Origin: Sebaldella termitidis ATCC 33386
GTDB taxonomy: Bacteria > Fusobacteriota > Fusobacteriia > Fusobacteriales > Leptotrichiaceae
Assembly (NCBI RefSeq): GCF_000024405.1
Contig: NC_013517.1
Span: 2,821,989 to 2,885,988, forward strand
DNA: 64,000 bases
Direction: 5' to 3'
Shown here: positions 1 through 64,000 of the stretch, in pieces
Numbering within the stretch: position 1 is the stretch's first letter
How the letters are laid out: each line of letters starts with the position of its first letter
Translations under genes and position numbers: made by a program
Notes under the pieces: generated by a model
Told to the model about the DNA's origin: nothing
Seen by the model: the letters and a program-made list of their open reading frames with translations, nothing else
The model's database searches: none

Positions 1-3000
1 ACCGTAAATTCCTGTTGAAATTTCTCCTATTGAAATAGTCCCGCTGTTAACTGCCGAAGAAGCTGTTCCTTTTGTGCTTATTCCGGCCGAATTGTTTCCT
101 ACAGTAATATTTCCGCTATTTTTCACTCTTGAAGAATTTACAGCATAAATTCCGGCTGAATTACTTCCTGTTAATGTAATATCCCCTTTATTTTCTGCAT
201 CAACTCCGCTTTGAAATCCTGAAGGAAGACTCCCGTTATACTGCCCTTCCATAGAAATCCCCACCACATTATCCTCTGCGGCATTTATCACAGAACCCGT
301 ATCTAAAAGCACTGCGGAATTTTTTCCGTATATAAAACTTCCGTTTCCGGCAAGACTGGCACTTCCTGTATATCTGAATGTATTATCCGCTACATTTCCA
401 AGTGTATATGTAGAACCTGCCGATGAATTTATAATAAAATCATTTGTAAATGTTCCGTTTGAATTTATGTTAAATACCAGTATTCCGTTACCGTTTATAT
501 TTATATTGCCGTTTCCTGTAAAATTAGTATTTCCGTCCAGATAGAAGCCGAGTGCCTTATCTCCGTTTAGGTTCAGCGTAAAATTATTCAGGTTTACATC
601 ACTGTCTTTGGCATAAAGCCCTACTCCGCTGTTACCTACACTCAGAATTCCTTCTCCTGTCAGCCTAGTATTGTTAGCATATATCCCTACTCCTCCGTTT
701 GAAGATGACAGGTCTATATTAGAGCCGCTTCCCAGTCTGACAGCTGAATCATTTCTTGATAAATATTTATTATCAGCATAAATTCCGTATACTTTCCCGT
801 TTCCTTCAGAAATAATTCTGCCGTTATTGGAAATATCTATCTTATCATCACCATACTTTAATACTGCTGACGAATTTATCCCGTCCAGATAATTTGCTCC
901 GTAAATTCCGGCACTGTTATTTCCTCCTATTACAATTTCCCCGTTATTTTCCGTTGTTGTTCCATTTGCCGAATATATTGCCACGGATTTCTCCCCGGTA
1001 GTTTTCACTGTGCTGTTATTTACCACATGACCATAATCAGAAGCAATTCCTACAGCATTATTTCCTGTGAGAGCTATTGAACCGTCATTAGTTATTTTCA
1101 CCGCATCTTTACCAGAAGAATTCTCATAGTTTCTTTGTGCTATACCAGTCTGGTCAGACTGAGAACCTGTTATTGAATTCCCGCTTGTTAAATCCACTTT
1201 TACAGATGAAAATTCTGATCTCTTATATAATTCACTGCTGCTGTCCAGATTTACATTTCTGTCCAAAATCAGTGCTCCTTTATTCATTGACAGCGGTATA
1301 TAATCACTTGCACTTGCAGAGCTTATTATTACATTGTTTGTAAGCGAAGAGCCGGGATTTACCATTCCGTCAAGAGAACTCAAACTCAGTGTTGTTCCAG
1401 TCCCTTCAAGAATATATAACTTTGATCCTGAATCCATTGTTAATTCAAGTTTCCCGCTTCCTGTAAATGAATTATTCAGATAATCTGTTATTGAAGTCCC
1501 TTCTTTTACATAAAATGCACTTCCGCCGTTTTCCACAGAAGCTCCGACAGTTCCTGTAAGATCATATTTTCCTGAAACTGTGGAATTATCATAGTTATAA
1601 AATAATAATCCTTTATTTCCCGAGCTTAAATTTAAACCTTCATGCAGATTCATCACGGAACCGTTACCTGCGTAAAGACCTATCCCTCCGTTTTCGGCTC
1701 TTATGCTGCCGCCTTTCAGATTTGTATCTGTATTTCCGGTTTCACTGTATATTCCCACTGAAGCAAGACCGTTTGATACTATACTTCCTCCGTTCATATT
1801 AAATGTGCCGTCATTATATACTCCCAGATTGCTCATACCTGTATTGACAATACCATTATTGTTCAATTCCCCGGTTCCGCTGCTTCTTACAGCCACTCCC
1901 GTATTATTAACACCGTTTACATTTATAATTCCATTGTTATGAAAAAATTTCCCGTCATTTTCTACCTGTGATCCTACCTGTGCTTTACCGTCTATATTTA
2001 ATATCATTCCATTGGTTTTCACCTGTGCTTCTGTCCCGGAAATATATATTCCGGCATTATTTTCCCCACCTGCAAGGAGATTTATTATATTTGACTTTGC
2101 ACTGTCTGCCGAGGAACCGAGTGTTACATCTGCATGTTCCTCCACTCTCACAGCTGCTCCGCCTCTTGAATATTCTCCTACATTAAAATAATAGTCATTC
2201 AATACTATAGGCTTTGCTTTATTTTCATAAGTACTTATACATGTTCCGCTTCTGCAGTCATTTACGCTTATTGTACTGTTATTTTTTTCAAAGCTCATAT
2301 TTATATAGGCTCCTACGGAATTTTCGGTATAACTGCTGTTTCCGCCTGAAATATTACCGCTGTTTTCCAAACCGTTATATCCTGATGAATTGGCAACAGC
2401 CTGTCTTGGATCCTCTGTCCCTACATCTACTTTCAACTTTGAATTTTCAAAATTAATGCTTCTTTCTATATCAAGTCCTATGCTCTGATCTCCGAGAACA
2501 GTTATTGGTTTATAAAGCTGAAGCTCTGATCTGAACAGCCCGTTTCCTGACTCATACCAATTCCAGCTTCCGTCTTCATGATAATCCATACTGTAATTAT
2601 AATGACTGTATGTAGCGTTATTTGTATAGAAGCCCACACTGCTGTTCCCGTAAAGCTTCATATCTCCGTTATTCATCATTACATGTTTACCTGCGCCGAC
2701 ATATTTATTATGTTCACCCTCACTGTTCATATCTTCTGTGAAATAACCGGAAGATGCATTATTAGTCATCAGAAATATTACGCTTTCCGGTGCTCTCATC
2801 TCTATTTTTCCTGTATTGTCAAAACCCTCCTGTTTATTATACACATCGCCTTCAGTAAACATAAATGCTACTTGTTTTCCTAACAGATTATTAACTGTAC
2901 TTGCTTCATTCAGCCCTGTTATTGTTCCCCTGTTGGTAAAGTAACTGTTTGCTTCTTCATATGCTCCGTGTGCCTGCAGATTTACCGCCACTACATTTGA

Positions 3001-4437
3001 TCCCTTTAGTTCCCATGTTCCGTTATTTTCCACATACTGAAACCATCTGTTATCTGCTGTATGTTCCAGCGAGGTATCTAAAAATTTATCTCCCAGCTCC
3101 TGCTTTTCTGCTGCTGTTATCCATCCGTTATTTTCCATATCTGTCAGTGTATATTTCAGCATTTCTCCTGTTTCAGGGTCATATCCCATATAATGCTCGT
3201 CATAATGCAGGATTTGTACCAGATATTCCGCATCAGGCACATCACCCTCAAGTGTTACTTTCAAATCTTCCGGATTTCCACCTGCTGCACCTAATCTTGT
3301 TATCGGGTTATCTACTACTTTAAATATACCCTGTACATACATTCCGTAAATATCCTTATAATTAAGAATTGAATCGGTATATATTCCCGTTGGAAGTACT
3401 GCCAGCTCTTCCTCCCATGTTCCGGCTACAGGATCATAAATCTGTCTCATATCATATTTCAAACCTGCCGACGGAGTTCCTATCACATTATCTAATGTAT
3501 AATTATAAAATCCCGGATTCGTCGCCGCCCATTCATCATTTCCCTGTGTTCTTACAGTTATTGTACCGCTTGTTATATCCATTTGTGATATTATGGAATT
3601 ACTTCCATTAGAGTCACCGTATGGGAAAAAACCTGTTGTTCCTCCGTTTCCACCGCCTGTTCCGTTCAGATTCAGAATCGGAATCGGATTGAAGTTTATT
3701 GTGGTGATATTAGGTATACTAGGATTAAATGATACTATATCCAATACTGGTATATCTAATTCATCAGGAATTGAGACCTCTATCATATTAGACTGAATAT
3801 TTGGTACAATTATATCCGAGACCTTTATATCGGATACTTCTCTGTCTACACCTTTAACATCTATACTAAGACCCAGATCTACTACTTTATAATCACTGTC
3901 TTTATAATAAGGCTTAAAGTTTCCCTGTGTTGCATGCTGACTGCCCGAGAACAGTTTATCAACCAGAATTTTTTGATCCGCTGTAAGCACTGAGTACAGT
4001 TCTTTATTTCCATTTAGTATAGAGAATAAAATATCATCGCTTATTCCGCTTTTTATAATACTTTCATATATTTCCCTGTTTATCTTGTTACTATCTCCGG
4101 TAGTTTTAGGATTGGAATAATACAGGGCATTTTCCATAGTATTATCATTACGCTGTTTATTATTATAGAAACCGCTGAAGAATACCTGCCATTCCAGATA
4201 CTCAGGTTTAACAATATAGTCTCCCTGTAAGTATAAATCTTTCAGTTCTTTATTTTTTTGTTTGAGTATTCGTTCTATAAGTTTATAATTTTTTTCATTT
4301 GATTTATTTACATTTATATTCTTTAACATATTTTGATATAACCTGTTATTTTTTATTGTTTCCGCTTTATTTGTATCAGCAAATAACGTCGATGCCGCAT
4401 TTAATGTCAAGAAAAATAACATCTTCTTATTTTTCAT
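1..4437 (-). CDS. Giant autotransporter-type surface protein, C-terminus outside window
   Basis: The minus-strand frame is open from the ATG at 4437 to the left edge (over 1,470 codons) and the stop lies outside. A good ribosome binding site (GGAAGGA) sits 7 bases before the ATG. The protein starts with a signal peptide of about 20 residues (MKNKKMLFFLTLNAASTLFA). A charged region of about 200 residues rich in Lys, Asn and Glu follows, then a Pro/Ile/Asn-rich linker with a Gly-rich patch. The rest is a long passenger of beta-helix repeats; near the left edge they read like VKNSGNITVGNNSAGIS and NSGTISIGEISTGIYG. Such N-x-G-x-I...S-x-G-I-Y repeats are typical of fusobacterial type V autotransporter adhesins, which end in an outer-membrane beta-barrel; that barrel is not visible here. 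The role as an exported surface adhesin is inferred from architecture. It is monocistronic with its own promoter. Confidence 0.85.
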   Translation of the reverse strand, partial: MKNKKMLFFLTLNAASTLFADTNKAETIKNNRLYQNMLKNINVNKSNEKNYKLIERILKQKNKELKDLYLQGDYIVKPEYLEWQVFFSGFYNNKQRNDNTMENALYYSNPKTTGDSNKINREIYESIIKSGISDDILFSILNGNKELYSVLTADQKILVDKLFSGSQHATQGNFKPYYKDSDYKVVDLGLSIDVKGVDREVSDIKVSDIIVPNIQSNMIEVSIPDELDIPVLDIVSFNPSIPNITTINFNPIPILNLNGTGGGNGGTTGFFPYGDSNGSNSIISQMDITSGTITVRTQGNDEWAATNPGFYNYTLDNVIGTPSAGLKYDMRQIYDPVAGTWEEELAVLPTGIYTDSILNYKDIYGMYVQGIFKVVDNPITRLGAAGGNPEDLKVTLEGDVPDAEYLVQILHYDEHYMGYDPETGEMLKYTLTDMENNGWITAAEKQELGDKFLDTSLEHTADNRWFQYVENNGTWELKGSNVVAVNLQAHGAYEEANSYFTNRGTITGLNEASTVNNLLGKQVAFMFTEGDVYNKQEGFDNTGKIEMRAPESVIFLMTNNASSGYFTEDMNSEGEHNKYVGAGKHVMMNNGDMKLYGNSSVGFYTNNATYSHYNYSMDYHEDGSWNWYESGNGLFRSELQLYKPITVLGDQSIGLDIERSINFENSKLKVDVGTEDPRQAVANSSGYNGLENSGNISGGNSSYTENSVGAYINMSFEKNNSTISVNDCRSGTCISTYENKAKPIVLNDYYFNVGEYSRGGAAVRVEEHADVTLGSSADSAKSNIINLLAGGENNAGIYISGTEAQVKTNGMILNIDGKAQVGSQVENDGKFFHNNGIINVNGVNNTGVAVRSSGTGELNNNGIVNTGMSNLGVYNDGTFNMNGGSIVSNGLASVGIYSETGNTDTNLKGGSIRAENGGIGLYAGNGSVMNLHEGLNLSSGNKGLLFYNYDNSTVSGKYDLTGTVGASVENGGSAFYVKEGTSITDYLNNSFTGSGKLELTMDSGSKLYILEGTGTTLSLSSLDGMVNPGSSLTNNVIISSASASDYIPLSMNKGALILDRNVNLDSSSELYKRSEFSSVKVDLTSGNSITGSQSDQTGIAQRNYENSSGKDAVKITNDGSIALTGNNAVGIASDYGHVVNNSTVKTTGEKSVAIYSANGTTTENNGEIVIGGNNSAGIYGANYLDGINSSAVLKYGDDKIDISNNGRIISEGNGKVYGIYADNKYLSRNDSAVRLGSGSNIDLSSSNGGVGIYANNTRLTGEGILSVGNSGVGLYAKDSDVNLNNFTLNLNGDKALGFYLDGNTNFTGNGNININGNGILVFNINSNGTFTNDFIINSSAGSTYTLGNVADNTFRYTGSASLAGNGSFIYGKNSAVLLDTGSVINAAEDNVVGISMEGQYNGSLPSGFQSGVDAENKGDITLTGSNSAGIYAVNSSRVKNSGNITVGNNSAGISTKGTASSAVNSGTISIGEISTGIYG

Positions 4438-4498
4438 GTTTTATTCCTTCCACTCTCTTAAATTTATTTTCTAAATTTCTATTAAAATTTTGTTCTTA

Positions 4499-4527
4499 AT
4501 TGTATTACAAATTTATATTTTTGTCAA
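4499..4527 (-). promoter_or_regulatory. Promoter of the giant autotransporter
   Basis: On the minus strand TTGACA (4522-4527) is separated by 17 bases from TACAAT (4499-4504). Transcription would start near 4492, giving a 5' untranslated region of about 55 bases before the ATG at 4437. Confidence 0.75.
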
Positions 4528-4741
4528 GTTATTTTTATTTTATTTTCAAAATGTTTTATTTTTAAAATATATTTTTATCTTTTGTTTATTTATAAATATT
4601 CTGTTTCGAAATAATAATTAAACCTGCATTCTTTTATATGCTTTATTATTTCTCTTTTAAAAATACTTTTTCCTATAAATTTGTCTTACCTTTTCTAATA
4701 AATTAATTTTTTTATATTGCTAAAACAAAATTAAGTACAGT
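4528..4741. other. AT-rich intergenic stretch, nothing recognised
   Basis: This stretch lies between the autotransporter promoter and the terminator of the tautomerase gene. It is very AT-rich, and I see no open frame with a ribosome binding site, no repeat and no strong hairpin. Confidence 0.5.
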
Positions 4742-4743
4742 TT

Positions 4744-4770
4744 AAAAAGCCAGCTTCAGTCTCTGGCTTT
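4744..4770 (-). terminator. Intrinsic terminator of the tautomerase fusion gene
   Basis: On the minus strand AAAGCCAG and CTGGCTTT form an 8-bp stem with a 9-base loop, followed by a T-run. It lies about 10 bases after the stop codon of the upstream gene. Confidence 0.8.
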
Positions 4771-4779
4771 CTTTTCCGG

Positions 4780-5514
4780 CTAAAATTCCGGGTTATATTT
4801 GAAATCATCTGATATTTGATTCAAAAGCTGTACAGCCTGCGGCCATCCTATATAAAATGCCAGATGTGTTGTTAATGCAATTAATTCCTCTCGTTTGACT
4901 CCGTTTTTATACGCAGTCTGAATATGAAATTTCATTTGCTCGGTATTTCCAATCGCTGCTAGTGCTGTTAATGTAATGAAGCTTCTTGTTTTCTGATCTA
5001 AGGTTTCATCCATCCAAACCTCGCCAAATAGCATATCTCTCGTATAACTGTCTAAAACAGGATTTCCATTCAATATTACCCCTCCTGAATTTCCAGCTGT
5101 AAGAGATTTTTTTTCTCTTTTCTCTGTAACTGCCTGTGCCTTCCCCTCACCGAATGACCAGTTTTCTCTTGGAATTTCTTTAAGTGTAATAAAAATATCT
5201 TCTGCCGAAATATTTGTTTTATCAGCTATCTGTCCGGACACTGAAAGATACAGTTTATTTTTTTGTTCTGTGGTTCTGCCCTCTGCACATAAGATATCTA
5301 TATATAAAAAGCTGTCACTTCTTTTTTTGCCTTCTGATAATACATAATAACTGTCTATCTTTGAATCTGCTGCATTAAAAGGCAGCCAGATGTGAAAAAT
5401 GTCATCTTCCGGAACATCAAAACAATCCATTAGTGATTTATGAATTGAATCATTTACTTTATTAACTGTTTCATCTGATATTTCTTTTTTATAATATATT
5501 TTTAAAAACGGCAT
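4780..5514 (-). CDS. Tautomerase / carboxymuconolactone decarboxylase fusion protein
   Basis: The 244-residue protein joins two catalytic families. Residues 1-125 resemble the 4-oxalocrotonate tautomerase superfamily (Tautomerase_2 type). The mature N-terminus would be the catalytic proline (MPFLKIYY), and the segment VPEDDIFHIW matches the family. Residues 150-240 are a carboxymuconolactone-decarboxylase/AhpD-like domain (LFGEVWMDETLDQKTRS, then FHIQTAYKNGVKREEL and GWPQAV). It lacks the CxxC pair of peroxidase-type AhpD, so a thiol peroxidase role is unlikely. Both families act on unsaturated keto acids or lactones in ring-compound breakdown; the actual substrate is unknown. The start has a strong AGGAGG. 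The gene is divergent from the LysR regulator at 5630, which probably controls it. Confidence 0.8.
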   Translation of the reverse strand: MPFLKIYYKKEISDETVNKVNDSIHKSLMDCFDVPEDDIFHIWLPFNAADSKIDSYYVLSEGKKRSDSFLYIDILCAEGRTTEQKNKLYLSVSGQIADKTNISAEDIFITLKEIPRENWSFGEGKAQAVTEKREKKSLTAGNSGGVILNGNPVLDSYTRDMLFGEVWMDETLDQKTRSFITLTALAAIGNTEQMKFHIQTAYKNGVKREELIALTTHLAFYIGWPQAVQLLNQISDDFKYNPEF

Positions 5515-5569
5515 ATATTTCCTCCTTTACTTTATTAATATAATTATTGTACAATAGTCACATTAATAA

Positions 5570-5590
5570 AGATAATTAATTATTTTATCT
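5570..5590. promoter_or_regulatory. Candidate LysR operator in the divergent intergenic region
   Basis: The palindrome AGATAA-N9-TTATCT lies between the divergent tautomerase-fusion and LysR genes, 40 bases before the LysR start. LysR regulators usually bind imperfect dyads in such divergent regions. The assignment is by position and symmetry only, and the region is AT-rich. Confidence 0.4.
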
Positions 5591-5629
5591 GAAAATATAA
5601 AATATTTTTATAAAGTTGGGAGAAATAAT

Positions 5630-6499
5630 ATGGAAATTAAAGAATTAATATCTTTCAAAACTATAGTAGAAAGCGGAACTTTCTCTAAAGCCGCTGATTT
5701 GTTATATTATACACAGCCTACAATTACGAATCATATCAAGCAATTGGAAAAATCACTCGGATTTAAATTATTTATACGCGGCTGGGATGCAAAATTAACC
5801 AGACAGGGTGAGCTTTTATACAGTCAGCTGGATAATCTTCTGGATCATTGGAATTATTTCAAAGGTGTGGCGTCAGATATTGAAAAAGAAGAAATCGGGA
5901 CACTCCGCATAGGGGTATTGGAAATATATGCTTCTCAGACTGCCGATCTTATTATGGACTGGACTCAGGAAAACAAGCCTCATATGAATATCGAATTTCT
6001 GCTGGGAAACACAGAACAAATGTATAATTCTTTGATTCAAAGAAAAATTGATTTTGCTTTCAGCACAGAAAAGGAAGAAAATCACCCAAAGACAAAATTT
6101 TCCAAAATAAGAGATGAAAATTTTGGATTTGCTCTTCCGCCTTCTCACCCGTTATTGTCTAAAGAAATCATTCAGCTATCAGATATTCTGCAGTATCCGA
6201 TAGTTATAGGAGATAAAACGTGTATTACAAACCGGGCTTTTATGAAAGCTCTTGATAAAAATAATCTGACCGGCAGATTAAAACAAGTCTTTATATGTTC
6301 GAATCAAATCCTTATTCCTGATATGGTCAAATCAGACAGAATTGCAATACTTCCGGAATCATTGGTAATAAATACGAATTTGAATTTTTTCGAGCTGGAG
6401 GATCTGGAAATGAAATTAAATTACGGAATTATTGTTCTTAAGCAGAGAGAAAACTATTTATCCAAAACTATGAAAGATATTATCAAATTATTTATCTGA
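5630..6499 (+). CDS. LysR-family transcriptional regulator
   Basis: The 289-residue protein has the LysR layout. A winged helix-turn-helix occupies residues 1-60 (SFKTIVESGTFSKAADLLYY, then TQPTITNHIKQLEKSLGFKLF). A substrate-binding domain covers about 90-289, beginning GTLRIGVLEIYASQTADLI. It is a DNA-binding regulator that responds to a small co-inducer. It is divergent from the tautomerase fusion with only 115 bases between them, the classic arrangement for a LysR gene and its target, so it probably controls that gene and itself. GGGAG lies 7 bases before the ATG. A bidirectional terminator follows. The inducer is unknown but may be an aromatic or keto-acid intermediate, judging from the target enzyme. 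Confidence 0.88.
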   Translation: MEIKELISFKTIVESGTFSKAADLLYYTQPTITNHIKQLEKSLGFKLFIRGWDAKLTRQGELLYSQLDNLLDHWNYFKGVASDIEKEEIGTLRIGVLEIYASQTADLIMDWTQENKPHMNIEFLLGNTEQMYNSLIQRKIDFAFSTEKEENHPKTKFSKIRDENFGFALPPSHPLLSKEIIQLSDILQYPIVIGDKTCITNRAFMKALDKNNLTGRLKQVFICSNQILIPDMVKSDRIAILPESLVINTNLNFFELEDLEMKLNYGIIVLKQRENYLSKTMKDIIKLFI

Positions 6500-6549
6500 T
6501 ATGAAATATTCCATATATTTACACCATATTACAGCATTTATCTTTCATA

Positions 6550-6586
6550 AAAAAATTCCTGCGACATCTTCAACAGGAATTTTTTC
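6550..6586. terminator. Bidirectional terminator between LysR gene and pyrE
   Basis: The arms AAAAATTCCTG and CAGGAATTTTT form a long stem with A- and T-runs on both sides, so it can end both the plus-strand LysR transcript and the minus-strand pyr operon. Confidence 0.85.
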
Positions 6587-6587
6587 A

Positions 6588-7211
6588 TTATTTTCCCCAG
6601 CTTTCAGGATTTTTATTCCATTCCAAAGCTGTTTTTGCTTCTGTTTCATTAAGATATTTTTCGTTTTTCAAAAGCTCTATCAAAATATCAAAATCCGATA
6701 TTATATCCCATTTACAGTTAATTTTTTCAAAATTTTCAAAAGCACTTTTGAAATTATAGGAAAATATAGCTTTTACTTCCACGCTATCCGCACCTGAATT
6801 TCTAAGCACTTCTGCTGCATTAATACTGCTGCCCCCTGTAGATATCAGATCTTCTATTACAGCTACTCTTTTCCCAGCTGTTTCTGCCCCTTCTATTTGT
6901 CTTCCCACTCCATGACCTTTAGGCTTGCTTCTTACATAGGCCATTGGCTTTCCTAATTTTTCTGCTATAAAAGCCGCCCATGAAATGCCTGCAGTTGCTA
7001 CACCTGCTATCACATCAGTATTCTCTGTATCTATTATATCTAAAAATCCCTGTACTATCTGCTCTCTTGCCTCCGGATATCCCAGTATCACTCTGTTATC
7101 ACAATATATAGGACTTTTTATCCCCGAAGAGAATGTAAAAGGCTCTTTTACATTTATTTTCACTGCTTTCAAATCAAAAAGAATTTTTGCTGTCTGCTCT
7201 TTTTTATTCAT
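6588..7211 (-). CDS. pyrE: Orotate phosphoribosyltransferase
   Basis: Joins orotate to PRPP to make orotidine 5'-phosphate, the fifth step of UMP synthesis. The PRPP-binding loop is clear (VAVIEDLISTGGSS), as are the N-terminal FTFSSGIKSPIYCDNR segment and the catalytic-loop region RSKPKGHG. About 207 residues is normal for the family. I chose the ATG at 7211 over an in-frame TTG one codon upstream; its ribosome binding site (GGAAG) lies inside the end of pyrC, and the genes overlap by 8 bases. It is the last gene of the pyr operon and is followed by a terminator. Confidence 0.95.
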   Translation of the reverse strand: MNKKEQTAKILFDLKAVKINVKEPFTFSSGIKSPIYCDNRVILGYPEAREQIVQGFLDIIDTENTDVIAGVATAGISWAAFIAEKLGKPMAYVRSKPKGHGVGRQIEGAETAGKRVAVIEDLISTGGSSINAAEVLRNSGADSVEVKAIFSYNFKSAFENFEKINCKWDIISDFDILIELLKNEKYLNETEAKTALEWNKNPESWGK

Positions 7212-8460
7212 CAATTTCTACTTCCTTCCCTTTATTTTCAAATATTTTCCCGTCTTTATAAACAATATTGCCGTTAACTATAGTAAGTATATTCTTACCT
7301 TTTAATTTCCAGCCTTCATATGGAGACCAGCCGCACTTTGACAAAAGCTCTTCTTTTTTTACCAGCCACTCCTGCTCTGTATCCACTGCTATTATATCAG
7401 CATCATATCCTTCTTTCAATACGCCTTTATTCTTTATCCCAAATATTCTAGCAGGATTTTCACACATTAATTCCTGTATCTTTACAAGGCTTATTTTCCC
7501 CCGATTATATGCTGTAAGCATTAATGCAAGCGAAGTTTCTACTCCTGGCATTCCAAAAGTTATTTTTTCCATTTTTTCACTTTTTAAATGAGGTGCATGA
7601 TCAGTTCCTATGGTATCTACAGTCCCATTCTCTATACTCTGCCACAGATATTCCCTGTCTGATTTTGTCTTTAGCTCAGGCTTCATTCTGTAAAGCATCT
7701 TTTTTTCCTCATCTGAATCCTTCATTTCTTCGTCCAAAAACAAATGATGAGGTGTAACCTCGGCAAAAATCGGATGATTTTCATTATTAAATATGTTATC
7801 AGCCTTTGCTTTTTCTATTATTTCCATTTCTTCCCTCGAAGATACATGGCATATATAAAGTCCTTTTCCAAACTTTTTATTAAATTCAAGAGCCTTGTTT
7901 ATCATTTCGCCTTCAGCATGAACAGTTAAAAAATTTGCAGCTTTTACTATACTTTCCAGCACCTTGTCATCCTCTACAAGCATTTTTCCCGTACTTACAT
8001 TTAAAAATACCTTTGTTGACAAAACACCTTTTGCTTTCCCGATTTCTTGCGAATTATTATCACTGCTTCCTCCAAAGTGAAACCCGTAATTCACGGCAGA
8101 TTTTTCGCCGGCACTCTTTCTCTTCATTTCCAGTGCCTCTTCTGTTATAGTTGCCGGATTAGTATTAGGCATATCTATAAATGTAGTTATTCCAGCTTTG
8201 GCACAAGCTTTGGAACCGCTTATAAAATCCTCTTTTTGTGTAAAGCCCGGGTCTCTCATATGCGTATGCACATCTATAACTCCGGGCATTATATATCTGT
8301 ATTTAAGGTCTATCTCCTCTAATTTCTTCCCGGTTATTTCAGTAAATATTCTCCCGGCTTCCTTAATTTCTATCTCTTTTTTTATAAGATGTATTTTGCC
8401 GTTTATAATCAAAATATCTGCTTTTTCTCCGTTAACCAGCGTTCCGTTTCGTAACAGCAT
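7204..8460 (-). CDS. pyrC: Dihydroorotase
   Basis: Cyclises N-carbamoyl-aspartate to dihydroorotate, the third step of UMP synthesis. This is an amidohydrolase with a zinc centre: the first metal motif is DVHTHMRDPGF near residue 62, further histidines occur at LTVHAEG and in HVSS, and the catalytic Asp lies in GTDHAPH. The length (418 residues) fits the class I bacterial type that includes Bacillus PyrC. A Gly-rich ribosome binding site (GGCGGTGA) precedes the ATG. It lies between pyrF (28-base gap) and pyrE (overlap). Confidence 0.95.
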   Translation of the reverse strand: MLLRNGTLVNGEKADILIINGKIHLIKKEIEIKEAGRIFTEITGKKLEEIDLKYRYIMPGVIDVHTHMRDPGFTQKEDFISGSKACAKAGITTFIDMPNTNPATITEEALEMKRKSAGEKSAVNYGFHFGGSSDNNSQEIGKAKGVLSTKVFLNVSTGKMLVEDDKVLESIVKAANFLTVHAEGEMINKALEFNKKFGKGLYICHVSSREEMEIIEKAKADNIFNNENHPIFAEVTPHHLFLDEEMKDSDEEKKMLYRMKPELKTKSDREYLWQSIENGTVDTIGTDHAPHLKSEKMEKITFGMPGVETSLALMLTAYNRGKISLVKIQELMCENPARIFGIKNKGVLKEGYDADIIAVDTEQEWLVKKEELLSKCGWSPYEGWKLKGKNILTIVNGNIVYKDGKIFENKGKEVEIDE

Positions 8461-8488
8461 TAGTTCACCGCCCTTTTTATATTTTTAT

Positions 8489-9196
8489 CTATAATACAGC
8501 TTCTATCTCTTCCAGTATTCTCATTGCAGCCTTTTTAGGATCATCCGCCTTAGTGATCGGTCTTCCTATTACAAGATAATCTGCACCGTTTTTTACAGCC
8601 TCGGCAGGTGTCATTATTCTTTTCTGATCATCAGAAGCAGACCATGCCGGTCTTACACCGGGACATACTGTAACAAAATTTTCACCGCATCTTTCTTTTA
8701 CTTTTGCTGCTTCCCATGCAGAACAAACTACACCGTGAAGACCGCTTTTACCAGTAAGCTCAGCCATATTCATTACCATATTGTCAAGACTCGCATCTGT
8801 CATAAAAATTTCCTGCATTTTTTCCTCTGTCATACTTGTCAATACTGTCACGGCTATACACAGACTTTTAGAATTCATATCCTTTAACATCTTTGAAATT
8901 TCATACATTGTTTCTGTACCGCATGATGCGTGTATATTAAAGATAAATACTCCTTTTCTTGCTGCAAATTCACATGCCATTTTAGTAGTATTATTTATAT
9001 CATGAAATTTCAAATCCAAAAAAATTTTTTTATTCAGGGAATGCAGATAATCTACTATTTCCCCGCCTGTATTCAGAAATATCTCAAGTCCGGCTTTATA
9101 ATACTCTATTTCATCTCCCAGAAGCTCCACAAGATTTTTTACATCATCCATATTTTTATAATCCAGTGCTGTTATTACTTTTTTTCTCGCCTTCAT
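8489..9196 (-). CDS. pyrF: Orotidine 5'-phosphate decarboxylase
   Basis: Decarboxylates OMP to UMP, the last step of the pathway. The active-site signature FLDLKFHDINNT (Asp-Lys-His-Asp array) is at residues 58-69, and the phosphate-binding segments CPGVRP and GADYLVIGRPI are present. The length of 235 residues is normal for the PyrF type 1 family. GGAGG lies before the ATG; the gap to pyrD is 16 bases, so it is co-transcribed in the pyr operon. Confidence 0.96.
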   Translation of the reverse strand: MKARKKVITALDYKNMDDVKNLVELLGDEIEYYKAGLEIFLNTGGEIVDYLHSLNKKIFLDLKFHDINNTTKMACEFAARKGVFIFNIHASCGTETMYEISKMLKDMNSKSLCIAVTVLTSMTEEKMQEIFMTDASLDNMVMNMAELTGKSGLHGVVCSAWEAAKVKERCGENFVTVCPGVRPAWSASDDQKRIMTPAEAVKNGADYLVIGRPITKADDPKKAAMRILEEIEAVL

Positions 9197-9212
9197 ATTT
9201 TACCCTCCGTTT

Positions 9213-10181
9213 TTATTTTGAAAAAATTCTTTTTCTATAAGCCTTTCCGTCATCTGTATGAGCATATGCCACTATTTCATTTATATTAGACAGATTATTT
9301 TCAGTACAATAGTTGATAAGTCCCTGTTTTATCTCAACAGCTGCAAGAGGATTCTGAAAAAATCCTGTTCCTACAGATATTGCCGAGGCGCCTGCCATAA
9401 AAAATTCCAGAGCATCTTCCGCAGTGCTTATTCCTCCCATACCAAGCAAAGGAATTGATACCGCATTAGATACCTGATATACCATTCGCAAAGCTACAGG
9501 CTTCACTGCCGGTCCTGATAAACCGCCGAATATATTGCCGAGCAGAGGCTTCTTTTTATTTATATCTATGGACATGCCCAGCAGTGTATTGATCAAAGAA
9601 AGCGCATCTGCACCCTCGGCTTCCACTAATTTTGCTATTCCCGCTATATCAGTAACATTAGGTGAAAGCTTTACTATCAAAGGTTTTTTAGTGACCCTTC
9701 TTACTTCCCTTGTTACTTTTGCTGCCATATCAGGATTAGCCCCGAATGCCATACCCCCGTCTTTTACATTAGGACATGATATATTCAGCTCTATCGCTTT
9801 TATTACATCTATAGCTTCTGCTCTTTCAGCTATTTCTATATACTCTTCCAGAATTTTTCCGTTTATATTCGCAATTACAGGAACTTTTAGTTCTCTTTCC
9901 AGCAACGGCGCTGTTTCTCTTTCAAAATAATCTATCCCGGGATTTTCCAAGCCTACTGAATTCAGCATTCCGGCAGGAGTTTCTGCTATTCTTATTCCAT
10001 AATTTCCTTCTCTCGGCTCTGGAGTGAGTCCTTTTATCAAAACTGCACCAAGTTCATTTGGATCAAAATAATCCTTATATTCCAGTCCGAATCCGAAACA
10101 TCCGCTTGCAGTCATTATCGGATTTTCCAGATCCAGACCGGCAAAATTCATTTTTAAAAAATTCAAAATTCCACCTCGCAT
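9213..10181 (-). CDS. pyrD: Dihydroorotate dehydrogenase, catalytic subunit (class 1B)
   Basis: Oxidises dihydroorotate to orotate with FMN, in the cytosol. The catalytic cysteine lies in ELNISCPNVKDGG, and the FMN-binding segments NPIMTASGCFGFG and GMGGISTAEDALEF are present. The catalytic Cys (rather than Ser) plus the neighbouring pyrK identify class 1B, which passes electrons through PyrK to NAD. The ATG at 10181 (weak GGGAA upstream) gives 322 residues; homology would also allow a start 5 to 10 codons later, so the N-terminus is uncertain by that much. Confidence 0.95.
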   Translation of the reverse strand: MRGGILNFLKMNFAGLDLENPIMTASGCFGFGLEYKDYFDPNELGAVLIKGLTPEPREGNYGIRIAETPAGMLNSVGLENPGIDYFERETAPLLERELKVPVIANINGKILEEYIEIAERAEAIDVIKAIELNISCPNVKDGGMAFGANPDMAAKVTREVRRVTKKPLIVKLSPNVTDIAGIAKLVEAEGADALSLINTLLGMSIDINKKKPLLGNIFGGLSGPAVKPVALRMVYQVSNAVSIPLLGMGGISTAEDALEFFMAGASAISVGTGFFQNPLAAVEIKQGLINYCTENNLSNINEIVAYAHTDDGKAYRKRIFSK

Positions 10182-10203
10182 TTATTTTTTCCCGTTTTAT
10201 TAT

Positions 10204-11019
10204 TTATATACATTTCGCACTGCACTCTTCCTCTGTCATACGAGAAAGGCTTTTTATTATAATTTTACTGTTAAATACAGGACCGTCATGGCATACCTTT
10301 TTCATACCCTCTGTAGTTTTTATCGAGCATCCCACACACGCCTTTACTCCGCACGCCATTCTCTCTTCCATGGAAACTTCGCATTGTACATTATTTTTTT
10401 CTGCAATTTCTGCTATTTTTTCCATCATTATATGAGGGCCGCATGTATAAATTATATCAGCTGCCCCGTTTTTCAGATAGCTTTCAAGAAGCTCCGTTAC
10501 AAAAGCCTTCTTACCTATACTCCCGTCATCACTGCATATTTTCAAATCGATATTTTCACTATCAAAATTTTCCAGTATTTTCAAGGCTTCCATATCTCTT
10601 CCCCCTGCTATGAAAACTATTCTGTTGCTTTCCTTTATATTTTTGATAAGCTGCTTTAAAGGGGCAAGTCCTATTCCTCCGCCTATGACTACAGCAGTTT
10701 TATCTTTTATCCCGGTACCGAACCCTTTTCCCAAAGGCCCTTGTATATTTATATATTCGTCTTTTTTATATTCTGATATCTCTTTAGTACCTTTTCCTGT
10801 TATTTTATATACGAACTCAAGAATTCTCTCATCTTCGTCTATATAATGAAGACTTATTGCCCTTTTCAGAATCTTAGCCCCGTCACGGCATTTCAGCAGA
10901 TAAAACTGACCGGCTTCCGGTACTATACATTCGTCGTTCATTTTTACCCTTAAAAGATAATTATCTTTTCCAATCTCTCTGTTTTCCAGAATTTTTACAT
11001 CATTTAAAAAATTTTTCAT
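10204..11019 (-). CDS. pyrK: Dihydroorotate dehydrogenase electron-transfer subunit
   Basis: Partner of PyrD class 1B that carries FAD and a [2Fe-2S] cluster and delivers electrons from dihydroorotate to NAD. It has a ferredoxin-reductase-like fold: the nucleotide-binding loop is VVIGGGIGLAPLKQL near residue 110. The C-terminal cluster cysteines lie in ACGVKACVGCS and the following KVCHDGP. The length (271 residues) is typical. AAAGGAGG precedes the ATG. Its position directly before pyrD fits co-expression of the heterotetramer. Confidence 0.95.
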   Translation of the reverse strand: MKNFLNDVKILENREIGKDNYLLRVKMNDECIVPEAGQFYLLKCRDGAKILKRAISLHYIDEDERILEFVYKITGKGTKEISEYKKDEYINIQGPLGKGFGTGIKDKTAVVIGGGIGLAPLKQLIKNIKESNRIVFIAGGRDMEALKILENFDSENIDLKICSDDGSIGKKAFVTELLESYLKNGAADIIYTCGPHIMMEKIAEIAEKNNVQCEVSMEERMACGVKACVGCSIKTTEGMKKVCHDGPVFNSKIIIKSLSRMTEEECSAKCI

Positions 11020-11041
11020 TTGCCCTCCTTTTATCAGTTTT

Positions 11042-11491
11042 TTACTTTAATATTATATCTGTATATTTTATCACTTTTTCACAATATATACATCTATATT
11101 TTCTTCCGTGACTGTCACTTTCATTTAAAAATTTTATTTCTACCTTCTCGCTGTTCGTTATGCATCTGCTGTTATTGCACTTTACTATCCCGTTTATTTC
11201 CTTAGGCTCGGGTACTTCCTTTTTTTCTTTTACCTTGAAGTCTTCTATTATATTTATTGTAGCTCCCGGAGCTATAAGAGATATTTTCTCCAGCTCTTCT
11301 TTTGTAAGAGTTCTGCATGCTACCTTTACTATCCCTTTTTTCCCCAGTGAATTGCTTGTAAGATTAAATGCCACCGTCACAGTTTCCCTGAAATTTTTCA
11401 AATCCAGTATTTCTACTACTTTCAAAGCAGTATCTGTAGGAAGATGATCTATTACAGTTCCGTTTTTTATTGCAGATATTTGTAATTCCAT
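11042..11491 (-). CDS. pyrI: Aspartate carbamoyltransferase regulatory subunit
   Basis: Nucleotide-binding regulatory chain of class B aspartate transcarbamylase, through which CTP and ATP control flux into pyrimidines. The N-terminal nucleotide-binding domain carries GTVIDHLPTDTALKVVEIL. The C-terminal zinc domain has the four structural cysteines as CNNSRC and CIYC. The length of 149 residues is standard. It follows pyrB by 7 bases, the usual pyrBI order, so the enzyme should be allosteric. Confidence 0.95.
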   Translation of the reverse strand: MELQISAIKNGTVIDHLPTDTALKVVEILDLKNFRETVTVAFNLTSNSLGKKGIVKVACRTLTKEELEKISLIAPGATINIIEDFKVKEKKEVPEPKEINGIVKCNNSRCITNSEKVEIKFLNESDSHGRKYRCIYCEKVIKYTDIILK

Positions 11492-11498
11492 ATTTTCA

Positions 11499-12434
11499 CT
11501 ACCCTTCTATCTTTTCTTTTATTCCCAGTGCTGTCAGCATCATTGCCTGTCTTACGGGAACTCCGTTTTTTGCCTGCTTAAAATAAAGCGCATGTTTTGT
11601 ATCGTCCAGATCTGTATTTATCTCGTCTACTCTTGGAAGCGGATGTAATATTATCATATCATCCTTACACTTCCCTATTATATTCTCTTTTGAGATAACA
11701 TATATTCCTTTTACTTTTTCATACTCTTCCTCGTCGGGAAATCTTTCTCTCTGAACCCTTGTCATATAAAATACATCTATGTCTGCAAGACATTCCCTGA
11801 AATCTTCAAGTACTTCATATTCTATTCCCAGTTCTTCCAGATCATCCAGTATATATTCGGGTATTCTCAGTATTTCAGGTGCTATAAAGTATATTTTCGG
11901 ATTAAAATGACTTATGGCCTTTACCAGTGAATGTACTGTTCTTCCATATTTCAGATCTCCTACAAAAGCTATTTTCATGTTATCCAAAGTCTTTTTTTCT
12001 TTAAGAATCGTATACAGGTCAAGTAAAGTCTGGCTTGGATGCTGATTAACGCCGTCTCCCGCATTCAGTACAGGCACCTTTGAAGCTTCTGCCGCTACTC
12101 TTGCAGAACCGTCAAGAGGATGTCTTATTACTATTAAGTCTGAGTATGACTCTGCCATTTTTATCGTATCTGACAATGTTTCACCTTTTTTTACCGATGT
12201 CCCGTCCGGCGAGTCAAATCCCAGTACCTGAGCCCCGAGTCTTTGTGCTGCTGACTGAAATGACAGTCTTGTTCTTGTACTTGGTTCGAAAAATAAAGTC
12301 GATATAATTTTGCCTTTTAACAGCTCCCCCTTATTCTCATCGTTTTCCACTTCTTCAGATATTTTCAAAATGTGAAGTATCTCCTCTTTACTAAAATCCC
12401 TCATAGATATAATATCTTTTCTAGACTTTTTCAA
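11499..12434 (-). CDS. pyrB: Aspartate carbamoyltransferase catalytic subunit
   Basis: Condenses carbamoyl phosphate with aspartate, the committed step of UMP synthesis. The carbamoyl-phosphate motif FFEPSTRTRLSFQSA and the later HPSQTLLDL, HPLPRVDEI and GVPVRQAMM segments are all present. The length (311 residues) is typical. The start is a TTG at 12434, correctly spaced after AGGAGG; the nearby ATG is in another frame and closes at once. It sits between carB (64-base gap) and pyrI. Confidence 0.95.
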   Translation of the reverse strand: MKKSRKDIISMRDFSKEEILHILKISEEVENDENKGELLKGKIISTLFFEPSTRTRLSFQSAAQRLGAQVLGFDSPDGTSVKKGETLSDTIKMAESYSDLIVIRHPLDGSARVAAEASKVPVLNAGDGVNQHPSQTLLDLYTILKEKKTLDNMKIAFVGDLKYGRTVHSLVKAISHFNPKIYFIAPEILRIPEYILDDLEELGIEYEVLEDFRECLADIDVFYMTRVQRERFPDEEEYEKVKGIYVISKENIIGKCKDDMIILHPLPRVDEINTDLDDTKHALYFKQAKNGVPVRQAMMLTALGIKEKIEG

Positions 12435-12498
12435 AACATGTCCTCCTTATATTTTAGAATTAGTGTATATTTCCATTTTATTACTGCTGTCATAATTA

Positions 12499-15400
12499 CT
12501 ATTTTTGACTGTTCATTTCATAAATTTCTGTTTCTTTTTTATGCAGTCCTTTTTCCAGTATCCCTAATACTGCATTTAGAGTGTCCAGTGATGTAAGTAC
12601 CTCTATCCCGTATTCCACAGCAGTTCTTCTTATTTTAAAACCGTCTCTTTGTGAATCATTTGCTTTGGTAGGTGTATTTATCAATATGTCTATTTCTCTG
12701 TTTTTCAGCTTATCAAGTATGTTAGGCGAGTCTCCGCTGATTTTATTTATTACCTCGGATTCTATGCCGTGTTCTTTTAAAAATTTATATGTTCCTTCTG
12801 TCGCAGACAGCTTATAATTTTGCTTGGCAAGCTTTTTTGCAAGCGGCAGAAATTCAGCCTTATCATTGTCATTCAGAGTAACAAGGGCTTTTTTCCCGCT
12901 TTCCGGATATTTTTTATCTGCAGCAAGAAGTCCTTTGTAGACAGCTTCCTCGTATGTCTTCCCTACACCCAGTACTTCACCGGTAGACTTCATCTCCGGT
13001 CCCAGTGATATTTCAATTCCTTCTATCTTTTCAGTGGAAAATACAGGTACTTTTACTGCTATCAGTTTAGGCTCCTTATACACTCCAGTTCCATATCCCA
13101 TATCCTTCAGCTTTTCTCCCAGAGCTGCTCTTGTTGCCAGTTCAATTACCGGAATACCTGTTATTTTAGATACATATGGAACAGTTCTTGATGATCTTGG
13201 ATTTACCTCGATTATATAAAGCTCCTCTTTGTATGCAATAAATTGTATATTTATCATCCCGAGAATTTCCAGCTCTCTGGCAAGTACTTTTGTTATTTCC
13301 TCTACTTTTTTCTTTATATCCTCACTTACGTTCTGAGTAGGACACACAGTTATGGAATCTCCCGAGTGGACACCAGCTCTCTCAAGATGTTCCATAATGC
13401 TCGGAATCAATATGTCCTCACCGTCACATATAGCGTCTACTTCTATCTCCGCCCCGTTTAGATACTTATCTATAAGAACGGGATTTTCACTGTCTCTGTA
13501 AAATGCAGATTCCAGATATTTTCTCAGGTTGCATTCGTCATAGCATATTTCCATTCCCTGTCCGCCGAGTACATAAGACGGTCTTACCAGAACGGGATAT
13601 TCTATAGCTTCTGCTGTCTTCACGCCCTCTTCTGCCGTCCATACTGCCTTGCCCTCCGGTTTTTTTATTTTCAATCTGTCAGTAAGTTTATCAAACTTTT
13701 CTCTGTCCTCTGCCTCATCTATTTTTTCAAAAGATGTCCCTATTATTTTTATTCCTTTTTTTGTGAGTTCTCCTGCGAGCTTTATTGCAGTCTGACCGCC
13801 AAACTGAAGTATAACTCCTTCCGGCTTTTCTTTTTCCACTATTTCCAAAACATCCTCAGCTGTAAGCGGCTCAAAATAAAGCTTATCAGCTGTGGAAAAA
13901 TCTGTTGATACAGTTTCCGGATTATTATTAATTATAATTGATTCTATTCCCATTTTTTTCAGTGCTGCTATATTATGAACAGTACAATAGTCAAACTCTA
14001 TACCCTGTCCTATCCGTATAGGCCCTGACCCTATTACTATTATCTTCCTTCTGTCACTTACCACCACTTCGTCATATTTGTCATAAGTAGAATAATAATA
14101 TGGGGAAACCGCCTCAAATTCTGCTGCACATGTATCTACCATTTTATATACCGGTTTTATACCGTATTCTTTTCTTTTCAGTCTTATATCTTCTGTGCTT
14201 ATTCCCATAAGCTCCGCTATTCCCTTATCGGAAAAACCTTTTCTCTTTAATTTTTTCAGATATTCCATATTCAGATCGTTAAATGTCATATCCTTTAGCT
14301 GTTCTTCCTGTTTTACTATCCATTCTATCTTCTCTATAAAGAAAATATCTATTCCTGTAAGTCTGGCAAGCTGTCTTTTTACATAACCTCTTCTCAGCAT
14401 TTCTGCAAGATCAAATATTCTCTCATCATCTGGCTTTTGTATTCTTTCTTTCAGTTCTTCAAGACTTCTTTTCGCCGATGCCGGATGCATCAGATTATCA
14501 CGGTTTATTTCCAGTGATCTTATCCCTTTCAGAAAGGCACTTTCAAAATTATTTCCTATAGCCATTATTTCTCCAGTGGCCATCATCTTCGTTCCAAGCT
14601 TTCTGTCTACCTTCTGAAATTTATCAAAAGGCCACTTTGGTATTTTTACTACCACATAGTCTATAGCAGGCTCATGGCATGCAAATGTCTCCCCAGTCAC
14701 TTCATTTTTCACCTCATCCAGCGTATATCCCAGCGAAAGCTTTGCCGCTACCCTTGCTATGGGATAGCCTGTTGCTTTGGAAGCAAGCGCTGATGATCTT
14801 GAAACCCTCGGGTTTATTTCTATTATGGCATATTCAAATGACAGGGGATTCAGTGCAAACTGAACATTACATCCTCCCACTATCCCTATTTCATTTATTA
14901 TTTTTATCGATGATGTACGCAGCATCTGATATTCTTTGTCCGAAAGTGTCTGTGACGGTGCTGTTACTATCGAATCTCCTGTATGTATCCCTACAGGATC
15001 GATATTTTCCATGTTGCAGACAGTTATACAGTTCCCGTCTTTATCCCGTATTACTTCGTATTCTATCTCTTTCCATCCAAGTATTGATTTCTCTACAAGA
15101 ACCTGTCCCACTCTTGATAATTGCAATCCTTTCAAAAGTATATCCTTCAGTTCTTCAGGACTTCCGGCTATACCGCCTCCGCTTCCCCCAAGAGTATATG
15201 CCGGTCTTACTACTACAGGATATCCTATCTTTGCGGCAAAATCCTGTCCGTCCTCAAGGTTTGTCACTATACTGGAATCTATTACCGGTTCTCCTATTTT
15301 CATCATACTTTCTCTGAAAAGCTCTCTGTCCTCACCCTTTTTTATAGATTCTATAGAAGTTCCTATTATATTTACATTATACTTTTCCAGTATTCCCGCA

Positions 15401-15708
15401 TCTTTTAGCTCCACAGCCAGATTCAGGGCCGTCTGACCGCCCATTCCGGGAAGAAGTGAGTCTGGTTTTTCTCGTGCTATTATTTTTTCTATAGTCTGTA
15501 TATTCATTGGTTCTATATATATCTTATCAGCCGTTTTACTATCTGTCATTATAGTTGCCGGATTTGAATTTATCAATACTACCTCTATGCCTTCTTCTCT
15601 CAAGGCTTCACATGCCTGTGTACCTGAATAGTCAAACTCTGCCGCCTGACCTATAACTATAGGTCCTGACCCTATTACAAGTACTTTTTTTATGGAATCG
15701 TTTTTCAT
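12499..15708 (-). CDS. carB: Carbamoyl phosphate synthase large subunit
   Basis: Makes carbamoyl phosphate from bicarbonate, two ATP and ammonia supplied by CarA. It shows the internal duplication of the family: two ATP-grasp halves beginning [23 protein letters not shown] and [20 protein letters not shown], each with its own EINPRVSR or EVNPRSSRT motif. A C-terminal methylglyoxal-synthase-like regulatory domain follows from about residue 930. I chose the ATG at 15708, 6 bases after a perfect AGGAGG, giving 1,069 residues; the frame is open 13 codons further upstream but without a ribosome binding site. Second gene of the pyr operon. Confidence 0.96.
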
Positions 15709-15786
15709 TTTTTCCTCCTGCCGATGGTTTATTTTACCTCTGTTCAACTACTTTATAATATCTGTAAAGACAGCTAAATTTCGTTT

Positions 15787-16842
15787 TTATCCCTCTCTTA
15801 TCATATTAAGAAAATCATCAAAAATATATGCAGTTTCTTCCGGACCCGGAGAAGCTTCCGGGTGAAACTGTACTGTATACACCTTCAGCTCCTTATTTTT
15901 CATTCCCTCAATGGAATTATCATTTAGATTCACATGACTAAGCACTGTTCCTTCCGGAAGCTCGGTTACTTTATAGCCGTGATTCTGTGAGCTTATATAT
16001 ATTTTATTTTTTTCTATGTCTTTTACCGGATGGTTTCCTCCCCTGTGCCCGAATCTCATTTTTGCTGTTTTTCCGCCCATTGCCAGTGCTGCTATCTGAT
16101 GTCCCAGACATATTCCTATTACAGGTTTTTTTCCTATTACTTTTTTTACCAGTTCTATTGCTTCCGGAAGATCTTCCGGATCTCCGGGACCGTTTGAAAG
16201 AAACAATGCGTCCGGATTATACTCCATGATTGTTTCATAGTCAGTATATGCAGGAAATACTCTTATATCACAGTTTCTCTTTGCGAAAGATTCTATTATG
16301 TGTTTTTTTATTCCAAAATCTATTATTGCTATTTTTTCTTTACTGCCCTCTATTTTAAGTATATCTTTTCTTGTAACCTGCTTTACGGCATCAGAATTTG
16401 AGAATGAAAAAAATATATTCCCGAGTTCTTCCTGTGACAAATCTCTGGTAGTAATAACTGCTTTTTTTGTCCCAGTATCCCTTATTATCCTTGTTAGGTG
16501 TCTTGTATCTATATTTTTTAGTCCCATTACTTTATTTTGCTTTAAATATGCCTCAAGCGTTATCTCACACCTGAAATTATTCGGGAGTTTTGCATCCTCT
16601 TTTATAATAAACCCTTTTACCCTTACCCTGTCAGACTGCATGTCCTCCAGATTAATTCCATAGTTTCCTATAAGCGGATAAGTCATAACCACTATCTGCC
16701 CGTGATAAGACGGATCTGTAAGTACTTCCTGATATCCTGTCATAACTGTGGTAAATACAAGTTCACCCACTGTTTCTTCCAGATAACCGAAAGCTTCACC
16801 GTGAAAAATCATGCCGTTTTCTAAAATCAGTTTTGCTTTCAT
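15787..16842 (-). CDS. carA: Carbamoyl phosphate synthase small subunit
   Basis: Glutamine amidotransferase chain that hydrolyses glutamine and channels ammonia to CarB. The N-terminal CPSase_sm domain begins AKLILENGMIFHGEAFGY. The class I glutaminase domain has the nucleophile elbow GICLGHQ and the His/Glu pair in VQFHPEASPGP. The ATG at 16842 follows GGAGG by 4 bases and gives 351 residues. The frame is open 20 codons further up, but that stretch lies in the attenuator and is not expected to be translated. First structural gene of the pyr operon. Confidence 0.96.
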   Translation of the reverse strand: MKAKLILENGMIFHGEAFGYLEETVGELVFTTVMTGYQEVLTDPSYHGQIVVMTYPLIGNYGINLEDMQSDRVRVKGFIIKEDAKLPNNFRCEITLEAYLKQNKVMGLKNIDTRHLTRIIRDTGTKKAVITTRDLSQEELGNIFFSFSNSDAVKQVTRKDILKIEGSKEKIAIIDFGIKKHIIESFAKRNCDIRVFPAYTDYETIMEYNPDALFLSNGPGDPEDLPEAIELVKKVIGKKPVIGICLGHQIAALAMGGKTAKMRFGHRGGNHPVKDIEKNKIYISSQNHGYKVTELPEGTVLSHVNLNDNSIEGMKNKELKVYTVQFHPEASPGPEETAYIFDDFLNMIREG

Positions 16843-16866
16843 AATTCCTCCTAAAATGTATATCAT

Positions 16867-16907
16867 AAAAAAAGAATAATAATTATTAACTAAAATAACC
16901 ATTATTC
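16867..16907 (-). terminator. Attenuator-like terminator in the pyr operon leader
   Basis: On the minus strand GAATAATGGTTATT pairs with AATAATTATTATTC across a 6-base loop. The stem has 14 pairs, two of them G-U pairs that only exist in minus-strand RNA, and T7 (16867-16873) follows directly. It lies 25 bases before the carA start, between promoter and first structural gene, so it would stop transcription before the operon. The stem is AU-rich with one G-C pair, so its strength is uncertain. The leader-peptide stop codon (16886-16888) lies at the loop/3'-arm junction. Confidence 0.65.
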
Positions 16908-17068
16908 CTATTATGTTTATTATTTAAAAATATAAAGTAAGTATAAATATTAAAATATTTTATAATCTTAGTAATTAAGAGTACAAATAAGTAAGTAAAA
17001 TAATCAGAACTTTTAAAAATATCTTTTAACTTTTCAACAATTTTTTCTTTTAATATGTTTAGTTCCAT
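16886..17068 (-). CDS. Putative pyr operon leader peptide (60 residues)
   Basis: A 60-codon frame begins at ATG 17068, 34 bases after the predicted transcription start and 11 bases after GGAG. It ends inside the attenuator. Residues 22-59 are rich in Tyr and Phe (YFTYLFVLL, then KYFNIYTYFIF). A U5 run (16926-16930) lies 19 bases before the attenuator stem. In E. coli the pyrBI leader peptide couples translation to transcription: when UTP is low, polymerase pauses at U-runs, the ribosome catches up and blocks the terminator. The layout here would allow the same mechanism. The sequence shares no recognisable similarity with PyrL, and the function is inferred from position. Alternatively it could be a small membrane protein, since residues 24-48 are hydrophobic. 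Confidence 0.55.
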   Translation of the reverse strand: MELNILKEKIVEKLKDIFKSSDYFTYLFVLLITKIIKYFNIYTYFIFLNNKHNRNNGYFS

Positions 17069-17108
17069 TTCCCGACTTACTCCTCTCTTTATTTTAAACA
17101 TTTCTATT

Positions 17109-17137
17109 AGTTTAACAAATATAAAGAAGCAAGTCAA
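17109..17137 (-). promoter_or_regulatory. Promoter of the pyr operon
   Basis: On the minus strand TTGACT (17132-17137) is followed after 17 bases by TAAACT (17109-17114), with an upstream TG making an extended -10 (TTTGTTAAACT). Predicted start near 17102. The same extended -10 occurs before the potD-like gene at 54341-54346. Confidence 0.75.
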
Positions 17138-17272
17138 TAGATTTTATTTTTATTTTACTAAATTTTTTTTTATTAATCGCCGCCTTTTGCAGCAATATTC
17201 CGAGTAGTTTTTTAGATAAATTTTTTATTTAAAATTCTTATATTTTATTTAATCCTTTTATTTCCACCGTAA

Positions 17273-17848
17273 TTATTGCTGACTTTCTCCTGTAAAAAAT
17301 CTTTTTAATATATTGTAAACATTATTTATCTTTACAGATTTTAAGATTATTTCATTAACATGAAACAATATATATGAAACAGTGAGACCTAAAGCTATTC
17401 CCGCCAAGACATCGCTTAAGTAATGAACCTCGAGATAAAATCTTGACACTGCTATAATAAGTGCAATAACTCCTATCACATATTTATACCTCAGGTTATA
17501 AAAATAATATACTCCGAAAACTGCAAATGCTACTGCACTATGTGCTGAAGGAAATGAAGATGTCCCGGAAGTTTTTACTTTAGGTATGAAATTCATGTAT
17601 TCATACGGTCTTACCCTGTGAAATTCCTCTTTCAGATAATTAGTGAGAATGAAAACCGTTATAACTGTTATTAACAGTACTACTCCTTTATTTCTTGTTT
17701 TCTTTCCTGACAGTAATACTATCATTAAGATTATCCATATAATACCGTTATCTCCCAATGAAGTAAAAAATACCATTATCTTGTCCAGCAATGGATTTTG
17801 AATTAATTTTACAGCATTTACTGCTGTTTGATCCATAATATTTAACAT
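17273..17848 (-). CDS. PAP2-family membrane phosphatase
   Basis: The 191-residue protein has the three phosphatase motifs of the PAP2 family in order: KEEFHRVRP (KX6RP) near residue 70, PSAHS near 100, and SRFYLEVHYLSDV (SRX5HX3D) near 135. Several hydrophobic segments surround them, so it is an integral membrane enzyme with its active site on the outer face. Family members dephosphorylate undecaprenyl pyrophosphate, phosphatidylglycerophosphate or phosphatidic acid; the substrate cannot be told here. AGGAG lies 7 bases before the ATG. It has a paralogue at 19201-19755, aligned over nearly the full length, on the other side of the CRISPR locus. Confidence 0.9.
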   Translation of the reverse strand: MLNIMDQTAVNAVKLIQNPLLDKIMVFFTSLGDNGIIWIILMIVLLSGKKTRNKGVVLLITVITVFILTNYLKEEFHRVRPYEYMNFIPKVKTSGTSSFPSAHSAVAFAVFGVYYFYNLRYKYVIGVIALIIAVSRFYLEVHYLSDVLAGIALGLTVSYILFHVNEIILKSVKINNVYNILKRFFTGESQQ

Positions 17849-17986
17849 CCTTTTACTCCTGCCTGTTTATTATACTATCATTATATAATCCAATAAATAG
17901 ACCTGACTGTGATATAACTGAAAGTTTTATGAAAATTGCAGGTAGAGCGGATATTTTATTTTATTTTTATATTTGAACATATGTAT

Positions 17987-18024
17987 AAAAAAAGCCTTCC
18001 ATAAATTTTCAGGAAAGCTGTTTT
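17987..18024 (-). terminator. Terminator downstream of the CRISPR array
   Basis: On the minus strand AGCTTTCC and GGAAGGCT form a stem with one mismatch and an 11-base loop, followed by T7. It lies about 140 bases past the last CRISPR repeat in the direction of array transcription, with no gene between them. Confidence 0.6.
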
Positions 18025-18159
18025 AAAATCTGAAGTGATTTTATTTTGTTAGAATTTTTTTAAATAGTTATTTTTTCAATATTTAAGTTATGTTTTCAAA
18101 TATATTTTTGATAAATTCACATTGCTATTTATGCTTTTAGTATGAAATAACAACTATTA

Positions 18160-18322
18160 TTTTTTGCTCTAAGATAGTTATATTAATAGAAAACTCAATC
18201 AAAATAGGGTGTCAAAAGTACACTCATTTACATTCTAAGATAGTTATATTAATAGCTGTTAAATCCATGTTATAATATATTATCTTTTTGAAATTTACAT
18301 TCTAAGATAGTTATATTAATAG
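18160..18322 (-). CRISPR. Minimal CRISPR array: two full repeats, one degenerate end repeat, two spacers
   Basis: The 30-base repeat, read on the minus strand, is CTATTAATATAACTATCTTA followed by GAATGTAAAT. It occurs intact at 18293-18322 and 18226-18255. A third copy (18160-18189) keeps the first 22 bases and is degenerate at its 3' end, as is usual for the trailer-end repeat. Spacers are 37 bases (18256-18292) and 36 bases (18190-18225). Repeat length, the ATGTAAAT end and spacer size resemble the type I-B repeats of clostridia and fusobacteria. No cas gene lies in the window, so the array is isolated or depends on a distant locus. Spacer targets are unknown. Confidence 0.85.
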
Positions 18323-18347
18323 TCCAGCCTCTAAGAACCTTTTATTT

Positions 18348-18376
18348 ATTATACCTTGATTATCAGTTTTTGTCGA
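18348..18376 (-). promoter_or_regulatory. CRISPR leader promoter
   Basis: On the minus strand TCGACA (18371-18376) is followed after 17 bases by a perfect TATAAT (18348-18353). The predicted start, about 18341, lies 19 bases before the first repeat, so the array looks transcribable. Confidence 0.7.
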
Positions 18377-18510
18377 TCTCTTTTTTTCGTCTATTCCAAT
18401 CTTGACAAAAGTATGTCATATTTAGGGTGAAATATCAATCAAAATACTGATTATTTTAATGTTGTCGATCTATAGTACTTTTACCCCTATCAGGGGTCGA
18501 CAGAAAATAT
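18377..18510 (-). other. CRISPR leader-distal region with repeated elements
   Basis: This non-coding stretch lies upstream of the array promoter. The 10-base TTGTCGATCT occurs at 18370-18379 and again at 18462-18471. A perfect small inverted repeat ACCCCT-ATC-AGGGGT lies at 18483-18497, next to a third GTCGAC. The segment 18406-18446 shares short words with one of the spacers. I take it as the distal leader, possibly holding adaptation or protein-binding sites. Confidence 0.4.
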
Positions 18511-18560
18511 CTTTTTAAATATATCTCATAAATCATAAATCAAATAATTTTTTATCATAC

Positions 18561-18600
18561 AAATAAAAAAATAACCAAGAGTAAAATAATAGCCTTAGTT
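18561..18600 (-). terminator. Terminator of the 81-codon gene
   Basis: On the minus strand AACTAAG and CTTGGTT pair (one G-U) around a 14-base loop and are followed by ATTTTTTT, directly after the upstream stop codon. Confidence 0.65.
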
Positions 18601-18609
18601 TTAATAAAT

Positions 18610-18855
18610 TTATCTCCGTAATTGTTTTATAAAATCGTTATATTCATTTAATGCTTCTATTATTTCAGATTCATAAAAACCTTTTCTCAAATAAATAAAT
18701 AATATCTCGACATCTGACTTATACAGGCTCTTATAAATGTCAATTTCCGGAAAGTAGATGTTCTGCCTGTATTGTGCATACATTCTCCTTAAAGCCAGAG
18801 GATTCCCTTCTTTCAGTTTCCCCAGCAATGTTTTACTATTACTTGTGTATTCCAT
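18610..18855 (-). CDS. Small protein of unknown function (81 residues)
   Basis: A short gene with good signals: GGAG lies 6 bases before the ATG and a terminator follows. The product is basic at the start (SKTLLGKLKEGNPLALRRMY) and appears largely helical, with a hydrophobic patch (VEILFIYLRKGF) and a charged end. No signal peptide, cysteine pattern or known motif is seen. It is transcribed toward the CRISPR leader but separated from it by its own terminator, so a functional link is not implied. I do not recognise the family. Confidence 0.6.
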   Translation of the reverse strand: MEYTSNSKTLLGKLKEGNPLALRRMYAQYRQNIYFPEIDIYKSLYKSDVEILFIYLRKGFYESEIIEALNEYNDFIKQLRR

Positions 18856-19130
18856 TTATTTCTCCTTCAATTATGATATTATCATAAATTGATTTGTTTT
18901 ACAAGTTGATTATTTGTATTATTTATTTTTATATAATATAAATAATATGTTTTCTTTTTTATAAAACTAGCAACCCTTTATTTTTATTGTCATTTAGTTT
19001 AATAAAATTATATTTCCATATTTTTAACAGTATCTCTAAAATAAAATTTTATTGTATTTTTACATTTATTTTCATTTTTAAAAAAGATATTGTCATTCAA
19101 CTTACTCTGGGTATCTGCCCAAAAGATAAA
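18856..19130. other. AT-rich intergenic stretch, nothing recognised
   Basis: This stretch lies between the 81-codon gene and the terminator of the second PAP2 gene. A 66-codon plus-strand frame (18987-19187) has a TTG start and no ribosome binding site, and I regard it as chance. Confidence 0.5.
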
Positions 19131-19173
19131 ATAAAAAAATCCTCTGACACCATAAAAATATGTTCAAAAGATT
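19131..19173 (-). terminator. Terminator of the second PAP2 gene
   Basis: On the minus strand AATCTTTTGA and TCAGAGGATT form a 10-bp stem (G-U pairs included) with a 16-base loop, followed by a run of seven T, about 30 bases past the stop codon. Confidence 0.65.
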
Positions 19174-19200
19174 TTTACCAAAACTGATTATATTCATTTT

Positions 19201-19755
19201 TTAATTGAATAATTTCCTTATTATTTTATTTGAATTTATTCTGTCTGAATTTTTTTTATAGTAACTGCATACCATGTATGCAACACCCATACCCAGAATT
19301 ATTCCTCCTATAATATCCGTAAAATAGTGCACTCCCAGATATATTCTTGAAAAAGCTATAAAAAATGCTATAAAAAATACCGGCCATTTATACCTTAAGT
19401 TTAAAAAATAAAATACTCCAAATGCTGTAAATGAAGAAGCTGTATGCCCGGACGGAAATGAATAAGAGCCCGGCGGCGGTATTAGAAGTTTCAGATCATT
19501 TAATACTATAAAAGGTCTGTTTCTTTTTATAATATTTTTTAATATCCCTTCTCCGAGAATCGCTGTAATTAGTAAAGCCAGAAGCAGAATTATTCCATAG
19601 TTGCGGGTTTTCCTCCTCATAACGAGAACTAATGCCAAAACTATCCAGACTATTCCCAAATTTCCAATACCGGAAAAAAATATCATAACTTCATTAAGTA
19701 CAGGTATCTGTAACCTTTGAAGTCCTTCTGTTATTGCTATATCTATGCCAAAAAT
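19201..19755 (-). CDS. PAP2-family membrane phosphatase with an apparent ATT start
   Basis: It has the PAP2 motifs: KNIIKRNRP, PSGHTAS and SRIYLGVHYFTDI, with hydrophobic segments between. The first in-frame ATG (19686) would give a protein lacking about 23 N-terminal residues of the family. The frame is open upstream and reads FGIDIAITEGLQRLQIPVLN, which aligns with the start of the paralogue at 17848 (MDQTAVNAVKLIQNPLLDKI). The only ribosome binding site is GGAGG at 19764-19768, 8 bases before an ATT codon at 19753-19755, with a stop codon just beyond. I therefore place the start at this ATT, giving 184 residues. A sequencing error or use of the internal ATG remains possible. Substrate unknown. 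Confidence 0.8.
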   Translation of the reverse strand: MFGIDIAITEGLQRLQIPVLNEVMIFFSGIGNLGIVWIVLALVLVMRRKTRNYGIILLLALLITAILGEGILKNIIKRNRPFIVLNDLKLLIPPPGSYSFPSGHTASSFTAFGVFYFLNLRYKWPVFFIAFFIAFSRIYLGVHYFTDIIGGIILGMGVAYMVCSYYKKNSDRINSNKIIRKLFN

Positions 19756-19969
19756 TTTCTAAACCTCCTTTACATCAATTTTCATACTGATTTATTTTTA
19801 GTTACAAAACAGAAGAAAGGATTGTAACAGTATAGTAAGCATTGAAAATAAATCCATTTATTGAAATGAATGCCGTCATTTGTCTAATAACAAATAAAGC
19901 ATTACAGTAGAATTATACAAAATTTTTACATTCTTTTATACTGAAAGTTTCCTGAAATCTTTATATATC

Positions 19970-20926
19970 TTATATTATCTTTTTATTTATTTTCCCTATG
20001 TATGTCTTTATCACTTCCGCTGATCTGTTTAACTGTTTCTGTTCCTCTTCGGTAAGCTTAAGTTCTATTATTTCCTCTACCCCTTTATTTCCAAGTATTA
20101 CAGGCACACTTAAACATACATTTTTTAGTTCATATTCTCCGTCAAGAAATACTGAAACAGGGTGCACACTATATTCATTATTAAATATAGACTTTATCAA
20201 TGCAGAAGCTGCTGTTCCTATGCCAAAACACGTGGCTCCTTTTCCTAGCAATACTTCCCAGCCTGCATAAGATGTATCTTTTAATATTTTATCTAAATCT
20301 GTATTTTTCAATTCTTCTTTGGACTCTATATACTGCTTGAAGGGTTTCCCCCCCACATAAATATGCGACCATGGAATCATCTGTGAATCTCCGTGTTCAC
20401 CCAAAGAATACCCTGATACACTCTTAGGATCTATTCCAAGAATATCTCCTGTTATTCTTCTGAATCTTGCACTGTCAAGAGAAGTACCGGTTCCTATAAC
20501 TCTGCTCTTTGGAAATCCTGATTTCTCCAATACATAATGAGTTATCACATCGCAAGGATTTGTTATTACCAAAAATATCCCCGAAAAACCGCTTTCAAGT
20601 ATTTTCGGCATAATATCATCTATTATTTTTATCCCGTCATCCAGAGTATCCAGCCTTGTCTGCTCAAATCTCGGAAGAGGCCCTGCTGCTATCACTACTA
20701 TCTCTGCATCCTTAAGCTCCGAATAATTCTGTATCTTTATTGTTACATTAGAATTAAGATTGGCAAGCGAATCTTTAAGATCTAACATTTCACTCTTTAC
20801 CTTATCTTCCTTTATATCTATCAATATCAGTTCATCGGTTATACCGCGTGTCACAAGACTGAAAGCCACATGTGACCCTACATTCCCCACTCCTATTACT
20901 GCTACCTTTCTGCTCTTGATTTTCAT
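19970..20926 (-). CDS. L-lactate dehydrogenase family protein (L-2-hydroxyacid dehydrogenase)
   Basis: NAD-dependent interconversion of a 2-keto acid and an L-2-hydroxy acid. The Rossmann start is KVAVIGVGNVGSHVA, the carboxylate-binding Arg lies in LDSARFRR, and the catalytic His in GEHGDSQ; NPCDV is family-typical. The substrate-loop segment reads AAGPLPRFEQTR, unlike the QKPGETR of standard lactate dehydrogenase. It could therefore act on a bulkier keto acid, like L-2-hydroxyisocaproate dehydrogenase. The length (318 residues) is normal. AAAGGAGAGG precedes the ATG. It follows trmB by 30 bases and is probably last in the MORN-waaA-trmB transcript. Confidence 0.85.
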   Translation of the reverse strand: MKIKSRKVAVIGVGNVGSHVAFSLVTRGITDELILIDIKEDKVKSEMLDLKDSLANLNSNVTIKIQNYSELKDAEIVVIAAGPLPRFEQTRLDTLDDGIKIIDDIMPKILESGFSGIFLVITNPCDVITHYVLEKSGFPKSRVIGTGTSLDSARFRRITGDILGIDPKSVSGYSLGEHGDSQMIPWSHIYVGGKPFKQYIESKEELKNTDLDKILKDTSYAGWEVLLGKGATCFGIGTAASALIKSIFNNEYSVHPVSVFLDGEYELKNVCLSVPVILGNKGVEEIIELKLTEEEQKQLNRSAEVIKTYIGKINKKII

Positions 20927-20956
20927 GTTCCTCTCCTTTCAGGATGTGCAAATCTG

Positions 20957-21652
20957 TTACTTTTTCACTATTTCTATATATTTTATATTCATATTATGCT
21001 TGCTTAGAAACATCTGTTCGAATTCAGTCTGAATATTATCCTTAACCTTTTCTGTATTGTAAAGATCATCTGTATGAAATACTATTTCATATTTAGCCAG
21101 CCCTTTTACCAGCTCCAGTGTATCATAATAATACCCCTCATGATCGGTCTTAAAAAATAATTTCCCCGATGGCTTCATTATAATATCCAGCCTATCAAAC
21201 AATTCTTTATTTATAAGTCTTTTATGCTCTGATCCGGTCCACGGGTCAGGAAAATTTATATATAATCCTGATATCTCATCCTTACCTAAAAAATCAAGAA
21301 GCTTTTCTCCTCTTTTTCTCAGAAAAACAATATTTTTCAGTTCTCTCTTTTTAGATTTTACAGCTGCCATTACCAGCCTTTTGAATCTAAGCTCAAGAGC
21401 AATATAGTTTTTCCCGGGAAATTTCTGCGCATTACTCGCTGTAAAATTTCCGCTTCCGCATCCTATTTCCAGATATACCGGATTGTCATTTCCGAAATAC
21501 TCATTCCATTTATTTTTTTTACTGTCTGTTATCTCTTCGTCATATATTATGTATTCAGGATATTCAGTCATTTTCTCCATATAGATATTATAATGTTTTT
21601 TTGGATAATTGAAAAAATATTCCCATAATTCTTTCTTCTGCTTATTTTCCAC
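20957..21652 (-). CDS. trmB: tRNA (guanine-N7-)-methyltransferase
   Basis: Uses S-adenosylmethionine to form 7-methylguanosine at position 46 of tRNA variable loops. The SAM-binding motif is YLEIGCGSGNFTA near residue 58, and the TrmB signature INFPDPW near residue 132 is clear, followed by TDHEGYY. The length (231 residues) is normal. The start is GTG at 21652 after GGAG. It follows waaA by 18 bases. Confidence 0.93.
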   Translation of the reverse strand: MENKQKKELWEYFFNYPKKHYNIYMEKMTEYPEYIIYDEEITDSKKNKWNEYFGNDNPVYLEIGCGSGNFTASNAQKFPGKNYIALELRFKRLVMAAVKSKKRELKNIVFLRKRGEKLLDFLGKDEISGLYINFPDPWTGSEHKRLINKELFDRLDIIMKPSGKLFFKTDHEGYYYDTLELVKGLAKYEIVFHTDDLYNTEKVKDNIQTEFEQMFLSKHNMNIKYIEIVKK

Positions 21653-21670
21653 GCTATCTCCTTTATTCTG

Positions 21671-22864
21671 TTATAAAATTTCTTTGATTATCTCATCTAT
21701 TTTATTATATTTTTTAAAAAATTCGCTTGTTTCCCTGTTTTTGCTATTATCGGAATCCAGAAAAAAAGCTTCCAGCTCACTTTCTGTTTCTGCTATATTT
21801 ACCAGATTAAGCGGTTTTGCATTTTCCGCCACATCTTTAATATTGGAATAATATTTTCCTATTATAGGCACCTTCCCGTAATAAAGAGGCTCAAGAATTG
21901 AATGTCCCCCTATCTCAACAAATGTTCCGCCTACAAATACCAAATCAGATATCTGATACATCTCACGAAGAATTCCCATTTTATCTACTATTATTATTTC
22001 AGTCTTTTTATTTTCGGAATAAAGTGAAAAATCAAGACCTTCACATAATGCTGCTACTTCTTCGGTTCGCTGTATATGTCTTGGCACCAGTACCATCTGA
22101 TATTTTTCAGCCTCATTTATTTTTTTGAATATATCTATAAGGATTTTTTCTTCTCCTTCTCTTGTGCTTCCTGCAGTTATGAGCTTTCTTCCGTTTATTT
22201 TTATTCTTTCTTCCAGTTCTTCCTTCTGTTCAGTATCCAAAACAGGATAATCTATACTGTATTTCAAATTTGGATATACTTTCAGTATTTCTTCCCTTAC
22301 TCCCAATTCCTTATATCTCTGAAGATCAAGATTACTTTGAACAAGGATTTTACTGCATTTATTCAAAGTAGCTGAGATCATTCCTTTGATTTTCTTGTAT
22401 TTATCAAAGGTTTTATCGGAAATACGTCCGTTCACCACGATTACCTCTGACTTTTCAGATACAATTCCATAAAGATTCGGCCAGATTTCAGTTTCTATTA
22501 TAATCAGTTTTTCTATATCCAGCATATTTACTGTTTTTTTTATCAGAAAATAGTCATCCAGCGGAAAATAAGCCCCTTTTATATTAGGGTTCCCTGAATA
22601 TCTTTTTCTGAATAACTCCATTCCTGTATCGGTCATCACTGTCAAATAAATTTTTTTATTTCTGTCCAAAATGTTTTCTATTAATTTCTCCGCTAAATTC
22701 ATTTCACCCACTGACGACAGATGAATCCAGTAATACTTATCTCTTTTTATTTTTTCTACTCTGATTCTTTTATAAAAAAAAGCTCTGATTTTTTTCTTGA
22801 AAATTGCTGCAATAAATAAAAAAGGATATAAAAAAAATCTTACTATATTATAAATAAATAACAT
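21671..22864 (-). CDS. waaA: 3-deoxy-D-manno-octulosonic acid transferase
   Basis: Transfers Kdo from CMP-Kdo to lipid A precursor on the cytosolic face of the inner membrane. The protein has one N-terminal membrane segment (about residues 4-22), the family motif WIHLSSVGEMN near 47, IIIETEIWPNLY near 120, and the C-terminal donor-site region GGHSILEPLYYGK. At 397 residues it is close to the usual 420. Its presence shows that the organism makes Kdo-containing lipopolysaccharide. Neighbours are a MORN-repeat protein upstream (24-base gap) and trmB downstream. Confidence 0.92.
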   Translation of the reverse strand: MLFIYNIVRFFLYPFLFIAAIFKKKIRAFFYKRIRVEKIKRDKYYWIHLSSVGEMNLAEKLIENILDRNKKIYLTVMTDTGMELFRKRYSGNPNIKGAYFPLDDYFLIKKTVNMLDIEKLIIIETEIWPNLYGIVSEKSEVIVVNGRISDKTFDKYKKIKGMISATLNKCSKILVQSNLDLQRYKELGVREEILKVYPNLKYSIDYPVLDTEQKEELEERIKINGRKLITAGSTREGEEKILIDIFKKINEAEKYQMVLVPRHIQRTEEVAALCEGLDFSLYSENKKTEIIIVDKMGILREMYQISDLVFVGGTFVEIGGHSILEPLYYGKVPIIGKYYSNIKDVAENAKPLNLVNIAETESELEAFFLDSDNSKNRETSEFFKKYNKIDEIIKEIL

Positions 22865-22888
22865 ATAATCCCACCATAAATCTTAATA

Positions 22889-23887
22889 TTATTTTTTATG
22901 CTCTATTTTTCTTGCTACTTCCCCATGTTCATAAATAACTTCCGATTCAAGATCACCATTTTTATCATAGAAATAAGCTTCTCCGTGAAATTTACCATCC
23001 ATGGCTCTTCCCTCGAATTTTCTGTTTCCGTCTTCATGAAAGCTCACATAGCTCCCATGCAGCAGTCCTTCCACATAATTGGCTTCCAAAAGAAGAATTT
23101 CCCCGTCATCGGAATATTCTTTTTCCGTTCCGTATTTCATATTATTTTTATAATCTGTTTCTTTTTTCACTTTTCCTGCTTCATTATAAAGAATCTCTTT
23201 TCCGTTTTTCCGTCCCTTTTCATAATGAATCAGATGTATTATATTCTTATTTTTACCATATATTATGAATTCGCCGTCAAGCTCGCCGTCCACATAATTG
23301 GAACTCATCTGAACATTTTCATTTTCCAGTTCTATTCTCTGTCCGTTCAGCTTTCCGTCTTTCCATATTTCTTTTCTTCTGAGGTTTTCATTTTCATCAT
23401 AAAAATTCCAAATCCCTGTTTTCAAATCCTCTTTATACATTCCTGTATGTGAAAGCTTTCCGTTTTTATGAAATTTTGAAGAAATTCCGTCAAGATTCCC
23501 GTAATAATAATTATTTTCCTCTTTCAGACCGCCTTCTTTATAAAACTCCTGTAATTTCCCGTTTCTTTTACCCTCTATATAAAAACAATTTAATTTTACT
23601 TCTCCGTCTTCAAAGTATTCTTCATACTTCCCTTCTTCCAGACCGTCTATATAATTTTCCGAAGCTTTTAAGATACCATTTTCGTAATATTTTTCCTGAA
23701 CACCGGATTTTTTACCGTTTTTAAATCTTTCTATGCTCTCCAGCTGTTGCTTTTTATCATCATAATACATATGAAGTTCTCCTTCGAATCTTCTGTTTTC
23801 ATAATAATAAACTTCCCTGTGGTCATAGTCTTCTTTTATTGCAAATATTACCGTTAACTTTTCCAGATAATGTTTTTTTAATATCAT
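22889..23887 (-). CDS. MORN-repeat (YwqK-like) protein
   Basis: The 332-residue protein consists almost wholly of about 13 tandem repeats of 21-24 residues. The consensus is roughly Y-x-E-D/N-G-x-x-x-x-E-x-x-Y-x-x-G-x-x-x-G, for example KYEEYFEDGEVKLNCFYIEG. This matches the MORN_2 repeat family often annotated as YwqK-like antitoxin component. The repeats form beta-hairpins that can bind proteins or membranes; the cellular role is unknown. I see no toxin gene next to it and no signal peptide. AAGGAG precedes the ATG. It is first in the transcript that continues into waaA and trmB, which is an unusual association. Confidence 0.8.
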   Translation of the reverse strand: MILKKHYLEKLTVIFAIKEDYDHREVYYYENRRFEGELHMYYDDKKQQLESIERFKNGKKSGVQEKYYENGILKASENYIDGLEEGKYEEYFEDGEVKLNCFYIEGKRNGKLQEFYKEGGLKEENNYYYGNLDGISSKFHKNGKLSHTGMYKEDLKTGIWNFYDENENLRRKEIWKDGKLNGQRIELENENVQMSSNYVDGELDGEFIIYGKNKNIIHLIHYEKGRKNGKEILYNEAGKVKKETDYKNNMKYGTEKEYSDDGEILLLEANYVEGLLHGSYVSFHEDGNRKFEGRAMDGKFHGEAYFYDKNGDLESEVIYEHGEVARKIEHKK

Positions 23888-24054
23888 TCCTACTCCTTAT
23901 TTTTTCATCTTCGTTTTGAAATTATTTTGTCAATTTGTATTATAACATTTTATGACCTAAATTTCTAATTTTACAAAAAATTTTATTTCCAAAAATCAAC
24001 AAAGAAAACTGCTCTGCACTTTTGATTTTTATATCATTTATTTTAAGCTTAAAT

Positions 24055-24083
24055 AGAAAAAACTGCCCGTTTAAAGGCAGTTT
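24055..24083 (-). terminator. Terminator of the xanthine dehydrogenase operon
   Basis: On the minus strand AAACTGCC and GGCAGTTT form an 8-bp stem with an 8-base loop and a following T-run, 11 bases past the operon's last stop codon. Confidence 0.85.
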
Positions 24084-24093
24084 CCCGATTTAT

Positions 24094-24567
24094 TTATCCT
24101 TTTCTTTTTTCTACGGTTTTTTCTACGGCATCTATTATTTTCTGGTATCCAGTACATCTGCACAGGTTCCCTGAAAGCCCTCTTCTGATCTCATCTTTTG
24201 AAGGCTCCGGATTATTTTCCAAAAGAACTTCAGTGGAAAGTATCAGACCTGGAGTGCAAAATCCACATTGTACCGCTCCTGCATCTATGTAGCTTTCCTG
24301 AATATCAGATAAATTTCCGCCGCGATCTGACACGCCTTCTATTGTTTTTATATTCTTTCCGTCTGCCCAGACTGCAAGATATATACATGAATCCGCAGTA
24401 ACTCCGTCTATAATTACAGTACATGCCCCGCATTCACCCACTGCACATCCCTGCTTTGCTCCTGTATAATTCAGTTCTTCCCTGAGTACTTCAAGAAGTG
24501 ATTTTCTTATATCCACATTTATATTATATTCTTTTCCGTTCACAGTAAATGTAATACTTTTTACCAT
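24094..24567 (-). CDS. xdhC: Xanthine dehydrogenase-type iron-sulfur subunit
   Basis: Small subunit carrying two [2Fe-2S] clusters that pass electrons from the molybdenum centre to FAD. The plant-ferredoxin-type cluster is CAVGECGACTV with a later Cys near residue 61. The second cluster is CGFCTPG and CRCTGY. The 157-residue length is standard for the xdhC/coxS family. The ATG overlaps the stop codon of the FAD subunit (TAATG). The name follows the E. coli xdhABC convention; purine specificity is not shown by the sequence. Confidence 0.88.
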   Translation of the reverse strand: MVKSITFTVNGKEYNINVDIRKSLLEVLREELNYTGAKQGCAVGECGACTVIIDGVTADSCIYLAVWADGKNIKTIEGVSDRGGNLSDIQESYIDAGAVQCGFCTPGLILSTEVLLENNPEPSKDEIRRGLSGNLCRCTGYQKIIDAVEKTVEKRKG

Positions 24568-25439
24568 TATCTGCCACCTCCGATTATAGCTTTTACAGCT
24601 CTTTTAGGCAGTTCTTCCACCAGCTGTTCCCTGAATGCCTTGGAAGCTCTCCATGAATCTCTTGCTCTTGCACTTTCAAGACATATTTTCCCTATTTCAT
24701 TTAGTATTTCATCATTTATCGGTTTTCCTTTGGCGAATTCCTCGGCACTTGCAGCCCGAAGCGGTGTAGGTCCTGCTACTCCGTAAGCAATTCTCATATC
24801 TTCAATGGTTCCGTTATTTTCTTTCAATAAAACCGAGCATCCAAGTGTAGCTATATCCATTGCCTGTCTGGGACTGAATTTTATATAATGACCTTTATAT
24901 CCTTCGTAATTTTCTTTTGTTATTTTTACTGCTGTAAGTATATCTCCCCGTTCAAGAAGAACTTTTCCGGGTCCGAGATAAAAATCTTTTATGCTTACTT
25001 CTTTATTCCCGTTTTTCCCTGTTATCATAAGCACTGCATTATAAGCAAATAATGTAGAGGCACTATCCGCTGAAGTGGCTCCGTTACATATATTTCCGCC
25101 TACTGTCCCCACGTTTCTTATCTGTGGACCGCCTACGCTTCCCACTGCATCAGATAAGCTTTTTACATTTTTTATTATAAATTCGTTACCCTCTACTTCT
25201 GTAAAGGTAGCCGCAGCGCCTATGATTATATCACCGCTGCTATTTATTTTTATTTCCTTTAATTCCGGAATTCTTGTAATTCCAATTAAATCTCTTCCAA
25301 CATATCCGTTTTTTCTCTCTCTTGATTTAATAAGAACATCAGTTCCTCCGGCTATTATCTGCGCATTTTCATTATCTGCAAGCAGTTCTACAGCTTCCTG
25401 TACAGTTTTTACCTCAGTATATGTCTTTATATCATACAT
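24567..25439 (-). CDS. xdhB: Xanthine dehydrogenase-type FAD-binding subunit
   Basis: Middle subunit that holds FAD and hands electrons to NAD or another acceptor. The first FAD motif is AQIIAGGTDVL near residue 30 and the second is IRNVGTVGGNICNG near 105, both standard for the CO-dehydrogenase flavoprotein family. The length is 290 residues. It starts 13 bases after the molybdenum subunit and overlaps the iron-sulfur subunit by one base, so the three chains should be made together. Confidence 0.88.
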   Translation of the reverse strand: MYDIKTYTEVKTVQEAVELLADNENAQIIAGGTDVLIKSRERKNGYVGRDLIGITRIPELKEIKINSSGDIIIGAAATFTEVEGNEFIIKNVKSLSDAVGSVGGPQIRNVGTVGGNICNGATSADSASTLFAYNAVLMITGKNGNKEVSIKDFYLGPGKVLLERGDILTAVKITKENYEGYKGHYIKFSPRQAMDIATLGCSVLLKENNGTIEDMRIAYGVAGPTPLRAASAEEFAKGKPINDEILNEIGKICLESARARDSWRASKAFREQLVEELPKRAVKAIIGGGR

Positions 25440-25452
25440 TCCTTTTACCCTC

Positions 25453-27744
25453 CTAAACTATTCCGTTATTTTTTAATATTTCCATTAATTTCTGAGGCTT
25501 TATAGGGAGTTCGTCAACCTCTATACCTATTGCGTCCAAAACAGCATTTCTGATCGCTGCAGCAGGACTGCATATAGGCGGTTCTCCAAGGGCTTTATTT
25601 CCATAAGGCCCCATAGGATCGTCTTCTTCCACAAATAACGTTTCCATATCCGGAAGATCCATAGAAGTAGGCATCTTATAATCAAGCAGGTTATTATTCA
25701 GCGGTGCACCTGTTTTTTCATCATATCTCAGTTCTTCAGCCAGAGCATAAGCAACAGCCATTCCCATACCGCCTTCTACCTGACCGCTTGCCAGCAGAGG
25801 ATTTAGTATATGGCCGGAATCATGAACATTTAATATATTCAGAATTTTTACTTTCCCAGTTTTTATATCTACCTCTACATCTGCAAAAGTAGCTCCCATT
25901 GCATTAGAGTTGCTGTGAAAATTATTTGAAACCTCTGCTGTTATACATTCTCCGTTAGCCAGGTCATAATACGATTTCAAAGCAAGATCACCGACACTTT
26001 GGATTACTTCTCCGCTGTGCTTATATACTATATTTCCGTTTACTATATCTGTATGCAGCTGATCTATATCGTCAAATTTCTTAACAGCATCAAGTATTTT
26101 TTCTTTAAGCTCTATAGCAGCTTTTCTTACTGCCATTCCTGATACATAGCTCTGTCTTGAAGCATAGGCTCCTGTATCAAAAGGTGAGTAATCTGTATCT
26201 GTATTCATGTCTGTATAAATATGATCATATGGTATTCCTGTAGTTTCAGCTACCATTTGCTTAAATACCGTATCAGATCCCTGTCCTATTTCTGTAGCTC
26301 CTACCATTAATTTTACCGTTCCGTCCTGATTCAGCGTAAGGCGGCATCCGCCTATCTCAAGGCTTTTTGGATATACTCCTGTGGCATAGGCAAATACTGC
26401 CATACCCACTCCTCTTCTAAAATCACCTGTTTTTTGACTGTCAGCCTGTTTTTTTCTTTCGTCCCAGCTAAAATTTTTCATTCCTTCTTCTACACATTCT
26501 TTTAATTTATTAGAAAAGAACATAACATGACTCACAGGATTTTCCGTATTCGGTCCTACCAAGTTTTTGAGTCTTAATTCCACAGGATCAATTCCCAGCT
26601 CCTTAGCTGCTTTTTCTATTATAGATTCCATTGCAAATATAACCTGAGGAACCCCGTATCCACGCATTGCTCCTGCAGAAGCTGTATTCGTATACACAGT
26701 TTTTGAGTTATACTCCATATTTGGCATTTTATATAATGACTGTAATATTCCTGCTCCTTTTCCGGCTATTGAATGACCGTGTGATGCATATGCACCGTTA
26801 TTTGATACCGCATCCATTTCCAGAGCAGTTATCGTACCGTCTTTTTTTACTCCCAGCTTTACTTTATACGATATAGCATGCCTTACTCTTGTCCATGCAA
26901 TGCTTTCTTCTCTCTGAAGCTCTACCATAACAGGTTCTCCGCCGACTGCCATACTCATAGCCACTGCAAGCGGTTCTATAGTAACATCCTGTTTATTACC
27001 GAAGCCTCCTCCTATAAATGGTTTTACTACCCTGAATTTTCCCCAAGGCATTCCAAATGCTTCACCTAAAATACGACGGCAAATATGAGGTATTTGTGTA
27101 GACGATACACAAACCCATCTTTGATCCGAACCTTTGTAAGCATAAGCAATCTGGTTTTCCATATGACAGTGCTGTACTATTTGTGTTTTGTATTCGCCCT
27201 CTATTATATGATCAGCTTCTTCAAGTCCTTTTTTTAAGTCTCCCACCACTGCCTTTGTAGAAGCTATTAAATTTTTTGAACCATCATGAATTTCCACTGC
27301 ACCTTCAGCAAGCGCTTCCTCCGGCGAAAGATAAAATGGAAATTCTTCATACTCTACTTTTATTTTTTCCAGTGCTTTTTCTGCTGCCAGTTCATTTTCT
27401 GCTATCACTGCCGCTATCTCATCACCATACAGTCTGACTCTTTTCGTAAGAATATTTCTGTCTGCAATATCTGCCAGCTTGGGATCCAGAGTATACGGGT
27501 GACCTGCTGTGGGAAATTTCAAATCCGGCAGATCATCAGGAGTCAGAACCTTTATTACTCCCTCTACTTTCAGTGCTTCACTAACATCTAATTTTTTTAC
27601 TAATCCATGGGCTATAGTTGCTCTCAAAATTTTTCCGTATAATACATTTTTCTTAGGCAAATCTGCTGTATAGTCTGCTTTTCCCTGTACTTTTGCTATT
27701 GCATCCCATCTTTCCACACTTTGCCCTATAATTTTATAGCTCAT
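25453..27744 (-). CDS. xdhA: Xanthine dehydrogenase-type molybdenum-binding subunit
   Basis: Large catalytic subunit of a molybdenum hydroxylase that oxidises purines or related N-heterocycles with water as oxygen donor. An N-terminal Ald_Xan_dh domain starts RWDAIAKVQGKADYTADLP; cofactor-binding segments include GGGFGNKQD, AGAMRGYGVPQ and GATEIGQGSDT. The catalytic glutamate lies in ALGEPPICSPAAA near the C-terminus. The length (763 residues) fits the three-subunit type. A strong GAGGAGG precedes the ATG. First gene of the operon, with a candidate activator site upstream. Purine use is inferred; nicotinate- or selenium-type relatives cannot be excluded. Confidence 0.88.
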   Translation of the reverse strand: MSYKIIGQSVERWDAIAKVQGKADYTADLPKKNVLYGKILRATIAHGLVKKLDVSEALKVEGVIKVLTPDDLPDLKFPTAGHPYTLDPKLADIADRNILTKRVRLYGDEIAAVIAENELAAEKALEKIKVEYEEFPFYLSPEEALAEGAVEIHDGSKNLIASTKAVVGDLKKGLEEADHIIEGEYKTQIVQHCHMENQIAYAYKGSDQRWVCVSSTQIPHICRRILGEAFGMPWGKFRVVKPFIGGGFGNKQDVTIEPLAVAMSMAVGGEPVMVELQREESIAWTRVRHAISYKVKLGVKKDGTITALEMDAVSNNGAYASHGHSIAGKGAGILQSLYKMPNMEYNSKTVYTNTASAGAMRGYGVPQVIFAMESIIEKAAKELGIDPVELRLKNLVGPNTENPVSHVMFFSNKLKECVEEGMKNFSWDERKKQADSQKTGDFRRGVGMAVFAYATGVYPKSLEIGGCRLTLNQDGTVKLMVGATEIGQGSDTVFKQMVAETTGIPYDHIYTDMNTDTDYSPFDTGAYASRQSYVSGMAVRKAAIELKEKILDAVKKFDDIDQLHTDIVNGNIVYKHSGEVIQSVGDLALKSYYDLANGECITAEVSNNFHSNSNAMGATFADVEVDIKTGKVKILNILNVHDSGHILNPLLASGQVEGGMGMAVAYALAEELRYDEKTGAPLNNNLLDYKMPTSMDLPDMETLFVEEDDPMGPYGNKALGEPPICSPAAAIRNAVLDAIGIEVDELPIKPQKLMEILKNNGIV

Positions 27745-27823
27745 AAATTCCTCCTCTCAAATAATTTCAATATATACAGTATTTTAATAAAAAACTTATT
27801 TTACAGCATTACTCATCCTTAAT

Positions 27824-27863
27824 TTTATACTTATTTTTTTCATAATGCTAGGACATTTGTCCT
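27824..27863 (-). promoter_or_regulatory. Candidate Crp/Fnr-type site and promoter of the xdh operon
   Basis: A perfect dyad AGGACA-TT-TGTCCT lies at 27850-27863, with partial extension on both sides. On the minus strand a -10 box TATAAA lies at 27824-27829, so transcription would start near 27817 and the dyad centre would be at about -40. This is the class II activator position used by the Crp/Fnr family. A second possible -10 (TATAAT) lies upstream of the dyad, in which case it would act as a repressor site. No regulator gene lies nearby. Confidence 0.45.
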
Positions 27864-28085
27864 TAGAATTTTTCCATACTACATTATACCTCATAAATAA
27901 GTTTTTTTTTACTGAGTAATTTTTTTATCATTAGTCTTTTTTCTGTATTATAAGTATCTTTTTAATTTACCATTGTAATTTCTTTAGTTATTTGCTACTA
28001 TTAAGTGTAAATATTTTTTATATATTTCCGTTTATTTTATATAAAAATTAATTTATAAAATAAAAAATTATAAGGAATGATATCA
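27864..28085. other. Divergent intergenic region, otherwise featureless
   Basis: This AT-rich stretch separates the xdh operon from the HAD gene. Beyond the dyad described separately and the ribosome binding site AAGGA at about 28071-28075, I see no repeat, hairpin or further gene. Confidence 0.45.
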
Positions 28086-28766
28086 ATGAAAATAAAAGGA
28101 ATTATTTTTGATTTTAATGGTACTCTTTTATTTGATTCTGACAAACATGAAAAAGCTTGGCACATTTTTATAAAAGAATTTTGTAATAAAGAGATATCCG
28201 ATGAAGAATTTGAAAAAAATATCCATGGTATTGTCAATAAAAAGGCTCTTGAGTATCTGTATAAAAGAACACTTTCCAATGAAGAGGTTTTATCTCTTGA
28301 ACAGGAAAAAGAAAAAATATACAGAAGACTAGTTTTGGAAGATACGGCTAATTTCAGGCTTGTTCCCGGTGCCGAGGAGCTGCTGGATTATATCTGTAAA
28401 GAAAATATACCGCACACTATTGCCACAGCTTCGGAAATTGTAAATCTGGAATTTTATATAAAATCATTTTCCCTTGAAAAATGGTTTGATACAGAAAAAA
28501 TTATTTATAACGATAATACGTTGCCGGGTAAACCGGATCCTGCCATTTATATCAAGGCTGCCGAAACTATAGGAGTTAATCCTGAAGACTGTCTTGTTTT
28601 CGAGGACTCTAAAGCCGGTCTTACCTCAGCACATAATGCCGGAGCAGGTAAGATAATTGCAGTTGCTTCTACTCCCGAAGAACGGGAAAAAGCTGAAAAG
28701 ATCCACTGGATATCAGATATTATAAGTAATTTTTATGATTTTGATATGAATATCTTAAAAAAATAA
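28086..28766 (+). CDS. HAD-superfamily hydrolase (beta-phosphoglucomutase-like)
   Basis: The phosphatase motif I is FDFNGTLLFDS, with Asn replacing the usual middle Asp (DxDGT becomes DFNGT). Motif II is IATASE, and the C-terminal motifs appear as PGKPDPAIY and VFEDSKAG. A helical cap lies between about residues 15 and 85. The sequence resembles the sugar-phosphate mutase/phosphatase branch (pgmB, gph). In this branch the residue two after the nucleophile acts as general acid, so an Asn there is notable and may lower or change activity. I chose the ATG at 28086, about 10 bases after AAGGA; an ATG at 28077 abuts that site. Substrate unknown. Confidence 0.82.
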   Translation: MKIKGIIFDFNGTLLFDSDKHEKAWHIFIKEFCNKEISDEEFEKNIHGIVNKKALEYLYKRTLSNEEVLSLEQEKEKIYRRLVLEDTANFRLVPGAEELLDYICKENIPHTIATASEIVNLEFYIKSFSLEKWFDTEKIIYNDNTLPGKPDPAIYIKAAETIGVNPEDCLVFEDSKAGLTSAHNAGAGKIIAVASTPEEREKAEKIHWISDIISNFYDFDMNILKK

Positions 28767-28925
28767 TTTTATATACCTTGATATATCTAACAGAATAAAA
28801 TTATTATACAGAAATTTTTTATTCTGTATTGTCCTGTTTCTGGATATGTTTATTTTCTTTACAGCAAAATACAAATATTTTATGTTATAATTTTATTATA
28901 TTAAATTAAAAGGACTGATGAACTT

Positions 28926-29678
28926 ATGAAATATAGTTATTTATTTCAAGACCCGTATATAAGTAAAACTATCCTGAAAAAAATAAATATTCTTTTTAAT
29001 TCTGTCCGTACACGTCCCGGAATGTATTTCGGAACTAATATTTCACTGGATATTCTGAATATGTATATTCAGGGAATAATCATGAATTTAGAGTCTGACA
29101 GGAATATTCCAGAGAATTCAGTGATTCCCGGTTTTTACTTTAGAAACCTGCATGATTTTTCTCATAAATGGTGTCTTGAAACGTACTCTGTCTATGTTAC
29201 CGGTACAATAGGATACTCCGGTGTTTTATCCAGAATATTCGGAAATAATATTATCGGGCTGGATTATTTTTTTGATATGTGGAATGATTATATAGACGAA
29301 AAATACTATGAAAAAGACAATACTAAAAATACTCTTCCGTATTACCAAATGAAAGATACCGAAGTTTCAGAAACCGATATACTAAAGTTTTTCCATTCAT
29401 TTAACAGAGATCTTTCCGAAATAAAAATTTATCTTTTTAAAGAAAGCTGTTTTCAGCATCTAAAAATATATAAAGACAAAAAAGAAGCAATTATACCTAA
29501 AGAAGCTCTTTTCATACTGCATGAATTTTTTTATGAAAGCTTTGAGCATGGTATATATTCATTGGAAATAACTGAAAATTCCCTGCTTACCAAAGAAACT
29601 AACTGCAGAAACTTTATTTCCGACAGTTCCCTTTCCCTGAAAGATTCCGCTCTTTTATGGGAAAAACATAATCTTTAG
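28926..29678 (+). CDS. Protein of unknown function with an RPGMYFG motif
   Basis: This 250-residue cytosolic-looking protein has no signal peptide or membrane segment. The one recognisable element is VRTRPGMYFGTNISLDILNM near residues 27-46. Similar R-P-G-x-Y-x-G segments occur in diverse small proteins, including some thought to be immunity proteins. The rest is rich in aromatic residues (HDFSHKW, YYEKDN). AAAGG precedes the ATG. It is followed by a terminator and appears to be transcribed alone, 159 bases after the HAD gene. An immunity-like role is speculation; no toxin gene is adjacent. Confidence 0.65.
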   Translation: MKYSYLFQDPYISKTILKKINILFNSVRTRPGMYFGTNISLDILNMYIQGIIMNLESDRNIPENSVIPGFYFRNLHDFSHKWCLETYSVYVTGTIGYSGVLSRIFGNNIIGLDYFFDMWNDYIDEKYYEKDNTKNTLPYYQMKDTEVSETDILKFFHSFNRDLSEIKIYLFKESCFQHLKIYKDKKEAIIPKEALFILHEFFYESFEHGIYSLEITENSLLTKETNCRNFISDSSLSLKDSALLWEKHNL

Positions 29679-29695
29679 AAAACCTGAATAATTAT

Positions 29696-29727
29696 ATAAA
29701 AAGCCGTCAGAATTTGACGGCTTTATT
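29696..29727. terminator. Bidirectional terminator between converging genes
   Basis: AAAGCCGTCA and TGACGGCTTT form a strong stem with A- and T-runs on both sides. It serves the plus-strand unknown gene and the minus-strand OPT/DUF917 operon. Confidence 0.88.
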
Positions 29728-29731
29728 CTTA

Positions 29732-30673
29732 CTATACTATTATTTCTCCGTTTTTCATTACCAAAACTTCATCCAGATACAGATCCGGCTTTAGAATAAC
29801 ACCGTCCATATGACAGTCTGCCTTCACTGTTCCCCCGAAAGACGTATTTGTTCCAAAAGCAATATGCACTGTTCCGTATACTTTCTCATCTTCCAGTATT
29901 ATCCCGCATAATACAGCACTCTTATTTGTTCCTATTCCAAGCTCACCCAGAGATGAATTATTTTCATTTTCCAGAAGTATTGATATCTTTTCCGAATTTT
30001 CTCCTTTTACTTCCTTCAAATGCCCGTTTTCTATTCTCATATATAAAGGGCTGCTGAGCTTTCCTATTCCTACCATACTTCCATCTATGAGCATTTCTCC
30101 GTCTGCAGTACCTTCTACAGGTGCAATGTAAGCCTCTCCTGAAGGAAGATTGCCTGCTGTCCCTTTTTTATCATATACTCCTGTACTAGGTACACCTTTC
30201 CTGTCCTTCAGACTCATTGTCAGAGAATACTCTCCTTTTACTATCTTTGCACTTCTTGCATTAGTCAGCATATCGGTCATTCTGAGAGTAAGCTTTTCTA
30301 CCTCGTCATAATCAGCTGTTATCGCACCCTTAGAAAACATTTCCTCTGTTATTCCAGGCATTGTAGCTACTCTTGCTCCGTTTTTTACAGCATTTATTCT
30401 TGCATTAGTATGTGTCATGGAAACTGTAGTAGGACAGATTACCACATCTGCATCAAGCATAGCCTTCGCTATTAACTCATCAGGTTCTTCCCCGCTTACC
30501 TTCCCTGGTCTGCTCATCATAAGAAAAGGATTTGCCCCTGCATTTTTTACTGCCTCAAATAAAGCCTGTCCCATTTTCAGCTTATTTTCATCAGTTACTA
30601 TTAATACTTTTTCATCTTTTTTTATCTTCAGACAATTTTCTACCACGGTTTTACTTCCCTGTGATAAATCCAT
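29732..30673 (-). CDS. M29-like aminopeptidase family protein
   Basis: The 313-residue protein looks like the thermophilic aminopeptidase (peptidase M29-like) family often named leucyl aminopeptidase in this gene neighbourhood. Candidate metal ligands occur at GTADGEMLIDGSM and toward the end at VHIAFGTNTSFGG and KADCHMDGVI. The latter two resemble the glycine- and histidine-rich C-terminal motifs of the family. The N-terminal half is an alpha/beta domain (KVLIVTDENKLKMGQALFEA). It starts 3 bases after aroM with a good GGAGG. It is last in the operon with OPT transporter, DUF917, DUF1177 and AroM, which suggests cleavage of an imported peptide or amide. Metal dependence is inferred. Confidence 0.72.
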   Translation of the reverse strand: MDLSQGSKTVVENCLKIKKDEKVLIVTDENKLKMGQALFEAVKNAGANPFLMMSRPGKVSGEEPDELIAKAMLDADVVICPTTVSMTHTNARINAVKNGARVATMPGITEEMFSKGAITADYDEVEKLTLRMTDMLTNARSAKIVKGEYSLTMSLKDRKGVPSTGVYDKKGTAGNLPSGEAYIAPVEGTADGEMLIDGSMVGIGKLSSPLYMRIENGHLKEVKGENSEKISILLENENNSSLGELGIGTNKSAVLCGIILEDEKVYGTVHIAFGTNTSFGGTVKADCHMDGVILKPDLYLDEVLVMKNGEIIV

Positions 30674-30676
30674 TTT

Positions 30677-31360
30677 CTACCTCCATTCTCCGGTTAATTC
30701 CGAAGCAACTCTGGCTACCATTGTTCTTGATAAAACTACAGGCTTCCCTGTAATCTCTTCTGCTGCCAGCTTCATCTTTTTATTGTAGCCTATACAATCA
30801 AGCACAATTACATCTACATTTTCTGTTTTTAATTTTTGGGCTGCCATTTTTACCTCTTCTATTCCTTTATATGGAGAACCTGCGGCAGCACTTACTTCTA
30901 ATCCGGTTTCTTCCCATTTTTTCCCCATCTGATCTATCTGATCCTCTTCAGGTACTATTACACCTATTTTTCCGTTTACACTAAAATTAGGTACTAATGA
31001 ATACAAAATTTTCTGCGGATAGATAAGCGGAACTTTTGAAGTCAGAAGATTTCCGAAATATCCTGTGCAAATTACTATTATCAATTCTGCTCCCTGTTCT
31101 TCCAGACTGTTTATGCAGTTTTGCAGTCTTGGAATAATATAGGATTTTCCGAATTTTACATGTGAACCGTCATTCAATCTTGAAACAAGAACATAGTCAT
31201 TTTCATCAGGCTGAAATTTTTCTATATCTTTTTTTGTCAGTCCGTCAAGAGCACCTGCTTCAAGAATTATTACATTTTCCCCAAGAATTTCCTGCATTTC
31301 CGGAATCACGTCTATTCTTGGTGACTGTCCTATTGTTATGGCACCTATTTTCTTTTTCAT
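30677..31360 (-). CDS. AroM family protein
   Basis: The 227-residue protein matches the AroM family: it begins KKIGAITIGQSPRIDVIPEM and has conserved segments LNDGSHVKFG, IVICTGYFGNL, GVIVPEEDQ and VIVLDCIGYN. The fold is related to the Asp/Glu/hydantoin racemase superfamily, with candidate catalytic cysteines in the CTG and DCIGY segments. The E. coli member lies near aroL but has no known reaction. The start is set at the ATG 31360, 6 bases after AGG in the DUF1177 stop region; a TTG 6 codons earlier lacks a site. In this operon a racemase or lyase role on the imported compound is plausible but unproven. Confidence 0.83.
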   Translation of the reverse strand: MKKKIGAITIGQSPRIDVIPEMQEILGENVIILEAGALDGLTKKDIEKFQPDENDYVLVSRLNDGSHVKFGKSYIIPRLQNCINSLEEQGAELIIVICTGYFGNLLTSKVPLIYPQKILYSLVPNFSVNGKIGVIVPEEDQIDQMGKKWEETGLEVSAAAGSPYKGIEEVKMAAQKLKTENVDVIVLDCIGYNKKMKLAAEEITGKPVVLSRTMVARVASELTGEWR

Positions 31361-31367
31361 ATCGGAC

Positions 31368-32300
31368 CTACTTTCCAAAAGTCTGAAAATGCTTCATTTC
31401 TCCGTACTTGCTTATTATTTTACCGAATTCTTCCTTATCGTAAAAGTCACACTGATTCTTACCAAATGCCTTTGCTACTTCCAGGCTGAATCTTCCTGCC
31501 GCTTCCATATCTATAAAATGGCTTGCTCCCGTTGCACATCCCGGAACAGGCACTTCTGTTGTTATTGCTATTCCCACCACGGGTGCAGAAGTCGCAGTAG
31601 CAGGCTGCAGTATGCTGTTCAGGTGATAAAGATCATTTCCGTAAGGCGTTATATCCTGAATTGAAAGCGGAAATACTGCCGGAAGCTTTCCAGTTGTTAT
31701 TTCCATAAAAGTAAGAAGATCACTGCTTACTTTAAGAATATACCCTTCTTTTACTGTAGGCGATATTGCAAATCCTCTCGTATTGATAACCTTATTCCCT
31801 TTTGTAGTATCTATTGATAAAATAGCATCCATTTCATCACTTATTTCTTCTTTATTAACAGTAGCCATGTCTACAGGCGAACCCATAAACGGTACCGGCT
31901 CATGCGGCTGTGTCGGCGCGTCCGGACATATATGTGTTCCTACTATAACATCTCCCTCAAGATAATCTCCTTTATTCTGCATATCCAAAATTTTAGCTGC
32001 TACCGAAAGGGCTACCATTGCTCCGTCAGCATCTGATACCATTCCAGTCATTACAGGTCTTGCACCAATACCGCCCAATCTTCCCAGTATTCCAATAGTA
32101 GGAGCATCTCCCCCCTTACTTTTACCATTCTTTCCCTCTATTTTTATTTTTACAAAATCAGTAGAGCCCTTTTCTCCTGTTATTTTTTTTACCGTTATAT
32201 TTTTTCCGCCGTAAGATTCCAAAAGCTCCTTTACAAGACTCCCGCTTGCATCTGCACGGTCAATAACTTCATATACATCCATCAATTGTTTTAAAAGCAC
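31368..32300 (-). CDS. DUF1177 family protein
   Basis: The 310-residue protein is recognised as DUF1177 from its overall sequence and neighbourhood. Conserved stretches are GILGRLGGIGARPVMTGMVSDADG, seen in two parts, then GTHICPDAPTQPHEPVPFMG and the C-terminal TEVPVPGCATGASHF. The cluster of His, Asp and Cys residues suggests a metal site, by inference only. The start is a GTG at 32300, 8 bases after GGAGG. It stands between DUF917 (12-base gap) and aroM. No biochemical activity is established for the family to my knowledge. Confidence 0.8.
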   Translation of the reverse strand: MLLKQLMDVYEVIDRADASGSLVKELLESYGGKNITVKKITGEKGSTDFVKIKIEGKNGKSKGGDAPTIGILGRLGGIGARPVMTGMVSDADGAMVALSVAAKILDMQNKGDYLEGDVIVGTHICPDAPTQPHEPVPFMGSPVDMATVNKEEISDEMDAILSIDTTKGNKVINTRGFAISPTVKEGYILKVSSDLLTFMEITTGKLPAVFPLSIQDITPYGNDLYHLNSILQPATATSAPVVGIAITTEVPVPGCATGASHFIDMEAAGRFSLEVAKAFGKNQCDFYDKEEFGKIISKYGEMKHFQTFGK

Positions 32301-32312
32301 TTCATTTCCCTC

Positions 32313-33377
32313 CTAAAATACATATTTTATTATTTCTTTGTCCAATATTTTTTCTACATCTTCAAAAAGCTTTTTATCCTTCATGCCGCTTCCCAGTTTC
32401 AGATTTGATTTATCTGCTTTTATTATTATTATTTCCTGACCATTTTTTATTTCAGCACTTGTTACGGGAAAGCCCGTATTTTTATCAAAAGTCATTATCA
32501 AATCAGGAAAAGTTGCTATTCTTTTTCCGTCTGCCTCGGCAGTCATATATTCATTCCAAAAAGTAAGCTCATATTCATTTACCCAAAGGCTTCCTACATC
32601 AAATCCTCCGGAAGTATTCAGATTAAATCTTCTTATAGTTCCTTCTGTAAGTATAATTCCGTTTAATACCTCTGCTACATTTTTCACTGCCTTCTCGCCG
32701 GATTCTTCCAGACCTTCATAAAAAGCTTTCCCTAATTCTATTGCGTGATGAATACCACCTATTGCCGCATTCTTTTTTAGATATTTTACACTTACGGGAT
32801 TTCTTGCTACTGCTACCAGACCGCCCGCAGCTATTGCCGCCTGTCTTACCAGCTTTGCAGTATTATCTATGCTTCCCTTTGTCATTATCTCTGTATACAT
32901 TCCGTTTTCTTTGTTCCCGCCTGCTGCTGCCTGATAAGTCACATAATTTTCCAGACTGTGCAGTCCTATACTGCCCATTACTCCTGTAGGATGTGCTCTT
33001 CCGTTACACGGGGCATCTATAAGCGGTATTCCCAATTTTGCTGATTGGAGCCACCCGTTGATTGTTGCTATTCCCCCGTTTTCATTTGTAATTATTCCAG
33101 CTATATCTTTACCGGAAATTTTCTTCAAAAGCTCTATAGTCCGTACATAGTCATCACCTGTTATATATTTATCCTTTGCTGCGGGAGCTCCCACTGCAGA
33201 TACTGTTACCACTATATCCTCGTCTTTTAGTACTTCAATAGGCATTAATTCCGGACTTCCGTATTTAAGGGCTTCTCTGCCGAGAAGAATACCTTCTTCT
33301 CTTGAGCCTCCGCCGCCTCCCCCGAGTATAGTTCCTCCTATCAAAGCATGTTTTAATACTTCTTCATTCAAAATCAT
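32313..33377 (-). CDS. DUF917 family protein (S-methyl thiohydantoin desulfurase-like)
   Basis: The 354-residue protein matches DUF917: it begins LNEEVLKHALIGGTILGGGG and has the glycine-rich GGGGGGSREEG, ITNENGG, and DAPCNGRAHPTGVMGS motifs. The family is now linked to S-methyl thiohydantoin desulfurase and to hydantoin-utilisation proteins. It follows the OPT transporter by 26 bases. Together with AroM (racemase-like fold) this suggests handling of a hydantoin-like or cyclised amino-acid derivative. That is inference; the substrate is not visible in sequence. Confidence 0.83.
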   Translation of the reverse strand: MILNEEVLKHALIGGTILGGGGGGSREEGILLGREALKYGSPELMPIEVLKDEDIVVTVSAVGAPAAKDKYITGDDYVRTIELLKKISGKDIAGIITNENGGIATINGWLQSAKLGIPLIDAPCNGRAHPTGVMGSIGLHSLENYVTYQAAAGGNKENGMYTEIMTKGSIDNTAKLVRQAAIAAGGLVAVARNPVSVKYLKKNAAIGGIHHAIELGKAFYEGLEESGEKAVKNVAEVLNGIILTEGTIRRFNLNTSGGFDVGSLWVNEYELTFWNEYMTAEADGKRIATFPDLIMTFDKNTGFPVTSAEIKNGQEIIIIKADKSNLKLGSGMKDKKLFEDVEKILDKEIIKYVF

Positions 33378-33403
33378 AACTAATTCCTGCTTTCCGAGTT
33401 CTT

Positions 33404-35047
33404 TTACTTACTCATAATTCCAATGGCTACTAAAAGGGCATAAACAAATCCTCCAAGTCCGTCACCGGCTATTAATCCTGCATCTATAAATTCTATAACT
33501 TTATTGCCGAATATAAGTCTGACTATTACAGCTGCTATTACACCTATTCCGTAAATAGGATTATTTATAAGAAGACCTGTAGCAAACAAAACTCCTACCA
33601 TTCTTTTTGGTCCCCCTAAAAGCTGAAGTGCAGCACCCGGTACCGCCCATAATAACAGCGCCTTTAACACCTGAGGATCCGAAGCCTTGCTTATTGCTTC
33701 TGCAAAAGTTTTACTTACCGGTGCCAAAAGAGGTGTTTCCTGTCCGAAAACAAACATTTTCAAAGTGGCAAGAACTACAATTATTCCTATGATTCCGCCT
33801 ATCATCTCAATTATTACCTGTTGCTTTCTTCCATATTTCTCATGCTCTACATTTTTTCCTCTTCCTCTGATGATCCATCCAGTTTTCAGGTCATAACCCA
33901 TATCTGCAAAACAAGGCCCTGTAGAACTTATATATCCTGTAAGGAGTGCAAGCGAAATCAATGGAAATTTTAAAAAGATACCTATTGTCATAAATATAGT
34001 AGTGATAGCAAAAGCCGGAAACCATCCTGAATGCATTGCAGCCATTCCTACTATCAATATTGCCACTGTACATGAGATTGCTGCCCATAACACCCACAGA
34101 ATAAGCATAAATATACTCATTTGTGTAACTATTCCTGAAATAACTGCTATTACTACCGCTCCTGCCAGATACAAAAAGAATCCCATTACGATTGTTTTCT
34201 TAGCTTCAGTTTTTGTAACAGTAATTTTTGTATGTACATCCGTATCTTTATTTTTGTGTTTTGTATCTTTTAGTATAATAATCAGTGACTGAATAAGAGC
34301 CATAAGTCCTGCTCCTATCATAATACCGCTTGGTATGGAAGTTTTTCCCAGTTCCAGACCTCCAAATAATACTGTAGAATATCCTCTTATTAATAAACCT
34401 ACTCCGAGTCCGATCATTGAAAAAATATTTGCTATGAAAACTATCCCAATTCCTGCTGCGGGTATATTAAAAGGTACTTTTCCGAAAGGTACTTTGAAAA
34501 GTCCGCATAATGCCCCTATTACTATACCTATCAGCAGTTTTATTCCTTTAGTTCCGCCCTCATCTCCGGCTTCCAGTGCTTGTGCTGTAGCTACTCCCGG
34601 AGGCCATGCTTCATCAGCGGGAAATATTTCCGAATCAAATATTTTTCCAACCACAAAAATTGATATTGATACTCCTATTATTGATCCTATTGCCATTGGC
34701 AGTATAAATTCATTTTTTCCAAGAACTATAAATATCCCCACAGCCAGCAATCCGCAGTTTGCTGCCGAAAATCCGGCTCCGGATACTATTGTCTGCACCA
34801 TATTCTGTCGTTCAAGCGACTTGAATTTTTTAAATACGGATAAAGGTATTCTTGCTATTACCATAGCTATTATTGCACCTATTAGCGACGTATTCGGCGT
34901 TACACCAACCTTTCCTATTATCTGCATACAGATTATTGCCGATAATACAGCAAGTATAACACCCAGTACAAGAGTTGCCGGTTCAAATGCGCTTATCTTT
35001 TCGAACTTCCCTCCTGACGGCGTGTTACTTAAATTTTTCTCGTTCAT
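33404..35047 (-). CDS. OPT family oligopeptide transporter
   Basis: Integral membrane protein of 547 residues with about 14 hydrophobic segments, resembling the OPT/YSL family. It has EPATLVLGVILAVLSAIICM near the start, FPADEAWPPGVATAQALEAG near residue 150 and the glycine-rich TGYISSTGPCFADMGYDLKTG near 380. The family imports oligopeptides or metal-chelate complexes with protons. I chose the ATG at 35047, 4 bases after GAGGAGG; 15 upstream codons lack a site. It heads the operon with DUF917, DUF1177, AroM and an aminopeptidase, a combination seen in other bacteria, which points to import of the compound those enzymes process. Confidence 0.87.
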   Translation of the reverse strand: MNEKNLSNTPSGGKFEKISAFEPATLVLGVILAVLSAIICMQIIGKVGVTPNTSLIGAIIAMVIARIPLSVFKKFKSLERQNMVQTIVSGAGFSAANCGLLAVGIFIVLGKNEFILPMAIGSIIGVSISIFVVGKIFDSEIFPADEAWPPGVATAQALEAGDEGGTKGIKLLIGIVIGALCGLFKVPFGKVPFNIPAAGIGIVFIANIFSMIGLGVGLLIRGYSTVLFGGLELGKTSIPSGIMIGAGLMALIQSLIIILKDTKHKNKDTDVHTKITVTKTEAKKTIVMGFFLYLAGAVVIAVISGIVTQMSIFMLILWVLWAAISCTVAILIVGMAAMHSGWFPAFAITTIFMTIGIFLKFPLISLALLTGYISSTGPCFADMGYDLKTGWIIRGRGKNVEHEKYGRKQQVIIEMIGGIIGIIVVLATLKMFVFGQETPLLAPVSKTFAEAISKASDPQVLKALLLWAVPGAALQLLGGPKRMVGVLFATGLLINNPIYGIGVIAAVIVRLIFGNKVIEFIDAGLIAGDGLGGFVYALLVAIGIMSK

Positions 35048-35271
35048 AATTCCTCCTCTATTTATAATACATATTATCTTATATAGTAGCATTGTTTTTC
35101 ACTTACCGTCTAATATATTTTGTTTATGTGGTATTATTTTCATTTATAAATAAAGTTGTTCACAAATTTTATTTTATTTAATTAAATACTTTTAAAAGAA
35201 AAAATTTTAATATATATGTGAGAGCAGTTTTAGAAATGAATTGAAACATTTACTGAAAATTTATCATATAA

Positions 35272-35301
35272 AATAAAAAGGCTGTCCACATCAGACAACC
35301 T
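35272..35301 (-). terminator. Terminator of the HU gene
   Basis: On the minus strand AGGTTGTC and GACAGCCT form an 8-bp stem (one G-U) with a 7-base loop, followed by TTTT, directly after the HU stop codon. Confidence 0.8.
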
Positions 35302-35310
35302 GTTTTTTAT

Positions 35311-35589
35311 TTACTTAGCAGCAACTTTATCAGCTAATTTTTTTCCAACTTTGAATTTTACTACTTTTTTAGCAGCTATTTTAATTTCTTTTCCTGTTTG
35401 CGGGTTTCTTCCTTTTCTAGCAGCTCTTTTTTGAACTCCGAAAGTTCCCCATCCTACGAATTGAACTGTTTCCCCTTTAGTTAGAGATTTTTCCACAGTT
35501 CCTAAAAATTCATTTACTAATTCTTCTGATCTCTTTTTTGTCTCTCCAGTTGCTTTTGCATATGCCTCAATAAACTCTTTCTTTGACAT
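35311..35589 (-). CDS. hup: HU-family DNA-binding protein
   Basis: Histone-like nucleoid protein of 92 residues that binds and bends DNA as a dimer. The HU/IHF signature is VQFVGWGTFGVQKRAARKGR followed by NPQTGKEI, the beta-arm with its proline. The rest is lysine-rich (KIAAKKVVKFKVGKKL). It is most like HU rather than IHF. AGGAGG precedes the ATG by 7 bases. It has its own promoter and terminator and is probably strongly expressed. Confidence 0.94.
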   Translation of the reverse strand: MSKKEFIEAYAKATGETKKRSEELVNEFLGTVEKSLTKGETVQFVGWGTFGVQKRAARKGRNPQTGKEIKIAAKKVVKFKVGKKLADKVAAK

Positions 35590-35619
35590 ATAACTACCTC
35601 CTAAATTTTAGTCATGTTT

Positions 35620-35649
35620 ATTATACACCTTTTATAGCACAATTTACAA
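35620..35649 (-). promoter_or_regulatory. Promoter of the HU gene
   Basis: On the minus strand TTGTAA (35644-35649) is followed after 18 bases by a perfect TATAAT (35620-35625); predicted start near 35613, 24 bases before the ATG. Confidence 0.65.
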
Positions 35650-35730
35650 CACTTTTTTACTATTTTTTGCTAATTTATTTTACATTTACTGTCTAAGGAA
35701 CATTCCCAATTGATAGACTTATCTATTTTA

Positions 35731-35747
35731 GAAGCTTTCAGAGCTTC
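35731..35747 (-). terminator. Weak hairpin after cmk, possible terminator
   Basis: GAAGCT and AGCTTC pair around a 5-base loop, about 30 bases past the cmk stop. The following T-run is poor, so termination is uncertain. Confidence 0.35.
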
Positions 35748-35775
35748 TTATAAAAGAATACTTATTTTTAAAAAT

Positions 35776-36432
35776 TTAAATTTTTTTCGTTTTTTCCTCA
35801 ACCAGCTTCTTTATTTTGTCCTTTATTTCTTCTGCACTCAAGGAAGTTGAATCTAAGATTACGGCATCCTCTGCAATTTTAAGCGGACTTTCTTTTCTGT
35901 GCATATCATTGTAATCCCTTTTTGTTATTTCCCTGAGAATTTCCTCATATTCCACATTTTCTCCCTTATTTCTCAGTTCCTTACATCTTCTCTCAGCACG
36001 TATTTCCGGATCTGCATTCAGATACACTTTCAGGTCTGCGTTAGGAAATACTACTGTTCCGATATCACGCCCGTCCAGAATTACATCCTTTGATTTTGAA
36101 AATTCCCTTTGAAGCTCCACCATTTTTTCTCTTACTTCTTTCACAACAGAAATTTTTGAAGCATTGCTGGAAGTTTCCCTTGTTCTTATTTTATCCGTTA
36201 CATCTTCATTGTCCAGATAAAATCTGTTATCCTTCATATCTATGTTCAAATCTTCCAATAGTTTCAGTTCTTTTTCACGATCGGAAAAATCTATATTTTC
36301 TTTCATTAACTTATATGCAAATAATCTGTACATTGCCCCAGTATCCAGGTATGTAATCCCCAGCTCGTCGGCTATCATTTTTGAGACGGTACTCTTCCCG
36401 CTTCCAGCCGGACCATCCACTGCTATTATCAT
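35776..36432 (-). CDS. cmk: Cytidylate kinase
   Basis: Phosphorylates CMP and dCMP with ATP, feeding CTP pools. The P-loop GPAGSGKSTVS is at residues 7-17, followed by YLDTGAMYR; the nucleotide-site segment DGRDIGTVVFP and the lid arginines in RAERRCKELR are present. The length (218 residues) is usual. It lies 12 bases after prmA and is probably last in the transcript that starts at the small exported protein and rny. Confidence 0.95.
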   Translation of the reverse strand: MIIAVDGPAGSGKSTVSKMIADELGITYLDTGAMYRLFAYKLMKENIDFSDREKELKLLEDLNIDMKDNRFYLDNEDVTDKIRTRETSSNASKISVVKEVREKMVELQREFSKSKDVILDGRDIGTVVFPNADLKVYLNADPEIRAERRCKELRNKGENVEYEEILREITKRDYNDMHRKESPLKIAEDAVILDSTSLSAEEIKDKIKKLVEEKTKKI

Positions 36433-36444
36433 ATCAAAACCTCT

Positions 36445-37356
36445 TTATTTATATTCAAAAACATAAGAAATCCATCCGTTTTCTTCTTTTTCATCTATTT
36501 GTTCAAAATTATGCTTTTCAGTTTTTTCCAGTATTTCATGCTTTCTGGTTTTTAAGATTCCCGAAAATATTACCAAAGCTCCCGGCTCCAAAACTTTTTC
36601 TATATCATCCAAAAGTGCCATAAGTGTATCAGCCAGAATATTTGAAACTACAATATCGTATTTTTTATCAGTATCATCTACCAGATTTCCTATCACTACA
36701 CTAAAATTATCTATTTCATTATCCTCAAGATTCTCTTTGGCAACACTTTCCACTGCTGGATCTATATCTATACCGTCCACTTTCTCTGCACCAAGCTTTG
36801 CCCCTACTATCATCAATATACCTGAACCGCATCCTATATCAAGAAGATTTTTCTTTCCTTGTGCATATTTTTCCAGCATTTTTATGCAAAGCGAGGTAGT
36901 CTCGTGAGTTCCGGTTCCAAAAGCCATGCCGGGATCTATTTTTATGACGGTCTCGCCCTCACTTGGGGTATAATCTTCCCAAGAAGGCTTTATAACAATT
37001 TTATCTGTTATCTTAGTAGTATGAAAATATTTTTTCCATTCGTCTTTCCATTCATTTTCATCACATTCATTAGTATAAACAGTAAATATCATCTCTTCAG
37101 TTTCAGACAGTTCTTCCAGCTTTTCCGACAGCATTTTTAACTTTAACCGTGCAAATTTATTATTTGGAAAGTATCCTATTATCGTCCATGTATCATTAAC
37201 TATGCTTTCCTTATGAAAATCCAGAGCATTTTCAGTAAAAAAATCAATGAATTCAAATTCGTTTACTCCCAGTTCGGAGAAAATACCTATTATTTTTTCT
37301 TTTGTTTCTTTTATAAAATCTGAATAATAATCTACTTTTACTCTAAGCCATTTCAT
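36445..37356 (-). CDS. prmA: Ribosomal protein L11 methyltransferase
   Basis: SAM-dependent methylation of ribosomal protein L11. PrmA hallmarks are DPGMAFGTGTHETTSLC near residue 140, LLDIGCGSGILMI near 170, and the catalytic-site sequence VVSNILADTL near 230. The N-terminal domain that binds L11 is present, and 303 residues is normal. Its ATG overlaps the surE stop codon (ATGA). Confidence 0.94.
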   Translation of the reverse strand: MKWLRVKVDYYSDFIKETKEKIIGIFSELGVNEFEFIDFFTENALDFHKESIVNDTWTIIGYFPNNKFARLKLKMLSEKLEELSETEEMIFTVYTNECDENEWKDEWKKYFHTTKITDKIVIKPSWEDYTPSEGETVIKIDPGMAFGTGTHETTSLCIKMLEKYAQGKKNLLDIGCGSGILMIVGAKLGAEKVDGIDIDPAVESVAKENLEDNEIDNFSVVIGNLVDDTDKKYDIVVSNILADTLMALLDDIEKVLEPGALVIFSGILKTRKHEILEKTEKHNFEQIDEKEENGWISYVFEYK

Positions 37357-38120
37357 TTATTTAATTCCTTTTCTATCTGAAGTCCGAATTTTTCATCTGT
37401 CAGATCTAATGCTACAGGTGTAATAGAGACATAATTATCCTTCAGTACATAATAGTCACTGTGGTAATTAGACGAATATTCCACTGCATTTCCTGTTATC
37501 CAGAAATATTCGTGTCCGTTCGGATCAAATCTTTTATCAAAATTCTCTTTATAGTTTCTGTCACCCTGAATAGTAAACTTATAGCCTTTTAATTCCTCTG
37601 TCTTTACATTTGGTACATTTATATTTAGAAGCTTATATCTCGGAAACTGAAAATCTTTTATTTTTTCTATAAAATCTGCCGCAAAAACTGCCGCTGTAAG
37701 ATAGTTTTTCCCGTGATCAAAGGGCTCTGACAAAGACAAAGCTATGGATCTCACCCCAAGAAGTGCAGCTTCAGACGCAGCACCAAAAGTACCGGAATAA
37801 AATAAATCTACTCCCAGATTTGCTCCCCTGTTTATACCGCTTATCATAAAATCAAAATCTACATCCCTGTATATTTCCCATCTTGCAAGTTTTACACAGT
37901 CTGCAGGCTTTCCATTTACCATATAACCGAAAAAGTTTCCGTTTATATTATATTTTCTGTATCTCAAAGGTTTATTAATTGTAAGTCCGTGTCCTGTACC
38001 GCTGGCATCTTCATCAGGGGCCACTACATATACATCATGTCCTCTTTCTATTAGAACCATAGCCAGAGTTTCTATCCCTTTAGCAAAAATTCCGTCATCA
38101 TTTGATAGTAAAATTTTCAT
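37353..38120 (-). CDS. surE: 5'-nucleotidase SurE
   Basis: Metal-dependent nucleoside monophosphate phosphatase. The metal site begins ILLSNDDGIFAKGI at the N-terminus, and GINRGANLGVDLFYSGT supplies the Asn ligand and Ser/Thr of the active site. The length (255 residues) is normal. It is 12 bases after the ymdB-like gene and overlaps prmA by four bases; the order ymdB, surE, prmA, cmk suggests a single transcript. Confidence 0.94.
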   Translation of the reverse strand: MKILLSNDDGIFAKGIETLAMVLIERGHDVYVVAPDEDASGTGHGLTINKPLRYRKYNINGNFFGYMVNGKPADCVKLARWEIYRDVDFDFMISGINRGANLGVDLFYSGTFGAASEAALLGVRSIALSLSEPFDHGKNYLTAAVFAADFIEKIKDFQFPRYKLLNINVPNVKTEELKGYKFTIQGDRNYKENFDKRFDPNGHEYFWITGNAVEYSSNYHSDYYVLKDNYVSITPVALDLTDEKFGLQIEKELNK

Positions 38121-38132
38121 TTTGAGCTCCTC

Positions 38133-38906
38133 TTATATTGAAATATGCAGATTCAGTCTTTCTATTTTCTCTGTTCTCCCATATTCATTTATATCTACTA
38201 TTATACCGTTTATTTTTATATTTTCTTTACATACGCTCCATCTGGCAGGAAGACCGTCCTTGAATTTCTGTATACTTTCTTTCTTGTTCATACCCAGTAT
38301 TCCGTCGTGTCCGCCGGTCATACCAATATCAGTTATATAGCCTGTACCTCTGTGAAGTATTCTTTCATCTGCTGTCTGCGTATGTGTATGTGTACCGTAC
38401 ACAAGTGACACCTGTCCGTCAAGATTCCATCCCATTGCCTGTTTTTCAGATGTTGCTTCTCCATGGAAGTCTACTATTATATTGTTTGTTATTTTTTTTA
38501 TTTCTGGCAGTAATTCGTCCACTGCCAAAAAAGGGCATGCTATAGGAGGCATAAATACCTTGCCCTGTATATTAATAACTGCCAGTTTTTTTCCGTTCTT
38601 TTCTACTATTGTATATCCTTTTCCCGGTGTTCCCGGTGCAAAGTTCAATGGTCTTATCATTTTTTCTGTTTCATCTAAATAAGGATAAATTTCTCTTCTG
38701 TCCCAAGTATGATTACCCAGCGTGACTACGTCTACTCCCAGATTAAATACTTTACTGGCAATTTTTGGTGTTATGCCAAAACCGCCTGCTACATTTTCCC
38801 CGTTGACTACAATAAAGTCAAACAACTCCCTTTTATTATCCAAATATTTCGCCAGTGCTTCTCTGCCGGGTTCCCCCACCAGGTCTCCTATTATTAACAA
38901 TTTCAT
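38133..38906 (-). CDS. ymdB: YmdB-family metallophosphoesterase
   Basis: The 257-residue calcineurin-like phosphoesterase matches the YmdB (TIGR00282) family: it begins KLLIIGDLVGEPGREAL, with VVNGENVAGG, LGNHTWDRREI and VDFHGEATSEK supplying metal ligands, and GTHTHTQTADERIL near residue 175. In Bacillus, YmdB cleaves 2',3'-cyclic nucleotides and affects RNase Y-dependent gene expression. Its gene lies next to rny there and here too. AAAGGA lies about 10 bases before the ATG. Confidence 0.92.
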   Translation of the reverse strand: MKLLIIGDLVGEPGREALAKYLDNKRELFDFIVVNGENVAGGFGITPKIASKVFNLGVDVVTLGNHTWDRREIYPYLDETEKMIRPLNFAPGTPGKGYTIVEKNGKKLAVINIQGKVFMPPIACPFLAVDELLPEIKKITNNIIVDFHGEATSEKQAMGWNLDGQVSLVYGTHTHTQTADERILHRGTGYITDIGMTGGHDGILGMNKKESIQKFKDGLPARWSVCKENIKINGIIVDINEYGRTEKIERLNLHISI

Positions 38907-38954
38907 GCAAATATTTTCCTTTCTAAATAACAGAATAAATTTTATAAAATTAAG

Positions 38955-38974
38955 GACGGTTTTTTCAAACCGTC
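38955..38974 (-). terminator. Hairpin between rny and ymdB
   Basis: GACGGTTT and AAACCGTC form an 8-bp stem with a 4-base loop, 5 bases past the rny stop. Only a broken T-run follows (CTTAATTTT), so it may be a partial terminator or a processing/stability element. Confidence 0.5.
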
Positions 38975-38978
38975 TGTA

Positions 38979-40562
38979 TTATTTAGCATATTCAACTGCT
39001 CTTGTTTCTCTTACTACTGTTACTTTTATCTGTCCCGGATACTGCATTTTATCCTCTATCTCTTTAGCTACTTCCCTCGCTATCAATGTTGATTTATCGT
39101 CATCTATTCTTTCAGGGTTTACTATAAGTCTTATCTCTCTTCCTGCCTGAATTGCATACGAGCTTTCGATTCCTTCGTAATTATTCGCTATTTCTTCAAG
39201 CTGCTCCAGCCTTTTCAGATAATTTGATAATGTTTCCCTTCTTGCTCCCGGTCTTGAAGCCGAAATCGAATCCGCCGCCTGAACAAGAACTGCTTCCACA
39301 CTCAGCTGTTCCACTTCGTTATGATGTGCTTCCACTGCATTTATAACAGTTTCGTTTTCCTTAGAAAATTTTCTCAGAAATTCTCCTCCGTTTAGTGCAT
39401 GTGATCCTTCCTGCTCATGTGAAAATGCCTTCCCAATGTCATGAAGAAGTCCTGCCCTTTTGGCTACTTCTACGTTAGCTCCCAGCTCTGCTGCAAGTGT
39501 AGCTGCTATATGTGCTACTTCTATTGAATGCTGTAATATATTCTGTCCAAATGATGTTCTGTATTTTAATTTCCCCAGTACTTTTAGAACCTGATTCGGA
39601 AGAGTCGGTATTCCTACTTCCAAAATAGCATGTTCTGCTGCTTCCATTATTTTTTCGTCTACTTCTTCTTTTGCTTTTTCTACTACTTCTTCTATTTTTG
39701 TCGGATGTATTCTTCCGTCTGAGATCAGCTTTTCCAGAGTTATTCTGGCTACTTCTCTTCTTACACCGTCAAATGAAGACAGAACCACTGCTTCTGGTGT
39801 ATCATCTATAATAAGATCTACACCTGTTACAGCTTCTATCGCTCTGATATTTCTTCCTTCACGGCCGATGATTCTTCCTTTCATCTCTTCACTCGGCAGC
39901 TGAATTACAGAAATTGTAGAGTCTACTACATAATCTGCAGCTGCTTTTGATATTGCTGTAGACATTATTCTTTTTGAAATTCTTTCTTTATCTCTTTCGA
40001 TATTATGCTCAAAATCTCTTATCATTACTGCCTTATCATGCTCCAGCTCACCCTGAAGTCTGTTCAGTATTACCTCTGACGCTTCTTCCTTAGTCAGCTC
40101 GGATATTCTTGTAAGCTCAGTTTCCTCTTTCTGTATCAGGTCGCTCAGAGTTTGCTCCTTAGTTATCAGAATTTCCTTCTGTTCTTCCAGCTTAAGCTCT
40201 CTTTCCTCTAGTCTTCCCGATCTTGCTTCAAGATTCTCCTCTCTTTTCAGCAGTCTTTCTTCTTTTACGGATACTTCGGCTTTCATCAGCCTTACTTCTT
40301 CATCAGCTTCTTTTTTTACACCGAGCATCTCTTCTTTTACTTTTATTAATTCCTCTTTTCTATAAGATTCCACTTCTCTTTCAACTTCTTTTTTAGTATC
40401 ATCTAACTCTCTTTTAGCATTGAATATTTCCCCTTTTAAGTTATTCAGTTCTCCATATGTATTTTTATACTCTTTTTCTACTACAGATCTACTAATTAGA
40501 TACCCTATAAAGAAAGTCAAAAGAAGAAATATAATTGCTACTATTATCCAGACAAATGTCAT
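38979..40562 (-). CDS. rny: Ribonuclease Y
   Basis: Membrane-anchored endoribonuclease that starts mRNA decay. It has one N-terminal membrane segment (about residues 4-24) and a long coiled coil rich in Glu, Lys and Arg (about 30-200). A KH domain with GRIIGREGRNIRAIE and an HD domain with the metal motif HDIGKAFSHE near residue 365 follow. The C-terminal region has EAHHNEVE. The length of 527 residues is typical. It follows the small exported protein gene by 16 bases. The pairing with a YmdB-family gene is conserved in many bacteria. Confidence 0.95.
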   Translation of the reverse strand: MTFVWIIVAIIFLLLTFFIGYLISRSVVEKEYKNTYGELNNLKGEIFNAKRELDDTKKEVEREVESYRKEELIKVKEEMLGVKKEADEEVRLMKAEVSVKEERLLKREENLEARSGRLEERELKLEEQKEILITKEQTLSDLIQKEETELTRISELTKEEASEVILNRLQGELEHDKAVMIRDFEHNIERDKERISKRIMSTAISKAAADYVVDSTISVIQLPSEEMKGRIIGREGRNIRAIEAVTGVDLIIDDTPEAVVLSSFDGVRREVARITLEKLISDGRIHPTKIEEVVEKAKEEVDEKIMEAAEHAILEVGIPTLPNQVLKVLGKLKYRTSFGQNILQHSIEVAHIAATLAAELGANVEVAKRAGLLHDIGKAFSHEQEGSHALNGGEFLRKFSKENETVINAVEAHHNEVEQLSVEAVLVQAADSISASRPGARRETLSNYLKRLEQLEEIANNYEGIESSYAIQAGREIRLIVNPERIDDDKSTLIAREVAKEIEDKMQYPGQIKVTVVRETRAVEYAK

Positions 40563-40578
40563 TCTTCGTTTCTCCTCT

Positions 40579-40956
40579 CTACTTTCTCTCAGCTACATTC
40601 TGTATCTTCCATTCATCTTCGACAAATTTCCATGTTATGTTAAAATACATGCTTTCAGAAGCATAATTCAGTATCATAACATTTTTAGCTCTTCCGTTTC
40701 TCTCGAAACTAGGTTCCGAAACTATTATATTCACTTTTGAAAGATCATATTGTTTCAGATATTTCAGGACTATATTATTTTTAAATGTAGGTAAGAAATA
40801 CTTTTCTAATTCTTCATATTGATTATTAACCGCAGTTTGTCTAAGCTCAGCAATAGTTTCCCCCAATAATGCCTTGTTTTCAGTGGTATAATTTACTGCT
40901 GCACTTGAACAATTTATATAAATAAGCAATAAAGGTACAAGAAAAAATTTTTTCAA
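40579..40956 (-). CDS. Small exported protein of unknown function
   Basis: The 125-residue product has a clear signal peptide (MKKFFLVPLLLIYINCSSAA). The Cys at position 16 is preceded by Asn, so it is a poor lipobox and secretion as a soluble periplasmic protein is equally likely. The mature part has a region resembling small NTF2-like or DUF4878-type domains (ITWKFVEDEWKIQNV at the end), a weak resemblance only. The start is TTG at 40956, 7 bases after GGAGG. It heads the rny operon, directly behind a promoter. I do not recognise the family. Confidence 0.7.
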   Translation of the reverse strand: MKKFFLVPLLLIYINCSSAAVNYTTENKALLGETIAELRQTAVNNQYEELEKYFLPTFKNNIVLKYLKQYDLSKVNIIVSEPSFERNGRAKNVMILNYASESMYFNITWKFVEDEWKIQNVAERK

Positions 40957-40992
40957 TTCTCTTCCTCCGTACTACATGTTATTCATCATGTT

Positions 40993-41021
40993 ATTTTAAC
41001 ATAATAAATTCTTAAAAGCAA
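40993..41021 (-). promoter_or_regulatory. Promoter of the rny operon
   Basis: On the minus strand TTGCTT (41016-41021) is followed after 17 bases by TAAAAT (40993-40998), with an extended -10 (ATGTTAAAAT); predicted start near 40986. Confidence 0.6.
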
Positions 41022-41119
41022 GTTACAAATGCTTTGCTTTCCATACTTTAAGAATTTATCCGGTCTATATATAATTATGCAAAAATTTAATTAAATATAC
41101 TGTTTTTAATATAAAAATT

Positions 41120-41746
41120 TTACAGACTCTTTTCAAAATGCTGGTAATCTTTTAGAGATTTCCATTCTCCTCCCCAGGTCCAGCCTCTTTTTTTAAATGC
41201 GTTATAACAGACATCCCCCTTGACTATCATACCTTTTCTTATACTTTTTCTATCAAGATAATCTATGGAATTTTTAGGCTCTATTACATTATTTTTAATA
41301 TAAGGATTTTGTACGGGATTAATATCCACAGCAAAACCGTACGCATGCTTTGAAAAAGATTTTTTTCCCGTTTTCGGTCTTACAGAAAATGCGTATGTAT
41401 TATTATCTTCCATGGATAGTTCGTCAGAGTTCCCATACTCATCTATTAATCTGATTTTATCTATAGGGAACTTTGCTTCATATAATTCACCAAAGATTGC
41501 TTCTATATCCCCGGCAAGCTTTTTATGTATAATTATTCCCCCGGTTCTTTCCACATTTTCAAAATTAACATATTTTACCCTTACTAAAACCAGTTCTGAT
41601 AATTTTACGGGTCCCTCTTGTCTGTACGAATTGTCTCTCATGACTGTTTTTATATCATCAGGAATTTCGAAAATACCTGTCTGTTCTGTATTTGCAGATA
41701 AGATAAAGCTAAATGCAAGTATTGTAAGTAAAATTTTCTTTTTCAT
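41120..41746 (-). CDS. M15-family cell-wall peptidase (D-Ala-D-Ala carboxypeptidase-like)
   Basis: Exported zinc peptidase of 208 residues: a signal peptide (MKKKILLTILAFSFILSANT), then a domain with SKHAYGFAVDINP (the HxxxxxxD zinc motif) near residue 130 and the C-terminal WTWGGEWKSLKDYQHFE, where the last His is the third zinc ligand. This matches the M15_4 family, which cuts peptidoglycan peptide stems in the periplasm. I chose the ATG at 41746, about 10 bases after AAAGGA; a further ATG 9 codons up lacks a site. It has a long leader with unusual repeats (see 41782-41855). Confidence 0.85.
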   Translation of the reverse strand: MKKKILLTILAFSFILSANTEQTGIFEIPDDIKTVMRDNSYRQEGPVKLSELVLVRVKYVNFENVERTGGIIIHKKLAGDIEAIFGELYEAKFPIDKIRLIDEYGNSDELSMEDNNTYAFSVRPKTGKKSFSKHAYGFAVDINPVQNPYIKNNVIEPKNSIDYLDRKSIRKGMIVKGDVCYNAFKKRGWTWGGEWKSLKDYQHFEKSL

Positions 41747-41781
41747 TATCAGAGTTCCTTTCAAAATTATCAAAACAACAG

Positions 41782-41855
41782 ATATCTTCTAATACAGTAT
41801 TCTGTACACTTTTAGCCAGACAATACCGAATATCTTCTCATTCTGCCGTACAGAA
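41782..41855 (-). repeat. Two repeat modules in the leader of the M15 peptidase gene
   Basis: On the plus strand ATATCTTCT occurs at 41782-41790 and 41830-41838. Each copy is followed within 3 bases by a small inverted repeat: TACAG-tatt-CTGTA (41794-41807) and TTCTG-ccgta-CAGAA (41841-41855). The modules lie inside the predicted 5' untranslated region, between the -10 box at 41892-41897 and the ATG. They may be protein sites or RNA hairpins. Confidence 0.4.
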
Positions 41856-41891
41856 GAAGAAAACACGGCCTTTGACTAATTTGTGAATAAC

Positions 41892-41897
41892 ATTATA
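41892..41897 (-). promoter_or_regulatory. Likely -10 box of the M15 peptidase gene
   Basis: A perfect TATAAT (minus strand) in an otherwise AT-rich context; the -35 region is poor. A start near 41885 would give a leader of about 139 bases. Confidence 0.4.
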
Positions 41898-42348
41898 CTA
41901 TATGTCTGCTAATTTTTTCATATTTTTAAGATTATATTTCCTATTTTTCAGCATATTTCTAAAAAAACAACTTGTTCTACAGATTTTTTTAGAAAATAAC
42001 GAAAATCAGAACAGCCGAATTTTTACATGACATATTTATGTCAATAATAAATTTTCGATATAACACCTGCTTTTCGTTTTATTATTTATACATGATTTTT
42101 CACTCAAAGATGACATTCTCTTTTTTATCAGAGACATGTCCGCTTCCATTGTACCTTTCAAAAAAATACGGCTTACTTTTTTATAATAATCCGCCAGTAC
42201 TTTATACTACGGATATTTTATAATAACATATTAAAATTTAAAATAAAAGATAATTTTTTTCTTATTCTCTATTTTATATTGTAAAAATTATAATCCTCAT
42301 ATTAAAACTGCTTACTTTTTCAGACATGCTTATAAAAAAATTATTTAT
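41898..42348. other. AT-rich intergenic stretch, nothing recognised
   Basis: About 450 bases between the M15 leader and the terminator of the activase gene. A 61-codon plus-strand frame (42038-42223) has no ribosome binding site and is probably chance. No strong hairpin or repeat is seen. Confidence 0.5.
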
Positions 42349-42380
42349 AAAAAAAACGTGTCCGTTTTTAACAGGACACA
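42349..42380 (-). terminator. Terminator of the activase gene
   Basis: On the minus strand TGTGTCC and GGACACG form a 7-bp stem (one G-U) with a 10-base loop and a following T8, 9 bases past the stop codon. Confidence 0.85.
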
Positions 42381-42388
42381 GTTTTTTA

Positions 42389-45300
42389 TTATATTATTTT
42401 TGCATTTGACAGCATTAATCTTATTCTGTTTATTTGATTTACCTCGCTTGCCCCGGGATCATAATCTATAGGCATTATATTAGATGTGGGATTCAGATCC
42501 CTTATTTTCTTTATCATCCCTTTTCCGCTTACATGATTAGGAAGACATCCGAAGGGCTGGACACAGACTATATTATTTACTCCGTCTTCTATAAGATGAA
42601 GCATTTCTGCTGTCAGAAGCCAACCTTCACCCATATTGTTCAGTGAAGACACATAGCCTTCTCTCAGCTCTTCCATTTCCTCTATTCTTTTAGGAGCCTT
42701 GAATCTCGTATTTTTTAGTTCCTCTATAATAGTATTTCTGTATTGCTGGAGATATTTCAAAAGAAATCCTGATACTATATTTCTTTTTAAATTCTTCTTA
42801 TAATTCCTGTATTCGAGTTTTCCTACCTGTAAAGTATACAGGAAGAAATCATATAATTCAGGGACAGAAACTTCCGCCCCCTCTTTTTCAAGGAAATCCA
42901 CAAGATAGTTATTAGCAAGCGGCTGAAATTTCACCAGTATTTCTCCCACTATTCCTACCTTAGGCTTGACTTCGTCTGTTATCTCTATATTTTGAAAATC
43001 TTTGATTATCTGTTTTATATTTTTATTAAATGTTTTTTTATTTTCTGTATTTTCCAGCGAAGACTTTAATCTGTTTATCCATCCTTCATAAACTTTATCT
43101 GTATCACCCTTATTTTTTTCATAAGGTCTTGTTTTATAGACAAGTCTCATTAATAAATCACCATACAGGACACCGTGAAGAAAATCCTTCAGTATTTTTG
43201 TATTTAGTTTAAACCCGGGATTCTTTTCCAATCCTGATATATTAAATGATATTACCGGTATATGCTCAAGTCTGTTATCCTTCAAAGCTTTTCTCAGAAA
43301 AGAAATATAGTTGGTTGCCCTGCATCCGCCGCCTGTCTGTGATATTATAAGCGCCACTTTATCGAGATCATACTTTCCTGATTTCAATGCGTCTATAAAT
43401 TGCCCCACCACTATAATAGACGGATAGCAGGCATCATTATGTATATATTTCAATCCTTCCTCCACTACATTCTTACTTTCATTAGCCAGTACCTCTGTAT
43501 TGTACCCTGCTATATTTAGTGCCGTTTCCAAAAACTGAAAATGGAAAGGAGCCATCTGAGGTATAAGTATTTTATGTGTTTTTTTCATTTCTTTTGTAAA
43601 TACCGGTCTTTCATACTCCGCATTGTCTGTAACTGCACAGGAAGAACACTTACTCTCAAGCTGCTCTTTTTCAGACATAGATGCCAAAAGTGATCTTATT
43701 CTTATTTTTACTGCTCCCAGATTCGTTATCTCATCTATTTTCAAAAGAGTGTATACTTTATTATTTTCCTCAAGAATTCTTTTTACTTCATCTGTAGTGA
43801 TAGCATCAAGCCCGCACCCAAATGAATTCAGCTGAATAAGCTCCACGTTTTCCTCTTTTGCCGCAAAACTTGCCGCTTTATAAAGTCTTGAGTGATATGT
43901 CCACTGATCTACCACATGGAGCGGCTTTTTTATTTCTCCGAGATGTGCTATAGAATCTTCTGTTAATACAACCAGATTGAATGAATTCAAAAGCTCCGGT
44001 ATACCGTGATGTGTTTCGGCATCAAGATGATAGACTCTTCCTGCAAGTATTACCGATTTCAGATTATTTTCCTTGGCATACTTAAGTGCCTTTTCGCCGG
44101 AATGACGTATGTCCTCTTTATAATTATGTAGTTCCTCATAACCTTTTTCCACGGCTTCTTTTAATTCCGATTTTTTTATGTCATACTTTTCGCTTAGTAT
44201 TTTATGAAGAATTTCAACAGTCATTTTTTTATCATATATAGGCAGATACGGGCTTATATAATCCAGCTCCTTTAATTCATCTATATTCGCTCCTATTACT
44301 TCCGGATATGAATTCACAATCGGACAGTTATAGTGATTAGTGGCTGTTTCATCTTCTTTAATATTATACGGAACACAAGGATAAAATATTGTTTTTATTC
44401 CCTTTGATATTAGATTCTTTATGTGCCCGTTAGTCAGCTTTGCAGGATAACATATAGTATCCGATGCAATACTGTCCATTCCTTTTGTTATCAGCTCTTT
44501 GGTAGATTTATCCGATAAGACTACTTTAAATCCTAAATTCGTAAATACAGTAAACCAAAGAGGAAAATTTTCATACATATTCAGAGCCCTTGGTATTCCT
44601 ATTTCTCCTCTGTAGCTTTTATCATCCTCAAGAGGTTCATAATAGTCAAAAGTTCTTTTATATTTATAATCGAACAGATTCGGCAGCTTATCATTTATCT
44701 CGCCTTTTCCTAATGGTCTTTCACATCTGTTTCCAGAAATATATTTTCTGCTGCCGAATTTATTTATTGTCATCAGACAGTTATTCGTACACAAACCGCA
44801 TCTTGCAGTACTTGAATCATGTACAAAAGTTTCCAGTTCTTTTTCACTGAGTATTTTGGAATATTCCTCATCATGCCTTGCTTTCTCATGTGCAATCAAT
44901 GCCGAACCAAAAGCCCCCATTAAACCGGAAATTGCAGGTCTTACTACTTCTCTTCCCAGAAGCATTTCAAATGCTCTTAATACAGAATCATTATAAAAAG
45001 TACCACCCTGAACTACTATATTTTTCCCCAGATCATCAGGATTCTTTACTCTTATTACCTTATAAAGGGCATTTTTTACCACGGAAATAGATAGTCCGGC
45101 TGACAGATCCTCTATGGAAACACCTTCTTTCTGAACCTGTTTTATTTTAGAATTCATAAATACGGTGCAGCGTGTACCCAAATCTACAGGAGCTACGGCT
45201 CTGAGACCTTTTTGCGAAAAGTCTTCTATTTCCATATTAAGTGATTTTGCAAAAGTTTCTATGAACGACCCGCATCCTGACGAGCATGCTTCATTCAGCA

Positions 45301-46624
45301 TTATTGACTCTATTACTCCGTTATTTATTTTAAAACTTTTCATGTCCTGTCCGCCGATATCTATTACAAAATCCACATCGGGATTAAAATATCTCGCAGC
45401 CTTATAGTGAGCTATAGTTTCTACTTCGCCCATATCAAGATTAAAAGCGTTTTTTATAAGTGCTTCTCCGTATCCTGTCGTTACTGCTTTTCTGATTCTT
45501 ATTCTGTCCTTTGTCAGAGTGTAAATTTCCTGCAGCTGTTCCTGTACAATTTTTACGGGATTTCCCTTGTTGCTCCCGTAGAAAGACCATAAAATGCTGT
45601 TTTCCTTATCAAGAAGCACCATTTTTGTCGTTGTAGAACCGGCATCTATCCCCAGATAAGCATTACCGCTGTATTCGCTGATATTTTTTACATTTGCCTT
45701 TGCTGTACTGTGTCTGTCTCTGAATCTCTTGTAATCCTCCTCGTCTTCAAACAGGGGATCAGTTTTTTCTATCTCTGCATCTGACTTTTTACTAATAATG
45801 TCAGCATACCTTTTTATAAATTCATCATAATTAACACTGTTATTTTCTTCTTCAAACAGCGCAAGAGCAGTACCTATAGCCACATAATACTGCGAATTTT
45901 CCGGAAGAAGTACCTGTTCCTCTTTTAATTCCAGAGTTTCCTTAAATCTCTCTCTTAATTCAGAAAGAAAGTATAGAGGTCCTCCCAAAAAAGCAACATT
46001 TCCTTTTATTTTTTTTCCCTGTGCAAGACCTGTTATCGTCTGGTGTACCACAGCCTGAAATACAGAAGCGGCAACGTCCTCCTTCATGGCTCCTTCATTC
46101 AGGAGCGGCTGTACGTCTGTTTTAGCAAATACTCCGCATCTTGAAGCAATTGAATATAGTCTTTTATGATTTTTAGACAGTTCATTCAGTCCTGCAGCAT
46201 CAGTCTCAAGAAGTGTTGCCATTTGGTCTATAAAAGCTCCTGTACCGCCGGCACAGCTTCCGTTCATCTTCTGATCCAGAATTTCTTCAAAAAAAGTTAT
46301 CTTGGCATCTTCACCGCCAAGCTCTATGGCCACATCTGTATGTGGTATATAATTTTTTACTGCTTTACTGCCGGCAAGGACCTCCTGAATAAAAGGAATT
46401 CCTAAATCCTCTGCCAGCTTCATACCGCCGGATCCTGTTATGGCAACTTTGACATCACTGTCTTTCAGTATCTCTTCCATATCCTTCAAAATCGTATACA
46501 ACGTTTCTTTTATCTGTGAAAAGTGTCTTTCATAACGTTTATAAATTATATTTTGTTTTTCATCCAGCAGTACTGCTTTAACTGTCGTTGATCCTGTATC
46601 AACTCCTAAATATGAAATCATCAT
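42389..46624 (-). CDS. Giant acyl-CoA dehydratase activase-related protein
   Basis: A protein of about 1,410 residues with two BcrAD/BadF/HgdC-type ATPase domains in tandem. The first (residues 1-260) begins YLGVDTGSTTVKAVLLDE and has the cluster-loop GSCAGGTGAF. The second (about 315-570) begins YLGIDAGSTTTKMVLLDKE and has EACSSGCGSF. A DUF2229-type region follows, and then a C-terminal part resembling the 2-hydroxyglutaryl-CoA dehydratase component (QTGGGCRATNY, QPFGCLPNHV). Such proteins are widespread in strict anaerobes and thought to be oxygen-sensitive [4Fe-4S] ATP-dependent electron injectors, but their substrate is unknown. No dehydratase subunit genes are adjacent. The start is ATG 46624 or 46621, near AAGG; another ATG at 46630 is too close to the site. 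Confidence 0.85.
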   Translation of the reverse strand: MMISYLGVDTGSTTVKAVLLDEKQNIIYKRYERHFSQIKETLYTILKDMEEILKDSDVKVAITGSGGMKLAEDLGIPFIQEVLAGSKAVKNYIPHTDVAIELGGEDAKITFFEEILDQKMNGSCAGGTGAFIDQMATLLETDAAGLNELSKNHKRLYSIASRCGVFAKTDVQPLLNEGAMKEDVAASVFQAVVHQTITGLAQGKKIKGNVAFLGGPLYFLSELRERFKETLELKEEQVLLPENSQYYVAIGTALALFEEENNSVNYDEFIKRYADIISKKSDAEIEKTDPLFEDEEDYKRFRDRHSTAKANVKNISEYSGNAYLGIDAGSTTTKMVLLDKENSILWSFYGSNKGNPVKIVQEQLQEIYTLTKDRIRIRKAVTTGYGEALIKNAFNLDMGEVETIAHYKAARYFNPDVDFVIDIGGQDMKSFKINNGVIESIMLNEACSSGCGSFIETFAKSLNMEIEDFSQKGLRAVAPVDLGTRCTVFMNSKIKQVQKEGVSIEDLSAGLSISVVKNALYKVIRVKNPDDLGKNIVVQGGTFYNDSVLRAFEMLLGREVVRPAISGLMGAFGSALIAHEKARHDEEYSKILSEKELETFVHDSSTARCGLCTNNCLMTINKFGSRKYISGNRCERPLGKGEINDKLPNLFDYKYKRTFDYYEPLEDDKSYRGEIGIPRALNMYENFPLWFTVFTNLGFKVVLSDKSTKELITKGMDSIASDTICYPAKLTNGHIKNLISKGIKTIFYPCVPYNIKEDETATNHYNCPIVNSYPEVIGANIDELKELDYISPYLPIYDKKMTVEILHKILSEKYDIKKSELKEAVEKGYEELHNYKEDIRHSGEKALKYAKENNLKSVILAGRVYHLDAETHHGIPELLNSFNLVVLTEDSIAHLGEIKKPLHVVDQWTYHSRLYKAASFAAKEENVELIQLNSFGCGLDAITTDEVKRILEENNKVYTLLKIDEITNLGAVKIRIRSLLASMSEKEQLESKCSSCAVTDNAEYERPVFTKEMKKTHKILIPQMAPFHFQFLETALNIAGYNTEVLANESKNVVEEGLKYIHNDACYPSIIVVGQFIDALKSGKYDLDKVALIISQTGGGCRATNYISFLRKALKDNRLEHIPVISFNISGLEKNPGFKLNTKILKDFLHGVLYGDLLMRLVYKTRPYEKNKGDTDKVYEGWINRLKSSLENTENKKTFNKNIKQIIKDFQNIEITDEVKPKVGIVGEILVKFQPLANNYLVDFLEKEGAEVSVPELYDFFLYTLQVGKLEYRNYKKNLKRNIVSGFLLKYLQQYRNTIIEELKNTRFKAPKRIEEMEELREGYVSSLNNMGEGWLLTAEMLHLIEDGVNNIVCVQPFGCLPNHVSGKGMIKKIRDLNPTSNIMPIDYDPGASEVNQINRIRLMLSNAKII

Positions 46625-46740
46625 TCTCATCTGCCTTAATTTTTTTTATTGTTGTAATGTTTATTTATATGTATTTTATCATAAATATTTTTTTATACAA
46701 GTGTTTTGATAAACCTTGTACGACGATACTTTTATTCTAT

Positions 46741-46769
46741 ATAGTAACATTTTCTTGACATAGTGTCAA
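46741..46769 (-). promoter_or_regulatory. Promoter of the activase gene with a perfect dyad over the -35
   Basis: On the minus strand TTGACA (46764-46769) is followed after 17 bases by TACTAT (46741-46746), with an extended -10 (ATGTTACTAT). The -35 is one arm of a perfect dyad TTGACA-N3-TGTCAA (46755-46769), which could be a repressor site. Predicted start near 46734, about 110 bases before the ATG. Confidence 0.65.
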
Positions 46770-46964
46770 CAAAGCTTTTTTTATTTTCTTATTTCGTCAA
46801 ACAAAATTTTGATACCCGAATTATTTATAAAAACTGAGATTCCTGTTTATTTCTTAATGAAGTATTAGCTGAAATTATTTTTATAAAAAATTTTTTATAA
46901 ATAAATATTTTGTAAAATTGCCCGCTTTTTTTATTTTTTGATATCTCTACAATAATTAAAACAA
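46770..46964. other. AT-rich intergenic stretch, nothing recognised
   Basis: Very AT-rich DNA between the activase promoter and the thrB terminator, with no credible gene or hairpin. Confidence 0.45.
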
Positions 46965-47004
46965 AGTAAAAAAGAGAAAATAATTATTTTTTTCTCTTTT
47001 TTTA
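46965..47004 (-). terminator. Terminator after thrB
   Basis: On the minus strand AAAGAGAAAA and TTTTCTCTTT form a 10-bp, AT-rich stem followed by a T-run. It lies about 55 bases past the thrB stop and could also work on the other strand. Confidence 0.6.
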
Positions 47005-47057
47005 TTTATAAATTACTAATACGATTTCATCATTAATCAAATCATGCCAAATATTTT

Positions 47058-47960
47058 TTATTCTCTAATATCCTCTGTTTCAGCTCCCCTTGTACATATT
47101 TTTTTCATTTCCAGACTCCATTTATCCGGAAGATTTTCAAGTTCTTTTTTCATGGCTGAAAAAAATCCGGCATCTTTATAATTCAGTGAAATCAGTGTTG
47201 GACCCGCACCGCTTATATATTCTCCAAGAGCTCCGTGTTTTTCCGAATAATTGAATATATCTTCTGAATTATTTATCAGTGAAAACCTATACGGTTGATG
47301 CACTTTATCATCAAGAAGAAATCTCAGGTCATCATAATTCTTTCTGTGAAAACTGTCAATAAGAAGACCCAGCTTTGATGCATTGCTTATAAGGTCCGAA
47401 ACTTTATATTCCTTCGGCAGTACTGCTCTCGCTTTCTCTGTAGAAAGCTTGAAGTCAGGAATCATAACATAAAAATATATATTATTATCAAAGGGTATTC
47501 TTGAATAATAGAAATTTTCACTGTCATGAGATGCCAGTATCATACCGCCAAAAATAGCAGGCAGCACATTATCGGGATGTCCTTCTATTTCTGTTGCCAG
47601 CTTTGCCATGTCATCTTCTGATAAAATTCCCCCGAGAAATTTATCTGCTATTAAAATGCCAGCAATTATTGCACTGGAACTGCTTCCCAATCCTCTTGAA
47701 ACCGGTATTTCATTTTTAATTATTTCTACCTTATAATTCGGGACTTTTTTATTATACTTTTCTTCTATTAATTTTATCGTGGAATAAATATAATTTTCTT
47801 CAAGAGGAATAGAGAACTCCTCGCCGTTTTCAAGATATTCTATACTTTCACTCTCTGATACCATAAGTTCCAGATAGTAATCCAGTGCTACACCGAGACA
47901 GTCATATCCCACTCCTATATTTGCACTCGTTGCCGGAACTGTTACTTTGAATTTTTTCAT
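47058..47960 (-). CDS. thrB: Homoserine kinase
   Basis: GHMP-family kinase that phosphorylates homoserine for threonine synthesis. The N-terminal segment VTVPATSANIGVGYDCLGVAL and the ATP-binding loop PVSRGLGSSSSAIIAG are diagnostic; the C-terminal motif GEYISGAGPTLISL is present. The length (300 residues) is typical. AGGAGG precedes the ATG. It lies 126 bases after serA, possibly in one transcript; thrC and hom are not in the window. Confidence 0.94.
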   Translation of the reverse strand: MKKFKVTVPATSANIGVGYDCLGVALDYYLELMVSESESIEYLENGEEFSIPLEENYIYSTIKLIEEKYNKKVPNYKVEIIKNEIPVSRGLGSSSSAIIAGILIADKFLGGILSEDDMAKLATEIEGHPDNVLPAIFGGMILASHDSENFYYSRIPFDNNIYFYVMIPDFKLSTEKARAVLPKEYKVSDLISNASKLGLLIDSFHRKNYDDLRFLLDDKVHQPYRFSLINNSEDIFNYSEKHGALGEYISGAGPTLISLNYKDAGFFSAMKKELENLPDKWSLEMKKICTRGAETEDIRE

Positions 47961-48086
47961 TTCTCCTCCTACTTTTATGCTGTCAGAATACCGCTGTTAT
48001 ATCCTGTTTTACCATTATTGAAAAAAATATAACCAGTCCGGATTTCCTGCGGAACCAAAATTCATTTTGCCAAAAACCGTCTAAAA

Positions 48087-49673
48087 TTAGAGATTCAGAT
48101 ATTTTACTTTTCTTATCTGCTCAAATTCTTCAAGCTTTTTAATTGATTTTTCTTCCACCACATCATCTACAGTAAGGAGCATAATTGCACTGTTTTCTTT
48201 TCTTCCTACATGCATTGTAGCTATATTTACCTGTTCTTCTCCTAATATTCTACCAACATTTCCTATAACTCCGGGCACATCATTATTTTCTACGAGAAGC
48301 ATATTTTCAGATATTACCACATCTATCGGATAATCATTTATCTCTACTATTCTTTCCTCGTTATTTCCGCCGATAATTCCTACAATACTGAATTTTTCCC
48401 CGCTTTCGCCTACTACCTCTATTTTTATTACATCAGGATAATTATAGTATTTTTCTTCTTTTTTTATAGAATGAAATTTTATATCTCTTTTCTCCGCCAG
48501 AACCAAAGAGTTAATATAATTAACTTCTTCCTTTAATACCGGATATAAAAGCCCCTTCATGAATGAAGAATCAATTATTGCAGTTTCCTGAGTGCTTATA
48601 TTGCCATAGTATATGAGATTTACAAATTTTATTGCACCTTTTTTTATCTGATAATATATTTTCCCAAGTTTTTCCACAAATTGTATATAAGGCTTTATTA
48701 CAGCAAATTCTTCTCTTCCCATTGTAGGCAGATTCACTGCTGTTTCCACTATTTCGCCGTTTAGTCCGTTTATTACCTGTTTTACTACCTGTTTCCCCAC
48801 ATTTTCCTGAGCTTCATATGTAGTCGCTCCTATATGAGGTGTTGTTACTACATTATCAAAGGCATATAAAGGACTCTCGCTTCTCGGCTCCTTCTCATGC
48901 ACATCAAATCCGTAGCTTGCTATTTTTCCGCTTTCCAGACCGGCTGCAACAGCTGCCTCATCAAAAACTCCTCCTCTTGCAGCATTAACCAGTCTTACAT
49001 TGTCCTTCATTTTTTCTATCTGATCATAACTTATTATTTTCAGTGTTTCTGATGTCTTTGGCGTATGAATTGTTATAAAATCAGAGACTTTCAAAAGCTC
49101 GTCCAGAGTTTCGGCCTTTTTACATTCATATCTTTTGAATCTTTCATCTGATATATAAGGATCATATGCTATCAGATCCATTCCAAAAGCTTTCATTCTT
49201 GTAGCTACCAGTGATCCTATTCTTCCCAGACCGATTATTCCCAAAGTTTTGTGAAAAACCTCATTTCCGACGAATATTTCTCTGTCCCATTTCCCAGATT
49301 TCAGATATCTGTCTGCCGGGAGAATATTTCTTGCAGTGGCAAGCAGCAGTGTTATTGCTAATTCACATGCCGAAACGGTATTGCTGTCAGGTGTATTTGC
49401 TACAATTACTCCATGGTTTGTAGCCTCCTTTACATCTATATTATCTATTCCGTTACCTGCACGTCCTACTATTTTCAGTTTTTTTCCCTTATCCAGAAGC
49501 TCTTTATCTACTTTAATAACGCTTCTTACTATTAAAGCATCATAGTTTTCTATAATATCAAGAATTTCTTCCCTGGATATACCTATTCTCATATCTGTTG
49601 TTATATTCGGCTGTGCCTTCAAAATTTTAACTGCATTGTCATCAATAAATTCTCCTACTAAAACCTTGTACAT
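48087..49673 (-). CDS. serA: D-3-phosphoglycerate dehydrogenase
   Basis: First enzyme of serine synthesis, oxidising 3-phosphoglycerate with NAD. The NAD domain has LGIIGLGRIGSLVATRMKAF. The catalytic residues lie in VNAARGGVFDE (Arg) and TTPHIGATTYEAQE (His), with the Glu between them. A C-terminal extension with an intervening domain and an ACT domain (VENNDVPGVIGNVGRILGEE) occupies about residues 330-528, so serine feedback is likely. I chose the ATG at 49673, 4 bases after GAGGTG; an upstream ATG in frame has no better site. Confidence 0.94.
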   Translation of the reverse strand: MYKVLVGEFIDDNAVKILKAQPNITTDMRIGISREEILDIIENYDALIVRSVIKVDKELLDKGKKLKIVGRAGNGIDNIDVKEATNHGVIVANTPDSNTVSACELAITLLLATARNILPADRYLKSGKWDREIFVGNEVFHKTLGIIGLGRIGSLVATRMKAFGMDLIAYDPYISDERFKRYECKKAETLDELLKVSDFITIHTPKTSETLKIISYDQIEKMKDNVRLVNAARGGVFDEAAVAAGLESGKIASYGFDVHEKEPRSESPLYAFDNVVTTPHIGATTYEAQENVGKQVVKQVINGLNGEIVETAVNLPTMGREEFAVIKPYIQFVEKLGKIYYQIKKGAIKFVNLIYYGNISTQETAIIDSSFMKGLLYPVLKEEVNYINSLVLAEKRDIKFHSIKKEEKYYNYPDVIKIEVVGESGEKFSIVGIIGGNNEERIVEINDYPIDVVISENMLLVENNDVPGVIGNVGRILGEEQVNIATMHVGRKENSAIMLLTVDDVVEEKSIKKLEEFEQIRKVKYLNL

Positions 49674-49804
49674 AATACACCTCTTCCTTATTTTCATAGC
49701 TTTATTACTGTTTTTCAGTTTAAATTAAAAATACCTGTTAAGTTTTCAAACAAATTTATTATATATTGTGTAAAAGTATTTTTTATTCTTCATAAATTAT
49801 TTAT

Positions 49805-49833
49805 ATATTATCAGACTTTTCCTATTATTTCAA
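49805..49833 (-). promoter_or_regulatory. Promoter of serA
   Basis: On the minus strand TTGAAA (49828-49833) is followed after 17 bases by TAATAT (49805-49810), with TG one base before the -10; predicted start near 49798, leader about 125 bases. I see no T-box or riboswitch in that leader. Confidence 0.5.
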
Positions 49834-50197
49834 TTCCTGAAATGATATAATTTTTATATGTCATTATTATTTTCTTATATAAAATATACCTAACGTTTAT
49901 CTTAAGGACTCTATCTGTGAACTGTACATGGTTTTACAAATAACATCTTTTTTCCATTATGTATAGTTTACATTTATAGTATAATTCATTAAAATCTTTA
50001 TATTTAATTGATGATATAAGAAAAATAATTGTGAATTATAAAAAATTATTTTTTCACATCTTTAAAATTAAATATGACACTATGTAAAATTATATATTAG
50101 TTTAAAAAATTCATATTTTTATAAAAAATCAAAAATTTTTTCACACCTTAAACACCTTTAAACTCAATAACAAAAGCATCTAAGCATAATCTAAGGT
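49834..50197. other. AT-rich intergenic stretch between divergent promoters
   Basis: About 360 bases between the serA and NlpC/P60 promoters. No gene, strong hairpin or clear repeat is seen. Confidence 0.45.
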
Positions 50198-50226
50198 TTG
50201 ACATCTCAATATATATGTGGTAAACT
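50198..50226 (+). promoter_or_regulatory. Promoter of the NlpC/P60 gene
   Basis: TTGACA (50198-50203) is followed after 17 bases by TAAACT (50221-50226); predicted start near 50233, just before AGGAGG at 50243-50248. Confidence 0.75.
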
Positions 50227-50254
50227 TTAGTATCAATTTTTTAGGAGGAAAACA

Positions 50255-50821
50255 ATGAAAAAATTATCATTAATTATATGCATACTTACGTTAACGGTTG
50301 CATTGTATGCTAAAAGAAGTGATAATAATGGTGTTAACAACTTCATAAACAGAGACGAGTCATTTGCTTCAAGCTTAGATATAAAGGTAAAGGATCCAAA
50401 TACTGCTAAGGCTTCTTACAGTAGTTCAGATTCTACTAGATCAGGAACTGTCAGAGACAGAATTATAGATTTTGCAAAAACTAAATTAGGTGCAACTTAT
50501 GTATGGGGTGCTACGGGGCCGAATGTATTCGATTGTTCGGGATTTGTAAGATTTGTATTCCAGAATGCTGCTGACATTAGTCTACCAAGAGTTTCAAGTG
50601 ATCAGGCTACTTATAAGCCGAGAATATCTTCTATGAACATGAAAAAAGGAGATTTAGTTTTCTTTGAAACTACTGGCAGAGGTCGAATTTCACACGTAGG
50701 AATCTACATGGGAGACAGTCAGTTCATTCACGCATCATCTGGCGGAAAAAGAGTTATGGTTTCAAGCTTGGATGGTGGATACTATAACAAGACATTTAGA
50801 TGGGCGATAAACCCTTTTTAA
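50255..50821 (+). CDS. NlpC/P60-family secreted peptidoglycan hydrolase
   Basis: An exported 188-residue protein: a signal peptide (MKKLSLIICILTLTVALYA), a short polar linker, then the NlpC/P60 domain from about residue 66. The catalytic Cys94 lies in GPNVFDCSGFVRF, His147 in ISHVGIYMG and the third residue is His159 in QFIHASS. Such enzymes cut gamma-D-Glu-diaminopimelate bonds in wall peptides. AGGAGG lies 6 bases before the ATG. Single gene with its own promoter and terminator. Confidence 0.93.
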   Translation: MKKLSLIICILTLTVALYAKRSDNNGVNNFINRDESFASSLDIKVKDPNTAKASYSSSDSTRSGTVRDRIIDFAKTKLGATYVWGATGPNVFDCSGFVRFVFQNAADISLPRVSSDQATYKPRISSMNMKKGDLVFFETTGRGRISHVGIYMGDSQFIHASSGGKRVMVSSLDGGYYNKTFRWAINPF

Positions 50822-50856
50822 GATAAATGATGTTAGAGTATACGTCATTTAACTGT

Positions 50857-50886
50857 AAAACCGCTGTATAATACAGCGGTTTTTTT
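50857..50886 (+). terminator. Terminator of the NlpC/P60 gene
   Basis: ACCGCTGTAT and ATACAGCGGT form a 10-bp stem with a single-base nominal loop (opening to about 5), followed by T-run. The A-run on the other side gives weak function for the converging protease gene as well. Confidence 0.88.
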
Positions 50887-50928
50887 AGTTCATTTTATAT
50901 TTATCAGCTCTCGCCCGGTTTTTGTTTA

Positions 50929-53649
50929 TCAGTCAAGATTTATCTTCACACCCACAGAAAATATGTTATTTGATATTTTATCTCTTTCTATCTGCATATC
51001 ATAATTTGCATACCATGACCATCCTGAGCCTGTATCTGTATCTATTCCTACTCCTATCCAGGCAGTCGTGTCAGAAAGCCCTATTCCTTCCACAGTGAAC
51101 TTTTCTTCCGGCATGCCTGTGTAAGAAGCCTCAAAACTTAAATCTTCGTTATTCAGGCTTTCCTGCACTGTAACATGACCTGATAGTGTGCTTTTTCCTG
51201 CTGCCCATTGAAAATCTCCTTCTGCCCTTATTCCTGCAACCACAGAAGTCTGATTATATGATTTGCTTTCTGCCTTTAGACCCATTAAACTTTCGTTTTC
51301 CGAAAAGTCTCCCCTTTTCAGGCTGTCATACTGAATACCCAGAAATGGTGTCACAGATGATTTTTTTCTATTATCAAATCTATATCCTATTTCACTGTAT
51401 AATGATAATCCGTAATCATCATGTGATACTTCCATATTTTTACTTTTGTCCCTGAGTAAAATTTCCCTTTCTACATCTGAAGATATGTATGCTGCACCGG
51501 CTCTTCCCATAACATAAAAATTTCTGCCTCCGAAATTATGTTTTCCATACACAGAAACCCCTATATTCTGGCTCTCTGATTCTCCTGCATATTTGTCAAA
51601 ATCTGCTTTAGCCTCGGAAAAAGCCACAGCTGCTCCTAATACTGTATTATTAGTTACATATTTATCAATTCCGGCCTGCATGCCATATAAATATGTATCA
51701 GCCTTAGCATATCCCGATTCATATAAACGCCCTGAAGATGCTATTCCGCTGAACCATACTCCGGTTTTCCCCTTTTCTCTTCCGAGCATGCTCATTCTAT
51801 TAGACAGTTCTCTGTTCACTGCCTGTGACTGCTGAAATGTCAGTGCCTGAGACGATGCATATATCTGCCCTGAAATACTATCTAAAGCCTTAGAAAGTTC
51901 TCCAGCGTTCATTTTCTGAATCTCTGCGGCATGCACCAGCATCTCTTTATTTTCATAAGAATTATCTAAAACTCTGAATAGCTGTTCAAGATTTTCTGAA
52001 GAATTTATCCGTGTTTTATCTAGACTGTATACAGCAGCTGCATACTCAGATACATCTTTTCTCTTTATATCTAATTCCACATAGCTCTCTCCGTATTTGA
52101 GCTCGGGAATTAACAGTTCCGGTACTTCTACTTCCCCAAAATTATCAGATATCCCCATATCTGCTTTTATTATCTTATTTTTTCTTCCCGTTTCGCTTAT
52201 ATAACCATAATTATTTTCTTTCCCGTCCGGAATAAGTATCTTTAATTTAGAATTTCCGAGAAATACTCTGCCTTTTATCCTCAGTTCGGCACCTAGCTCA
52301 TTTTCTAGAACCGAATTATTATCAGCTGTGTAATCTCCGGTAATTACTCCCCCATTTCCAATATTTCTAAAATTTCCGCTGTTATTAATAACATTATTTG
52401 CAACAGTCCCGCCGTCTGTTGTAAAAATCCCGCCGTTATTAATTTTTACCTGCGATGCTACTTCTCCTGTCACTCTTAATTCTCCGCCGTTTATTACATT
52501 TTCACCTGTATAAGTATTTTTTCCCGATAAAATCAATATTCCGCTTCCCTCTTTTATTATTCCTGCATTTCCGCTTATATCATTTTCAAAAACTGATGTT
52601 ATTTCTTCAAATTTTATTTGCACATGATTGTCCAGCGCAAGGTTTTTATCAAACAAAGCAGGTCCTTTTAATGCTTTTGCTGCATTTACAAGGCCCCAGC
52701 CATATACTTCATCCGTTCCAGCCGTTCCCATATCAGAAGCTGTTGATAATATAGTCTGCCTCAGAAGATCTCCGTTCATCCAAGGATATTTCTGATTTAC
52801 CAATACTGCAACTCCCGTTACAACAGGTGCTGAAAATGATGTTCCGGATCCTGCCACATTTCTCACATTGAAAGTATAATCACCTACTGCGGAAATGCAC
52901 CAGTTTTTAGCTACTCCGCATCTGTTTGAATAATCACTGATAAGCCCTGTTTCTGAATCTATTGCTGTTACCGCAATCCATCCTTTTTCCATTTGCGGAT
53001 ATAAATAAGGTATTCCCGCTTCCAGCTGCGGCTCTTTTTTGCCCTGATTCCCAGTCGCCCATATAAAAAGACTGTCACTGGTTGATTTTTTTTCATAAAA
53101 ATTATTTAGAGAATTTAAAAGAGAAAAGTTTGATTTGCTTGCATTTGTTATTGAAAGTGACTCTGTTCCGAAAGATTGATTATATATCCTCGCCCCTTTA
53201 TCATAAAGTTTTGCATACATATCCAAATCTGTTTTTATGCAGCGGTCCTCACCGTTTGAACAGCTCATTCCCGCAGATGCACCCAGAATTTTTACATTTG
53301 GTGCAATTCCCATTGTCCTGCCGCCTACTATTTCTGCCACAAGACTTCCGTGTATATTTTTACTTTCTTCATATCCGGGGTCAGCACTTAATCTGGATTT
53401 TCCAGTTTTATCACGAAATTCCGGATTATTCACATCAAAAGTCGAATCTATAATTCCGACTGAAATATTACTTCCGTCATAACCGCTGCTGTGAACTTCT
53501 TTCACTGTATGAGGGTCACTCCTGTTATATGGTATTGAAGGATTAACAGGTGAAGGAGGACTTGTCTCACCTCCCGAGCTTCCGCCGCCGGAGCTTCCAC
53601 AGCCTATTATGAACGTTAAAATTACAGGTAATAATAGAATTTTTTTCAT
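50929..53649 (-). CDS. Subtilisin-like autotransporter serine protease, lipidated
   Basis: A 906-residue type V secreted protease. The N-terminus is a lipoprotein signal with lipobox FIIGC (Cys17), then a Gly/Ser/Pro linker. A peptidase S8 domain (about 45-330) has the triad Asp68 (VGIIDSTFD), His100 (NIHGSLVAE) and Ser271 (GSGTSFSAP), with the oxyanion Asn201 (ATGNQG). A passenger-associated repeat (SGILILSGKNTYTGENVING) follows near 370, and a C-terminal autotransporter beta-barrel from about 620. Known relatives include fusolisin of Fusobacterium and the lipidated NalP and SphB1, which process other surface proteins. It may therefore trim the giant autotransporter class made by this organism, by inference. 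AGGAGG lies 6 bases before the ATG. Confidence 0.92.
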   Translation of the reverse strand: MKKILLLPVILTFIIGCGSSGGGSSGGETSPPSPVNPSIPYNRSDPHTVKEVHSSGYDGSNISVGIIDSTFDVNNPEFRDKTGKSRLSADPGYEESKNIHGSLVAEIVGGRTMGIAPNVKILGASAGMSCSNGEDRCIKTDLDMYAKLYDKGARIYNQSFGTESLSITNASKSNFSLLNSLNNFYEKKSTSDSLFIWATGNQGKKEPQLEAGIPYLYPQMEKGWIAVTAIDSETGLISDYSNRCGVAKNWCISAVGDYTFNVRNVAGSGTSFSAPVVTGVAVLVNQKYPWMNGDLLRQTILSTASDMGTAGTDEVYGWGLVNAAKALKGPALFDKNLALDNHVQIKFEEITSVFENDISGNAGIIKEGSGILILSGKNTYTGENVINGGELRVTGEVASQVKINNGGIFTTDGGTVANNVINNSGNFRNIGNGGVITGDYTADNNSVLENELGAELRIKGRVFLGNSKLKILIPDGKENNYGYISETGRKNKIIKADMGISDNFGEVEVPELLIPELKYGESYVELDIKRKDVSEYAAAVYSLDKTRINSSENLEQLFRVLDNSYENKEMLVHAAEIQKMNAGELSKALDSISGQIYASSQALTFQQSQAVNRELSNRMSMLGREKGKTGVWFSGIASSGRLYESGYAKADTYLYGMQAGIDKYVTNNTVLGAAVAFSEAKADFDKYAGESESQNIGVSVYGKHNFGGRNFYVMGRAGAAYISSDVEREILLRDKSKNMEVSHDDYGLSLYSEIGYRFDNRKKSSVTPFLGIQYDSLKRGDFSENESLMGLKAESKSYNQTSVVAGIRAEGDFQWAAGKSTLSGHVTVQESLNNEDLSFEASYTGMPEEKFTVEGIGLSDTTAWIGVGIDTDTGSGWSWYANYDMQIERDKISNNIFSVGVKINLD

Positions 53650-53973
53650 AATTACCTCCTGTTTTCCATAAAAAACATTTTTATACAGAAATGAAATGGT
53701 TTAAGAAATTTTTAGAGATGCCAGAATTTTTTACCACTAAAAAAGAAATTTTATTTTTCGAAAATTGGATTTTTTTTACAGATTAGAAGTTAACTAGATC
53801 TTTCTATCGGGGGGAAATGAGAAGAAAAGAATTTGGATAATTTCAAGTTTTTTATTTACCCTGTTCTTCAAAACAATTTTACTATTTATTTTTATAAACG
53901 TCAACATTTTTATAAATAAATTTTCCAATTATTATCTGAGCCTTTTATAACAGCTGTTTTTATTTTTAATAAC

Positions 53974-54003
53974 AAAAAAAAGTCAGGCTACCACCCCTGA
54001 CTT
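53974..54003 (-). terminator. Orphan terminator without an obvious gene
   Basis: On the minus strand AAGTCAGG and CCTGACTT form an 8-bp stem with an 8-base loop and a following T8. The nearest upstream sequence on this strand is the reverse of the potD-like gene's leader, with no credible gene. A tiny frame (54049-53966, 27 codons, TTG start after AAGGA) runs through the stem but is weak. A small RNA ending here is possible. Confidence 0.6.
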
Positions 54004-54317
54004 CAAATAAAAAATTATTATTATCTTTTCTAGCATATATATAATACAATTTCTTCCTTATAATTTTATTATTTTTCTCTTTTTTTATGGTTTGTACATT
54101 TATTTTAAATTTTTCTTCTTTATTCTAAACACATATCTAACATATTTTTTATTTTACACTGATATAAAATATTTTAGAATTAATATAATTTTTTACACTT
54201 TTATTTTTGAAAAAAATATACGAAATTTTTTTTATTTTTCTCCACTATCAAAGCCTTTATTTTATTGATTTTTATCCTGATCATTATTTTTTCATCACAA
54301 AAAAAAGTTTATATTAC
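54004..54317. other. AT-rich intergenic stretch before the potD-like promoter
   Basis: About 310 very AT-rich bases with long T-runs. The plus-strand frame of the potD-like gene is open through it from 54207, but no ribosome binding site supports an upstream start. Nothing else is recognised. Confidence 0.4.
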
Positions 54318-54346
54318 TTGACTTTAAGTTTAGTATTTGTTAAACT
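54318..54346 (+). promoter_or_regulatory. Promoter of the potD-like gene
   Basis: TTGACT (54318-54323) is followed after 17 bases by TAAACT (54341-54346), with an extended -10 TTTGTTAAACT identical to that of the pyr promoter. Predicted start near 54353, which rules out a translation start at 54207. Confidence 0.75.
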
Positions 54347-54374
54347 TTTTTTGTATATTTTTTTTAAGGATGTG

Positions 54375-55427
54375 ATGTTTAAATTGAAAAAACTATTTTT
54401 AATAAGCTTTATGCTGTTTACTTTATTTTCATGCGGTGGCGGAAAAGATGCCGATAAGGAGTCTAAGACTTTAAGTATCTATACTTGGACATATTTTATT
54501 CCAAAAGAAGTTCTTGATGGTTTTGAACAGGAAACCGGAATAAAGGTTCAGCTGGATTATTATGATACCAATGAGCAAATGTATGCTAAGCTTAAATCCG
54601 GTGCAAGAGGATATGATATTGTTTCCCCTTCCACAGATATTTTATCTGTTATGAGAGAAGAAGGTATGCTCATGAAACTTGATAAAGAAAAACTGAAAGA
54701 TGTTTATTCGAATTTGAAAATGGATGAAATCGCTAAATTTTCAGAGTCATACGATCCTCAGTTTCAATACTCGCTTCCATATACATTTTCAGCTACGGGA
54801 ATCGCAGTAAATACAAAATACATAAAAGACTATCCGAAATCATTTGATATCTTTGCTATGTCACAGTATAAAGGAAGAATGACTATGCTGGATGATATGA
54901 GGGAAACGCTTGGTGCTACTTTACAGTACCTTGGTTATTCTGCTGAAACTTCAAATGATCAGGAACTGGAAGCTGCAAAAAGTAAGCTTCTTGAATGGAA
55001 AAAGAATTTAGCTAAGTTTGATTCTACTACTTTTGGTAAAAACTTTGCCAGCGGAGAATTTTATATTTCTCACGGATATGCAGAAAATTATTTCGAGGAG
55101 CTGTCGGAAGAAGATGCCGAAACTACAGATTATTTTATACCTAAAGGTGCAATGATGTACATTGACAGTATGGCTATCCTTGCTAATTCCCCAAATAAAG
55201 AAAATGCATATAAGTTTTTAGAATATCTTTACAGACCTGAAAATTTCAAAAAAGTTTATGAGGTATTCAGAGCCCCTTCAGTAATAAAAGGCGTTGAAGA
55301 AAGTTCTTCTGTAAAACCTTATGTTACATTTGAGGATGTTATTAATAATTCGAAGCTGCCAAAAGCTCTTTCTAATGAAGCTTTGGAAAAGCAGCAAAAA
55401 ATATGGGAATCTATAAAACTTCAATAA
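54375..55427 (+). CDS. potD: Spermidine/putrescine-type ABC transporter substrate-binding lipoprotein
   Basis: A 350-residue periplasmic-binding lipoprotein resembling PotD: a signal with lipobox LFSC (Cys20), then KTLSIYTWTYFIPKEVLDGFEQETGIKVQLDYYDTNE in family style, here quoted only as landmarks SIYTWTYF and YDTNEQMYAKL. Later segments YDIVSPSTD and LPYTFSATGIAVNTKYI are typical. It probably captures polyamines for an ABC importer whose permease and ATPase genes are elsewhere. The ATG at 54375 follows AAGGA closely (4 bases). Single gene with own promoter and terminator. Specificity is inferred from family. Confidence 0.82.
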   Translation: MFKLKKLFLISFMLFTLFSCGGGKDADKESKTLSIYTWTYFIPKEVLDGFEQETGIKVQLDYYDTNEQMYAKLKSGARGYDIVSPSTDILSVMREEGMLMKLDKEKLKDVYSNLKMDEIAKFSESYDPQFQYSLPYTFSATGIAVNTKYIKDYPKSFDIFAMSQYKGRMTMLDDMRETLGATLQYLGYSAETSNDQELEAAKSKLLEWKKNLAKFDSTTFGKNFASGEFYISHGYAENYFEELSEEDAETTDYFIPKGAMMYIDSMAILANSPNKENAYKFLEYLYRPENFKKVYEVFRAPSVIKGVEESSSVKPYVTFEDVINNSKLPKALSNEALEKQQKIWESIKLQ

Positions 55428-55431
55428 AATA

Positions 55432-55468
55432 AATAAAAAGCCTGAGATTATGTAATCTCAGGTTTTTT
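55432..55468. terminator. Bidirectional terminator after the potD-like gene
   Basis: CCTGAGATTA and TAATCTCAGG form a 10-bp stem with a 2-base nominal loop, followed by T7 and preceded by an A-run, so it can also serve the minus-strand gene ending at 55482. Confidence 0.88.
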
Positions 55469-55481
55469 TATGATTTATTAA

Positions 55482-55826
55482 TTAAAATGAGAAACTGACT
55501 CCGCTCTTTCTTAATATCCCATTTTCAAAAAAATCTCTTAATTTTCTAATTTCGGGTGTATCATGCTTAAGGCTTTCTTTCATCAGAAAATCTCTTGCCC
55601 TGTAAAGATTTTCCCCGGTAAACTCCACATCATTAAATCTGCCTACATTTAGATTACAGACTTCTCCCAGTTTTTCCCAGATATTAAGTTTCCATAATTT
55701 TTCAAATTCTTTATCCGTCAATTTCCACAGCATAAAATTATTGCCGGTATTTTTTTCATCCATTTCATACGGAGCAGAATTTCTGCAAATCGTTATAGTT
55801 TTTTCTCTCATCAGTAACTTCACCAT
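55482..55826 (-). CDS. Hypothetical protein, 5' end uncertain
   Basis: A 114-residue frame from ATG 55826 with no signal peptide or known domain. It is rich in Lys, Glu, Trp and Phe (LWKLTDKEFEKLWKLNIWEKLG) and reads like a cytosolic helical protein. There is no credible ribosome binding site at ATG 55826 or at the next ATG 55811. The frame continues upstream for 22 coding-like codons (LKDLIAKSEFFEYRQTGFIA) to a TAA at 55893-55895, and beyond it more coding-like sequence follows in the same frame. It may therefore be a gene broken by a nonsense change, or one with an unusual start. Not recognised. Confidence 0.45.
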   Translation of the reverse strand: MVKLLMREKTITICRNSAPYEMDEKNTGNNFMLWKLTDKEFEKLWKLNIWEKLGEVCNLNVGRFNDVEFTGENLYRARDFLMKESLKHDTPEIRKLRDFFENGILRKSGVSFSF

Positions 55827-55994
55827 CCGTTCTGCTATAAAGCCAGTCTGCCTGTATTCAAAGAATTCAGATTTTGCAATAAGATCTTTCAGTTATGGTA
55901 AAGATAGTTTTACAGCAATTCTAATTATACTACACTCTCCACACATATATTCTAAGTTCAGTTTAGCATAATTTTCATTGTTTTTCGAGTTTTT

Positions 55995-57962
55995 TTATTT
56001 AAAGAGAAAATTTGATACACCTGTTACTTTTCTGAAAAAATTTAATTTTCTTTTTTGTTTTGGATCATTTTTACTGTATTTTATTACTTTCAACAGATAA
56101 TTATAGCTTATGGATAATAATTTATAAATATCATTATTCTGTTTGTTTTCCATCTTTCTGACATTAAGATTTAATTCCAGAAATGCTTTTGGATTTGTTA
56201 TATTTCCGCTGTTAAAGAATGTATATGTATAGAGCCATACTTTCCGCAGGATCGCCAGGCTTTCCCGCTCATCCTTAGTCAGAGCTTTCAGGTCTATAGC
56301 CATATGAAGTGCTATAAGCCTTTCTGTTATTATAGTATCCATTCCCAAAAATTCGATATTTTCTTTATCCGGTTTTTTTCTCAGCTGAAAAATAATTTTT
56401 TCTCTGTACATATTTGAATTAATCATAAGCCTGTCAAATTTCCTGTTATCCTTTGCCCCTTTATGACGATTCAGTATTATATCTAGCATTTCTACTCTTA
56501 TTTTAAGTAAATTTGTAAAATTATATTTTATCTCTTTTTGAGCAGTACTCTTAAATATATAGCTTACCAGAAAAGAATATAATCCGGCGAGAAATGTCAT
56601 TACTCCCCTGTTCCAGAACAATACCTCCTGAGTCTGTATCCCTTTTGTAGAAAGCATTGCTGTTATTGTAATTACTATTACGGCAATAAAATAGTTTAGT
56701 CCTACTATAAGAAATATAATATAATTAAGTATAAGAACCAGTGTATATATTAATGTCTGAGAATTTATATCCTTAAAAAGATATGAGGCCAGAAACAGCC
56801 CTATAAATGTTCCTATTACTCTTGCTACCACACGCTTGTACGTTTCTTCAAAATATGGCTGGGACAGCAGTACGCTTGTCATGGGAAGCCAGTATCCCAT
56901 TGGTGAATTCAGCAGCTTTGCAGTTATGAAAGACGTTGTCATCAGTATTGCCAGTCTCATGGAATATCTGAATAATATTGATTTCCTGCTAAAATTCGAT
57001 TTGAACCAGTATATAAATTCGTCTTTTCTGTAAACAGGAAAAAATTTCAGCTTAATTCCAACATCATTTTTTTCATATACTTTTCTTTTCAGATTGTACA
57101 CATCATAAAAAAATTCTACTTCCTCCTTATCATTCCATACGAAGTCATTCTTATTGAATTTATTATTTTCATATAACATTAGTCCGAAAAAGTAAAGCAT
57201 TTCTGTCATTTTTTTCTTGTCTGAATTAGGATTTATTCTTATGTTCTCTATTAAAAAATGCAGCTTTAGCATCAGTCGCATTATCTCCCTGCTTAACAGA
57301 GATACCAGATATATCCCCTCACTGGACTTATAATACTCCTTTAGGCATTCATTATATGCTTCACGGGTATTTTCAATCACTCTGTCATAGTTCTGCTTAT
57401 TTCCGGCAAGATACTGTTCTGTTTCCTCTATAGCAGCCATCAGATACTTGTCTATACATTCTGTTATTCTGTCTATCGGCTTCCCTTTATTCATTACAAT
57501 TCCGTATACTGCCGAAATAAATATTGCTACGAACATTACCTCTATTTTTGTGAAAACAAGCGAAAGCTCCGGAAGATTTCCCTGATAAATAGCAAATACA
57601 TACAATGTAGGAAAATAGTCCTTTAAGCCGGGTATATATTCCTCCATTCCAAAGAAAGTGATAATAAATGTAACCAGAAAACCCAAAACTATAAGCAGAA
57701 TCCAGTTATGTGTAGAAAAATAACATATGAAAAGTAAAAGTGATAAAGATAAAAAATACATGACATATCTTTTTATTGCTCTGCTTTTACTAAAACCTTT
57801 TTTATTTGTATTATAACAATAGACACCTACAAAAATAGCTGTCATTACATTACTTAACGGAAATAAGTTAGGTAAAATCAGTATATAAATAAAAACAAGA
57901 CCAAAAATATAATTTGTCTCTTTAAATGGAATTTTATCCAGTATCTCTTTCTTAAATTTCAT
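55995..57962 (-). CDS. FUSC/aromatic acid exporter family membrane protein
   Basis: A 655-residue inner-membrane protein with two groups of about five to six hydrophobic segments (residues 18-165 and 330-480) separated by a soluble region, the FUSC (YccS/AaeB-like) layout. The family signature is near SPMGYWLPMTSVLLSQPYFEE, with GTFIGLFLAS after it. The C-terminal 160 residues are soluble and basic. Members export aromatic acids or related toxic compounds; the substrate is unknown. It sits alone; a hairpin/dyad at 58009-58032 lies over its likely promoter. Confidence 0.83.
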   Translation of the reverse strand: MKFKKEILDKIPFKETNYIFGLVFIYILILPNLFPLSNVMTAIFVGVYCYNTNKKGFSKSRAIKRYVMYFLSLSLLLFICYFSTHNWILLIVLGFLVTFIITFFGMEEYIPGLKDYFPTLYVFAIYQGNLPELSLVFTKIEVMFVAIFISAVYGIVMNKGKPIDRITECIDKYLMAAIEETEQYLAGNKQNYDRVIENTREAYNECLKEYYKSSEGIYLVSLLSREIMRLMLKLHFLIENIRINPNSDKKKMTEMLYFFGLMLYENNKFNKNDFVWNDKEEVEFFYDVYNLKRKVYEKNDVGIKLKFFPVYRKDEFIYWFKSNFSRKSILFRYSMRLAILMTTSFITAKLLNSPMGYWLPMTSVLLSQPYFEETYKRVVARVIGTFIGLFLASYLFKDINSQTLIYTLVLILNYIIFLIVGLNYFIAVIVITITAMLSTKGIQTQEVLFWNRGVMTFLAGLYSFLVSYIFKSTAQKEIKYNFTNLLKIRVEMLDIILNRHKGAKDNRKFDRLMINSNMYREKIIFQLRKKPDKENIEFLGMDTIITERLIALHMAIDLKALTKDERESLAILRKVWLYTYTFFNSGNITNPKAFLELNLNVRKMENKQNNDIYKLLSISYNYLLKVIKYSKNDPKQKRKLNFFRKVTGVSNFLFK

Positions 57963-58008
57963 GTTTTTCCTTCTCTTCTACATCTTCTTTATTCTATATA
58001 TAATACCA

Positions 58009-58038
58009 TTAAGCACTGCTTTGCAGACTTAATTTTTT
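58009..58038. promoter_or_regulatory. Imperfect dyad upstream of the FUSC gene
   Basis: TTAAG-CA-CTGC-TTT-GCAG-A-CTTAA forms an inverted repeat with T6 on the plus strand. No plus-strand gene precedes it, so a terminator role is unlikely there. On the minus strand a possible -10 (TATTAT, 58000-58005) lies just downstream, so it may be an operator for the FUSC gene. Confidence 0.35.
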
Positions 58039-58322
58039 CTTAGTATTTTCTTTATTTCTTCTAATCTTTATTTTTAAGCTCTGATATATTATTTATTTTA
58101 TATATATAGTATACCATTATAAATTTTTTTATAAAATAAAAATATACCCCGTAATATTAAAAGAGGAATATTTTACTTTTTAGCTTCTATACTGACACTA
58201 TATTTATTCAATTAATTAAAAGCTCTCATCAAACAATATAACCTTTATTGCTTAATGACCTGGAACTTCTTCATCTAACATTTTACATATCGTAATAACA
58301 TGATTTTCTTTGAATACGGCTG
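58039..58322. other. AT-rich intergenic stretch, nothing recognised
   Basis: Between the FUSC gene's upstream dyad and the end of the recombinase gene. I see no gene and no clear terminator for the recombinase operon. Confidence 0.4.
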
Positions 58323-59237
58323 TTATTCTTCATCGCCGATTTTTACTTTATTATAAATCTCTTTCAACTCTCTTTTTCCTACATGTGTATATATTTCAGT
58401 AGTGGAAATATTGACATGTCCGAGTATCTCCTGCACTATCCTGATATCTGCACCGTTATTTATAAGCATAGTTGCTACTGAATGTCTGAATATATGAGGA
58501 TAAACGTTTTTCTCTATTTTTGCATTTTTGGCATATTTTTTTAATCTTTTCCAAAAATTTTCACGTCTTGTTCCTAAAAATAGTTTATACTCTAATTCAT
58601 GACCTTTTTTCTTATTTTTATTTTCGCTTTCTTTTTCTTTTCTTTCCAGAACCAGTATTTTTCTGTCATTTTCTATATAAGCCTTGATCTCTTCCTCAAG
58701 CTGTGAATATATTGGAATAAGTCTGTATTTTGATCCTTTTCCCAAGACTCTGATAAATTCATAATCCTGATTTTCCACGTCTTTTATATCAAGAGTTAAA
58801 ACCTCTGAAATTCTTGCTCCTGTTGCTACGAGAATTTTTATTATTATTTTATCTCTGACACCTTCCGGAGTATTTGGAATTGCATCAATTATGTCCTTTA
58901 TCTCACTTAATTTTAATACTTCCGGAAGCTTGAACTCTCTTTTCAGATTTTTCAGAGATTCTGTAGGATTATCCGTTATATATTTATTTATATAGCAAAA
59001 TTTGTAAAACGCTCTTATTGAAGCTATTTTCCTCAGTACAGTATTTCTTTTCACAGTTTTGGACAGTTTATCTACATACTCAATTACTTCCTCGTCCTCT
59101 ATACTCTGAAAATTTTTCGGCACCTCTGAAAAAAACAAATTAAGATCCCGTTTATAACTGCTTAGAGTATTCTCCGAACTTCCCTTTTCATATCTCAGAT
59201 AATCCAGAAATTCCATTGCTACAGTTTTATTTTCCAT
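58323..59237 (-). CDS. Tyrosine recombinase (XerC/XerD-like)
   Basis: A 304-residue site-specific recombinase. The N-terminal core-binding domain starts FLDYLRYEKGSSENTLSSYKRDL, quoted here as landmark RYEKGSSENTLSSY. The catalytic residues appear as ATGARISEVL (Arg), GKGSKYRLIPI (Lys), HIFRHSVAT (His-x-x-Arg) and LGHVNISTTEIYTHV (His and Tyr). This fits XerD/XerC that resolve chromosome dimers at dif; no dif site is seen in the window. I chose the ATG at 59237, just past the recN stop (TAATATG on the complementary reading, with 1-base spacing). An upstream frame inside recN is open but overlapping. Confidence 0.9.
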   Translation of the reverse strand: MENKTVAMEFLDYLRYEKGSSENTLSSYKRDLNLFFSEVPKNFQSIEDEEVIEYVDKLSKTVKRNTVLRKIASIRAFYKFCYINKYITDNPTESLKNLKREFKLPEVLKLSEIKDIIDAIPNTPEGVRDKIIIKILVATGARISEVLTLDIKDVENQDYEFIRVLGKGSKYRLIPIYSQLEEEIKAYIENDRKILVLERKEKESENKNKKKGHELEYKLFLGTRRENFWKRLKKYAKNAKIEKNVYPHIFRHSVATMLINNGADIRIVQEILGHVNISTTEIYTHVGKRELKEIYNKVKIGDEE

Positions 59238-59238
59238 A

Positions 59239-60897
59239 TTAAACACCCAGTATTTCTTTTGCATGCTGAATTGATATATCTGAATAGTCATCGCCGGATA
59301 TCATTCTTGCGATTTCTCTCACCCTTTCTTCCTCATTCAGCGGTACTACCTTTGTTTCAGTAATTTTATTTTCCACTTCTTTTTTTATGAAAAACTGTTG
59401 ATTTCCTTTGGCTGCTATCTGCGGTGAATGTGTAACACAGATCACCTGTACATCATTTGAAATCATTTTTAGCTTTTCAGCTACTTTTTTTACAGTTTCT
59501 CCTGCTATTCCAGTATCAATTTCATCAAAAATCAAAACTGATATATTATCTACTTTAGAAAAAATTATTTTTAATGCGAGCATAATCCTTGAAATTTCTC
59601 CCCCGGAAGCAATTTTCCCAAGCGGCTTTAATTCCTCGCCAAGATTCGCGGATATCATAAATTCTACATTATCCGTTCCTTTTTCCCTTAGTTCGTCTTT
59701 CTTTTCAAAGTGAATCTTAAAAACTGCATTTTCCATTTTTAAATCTTTAAGTTCTTTTTTCAGCTTAGTTTCTATATCCTTCGCCACATCTTTTCTCTTT
59801 TTGCTTAATTTCTCCGCAAGGCTGAAATATTTTTCTGTTTCTTTCTGTTTTTCTGCTTTAAATTTATCAAGCTCATCATTTTCAAAGCTTATCAATCCGA
59901 GCTTTTCCTCTATATCTTCCTTATATTCCAAAATCTCTTTTATTGTAGAGCCGTACTTCATTTTTAATTTATTTATGCTGTCAATTCTGCTTACTACTGT
60001 TTCCAGTCTGTTTTCATCAGTAGAAACCTCATCCATCATATCTTCTACAGTATACGCAATATCATCCAGCTCATAATAAAGCTTTTCCAGATTATCATGG
60101 ACTTCCTGATAGGATACGCTTATATTCAGCAGCTGTTCAAAATTCTTGCGTGTCTTCTGTAAAGTACGCAAAATTGATAACTCGCTGTCCTTTAGATTCA
60201 AAATGGAATCTGCAAGTTTATCTTTTATTTTTCCGGCATTAAACAATATTTTATACTCTTCCTCCAGCTCGTCGTCTTCACCGGATTTGAGCTCCAAAGC
60301 ATCTATTTCGCTTAAATGAAATTCATAAATATCCTTTTTTTCTTCTATCTGTCTTTTAATTTCTTCTATTTCATTAATTTTTTTACTAAGGCTGCTTATT
60401 TTTTGTATTGTTTTCTTTATATTCTCTTTTAGTTCCAGTCCGTCTTTACTTAAGAATTTATCCAGTAATAACAAATGATAATTCTTATTCAGCAGATACT
60501 GATGATTATGCTGTCCTACGAGATCCAGAACATGACTCATAATTTCCTTTAATTTCGATACAGGCACTCTCATGCCGTTTACCAGTACCTTTGATTTTCC
60601 GTCTCTTGAAAGATTTCTTGTTATTATAAGCTCCTCGTCCTCTATATCAAAGTCCAGATCATTTAATATTTTCACCTGCTCTTCAGTCAGATCAAATACT
60701 GCTTCAGCCGTAAGTTTTTCCTCGCCTGATCTTATCATGTCCGAACTGCTTCTTTCACCTATTAAAAGTGAAATTCCGTCCAAAATAATGGATTTTCCAG
60801 CCCCGGTTTCACCCGTAAGAGCTACAAATCCATTTTCAAAATTTAAATCAACATTTTTTATAATAGCCAAGTTGTTTAATCTGAGTTCTCTTAACAT
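59239..60897 (-). CDS. recN: DNA repair protein RecN
   Basis: An SMC-like ATPase of 552 residues acting in double-strand-break repair. Walker A is ALTGETGAGKSIILDGI near residue 30. A long coiled coil covers about 150-370. The ABC signature is KIASGGEISRIMLALK and Walker B is VLIFDEIDTG. The length is normal. GGGG lies before the ATG. It is 21 bases after nadK, an order (nadK-recN) common in bacteria. Confidence 0.95.
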   Translation of the reverse strand: MLRELRLNNLAIIKNVDLNFENGFVALTGETGAGKSIILDGISLLIGERSSSDMIRSGEEKLTAEAVFDLTEEQVKILNDLDFDIEDEELIITRNLSRDGKSKVLVNGMRVPVSKLKEIMSHVLDLVGQHNHQYLLNKNYHLLLLDKFLSKDGLELKENIKKTIQKISSLSKKINEIEEIKRQIEEKKDIYEFHLSEIDALELKSGEDDELEEEYKILFNAGKIKDKLADSILNLKDSELSILRTLQKTRKNFEQLLNISVSYQEVHDNLEKLYYELDDIAYTVEDMMDEVSTDENRLETVVSRIDSINKLKMKYGSTIKEILEYKEDIEEKLGLISFENDELDKFKAEKQKETEKYFSLAEKLSKKRKDVAKDIETKLKKELKDLKMENAVFKIHFEKKDELREKGTDNVEFMISANLGEELKPLGKIASGGEISRIMLALKIIFSKVDNISVLIFDEIDTGIAGETVKKVAEKLKMISNDVQVICVTHSPQIAAKGNQQFFIKKEVENKITETKVVPLNEEERVREIARMISGDDYSDISIQHAKEILGV

Positions 60898-60918
60898 ATT
60901 TTTACCCCGTCTAAAATA

Positions 60919-61704
60919 TTATATGGAATCTCCCCACTTTAACTTTTCCCTTAATATCATGAAGTAATCCCTGTTTTCAGGTTTTATAAGTTTTACTACT
61001 TTATCTGACAGCCGTGTTTCTATTTTATCATCTTTATTGACCTTGAAGTGAATCTGTCCGTCTATATTCAGATGTATATCATTATCTCTTGAATCCAGCT
61101 TAAATGACAGAACTTCCTTGCCGTCCACTATTATAGGCCGTGCATTCAGACTCTGCGGTGCAAGCGGTGTAAGTGAAACAGAATTAAGTCCCGGATGCAC
61201 TATAGGCCCTCCTGCTGAAAGAGAATAAGCCGTAGAGCCTGTAGGAGTGGCTACTATTATACCATCCGCCCTGTATTTATTTATTAGAGTATTATTAGCA
61301 TAGACATTCACGGATAACAGTGTCGACTTTATCCCGCCTTTAGCAATTACCAGCTCATTCAGGGCATAATGTGTCTTCTCGTTATGTCTTACCTCTAAAA
61401 ACCTTCTTTCCTCTATTTCATAATCATTATTTAAAAATTTGTCCAGTACGTATACTGCTTCACTGTCTCTGGTATATGCTAAGTAGCCGAGACTCCCCAT
61501 ATGGACAGCAAGCACAGGAATGTCTTTTGCCAGTACCTGCTGGGCTGCTGCCAGTATAGTCCCGTCCCCGCCAAAAGTAACTATCAAATCGCATTCTTCT
61601 GTTTTATATACTATTTCTATTTTCTTCTCTTCTAAATACGAATAAAATACTTTCAGATAATGACTGTCTTTTAAGTCATCCTTTTTTATTATTTTTATTT
61701 TCAT
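60919..61704 (-). CDS. nadK: NAD kinase
   Basis: Phosphorylates NAD to NADP. Signatures are TFGGDGTILAA near residue 47, NELVIAKGG near 117 and ADGIIVATPTGSTAYSLSAG near 147, with the following GGPIVHP. The length (261 residues) is standard for the bacterial form. GAGG lies 7 bases before the ATG. It stands between the EnvC-like gene (12-base gap) and recN. Confidence 0.95.
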   Translation of the reverse strand: MKIKIIKKDDLKDSHYLKVFYSYLEEKKIEIVYKTEECDLIVTFGGDGTILAAAQQVLAKDIPVLAVHMGSLGYLAYTRDSEAVYVLDKFLNNDYEIEERRFLEVRHNEKTHYALNELVIAKGGIKSTLLSVNVYANNTLINKYRADGIIVATPTGSTAYSLSAGGPIVHPGLNSVSLTPLAPQSLNARPIIVDGKEVLSFKLDSRDNDIHLNIDGQIHFKVNKDDKIETRLSDKVVKLIKPENRDYFMILREKLKWGDSI

Positions 61705-61716
61705 TTCGAAACCTCT

Positions 61717-63084
61717 TTATAAGTAATTCATCGGATTTACCGTATTTACTCCTTTTCTTGTTTCAAAGTATAAATTTGCCTCTCTGTTTATATCACGTCC
61801 AAGAGTTCCTATGCTCTGCCCTTTTGAGACTTTCTGTCCTTTTGAAACACTTACTCCTGAGAGATTTCCATATACGGTAATAAGATTTCCGTGGTCTATT
61901 ATGACTACATTTCCCAAATTATTCAGTGATCCCGAATATATAACATTTCCTGAATCAGCTGCTTTTACTGCCTGTCCCACACTTCCTCTTATTTCTATAC
62001 CTTTACTTGTCAGTCCCTGAATTTTCTCCTGTCCGTAATTTGTTACTATTCTTCCGGACATTGGCATCATCAGGCTTCCTGTTCCTTTCGGAGGGCTGTA
62101 TGTAGCTGCTGGTGTAGTTTTACCGGTATTGCTTGCAGTTGTTGTCGTCGGTTTTTCTCCTGAAAGATTTGAATTATTTCTTTCTCCGCTCGCTCCTCCT
62201 TTTTCTGCCTCTCTTCTTATTCTTTCCGCTTCAGCCAGTCTTATTCTTTCTTCTTCTGCTCTTTGTGCTGCTAGCTGCTGTGCTCTGATTTCTCTTGCTA
62301 TGATAGCCTGAATTTCTGCTTCCAGCTTTCTTCTTTCCGAAATAAGTTTGCTGTTTGACTGCTGAATAGTTTTATTTTCACTGGAAAGTTTATTCTGTTT
62401 TGTTCTAAGTGCTGCTATAATTCTGTTTTGTTCCTGTTTAGCCGCATTCAGCTGCTTATTTTTTGATTCCAGATCATTTCTTGCTGACATAATCCGCGAT
62501 GCCTGAGCCTGATTTTGTGATTTTAATGATTCTACCTGTTTTTTTTCACTTTCTACGCCTTCTTTGGTTTTTTCCACTACCTGAATATATTGTTTTTGTT
62601 TATTCAAAAATATTTTCAAATCATGATTTCTTTTATCCTGAACAACTACACTTGAATCGGAAAACAGATCCAGAGTTTCTTTTCTTCTTCTTACCCTGTC
62701 CCAGATTATTATCTTTTTTGCCAGATCCTCTTTATTTACATTTATTATTTCAGAATTTTTGTTTATTTCATTTATGTCTTTTCTTATTTCATCATCATTT
62801 TTACCTATTTCACGCAGTACATCAGTATATCTTTTCTGTGCATCATCATATTCAGCCTGCAGTTTTTTTATCTGGGCTTCTATATTTCTCAGCTGGCTTG
62901 TTGTTACATTCTCATCTTTTTTAGCCTTGTTTATTTCGCCGGAATTTTTATTTATTTTCTGATTGTTCTGATTAATTTGTGTATTTATCTGTTTGATCCG
63001 GGCATTATTTTTATCTTTTTGATCTGTGTAAATAATTGAGAAAACAAGAATAAAAATAAATGCAACCTTAGTTTTTTTCCTCAT
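61717..63084 (-). CDS. EnvC-like murein hydrolase activator (degenerate LytM/M23)
   Basis: An exported 455-residue protein: a signal peptide (MRKKTKVAFIFILVFSIIYT), a long coiled coil (about 25-290, rich in Asn, Gln, Lys and Glu), a Ser/Thr linker, then a LytM-like domain (about 340-455). The zinc ligands of active M23 peptidases are missing: the second motif reads NLYFE where HLHFE is expected, and YGNLSGV where YAHL is expected. This matches EnvC, which binds FtsX and activates amidases without cutting peptidoglycan itself. It follows ftsX by 5 bases, as expected for that partner. Confidence 0.88.
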   Translation of the reverse strand: MRKKTKVAFIFILVFSIIYTDQKDKNNARIKQINTQINQNNQKINKNSGEINKAKKDENVTTSQLRNIEAQIKKLQAEYDDAQKRYTDVLREIGKNDDEIRKDINEINKNSEIINVNKEDLAKKIIIWDRVRRRKETLDLFSDSSVVVQDKRNHDLKIFLNKQKQYIQVVEKTKEGVESEKKQVESLKSQNQAQASRIMSARNDLESKNKQLNAAKQEQNRIIAALRTKQNKLSSENKTIQQSNSKLISERRKLEAEIQAIIAREIRAQQLAAQRAEEERIRLAEAERIRREAEKGGASGERNNSNLSGEKPTTTTASNTGKTTPAATYSPPKGTGSLMMPMSGRIVTNYGQEKIQGLTSKGIEIRGSVGQAVKAADSGNVIYSGSLNNLGNVVIIDHGNLITVYGNLSGVSVSKGQKVSKGQSIGTLGRDINREANLYFETRKGVNTVNPMNYL

Positions 63085-63089
63085 ATTAT

Positions 63090-63953
63090 CTACCTCTTAT
63101 AAAACTTAAGATATCTTCTTGTACTTGAGAAATTTACTACTGCTGTAATAAAGATTCCCAGCACAAATGAAATTAAGAATAATGCTATAAGCTCACCTCT
63201 TGATGCTCTTGGCACAGCTCCTGAATTTAACAAATTAATTCCCTGCAGTATAAAGCCGTATACCTTTCTGAATATCAGAAAGCCACCCATTGAAGCAAGT
63301 CCGATTAAAAAAGCTCCTTCAAGAAAATATGTAAGTCTGATAAAGTTATTGCTCACACCAATATGCGTAAGTGTTCCTACATCTTTTTTTCTTGCTTTTA
63401 TTCCTACGCTTGTCAGGTTAAATATTAATATTACGGCAAATATCCCGATTCCAGCCAGTCCGAATAACAGTATATTGTCCAGACTTTTGTCAAATTTCAG
63501 CGAGTTTTGTATTGCTGTGGTTCTCATATCCAGCTCCTGTACTTCCGGATAAGATTTTATCGTATTTTTTAATTCCTCTACATTTGCATTTTTGGATACA
63601 TACAGATAAAAACTATCGCTCAATGGATTTTCCTGATCTGTCAGCTCCACTCCCAGTTCACTTTGAAGCTTTTCCAAAGCTCTTTCTTTTGGTTCAAATT
63701 TTATTGCTTTTATTCCCTTTGTGGAATTTAATTTTACCTGAAAATCCTGCAGCTCAGGCTCTGCCATAGTTTTTACATAAATTATTACCTGATTCGATAC
63801 GTCCAGCTTTGCCTTAAAATCATTCAGGTTATAAAAAAAGATTAATAATACATCCAGCAGTGTGAAAACTACCATGAGGGATATTAATGAAGAGAAGAAC
63901 ATACCCTTTTCCTTGTTTACATTTCTAAACATTTCACTAATCGGATTCAACAT
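63090..63953 (-). CDS. ftsX: Cell division protein FtsX
   Basis: Membrane partner of the ATPase FtsE, transmitting its cycle to EnvC-like activators at the division site. The 287-residue protein has an N-terminal membrane segment (FFSSLISLMVVFTLLDVLLIFFYN region), an extracytoplasmic domain (about 45-160) and three C-terminal membrane segments, the FtsX topology. GVSNNFIRLTYFLEGAFLIG is typical. I chose the ATG at 63953, 7 bases after GGAGGT, overlapping the ftsE end by 17 bases; the ATG at 63968 is too close to any site. Confidence 0.92.
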   Translation of the reverse strand: MLNPISEMFRNVNKEKGMFFSSLISLMVVFTLLDVLLIFFYNLNDFKAKLDVSNQVIIYVKTMAEPELQDFQVKLNSTKGIKAIKFEPKERALEKLQSELGVELTDQENPLSDSFYLYVSKNANVEELKNTIKSYPEVQELDMRTTAIQNSLKFDKSLDNILLFGLAGIGIFAVILIFNLTSVGIKARKKDVGTLTHIGVSNNFIRLTYFLEGAFLIGLASMGGFLIFRKVYGFILQGINLLNSGAVPRASRGELIALFLISFVLGIFITAVVNFSSTRRYLKFYKR

Positions 63954-64000
63954 CAGTCTTACCTCCATCTAAATCTATAACCCTTATTCTTTCGTCAAAT
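63937..64000 (-). CDS. ftsE: FtsE, C-terminal end only
   Basis: The last 20 codons of a gene entering from the right edge: FDERIRVIDLDGGKTDVESD then TAG at 63937-63939. The RVIDLDGG pattern fits the end of an FtsE ABC ATPase, and the overlap with ftsX supports this. The rest lies outside the window. Confidence 0.7.
   Translation of the reverse strand, partial: FDERIRVIDLDGGKTDVESD

What the first reader, a model, noticed from the sequence alone, without database searches (positions are those of the whole stretch)
16867..17137. Leader-peptide attenuator controlling a fusobacterial pyr operon
Four elements line up: a good promoter (17109-17137), a 60-codon aromatic-rich frame (17068-16886) with its own SD, a U5 run 19 bases before the stem, and a 14-pair hairpin plus T7 that abuts carA. 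The leader frame's stop lies in the hairpin loop, so a ribosome reaching it would cover the 5' arm and prevent termination. That is the logic of E. coli pyrBI attenuation (known), where low UTP slows polymerase. I see no PyrR binding loop. To my knowledge such control has not been described in Fusobacteriota. The stem is AU-rich and may be weak.
Basis: partly seen in the sequence, partly recalled or inferred. Interest (0 to 1): 0.82.

Follow-up and report, generated by a model that had tools for sequence, protein, structure and literature searches.

The report
Fusobacterial pyrBI-type pyrimidine operon attenuator
A short, uridine-rich reading frame that runs into a transcription stop signal sits in front of the pyrimidine-making genes of this bacterium and of most of its phylum, and it very probably lets the cell switch those genes on when UTP runs low, the way E. 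coli controls its pyrBI genes.

Summary
Window 17137-16842 (-) holds a promoter, an SD-led 60-codon U-rich frame, an intrinsic terminator (dG -15.8 for the region, z -4.1) with T7, then the carA SD. It heads a complete UMP operon: carA carB pyrB pyrI pyrK pyrD pyrF pyrC, probably pyrE.

The same architecture lies before 58 pyrimidine-type carA genes (54 genomes, 14 genera, two families) and before 26 pyrB genes. Peptides and stems diverge, but the frame always reaches the hairpin: 54 of 54 non-redundant leaders, against 0.84 expected from shuffles. The stop never lies more than 10 nt before the stem. U is about 57% in the 50 nt before the stem at carA; 48 of 54 leaders have U5+ near it. No antiterminator is detectable. 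PyrR was found in one of 60 genomes, which also has the PyrR RNA. Arginine-type carA and upp genes lack the device.

Best explanation: pyrBI-type UTP-sensing attenuation by transcription-translation coupling. UTP dependence is inferred, not shown. The mechanism is known. What appears new is its phylum-wide use in Fusobacteriota, its place before carA, and its occurrence at two pyr loci. I found no earlier report in the open-access literature searched.

The parts
17109..17137 (-). promoter, TTGACT-17-TAAACT
   Evidence: the -35/-10 pattern is kept in G003 (TTGACT..TAGACT) and G002
17075..17085 (-). Shine-Dalgarno region of the leader frame (AGAGAGGAG)
   Evidence: sequence; conserved in G001 and G003
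16886..17068 (-). leader frame, 60 codons plus stop; proposed to couple a ribosome to the polymerase
   Evidence: 54 of 54 non-redundant homologous leaders keep such a frame
16910..16959 (-). U-rich stretch before the stem (50% U; U5 at 16930-16926), proposed UTP-sensitive pausing zone
   Evidence: pausing itself inferred
16872..16909 (-). intrinsic terminator hairpin; leader stop codon at 16888-16886 lies at the loop
16867..16873 (-). terminator T7 tract
16843..16866 (-). spacer with the carA Shine-Dalgarno sequence
15787..16842 (-). carA, carbamoyl-phosphate synthase small subunit
   Evidence: TIGR01368
12499..15747 (-). carB, carbamoyl-phosphate synthase large subunit
   Evidence: TIGR01369
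11499..12434 (-). pyrB, aspartate carbamoyltransferase catalytic subunit
   Evidence: TIGR00670
11042..11491 (-). pyrI, aspartate carbamoyltransferase regulatory subunit
   Evidence: TIGR00240
10204..11019 (-). pyrK, dihydroorotate dehydrogenase electron transfer subunit
   Evidence: NF000798
9213..10181 (-). pyrD, dihydroorotate dehydrogenase
   Evidence: NF005574
8489..9196 (-). pyrF, OMP decarboxylase
   Evidence: NF001273
7204..8460 (-). pyrC, dihydroorotase
   Evidence: TIGR00857
6588..7214 (-). 208-codon frame, probably pyrE by position and size
   Evidence: not searched against a family library

Best explanation
This is a pyrBI-type, UTP-sensing transcription attenuator. RNA polymerase starts about 235 nt before the end of the T7 tract and transcribes a U-rich leader frame. 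With ample UTP it outruns the first ribosome, the AU hairpin folds, and transcription ends at T7, before carA. With low UTP the polymerase slows in the U-rich stretch, the ribosome on the leader frame catches up and reaches the stop at the hairpin loop, its footprint blocks the hairpin, and the polymerase reads into the carAB-pyr operon. Shown: the anatomy, its conservation, the restriction to de novo pyrimidine genes among the loci checked, and no detectable antiterminator, PyrR gene or PyrR RNA. Inferred: that UTP is the signal, that pausing happens in the U-rich stretch, and that leader translation prevents termination.
For: Hairpin z -4.1. Terminator plus entering frame before 58 type-A carA genes in 54 genomes and before 26 pyrB genes. 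Frame found in 54 of 54 non-redundant leaders against 0.84 expected in dinucleotide shuffles; other frames are mostly closed (0 and 2 of 36). Substitutions by codon position 3/1/2 are 83/51/43 and both indels seen are multiples of three. Stops lie no earlier than 10 nt before the stem; PMC4824070 measured that a stop 5 bp before a terminator cut termination from about 90% to under 10%, and that full termination needs more than 27 nt. U is 56-57% at each 10-nt step of the last 50 nt before carA stems, against a mean of 33% at 39 terminator-like sites in the window. In the last 51 nt the wobble position is 63% U to 27% A; U- against A-ending codons are 236:196 in leaders and 1297:1916 in carA. 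No antiterminator: upstream pairing of the 5' arm 0.466 against 0.459 in shuffles, while the terminator pairs at 0.94. Stems vary (32 distinct 5' arms among 36) with paired changes. PyrR over cut-off only in G045, which also has the PyrR RNA. Arginine-type carA (beside an argJ-like gene in L083) and upp have no such device. E. coli pyrL has the same layout.
Against: No transcript, translation or UTP data were available. The leader of G004 (L006) is not U-rich, and two type-A carA genes of genus g18 and that of G034 lack the device. The densest 12-nt U window is no denser than in shuffled leaders (9.5 against 9.6), so U enrichment is regional rather than one sharp pause run. Sequences are phylogenetically related, so the P values overstate independence.
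Confidence: 0.85

Rival explanations
1. Coupling attenuator that senses translation rate or charged tRNA (Phe, Leu, Ile) rather than UTP: a slow ribosome lets the terminator form.
For: Leaders are rich in Phe (18%), Ile and Leu (13% each). The geometry would also respond to slow ribosomes.
Against: U is preferred at synonymous wobble positions, which amino-acid sensing does not need. No antiterminator. The leader of G004 has no Phe. The regulated genes make pyrimidines, not these amino acids.
Confidence: 0.07
2. The frame encodes a functional small membrane protein, and the terminator merely ends its transcript.
For: Hydrophobic composition; some purifying selection (codon position 3/1/2 substitutions 83/51/43).
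Against: The peptide diverges between genera beyond recognition and its length runs from 31 to 71 codons, while the stop stays tied to the hairpin. It occurs only at pyr operons in the loci checked.
Confidence: 0.04
3. PyrR-type RNA-binding attenuation or an unrecognised riboswitch.
For: PyrR attenuation is the usual pyr control in many other bacteria (own knowledge); G045 of the same order has it.
Against: No Rfam match in the window. No PyrR over cut-off in 59 of 60 genomes. The only shared structure is the terminator, and its sequence is not conserved.
Confidence: 0.02

Closest known systems
E. coli pyrBI attenuator with the pyrL leader peptide
   Same: SD-led short frame (44 codons in E. 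coli), U-rich run before the stem, intrinsic terminator with a long T tract, frame reaching or passing through the terminator just before a de novo pyrimidine gene, pyrI in the operon. In several loci (L017-L019, L023, L067, L071, L072, L064) the frame even passes through the terminator and ends at or near carA, as in pyrL.
   Different: Different phylum; no sequence similarity seen; stems almost purely A-U in the window; usual stop inside the hairpin rather than beyond it; placed before carA of a whole-pathway operon, and at two separate loci in several genomes. E. coli carAB is instead controlled at its promoters, with UTP-dependent reiterative transcription at P1 (PMC6245113).
PyrR-dependent pyr attenuation (RF00515)
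   Same: Controls the same genes by premature termination.
   Different: Needs the PyrR protein and its RNA loop; both were found together only in G045.
Amino-acid leader-peptide attenuators (trp, his, phe types)
   Same: Leader peptide and intrinsic terminator.
   Different: Those use a competing antiterminator, which is not detectable here.

Membership tests
pyrBI-type UTP-sensing attenuator | short leader frame with its own SD before a de novo pyrimidine gene | tested here: met
pyrBI-type UTP-sensing attenuator | frame reaches or enters an intrinsic terminator, so a ribosome would cover the hairpin | tested here: met
   stop no earlier than 7 nt (carA) or 10 nt (pyrB) before the stem; threshold from PMC4824070
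pyrBI-type UTP-sensing attenuator | U-rich run upstream of the terminator | tested here: met
   U5+ in 48 of 54 leaders within 70 nt of the stem, A5+ in 19; exception L006
pyrBI-type UTP-sensing attenuator | no competing antiterminator structure | tested here: met
pyrBI-type UTP-sensing attenuator | UTP-dependent polymerase pausing in the leader | not testable with these tools
   needs in vitro transcription
pyrBI-type UTP-sensing attenuator | expression depends on leader translation and falls with uracil | not testable with these tools
   needs reporter or RNA-seq experiments
PyrR attenuation | PyrR RNA element in the leader | tested here: not met
   no Rfam match in the window; none in the own genome
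PyrR attenuation | pyrR gene in the genome | tested here: not met
   over cut-off only in G045 of 60 genomes
amino-acid leader attenuator | antiterminator competing with the terminator | tested here: not met
amino-acid leader attenuator | run of codons for the operon's amino-acid end product | tested here: not met
   the operon makes UMP; residues are mixed F/I/L/K/N

The most novel reading that the evidence does not exclude
Fusobacteriota use a dedicated regulon of pyrBI-type UTP attenuators as their main pyrimidine control, at carA and at pyrB, replaced by PyrR in one lineage. This would be an independent origin or transfer of the enteric mechanism in a distant phylum, with the whole UMP pathway under a single coupling-based sensor.
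Probability: 0.7. Interest if true: 0.7.

Novelty: new member of a known kind. Interest (0 to 1): 0.6.

Why it matters
It would extend UTP-sensing, ribosome-coupled attenuation, best known from E. coli pyrBI, to a distant phylum, and make it a phylum-wide regulon rather than a single-operon oddity. It also implies that transcription and translation are closely coupled in Fusobacteriota, which can be tested, and it offers a natural set of dozens of divergent attenuators for working out what the mechanism needs.

Tried and rejected
PyrR control: rejected. The weak RF00515 match in G055 (38.8 bits, L103) lies beside a GntR-like regulator and transporter-like genes, not pyr genes (identities read from the translations, not searched). 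Antiterminator or riboswitch: no signal. Dense local U-run as a sharper signature: no excess over shuffles, so only regional U-richness is claimed. Same device at upp and uracil/xanthine permease genes: none at upp, and one chance-like hit (L175) among the permease loci. Literature: no paper found on such control in Fusobacteria (titles, abstracts and term passages only; all ten searches used); subscription journals and supplementary tables were not available.

Full report
What is there. On the minus strand of the window, 17137-16842, a promoter (TTGACT-17-TAAACT) is followed by an SD-led frame of 60 codons (17068-16886), a U-rich stretch, an intrinsic terminator (16909-16872, T7 at 16873-16867), an SD and carA. 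The 81-nt region folds at -15.8 kcal/mol against a shuffle mean of -7.54 (z -4.1, none of 200 as good). The operon is carA carB pyrB pyrI pyrK pyrD pyrF pyrC and then a frame that is probably pyrE (by position only). The window lies in a 4.49-Mb genome. Its genus is inferred as Sebaldella because G003, of the same genus, has the same carA upstream sequence as the named record JAGOZX010000047.1, Sebaldella sp..

Conservation at carA. I took the region upstream of carA from Fusobacteriota genomes (98 genomes of the phylum searched). Two kinds of carA exist. Type A, related to the window's, has a strong hairpin with T6-T10 in 58 cases from 54 genomes and 14 genera of two families. One of these families is Fusobacteriaceae, because L070 (G085) carries the same leader as the named record L034, an uncultured Fusobacteriaceae bacterium. 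In all 58 an SD-led frame of 31-71 codons reaches the hairpin; L064 was added by hand after the script missed it. In most the stop lies between 7 nt before the stem and the inside of the hairpin. In a group of related genomes (L017-L019, L023, L067, L071, L072) the frame passes through the terminator and stops 12-13 nt before carA, and in L064 it overlaps the carA start. Type A genes without the device are L026 and L065 (both genus g18) and L031. Type B carA, 43-48% identical to the window's over the full length and beside an argJ-like gene in L083 (identity read from the translation, not searched), has no leader of this kind in any locus examined, including genomes that carry both types.

Conservation at pyrB. 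In many genomes pyrB is elsewhere. Of the 50 pyrB loci examined, 26 have the same architecture directly before pyrB, and in L113 a frame without a good SD also ends in the hairpin (read by eye). In G002 a leader nearly identical to the window's lies 73 nt before pyrB, with no carAB between. upp loci had none and permease loci one chance-like case. The genus g3 genomes (probably Leptotrichia; name not verified) lack the device at pyrB, apart from one hairpin in L115 whose frame is not U-rich.

Is it more than chance? Taking 36 carA and 18 pyrB leaders that are less than 85% alike within each set, all 54 have an SD-led frame of at least 25 codons entering the stem; shuffling the leader with dinucleotides kept gives 0.84 expected. 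The chosen frame is open where the other two are mostly closed (0 and 2 of 36). Between 15 close pairs, substitutions fall 83/51/43 on codon positions 3/1/2 and both indels are multiples of three. Related sequences inflate these figures, but the peptides and the stems are so diverged (32 distinct 5' arms among 36) that conservation of the layout is not simply unchanged inherited sequence.

How it probably works. Three results separate the mechanisms. First, the only structure shared is the terminator: the 5' arm pairs upstream no more than in shuffles (0.466 against 0.459) and the terminator dominates (0.94), so there is no sign of an antiterminator. Second, PyrR was over the curated cut-off in one of 60 genomes, G045, and that genome carries the PyrR RNA just upstream. 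Third, U rises to 56-57% at each 10-nt step over the last 50 nt before the stem at carA and to about 45-63% at pyrB, against a mean of 33% at 39 terminator-like sites in the window. At wobble positions it is 63% U to 27% A, and U- against A-ending codons are 236:196 in leaders and 1297:1916 in carA, so U itself, not only Phe, seems selected. These are the parts of the E. coli pyrBI attenuator, whose leader frame, U run and terminator I read in the same way. Published measurements agree with the geometry: a stop 5 bp before a terminator lowered termination from about 90% to under 10%, and full termination needs more than 27 nt (PMC4824070); tight coupling over pyrL prevents the terminator (PMC5021804). 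That UTP is the signal, that the polymerase slows in the U-rich stretch, and that translation is needed are inferences.

What does not fit. G004's leader (L006) is short and A-rich with no Phe. The densest U window is no denser than in shuffles, so one sharp pause site is not shown.

Novelty. The mechanism is known. I found no report of it in Fusobacteria in the open-access papers searched. One survey of premature terminators names no Fusobacteria and no pyrB in its main text (PMC2965389), and the F. nucleatum transcriptome paper does not mention carA, pyrB or attenuation in its main text (PMC11005410). Subscription papers and supplements were out of reach. I file it as a new member of a known kind.

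Noticed in passing
L125 2410-2690 (-), genome G002: A leader nearly identical to the window's sits 73 nt before pyrB, and the sequence between matches the carB-pyrB spacer of the window in part, as if carAB had been removed cleanly; no carA was found in this genome (86% complete).
   Followed up: partly
L009/L076 (G053), L010/L077 (G041), L061/L075 (G073), L022/L073 (G039): Four genomes have two carA genes of the attenuated kind, each with its own leader and terminator.
   Followed up: no
L084 3318-3428 (-), genome G045: The only genome of 60 with PyrR over cut-off also has a PyrR RNA element (51.5 bits, just under the gathering score) before pyrR; an apparent switch of control system within the family.
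   Followed up: partly
L106, L108-L110, L112, L114, L118, L120, L121, L123, L124, L126: Genus g3 genomes have no attenuator of this kind before pyrB or carA and no PyrR over cut-off; their pyrimidine control is unknown.
   Followed up: no
L017-L019, L023, L067, L071, L072: The leader frame has no stop before the terminator, so a terminated leader RNA would be a non-stop message, as with E. coli pyrL.
   Followed up: no
L053-L059, L063: Leaders of genus g27 seem to start with TTG rather than ATG; one other leader (L066) starts with GTG.
   Followed up: no
L004: In G001 about 100 nt are inserted between the terminator and carA (T tract 132 nt before carA).
   Followed up: no

Follow-up and report, generated by a model that had tools for sequence, protein, structure and literature searches.

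The PAP2 gene and its start region

The window, that is, the whole 64,000-nt stretch analysed here, lies on contig C1 (4,418,842 bp) of the Sebaldella termitidis genome, which comprises three contigs and 4.49 Mb. Its minus strand carries two PAP2 genes, and the features at the 5' end of the second are the subject of this analysis.

17273-17848, minus strand: PAP2 paralogue beginning at ATG, used as the comparison gene
19201-19755, minus strand: coding sequence of a PAP2-superfamily phosphatase, 184 aa counted from the ATT (Pfam PF01569, E 2.2e-26)
19684-19686, minus strand: ATG, the earliest canonical codon in frame and probably the start used in the annotation (161-aa ORF); no Shine-Dalgarno sequence precedes it
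19753-19755, minus strand: ATT, proposed as the start codon and separated from GGAGG by 8 nt; GTG in the orthologue L048 of a second Sebaldella species, ATT in G001, a third species
19759-19761, minus strand: in-frame TAG between the Shine-Dalgarno sequence and the ATT; TTG in G001
19763-19771, minus strand: Shine-Dalgarno sequence AAAGGAGGT, complementary through 9 nt to the 3' end of the 16S rRNA (ACCTCCTTT), conserved in G001
19759-19785, minus strand: in-frame mini-ORF of 8 codons from ATG to TAG (MKIDVKEV), ending just before the ATT, without a Shine-Dalgarno sequence and absent from G001
19773-19893, minus strand: leader segment of 121 nt, single-copy in the genome and absent from G001

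The protein encoded at 19201-19755 belongs to the PAP2 superfamily: it matches the PF01569 profile and its translation retains intact the three PAP2 catalytic motifs, as KNIIKRNRP, PSGH and SRIYLGVHYFTD. The best NCBIfam match, the SepP undecaprenyl-diphosphatase (NF047884), scores 101.8 bits, which is below the NCBI cut-off of 250, so the protein is not assigned to SepP.

The 5' end of the gene reads AAAGGAGG-TT-TAG-AAA-ATT-TTT-GGC-ATA-GAT on the minus strand, with GGAGG at 19768-19764 inside AAAGGAGG (19771-19764) and AAA at 19758-19756 between the TAG and the ATT. This is the only GGAGG or AGGAG on the minus strand between 19990 and 19650. As the 16S 3' end GGATCACCTCCTTTCT is found in the genome, at 4 places, AAAGGAGGT is able to pair over 9 nt. 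The 23 codons from the ATT onward include no ATG, GTG or TTG, and the next canonical codon is the ATG at 19686. The first-pass annotation had given the coordinates, the lone GGAGG, its spacing to the ATT, the nearby stop and the missing canonical codon, and all of these were borne out, on the minus strand. Taken by itself, AAAGGAGG is not rare, with 5 occurrences in the window against 4.4 expected. The chance of finding it in the right place is about 2e-4 (4.44/128,000 positions x 6 usable spacings), an estimate which takes the start position as set by the orthologues, independently of the motif.

A second assembly carries the same bases

Sequencing error at the ATT, which the first-pass annotation had wished to see checked, is ruled out by a second assembly. 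The independently assembled MAG contig G003:C31 (locus L047) is 98.65% identical to the window over 3.8 kb, and 600 of 600 bp agree across the gene and its leader, the ATT included. The surrounding 3771-bp alignment spanning the gene has 50 mismatches, so the contig represents a close strain that was sequenced independently. The PAP2 ORF is intact in both strains. Entry into the gene by a frameshift is likewise ruled out, since neither of the other frames is open at the junction.

This chromosomal region occurs twice in the G003 bin, on C31 at 98.65% identity and on C18 (L048) at 71-73% identity in the flanks, and the bin is evidently mixed. Since it also contains C18, C31 looks like an S. termitidis-like contig in the bin of another species.

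Spacing of start codons behind GGAGG in the genome

We surveyed GGAGG motifs in 2.464 of the 4.487 Mb, which held 2188 mechanically defined ORFs of at least 100 aa. Near ORF 5' ends, 621 of 651 motifs are followed by a canonical codon at a distance of 2-12 nt. The codons 4-9 nt after GGAGG include 601 ATG, 31 GTG and 42 TTG, compared with a background of 4, 4 and 3 at 2 nt. The 8 nt between GGAGG and the ATT of the PAP2 gene are a normal spacing in this profile. Three of the 651 motifs lack a canonical codon upstream, at 2-12 nt and in the next 15 codons: those of the PAP2 gene, of a TauE/SafE gene and of the gene at L154. The last has an ATG at spacing 0 that looks used and forms an exception to the spacing profile. 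The strictest filters of the survey also drop infC, which has a canonical codon in or after its Shine-Dalgarno sequence.

At eight sites no canonical start occurs within 18 nt after GGAGG, and there 8 of the 15 codons at spacing 4-9 are ATT, ATA, ATC or CTG (12.2% expected; 6 of 32 at control spacings). This comparison was designed once the data had been seen, and it counts two sites twice. Across the whole survey ATT shows no excess 4-9 nt after GGAGG, so any set of genes with such starts is small.

Homologues and orthologues at the start position

The homologue table comprises 30 loci, that is, 28 homologues, the gene itself and its twin; the weak hits L004 and L024-L033, the duplicates L034 and L035 (of L005 and L007), and the remaining copies and other genes were left out. 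Distances were measured from the conserved residue that corresponds to the internal Met of the PAP2 gene, hereafter the anchor. Every one of the 28 aligned homologues begins at a canonical codon, 20-33 residues ahead of the anchor, and the N-terminus that they set falls where the PAP2 gene has no canonical in-frame start. In the paralogue the ATG lies 24 residues before the shared anchor, compared with 23 for the ATT, in agreement with the first-pass observation that the paralogue aligns with residues encoded upstream of the first ATG.

These distances bear on the simplest alternative, translation from the internal ATG at 19686, yielding 161 aa. That reading has in its favour that the open frame offers no earlier canonical codon and that the PAP2 domain is encoded downstream of this ATG. 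The ATG is nevertheless not conserved as a start: orthologues beginning there would have spoken against the ATT, and none of the 28 homologues examined needs it, while 6 of the 28 have Leu at that position. With the start 20-33 residues earlier in every homologue, no Shine-Dalgarno sequence before this ATG, and a strong conserved one that would be left with no gene, we regard translation from the internal ATG as very unlikely.

The syntenic orthologue L048 (G003:C18), from the second Sebaldella species, has the same neighbours and reads AAGGAG-6 nt-GTG. In an ungapped protein alignment its GTG coincides exactly with the ATT, at a distance of 23 residues from the anchor. Upstream of this GTG by 14 codons, L048 has an ATG preceded by a poor Shine-Dalgarno sequence, and another ATT immediately precedes the GTG; the match is therefore strong, not beyond doubt.

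The third species, G001, whose protein is 80% identical, retains AAAGGAGGTTT and an ATT at 8 nt. Among the relatives the AUU is present in the close strain and in G001, and L048 has GTG at that position. Where the window reads GGAGG-TT-TAG-AAA-ATT, however, G001 reads GGAGG-TT-TTG-GAA-ATT, and because this in-frame TTG lies two codons upstream, the ATT in G001 is not forced. The difference is what start-codon loss would leave behind: an ancestral TTG turned into TAG by a single T-to-A change, with the gene now on weak ATT initiation or heading to silence. A TTG only 2 nt from GGAGG is, on the other hand, unlikely as a start, since canonical codons at this distance sit at background (3 TTG and 4 ATG, compared with 42 and 601 at 4-9 nt). 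L048, moreover, starts at the position of the ATT and not of the TTG, and the ORF has stayed intact in two strains. Start-codon loss appears unlikely on this evidence, and we take the ATT to be the probable start in both the window species and G001, with that loss as the main rival.

Codon changes relative to G001 were counted in both parts of the gene. The disputed 23 codons include 13 identical, 4 synonymous and 6 non-synonymous codons, with 7, 2 and 7 changes at the first, second and third codon positions; the corresponding figures for the rest of the gene are 82, 49 and 30 codons, and 30, 9 and 59 changes. The disputed stretch is small, has no excess of third-position changes and does not itself prove that it is coding.

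The leader

The mini-ORF offers another canonical codon, the in-frame ATG at 19785. Translation could begin there and either read through the TAG or stop and restart at the ATT, and the mini-ORF does share the frame of the gene, its last base lying 3 nt from the ATT. It has no Shine-Dalgarno sequence, however, most of it falls within the 121-nt leader that G001 lacks, and read-through needs suppression, which nothing here indicates. A start at this ATG is extremely improbable.

The leader insert is not a mobile repeat, as it occurs once in the genome. A structured leader or riboswitch was rejected, because an Rfam search of the window gave no match and the leader RNA folds no better than shuffled sequences (z -0.32 and -0.04). 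A promoter scan returned 7 sites, compared with 5.7 expected.

Between the two PAP2 genes, at 18160-18322 of the window, lies a CRISPR-like array of 30-nt repeats (ATTTACATTCTAAGATAGTTATATTAATAG) with unique spacers of about 36 nt. The window has 3 copies of the repeat, one of them degenerate, whereas the close MAG contig (L047 918-2927) has 30, all of them exact. Two further exact copies are found at G000:C1:1628664-1628759.

Further candidate non-canonical starts

The infC gene (L060, region of G000:C1:1265045) reads GGAGG-8 nt-ATA in all four genomes of the genus, so that a non-canonical start of matching layout is already present in this organism. Eleven codons after the ATA two of the genomes have an ATG; in its place G001 has ATA and G003 has ATC.

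Two other genes came to our attention. An EamA transporter gene (L162 16401-17339, minus strand; G000:C1:776401-777339) reads AAAAAGGAGG-8 nt-ATA-AAA-AAG, its first canonical in-frame codon being an ATG 9 codons past the ATA, and is a candidate for an ATA start. The TauE/SafE gene (L186 11544-12359, minus strand; G000:C1:1331544-1332359) has GAGGAGG followed by in-frame ATT, ATC and ATT, with no canonical start near the N-terminus, and is a candidate for an AUC or AUU start.

A probable weak start at the ATT

We consider it likely that the PAP2 gene is translated from the ATT at 19755-19753. The GTG of L048, the 28 of 28 homologues, the ATT of G001 and the layout of infC agree, and for this reason the ATT is probably a real, weak start. 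The perfect 9-nt Shine-Dalgarno sequence 8 nt upstream would position and hold the 30S subunit on the ATT, the initiator fMet-tRNA would pair with AUU despite the third-position mismatch, and IF3 would limit the yield at the AUU; the output would be the 184-aa PAP2 phosphatase at a reduced level. From the sequence comparisons we infer all three elements of this scheme: initiation at the ATT, low yield and compensation by the strong Shine-Dalgarno sequence. Low output may possibly be a selected trait, and the gene might conceivably be regulated by the level of IF3. That infC and the PAP2, EamA and TauE genes are kept on AUU, AUA or AUC behind strong Shine-Dalgarno sequences and respond together to the IF3 level is an improbable proposal; if true, such a start-codon regulon would extend to cell-envelope lipid recycling.

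Gene callers normally permit only ATG, GTG and TTG, and the PAP2 protein is therefore probably annotated 23 residues too short. A rare ATT start of this kind is unusual, belongs to an already known class of weak starts and would be missed by gene-calling software.

Comparison with known systems

The first-pass annotation had likened the gene to infC, the gene for IF3, which in E. coli starts at AUU. In S. aureus the infC start is AUA (PMC13009471). The layout of the analogy holds, with a strong Shine-Dalgarno sequence before a non-canonical AUN start, as in the GGAGG-8 nt-ATA of Sebaldella infC itself. The autoregulatory part probably does not carry over: IF3 itself turns away starts of this type, which makes infC self-regulating, whereas the PAP2 gene encodes a lipid phosphatase. 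As its product is not a translation factor, infC-like autoregulation is unlikely, and we do not class the gene among IF3-autoregulated starts.

Literature on AUU/ATT or non-canonical starts, on Deinococcus deserti and on Sebaldella termitidis start codons yielded, by titles and the beginnings of abstracts, no paper on this gene, and PMC11497404 makes no mention of AUU. The rarity of such starts can be gauged from a reconstruction of start-codon switches in 36 prokaryote groups, which inferred switches to AUU at 1 in 61,358 ancestral AUG and 1 in 5,080 ancestral GUG codons (PMC5622118, Belinky et al. 2017). Switches to AUU are therefore rare but known, and the GTG of L048 set against the ATT of the window would be one of that kind, here in a Sebaldella gene.

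A close published precedent is found in staphylococci. In S. aureus, as described in PMC13009471, cvfC1, ccpN and citZ have AUU or AUA starts that in poor medium reach about 10% of the output of an AUG reporter; the starts of cvfC1, ccpN and infC are accompanied by extended Shine-Dalgarno sequences. The PAP2 gene resembles cvfC1 (AUU) and ccpN (AUA) in having its AUU beside an extended, perfect Shine-Dalgarno sequence; the staphylococcal starts are kept in related species, and the AUU of the PAP2 gene recurs in the close strain and, behind a TTG, in G001. It differs in that the evidence for the staphylococcal starts comes from ribosome profiling and reporters, whereas the PAP2 start is proposed from sequence, and in that other genes of another phylum are concerned. 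A survey that combines Shine-Dalgarno sequences with orthologues can turn up more such starts in one genome, and the PAP2 gene adds a candidate AUU start other than infC in Sebaldella, outside the few groups in which such starts have been mapped.
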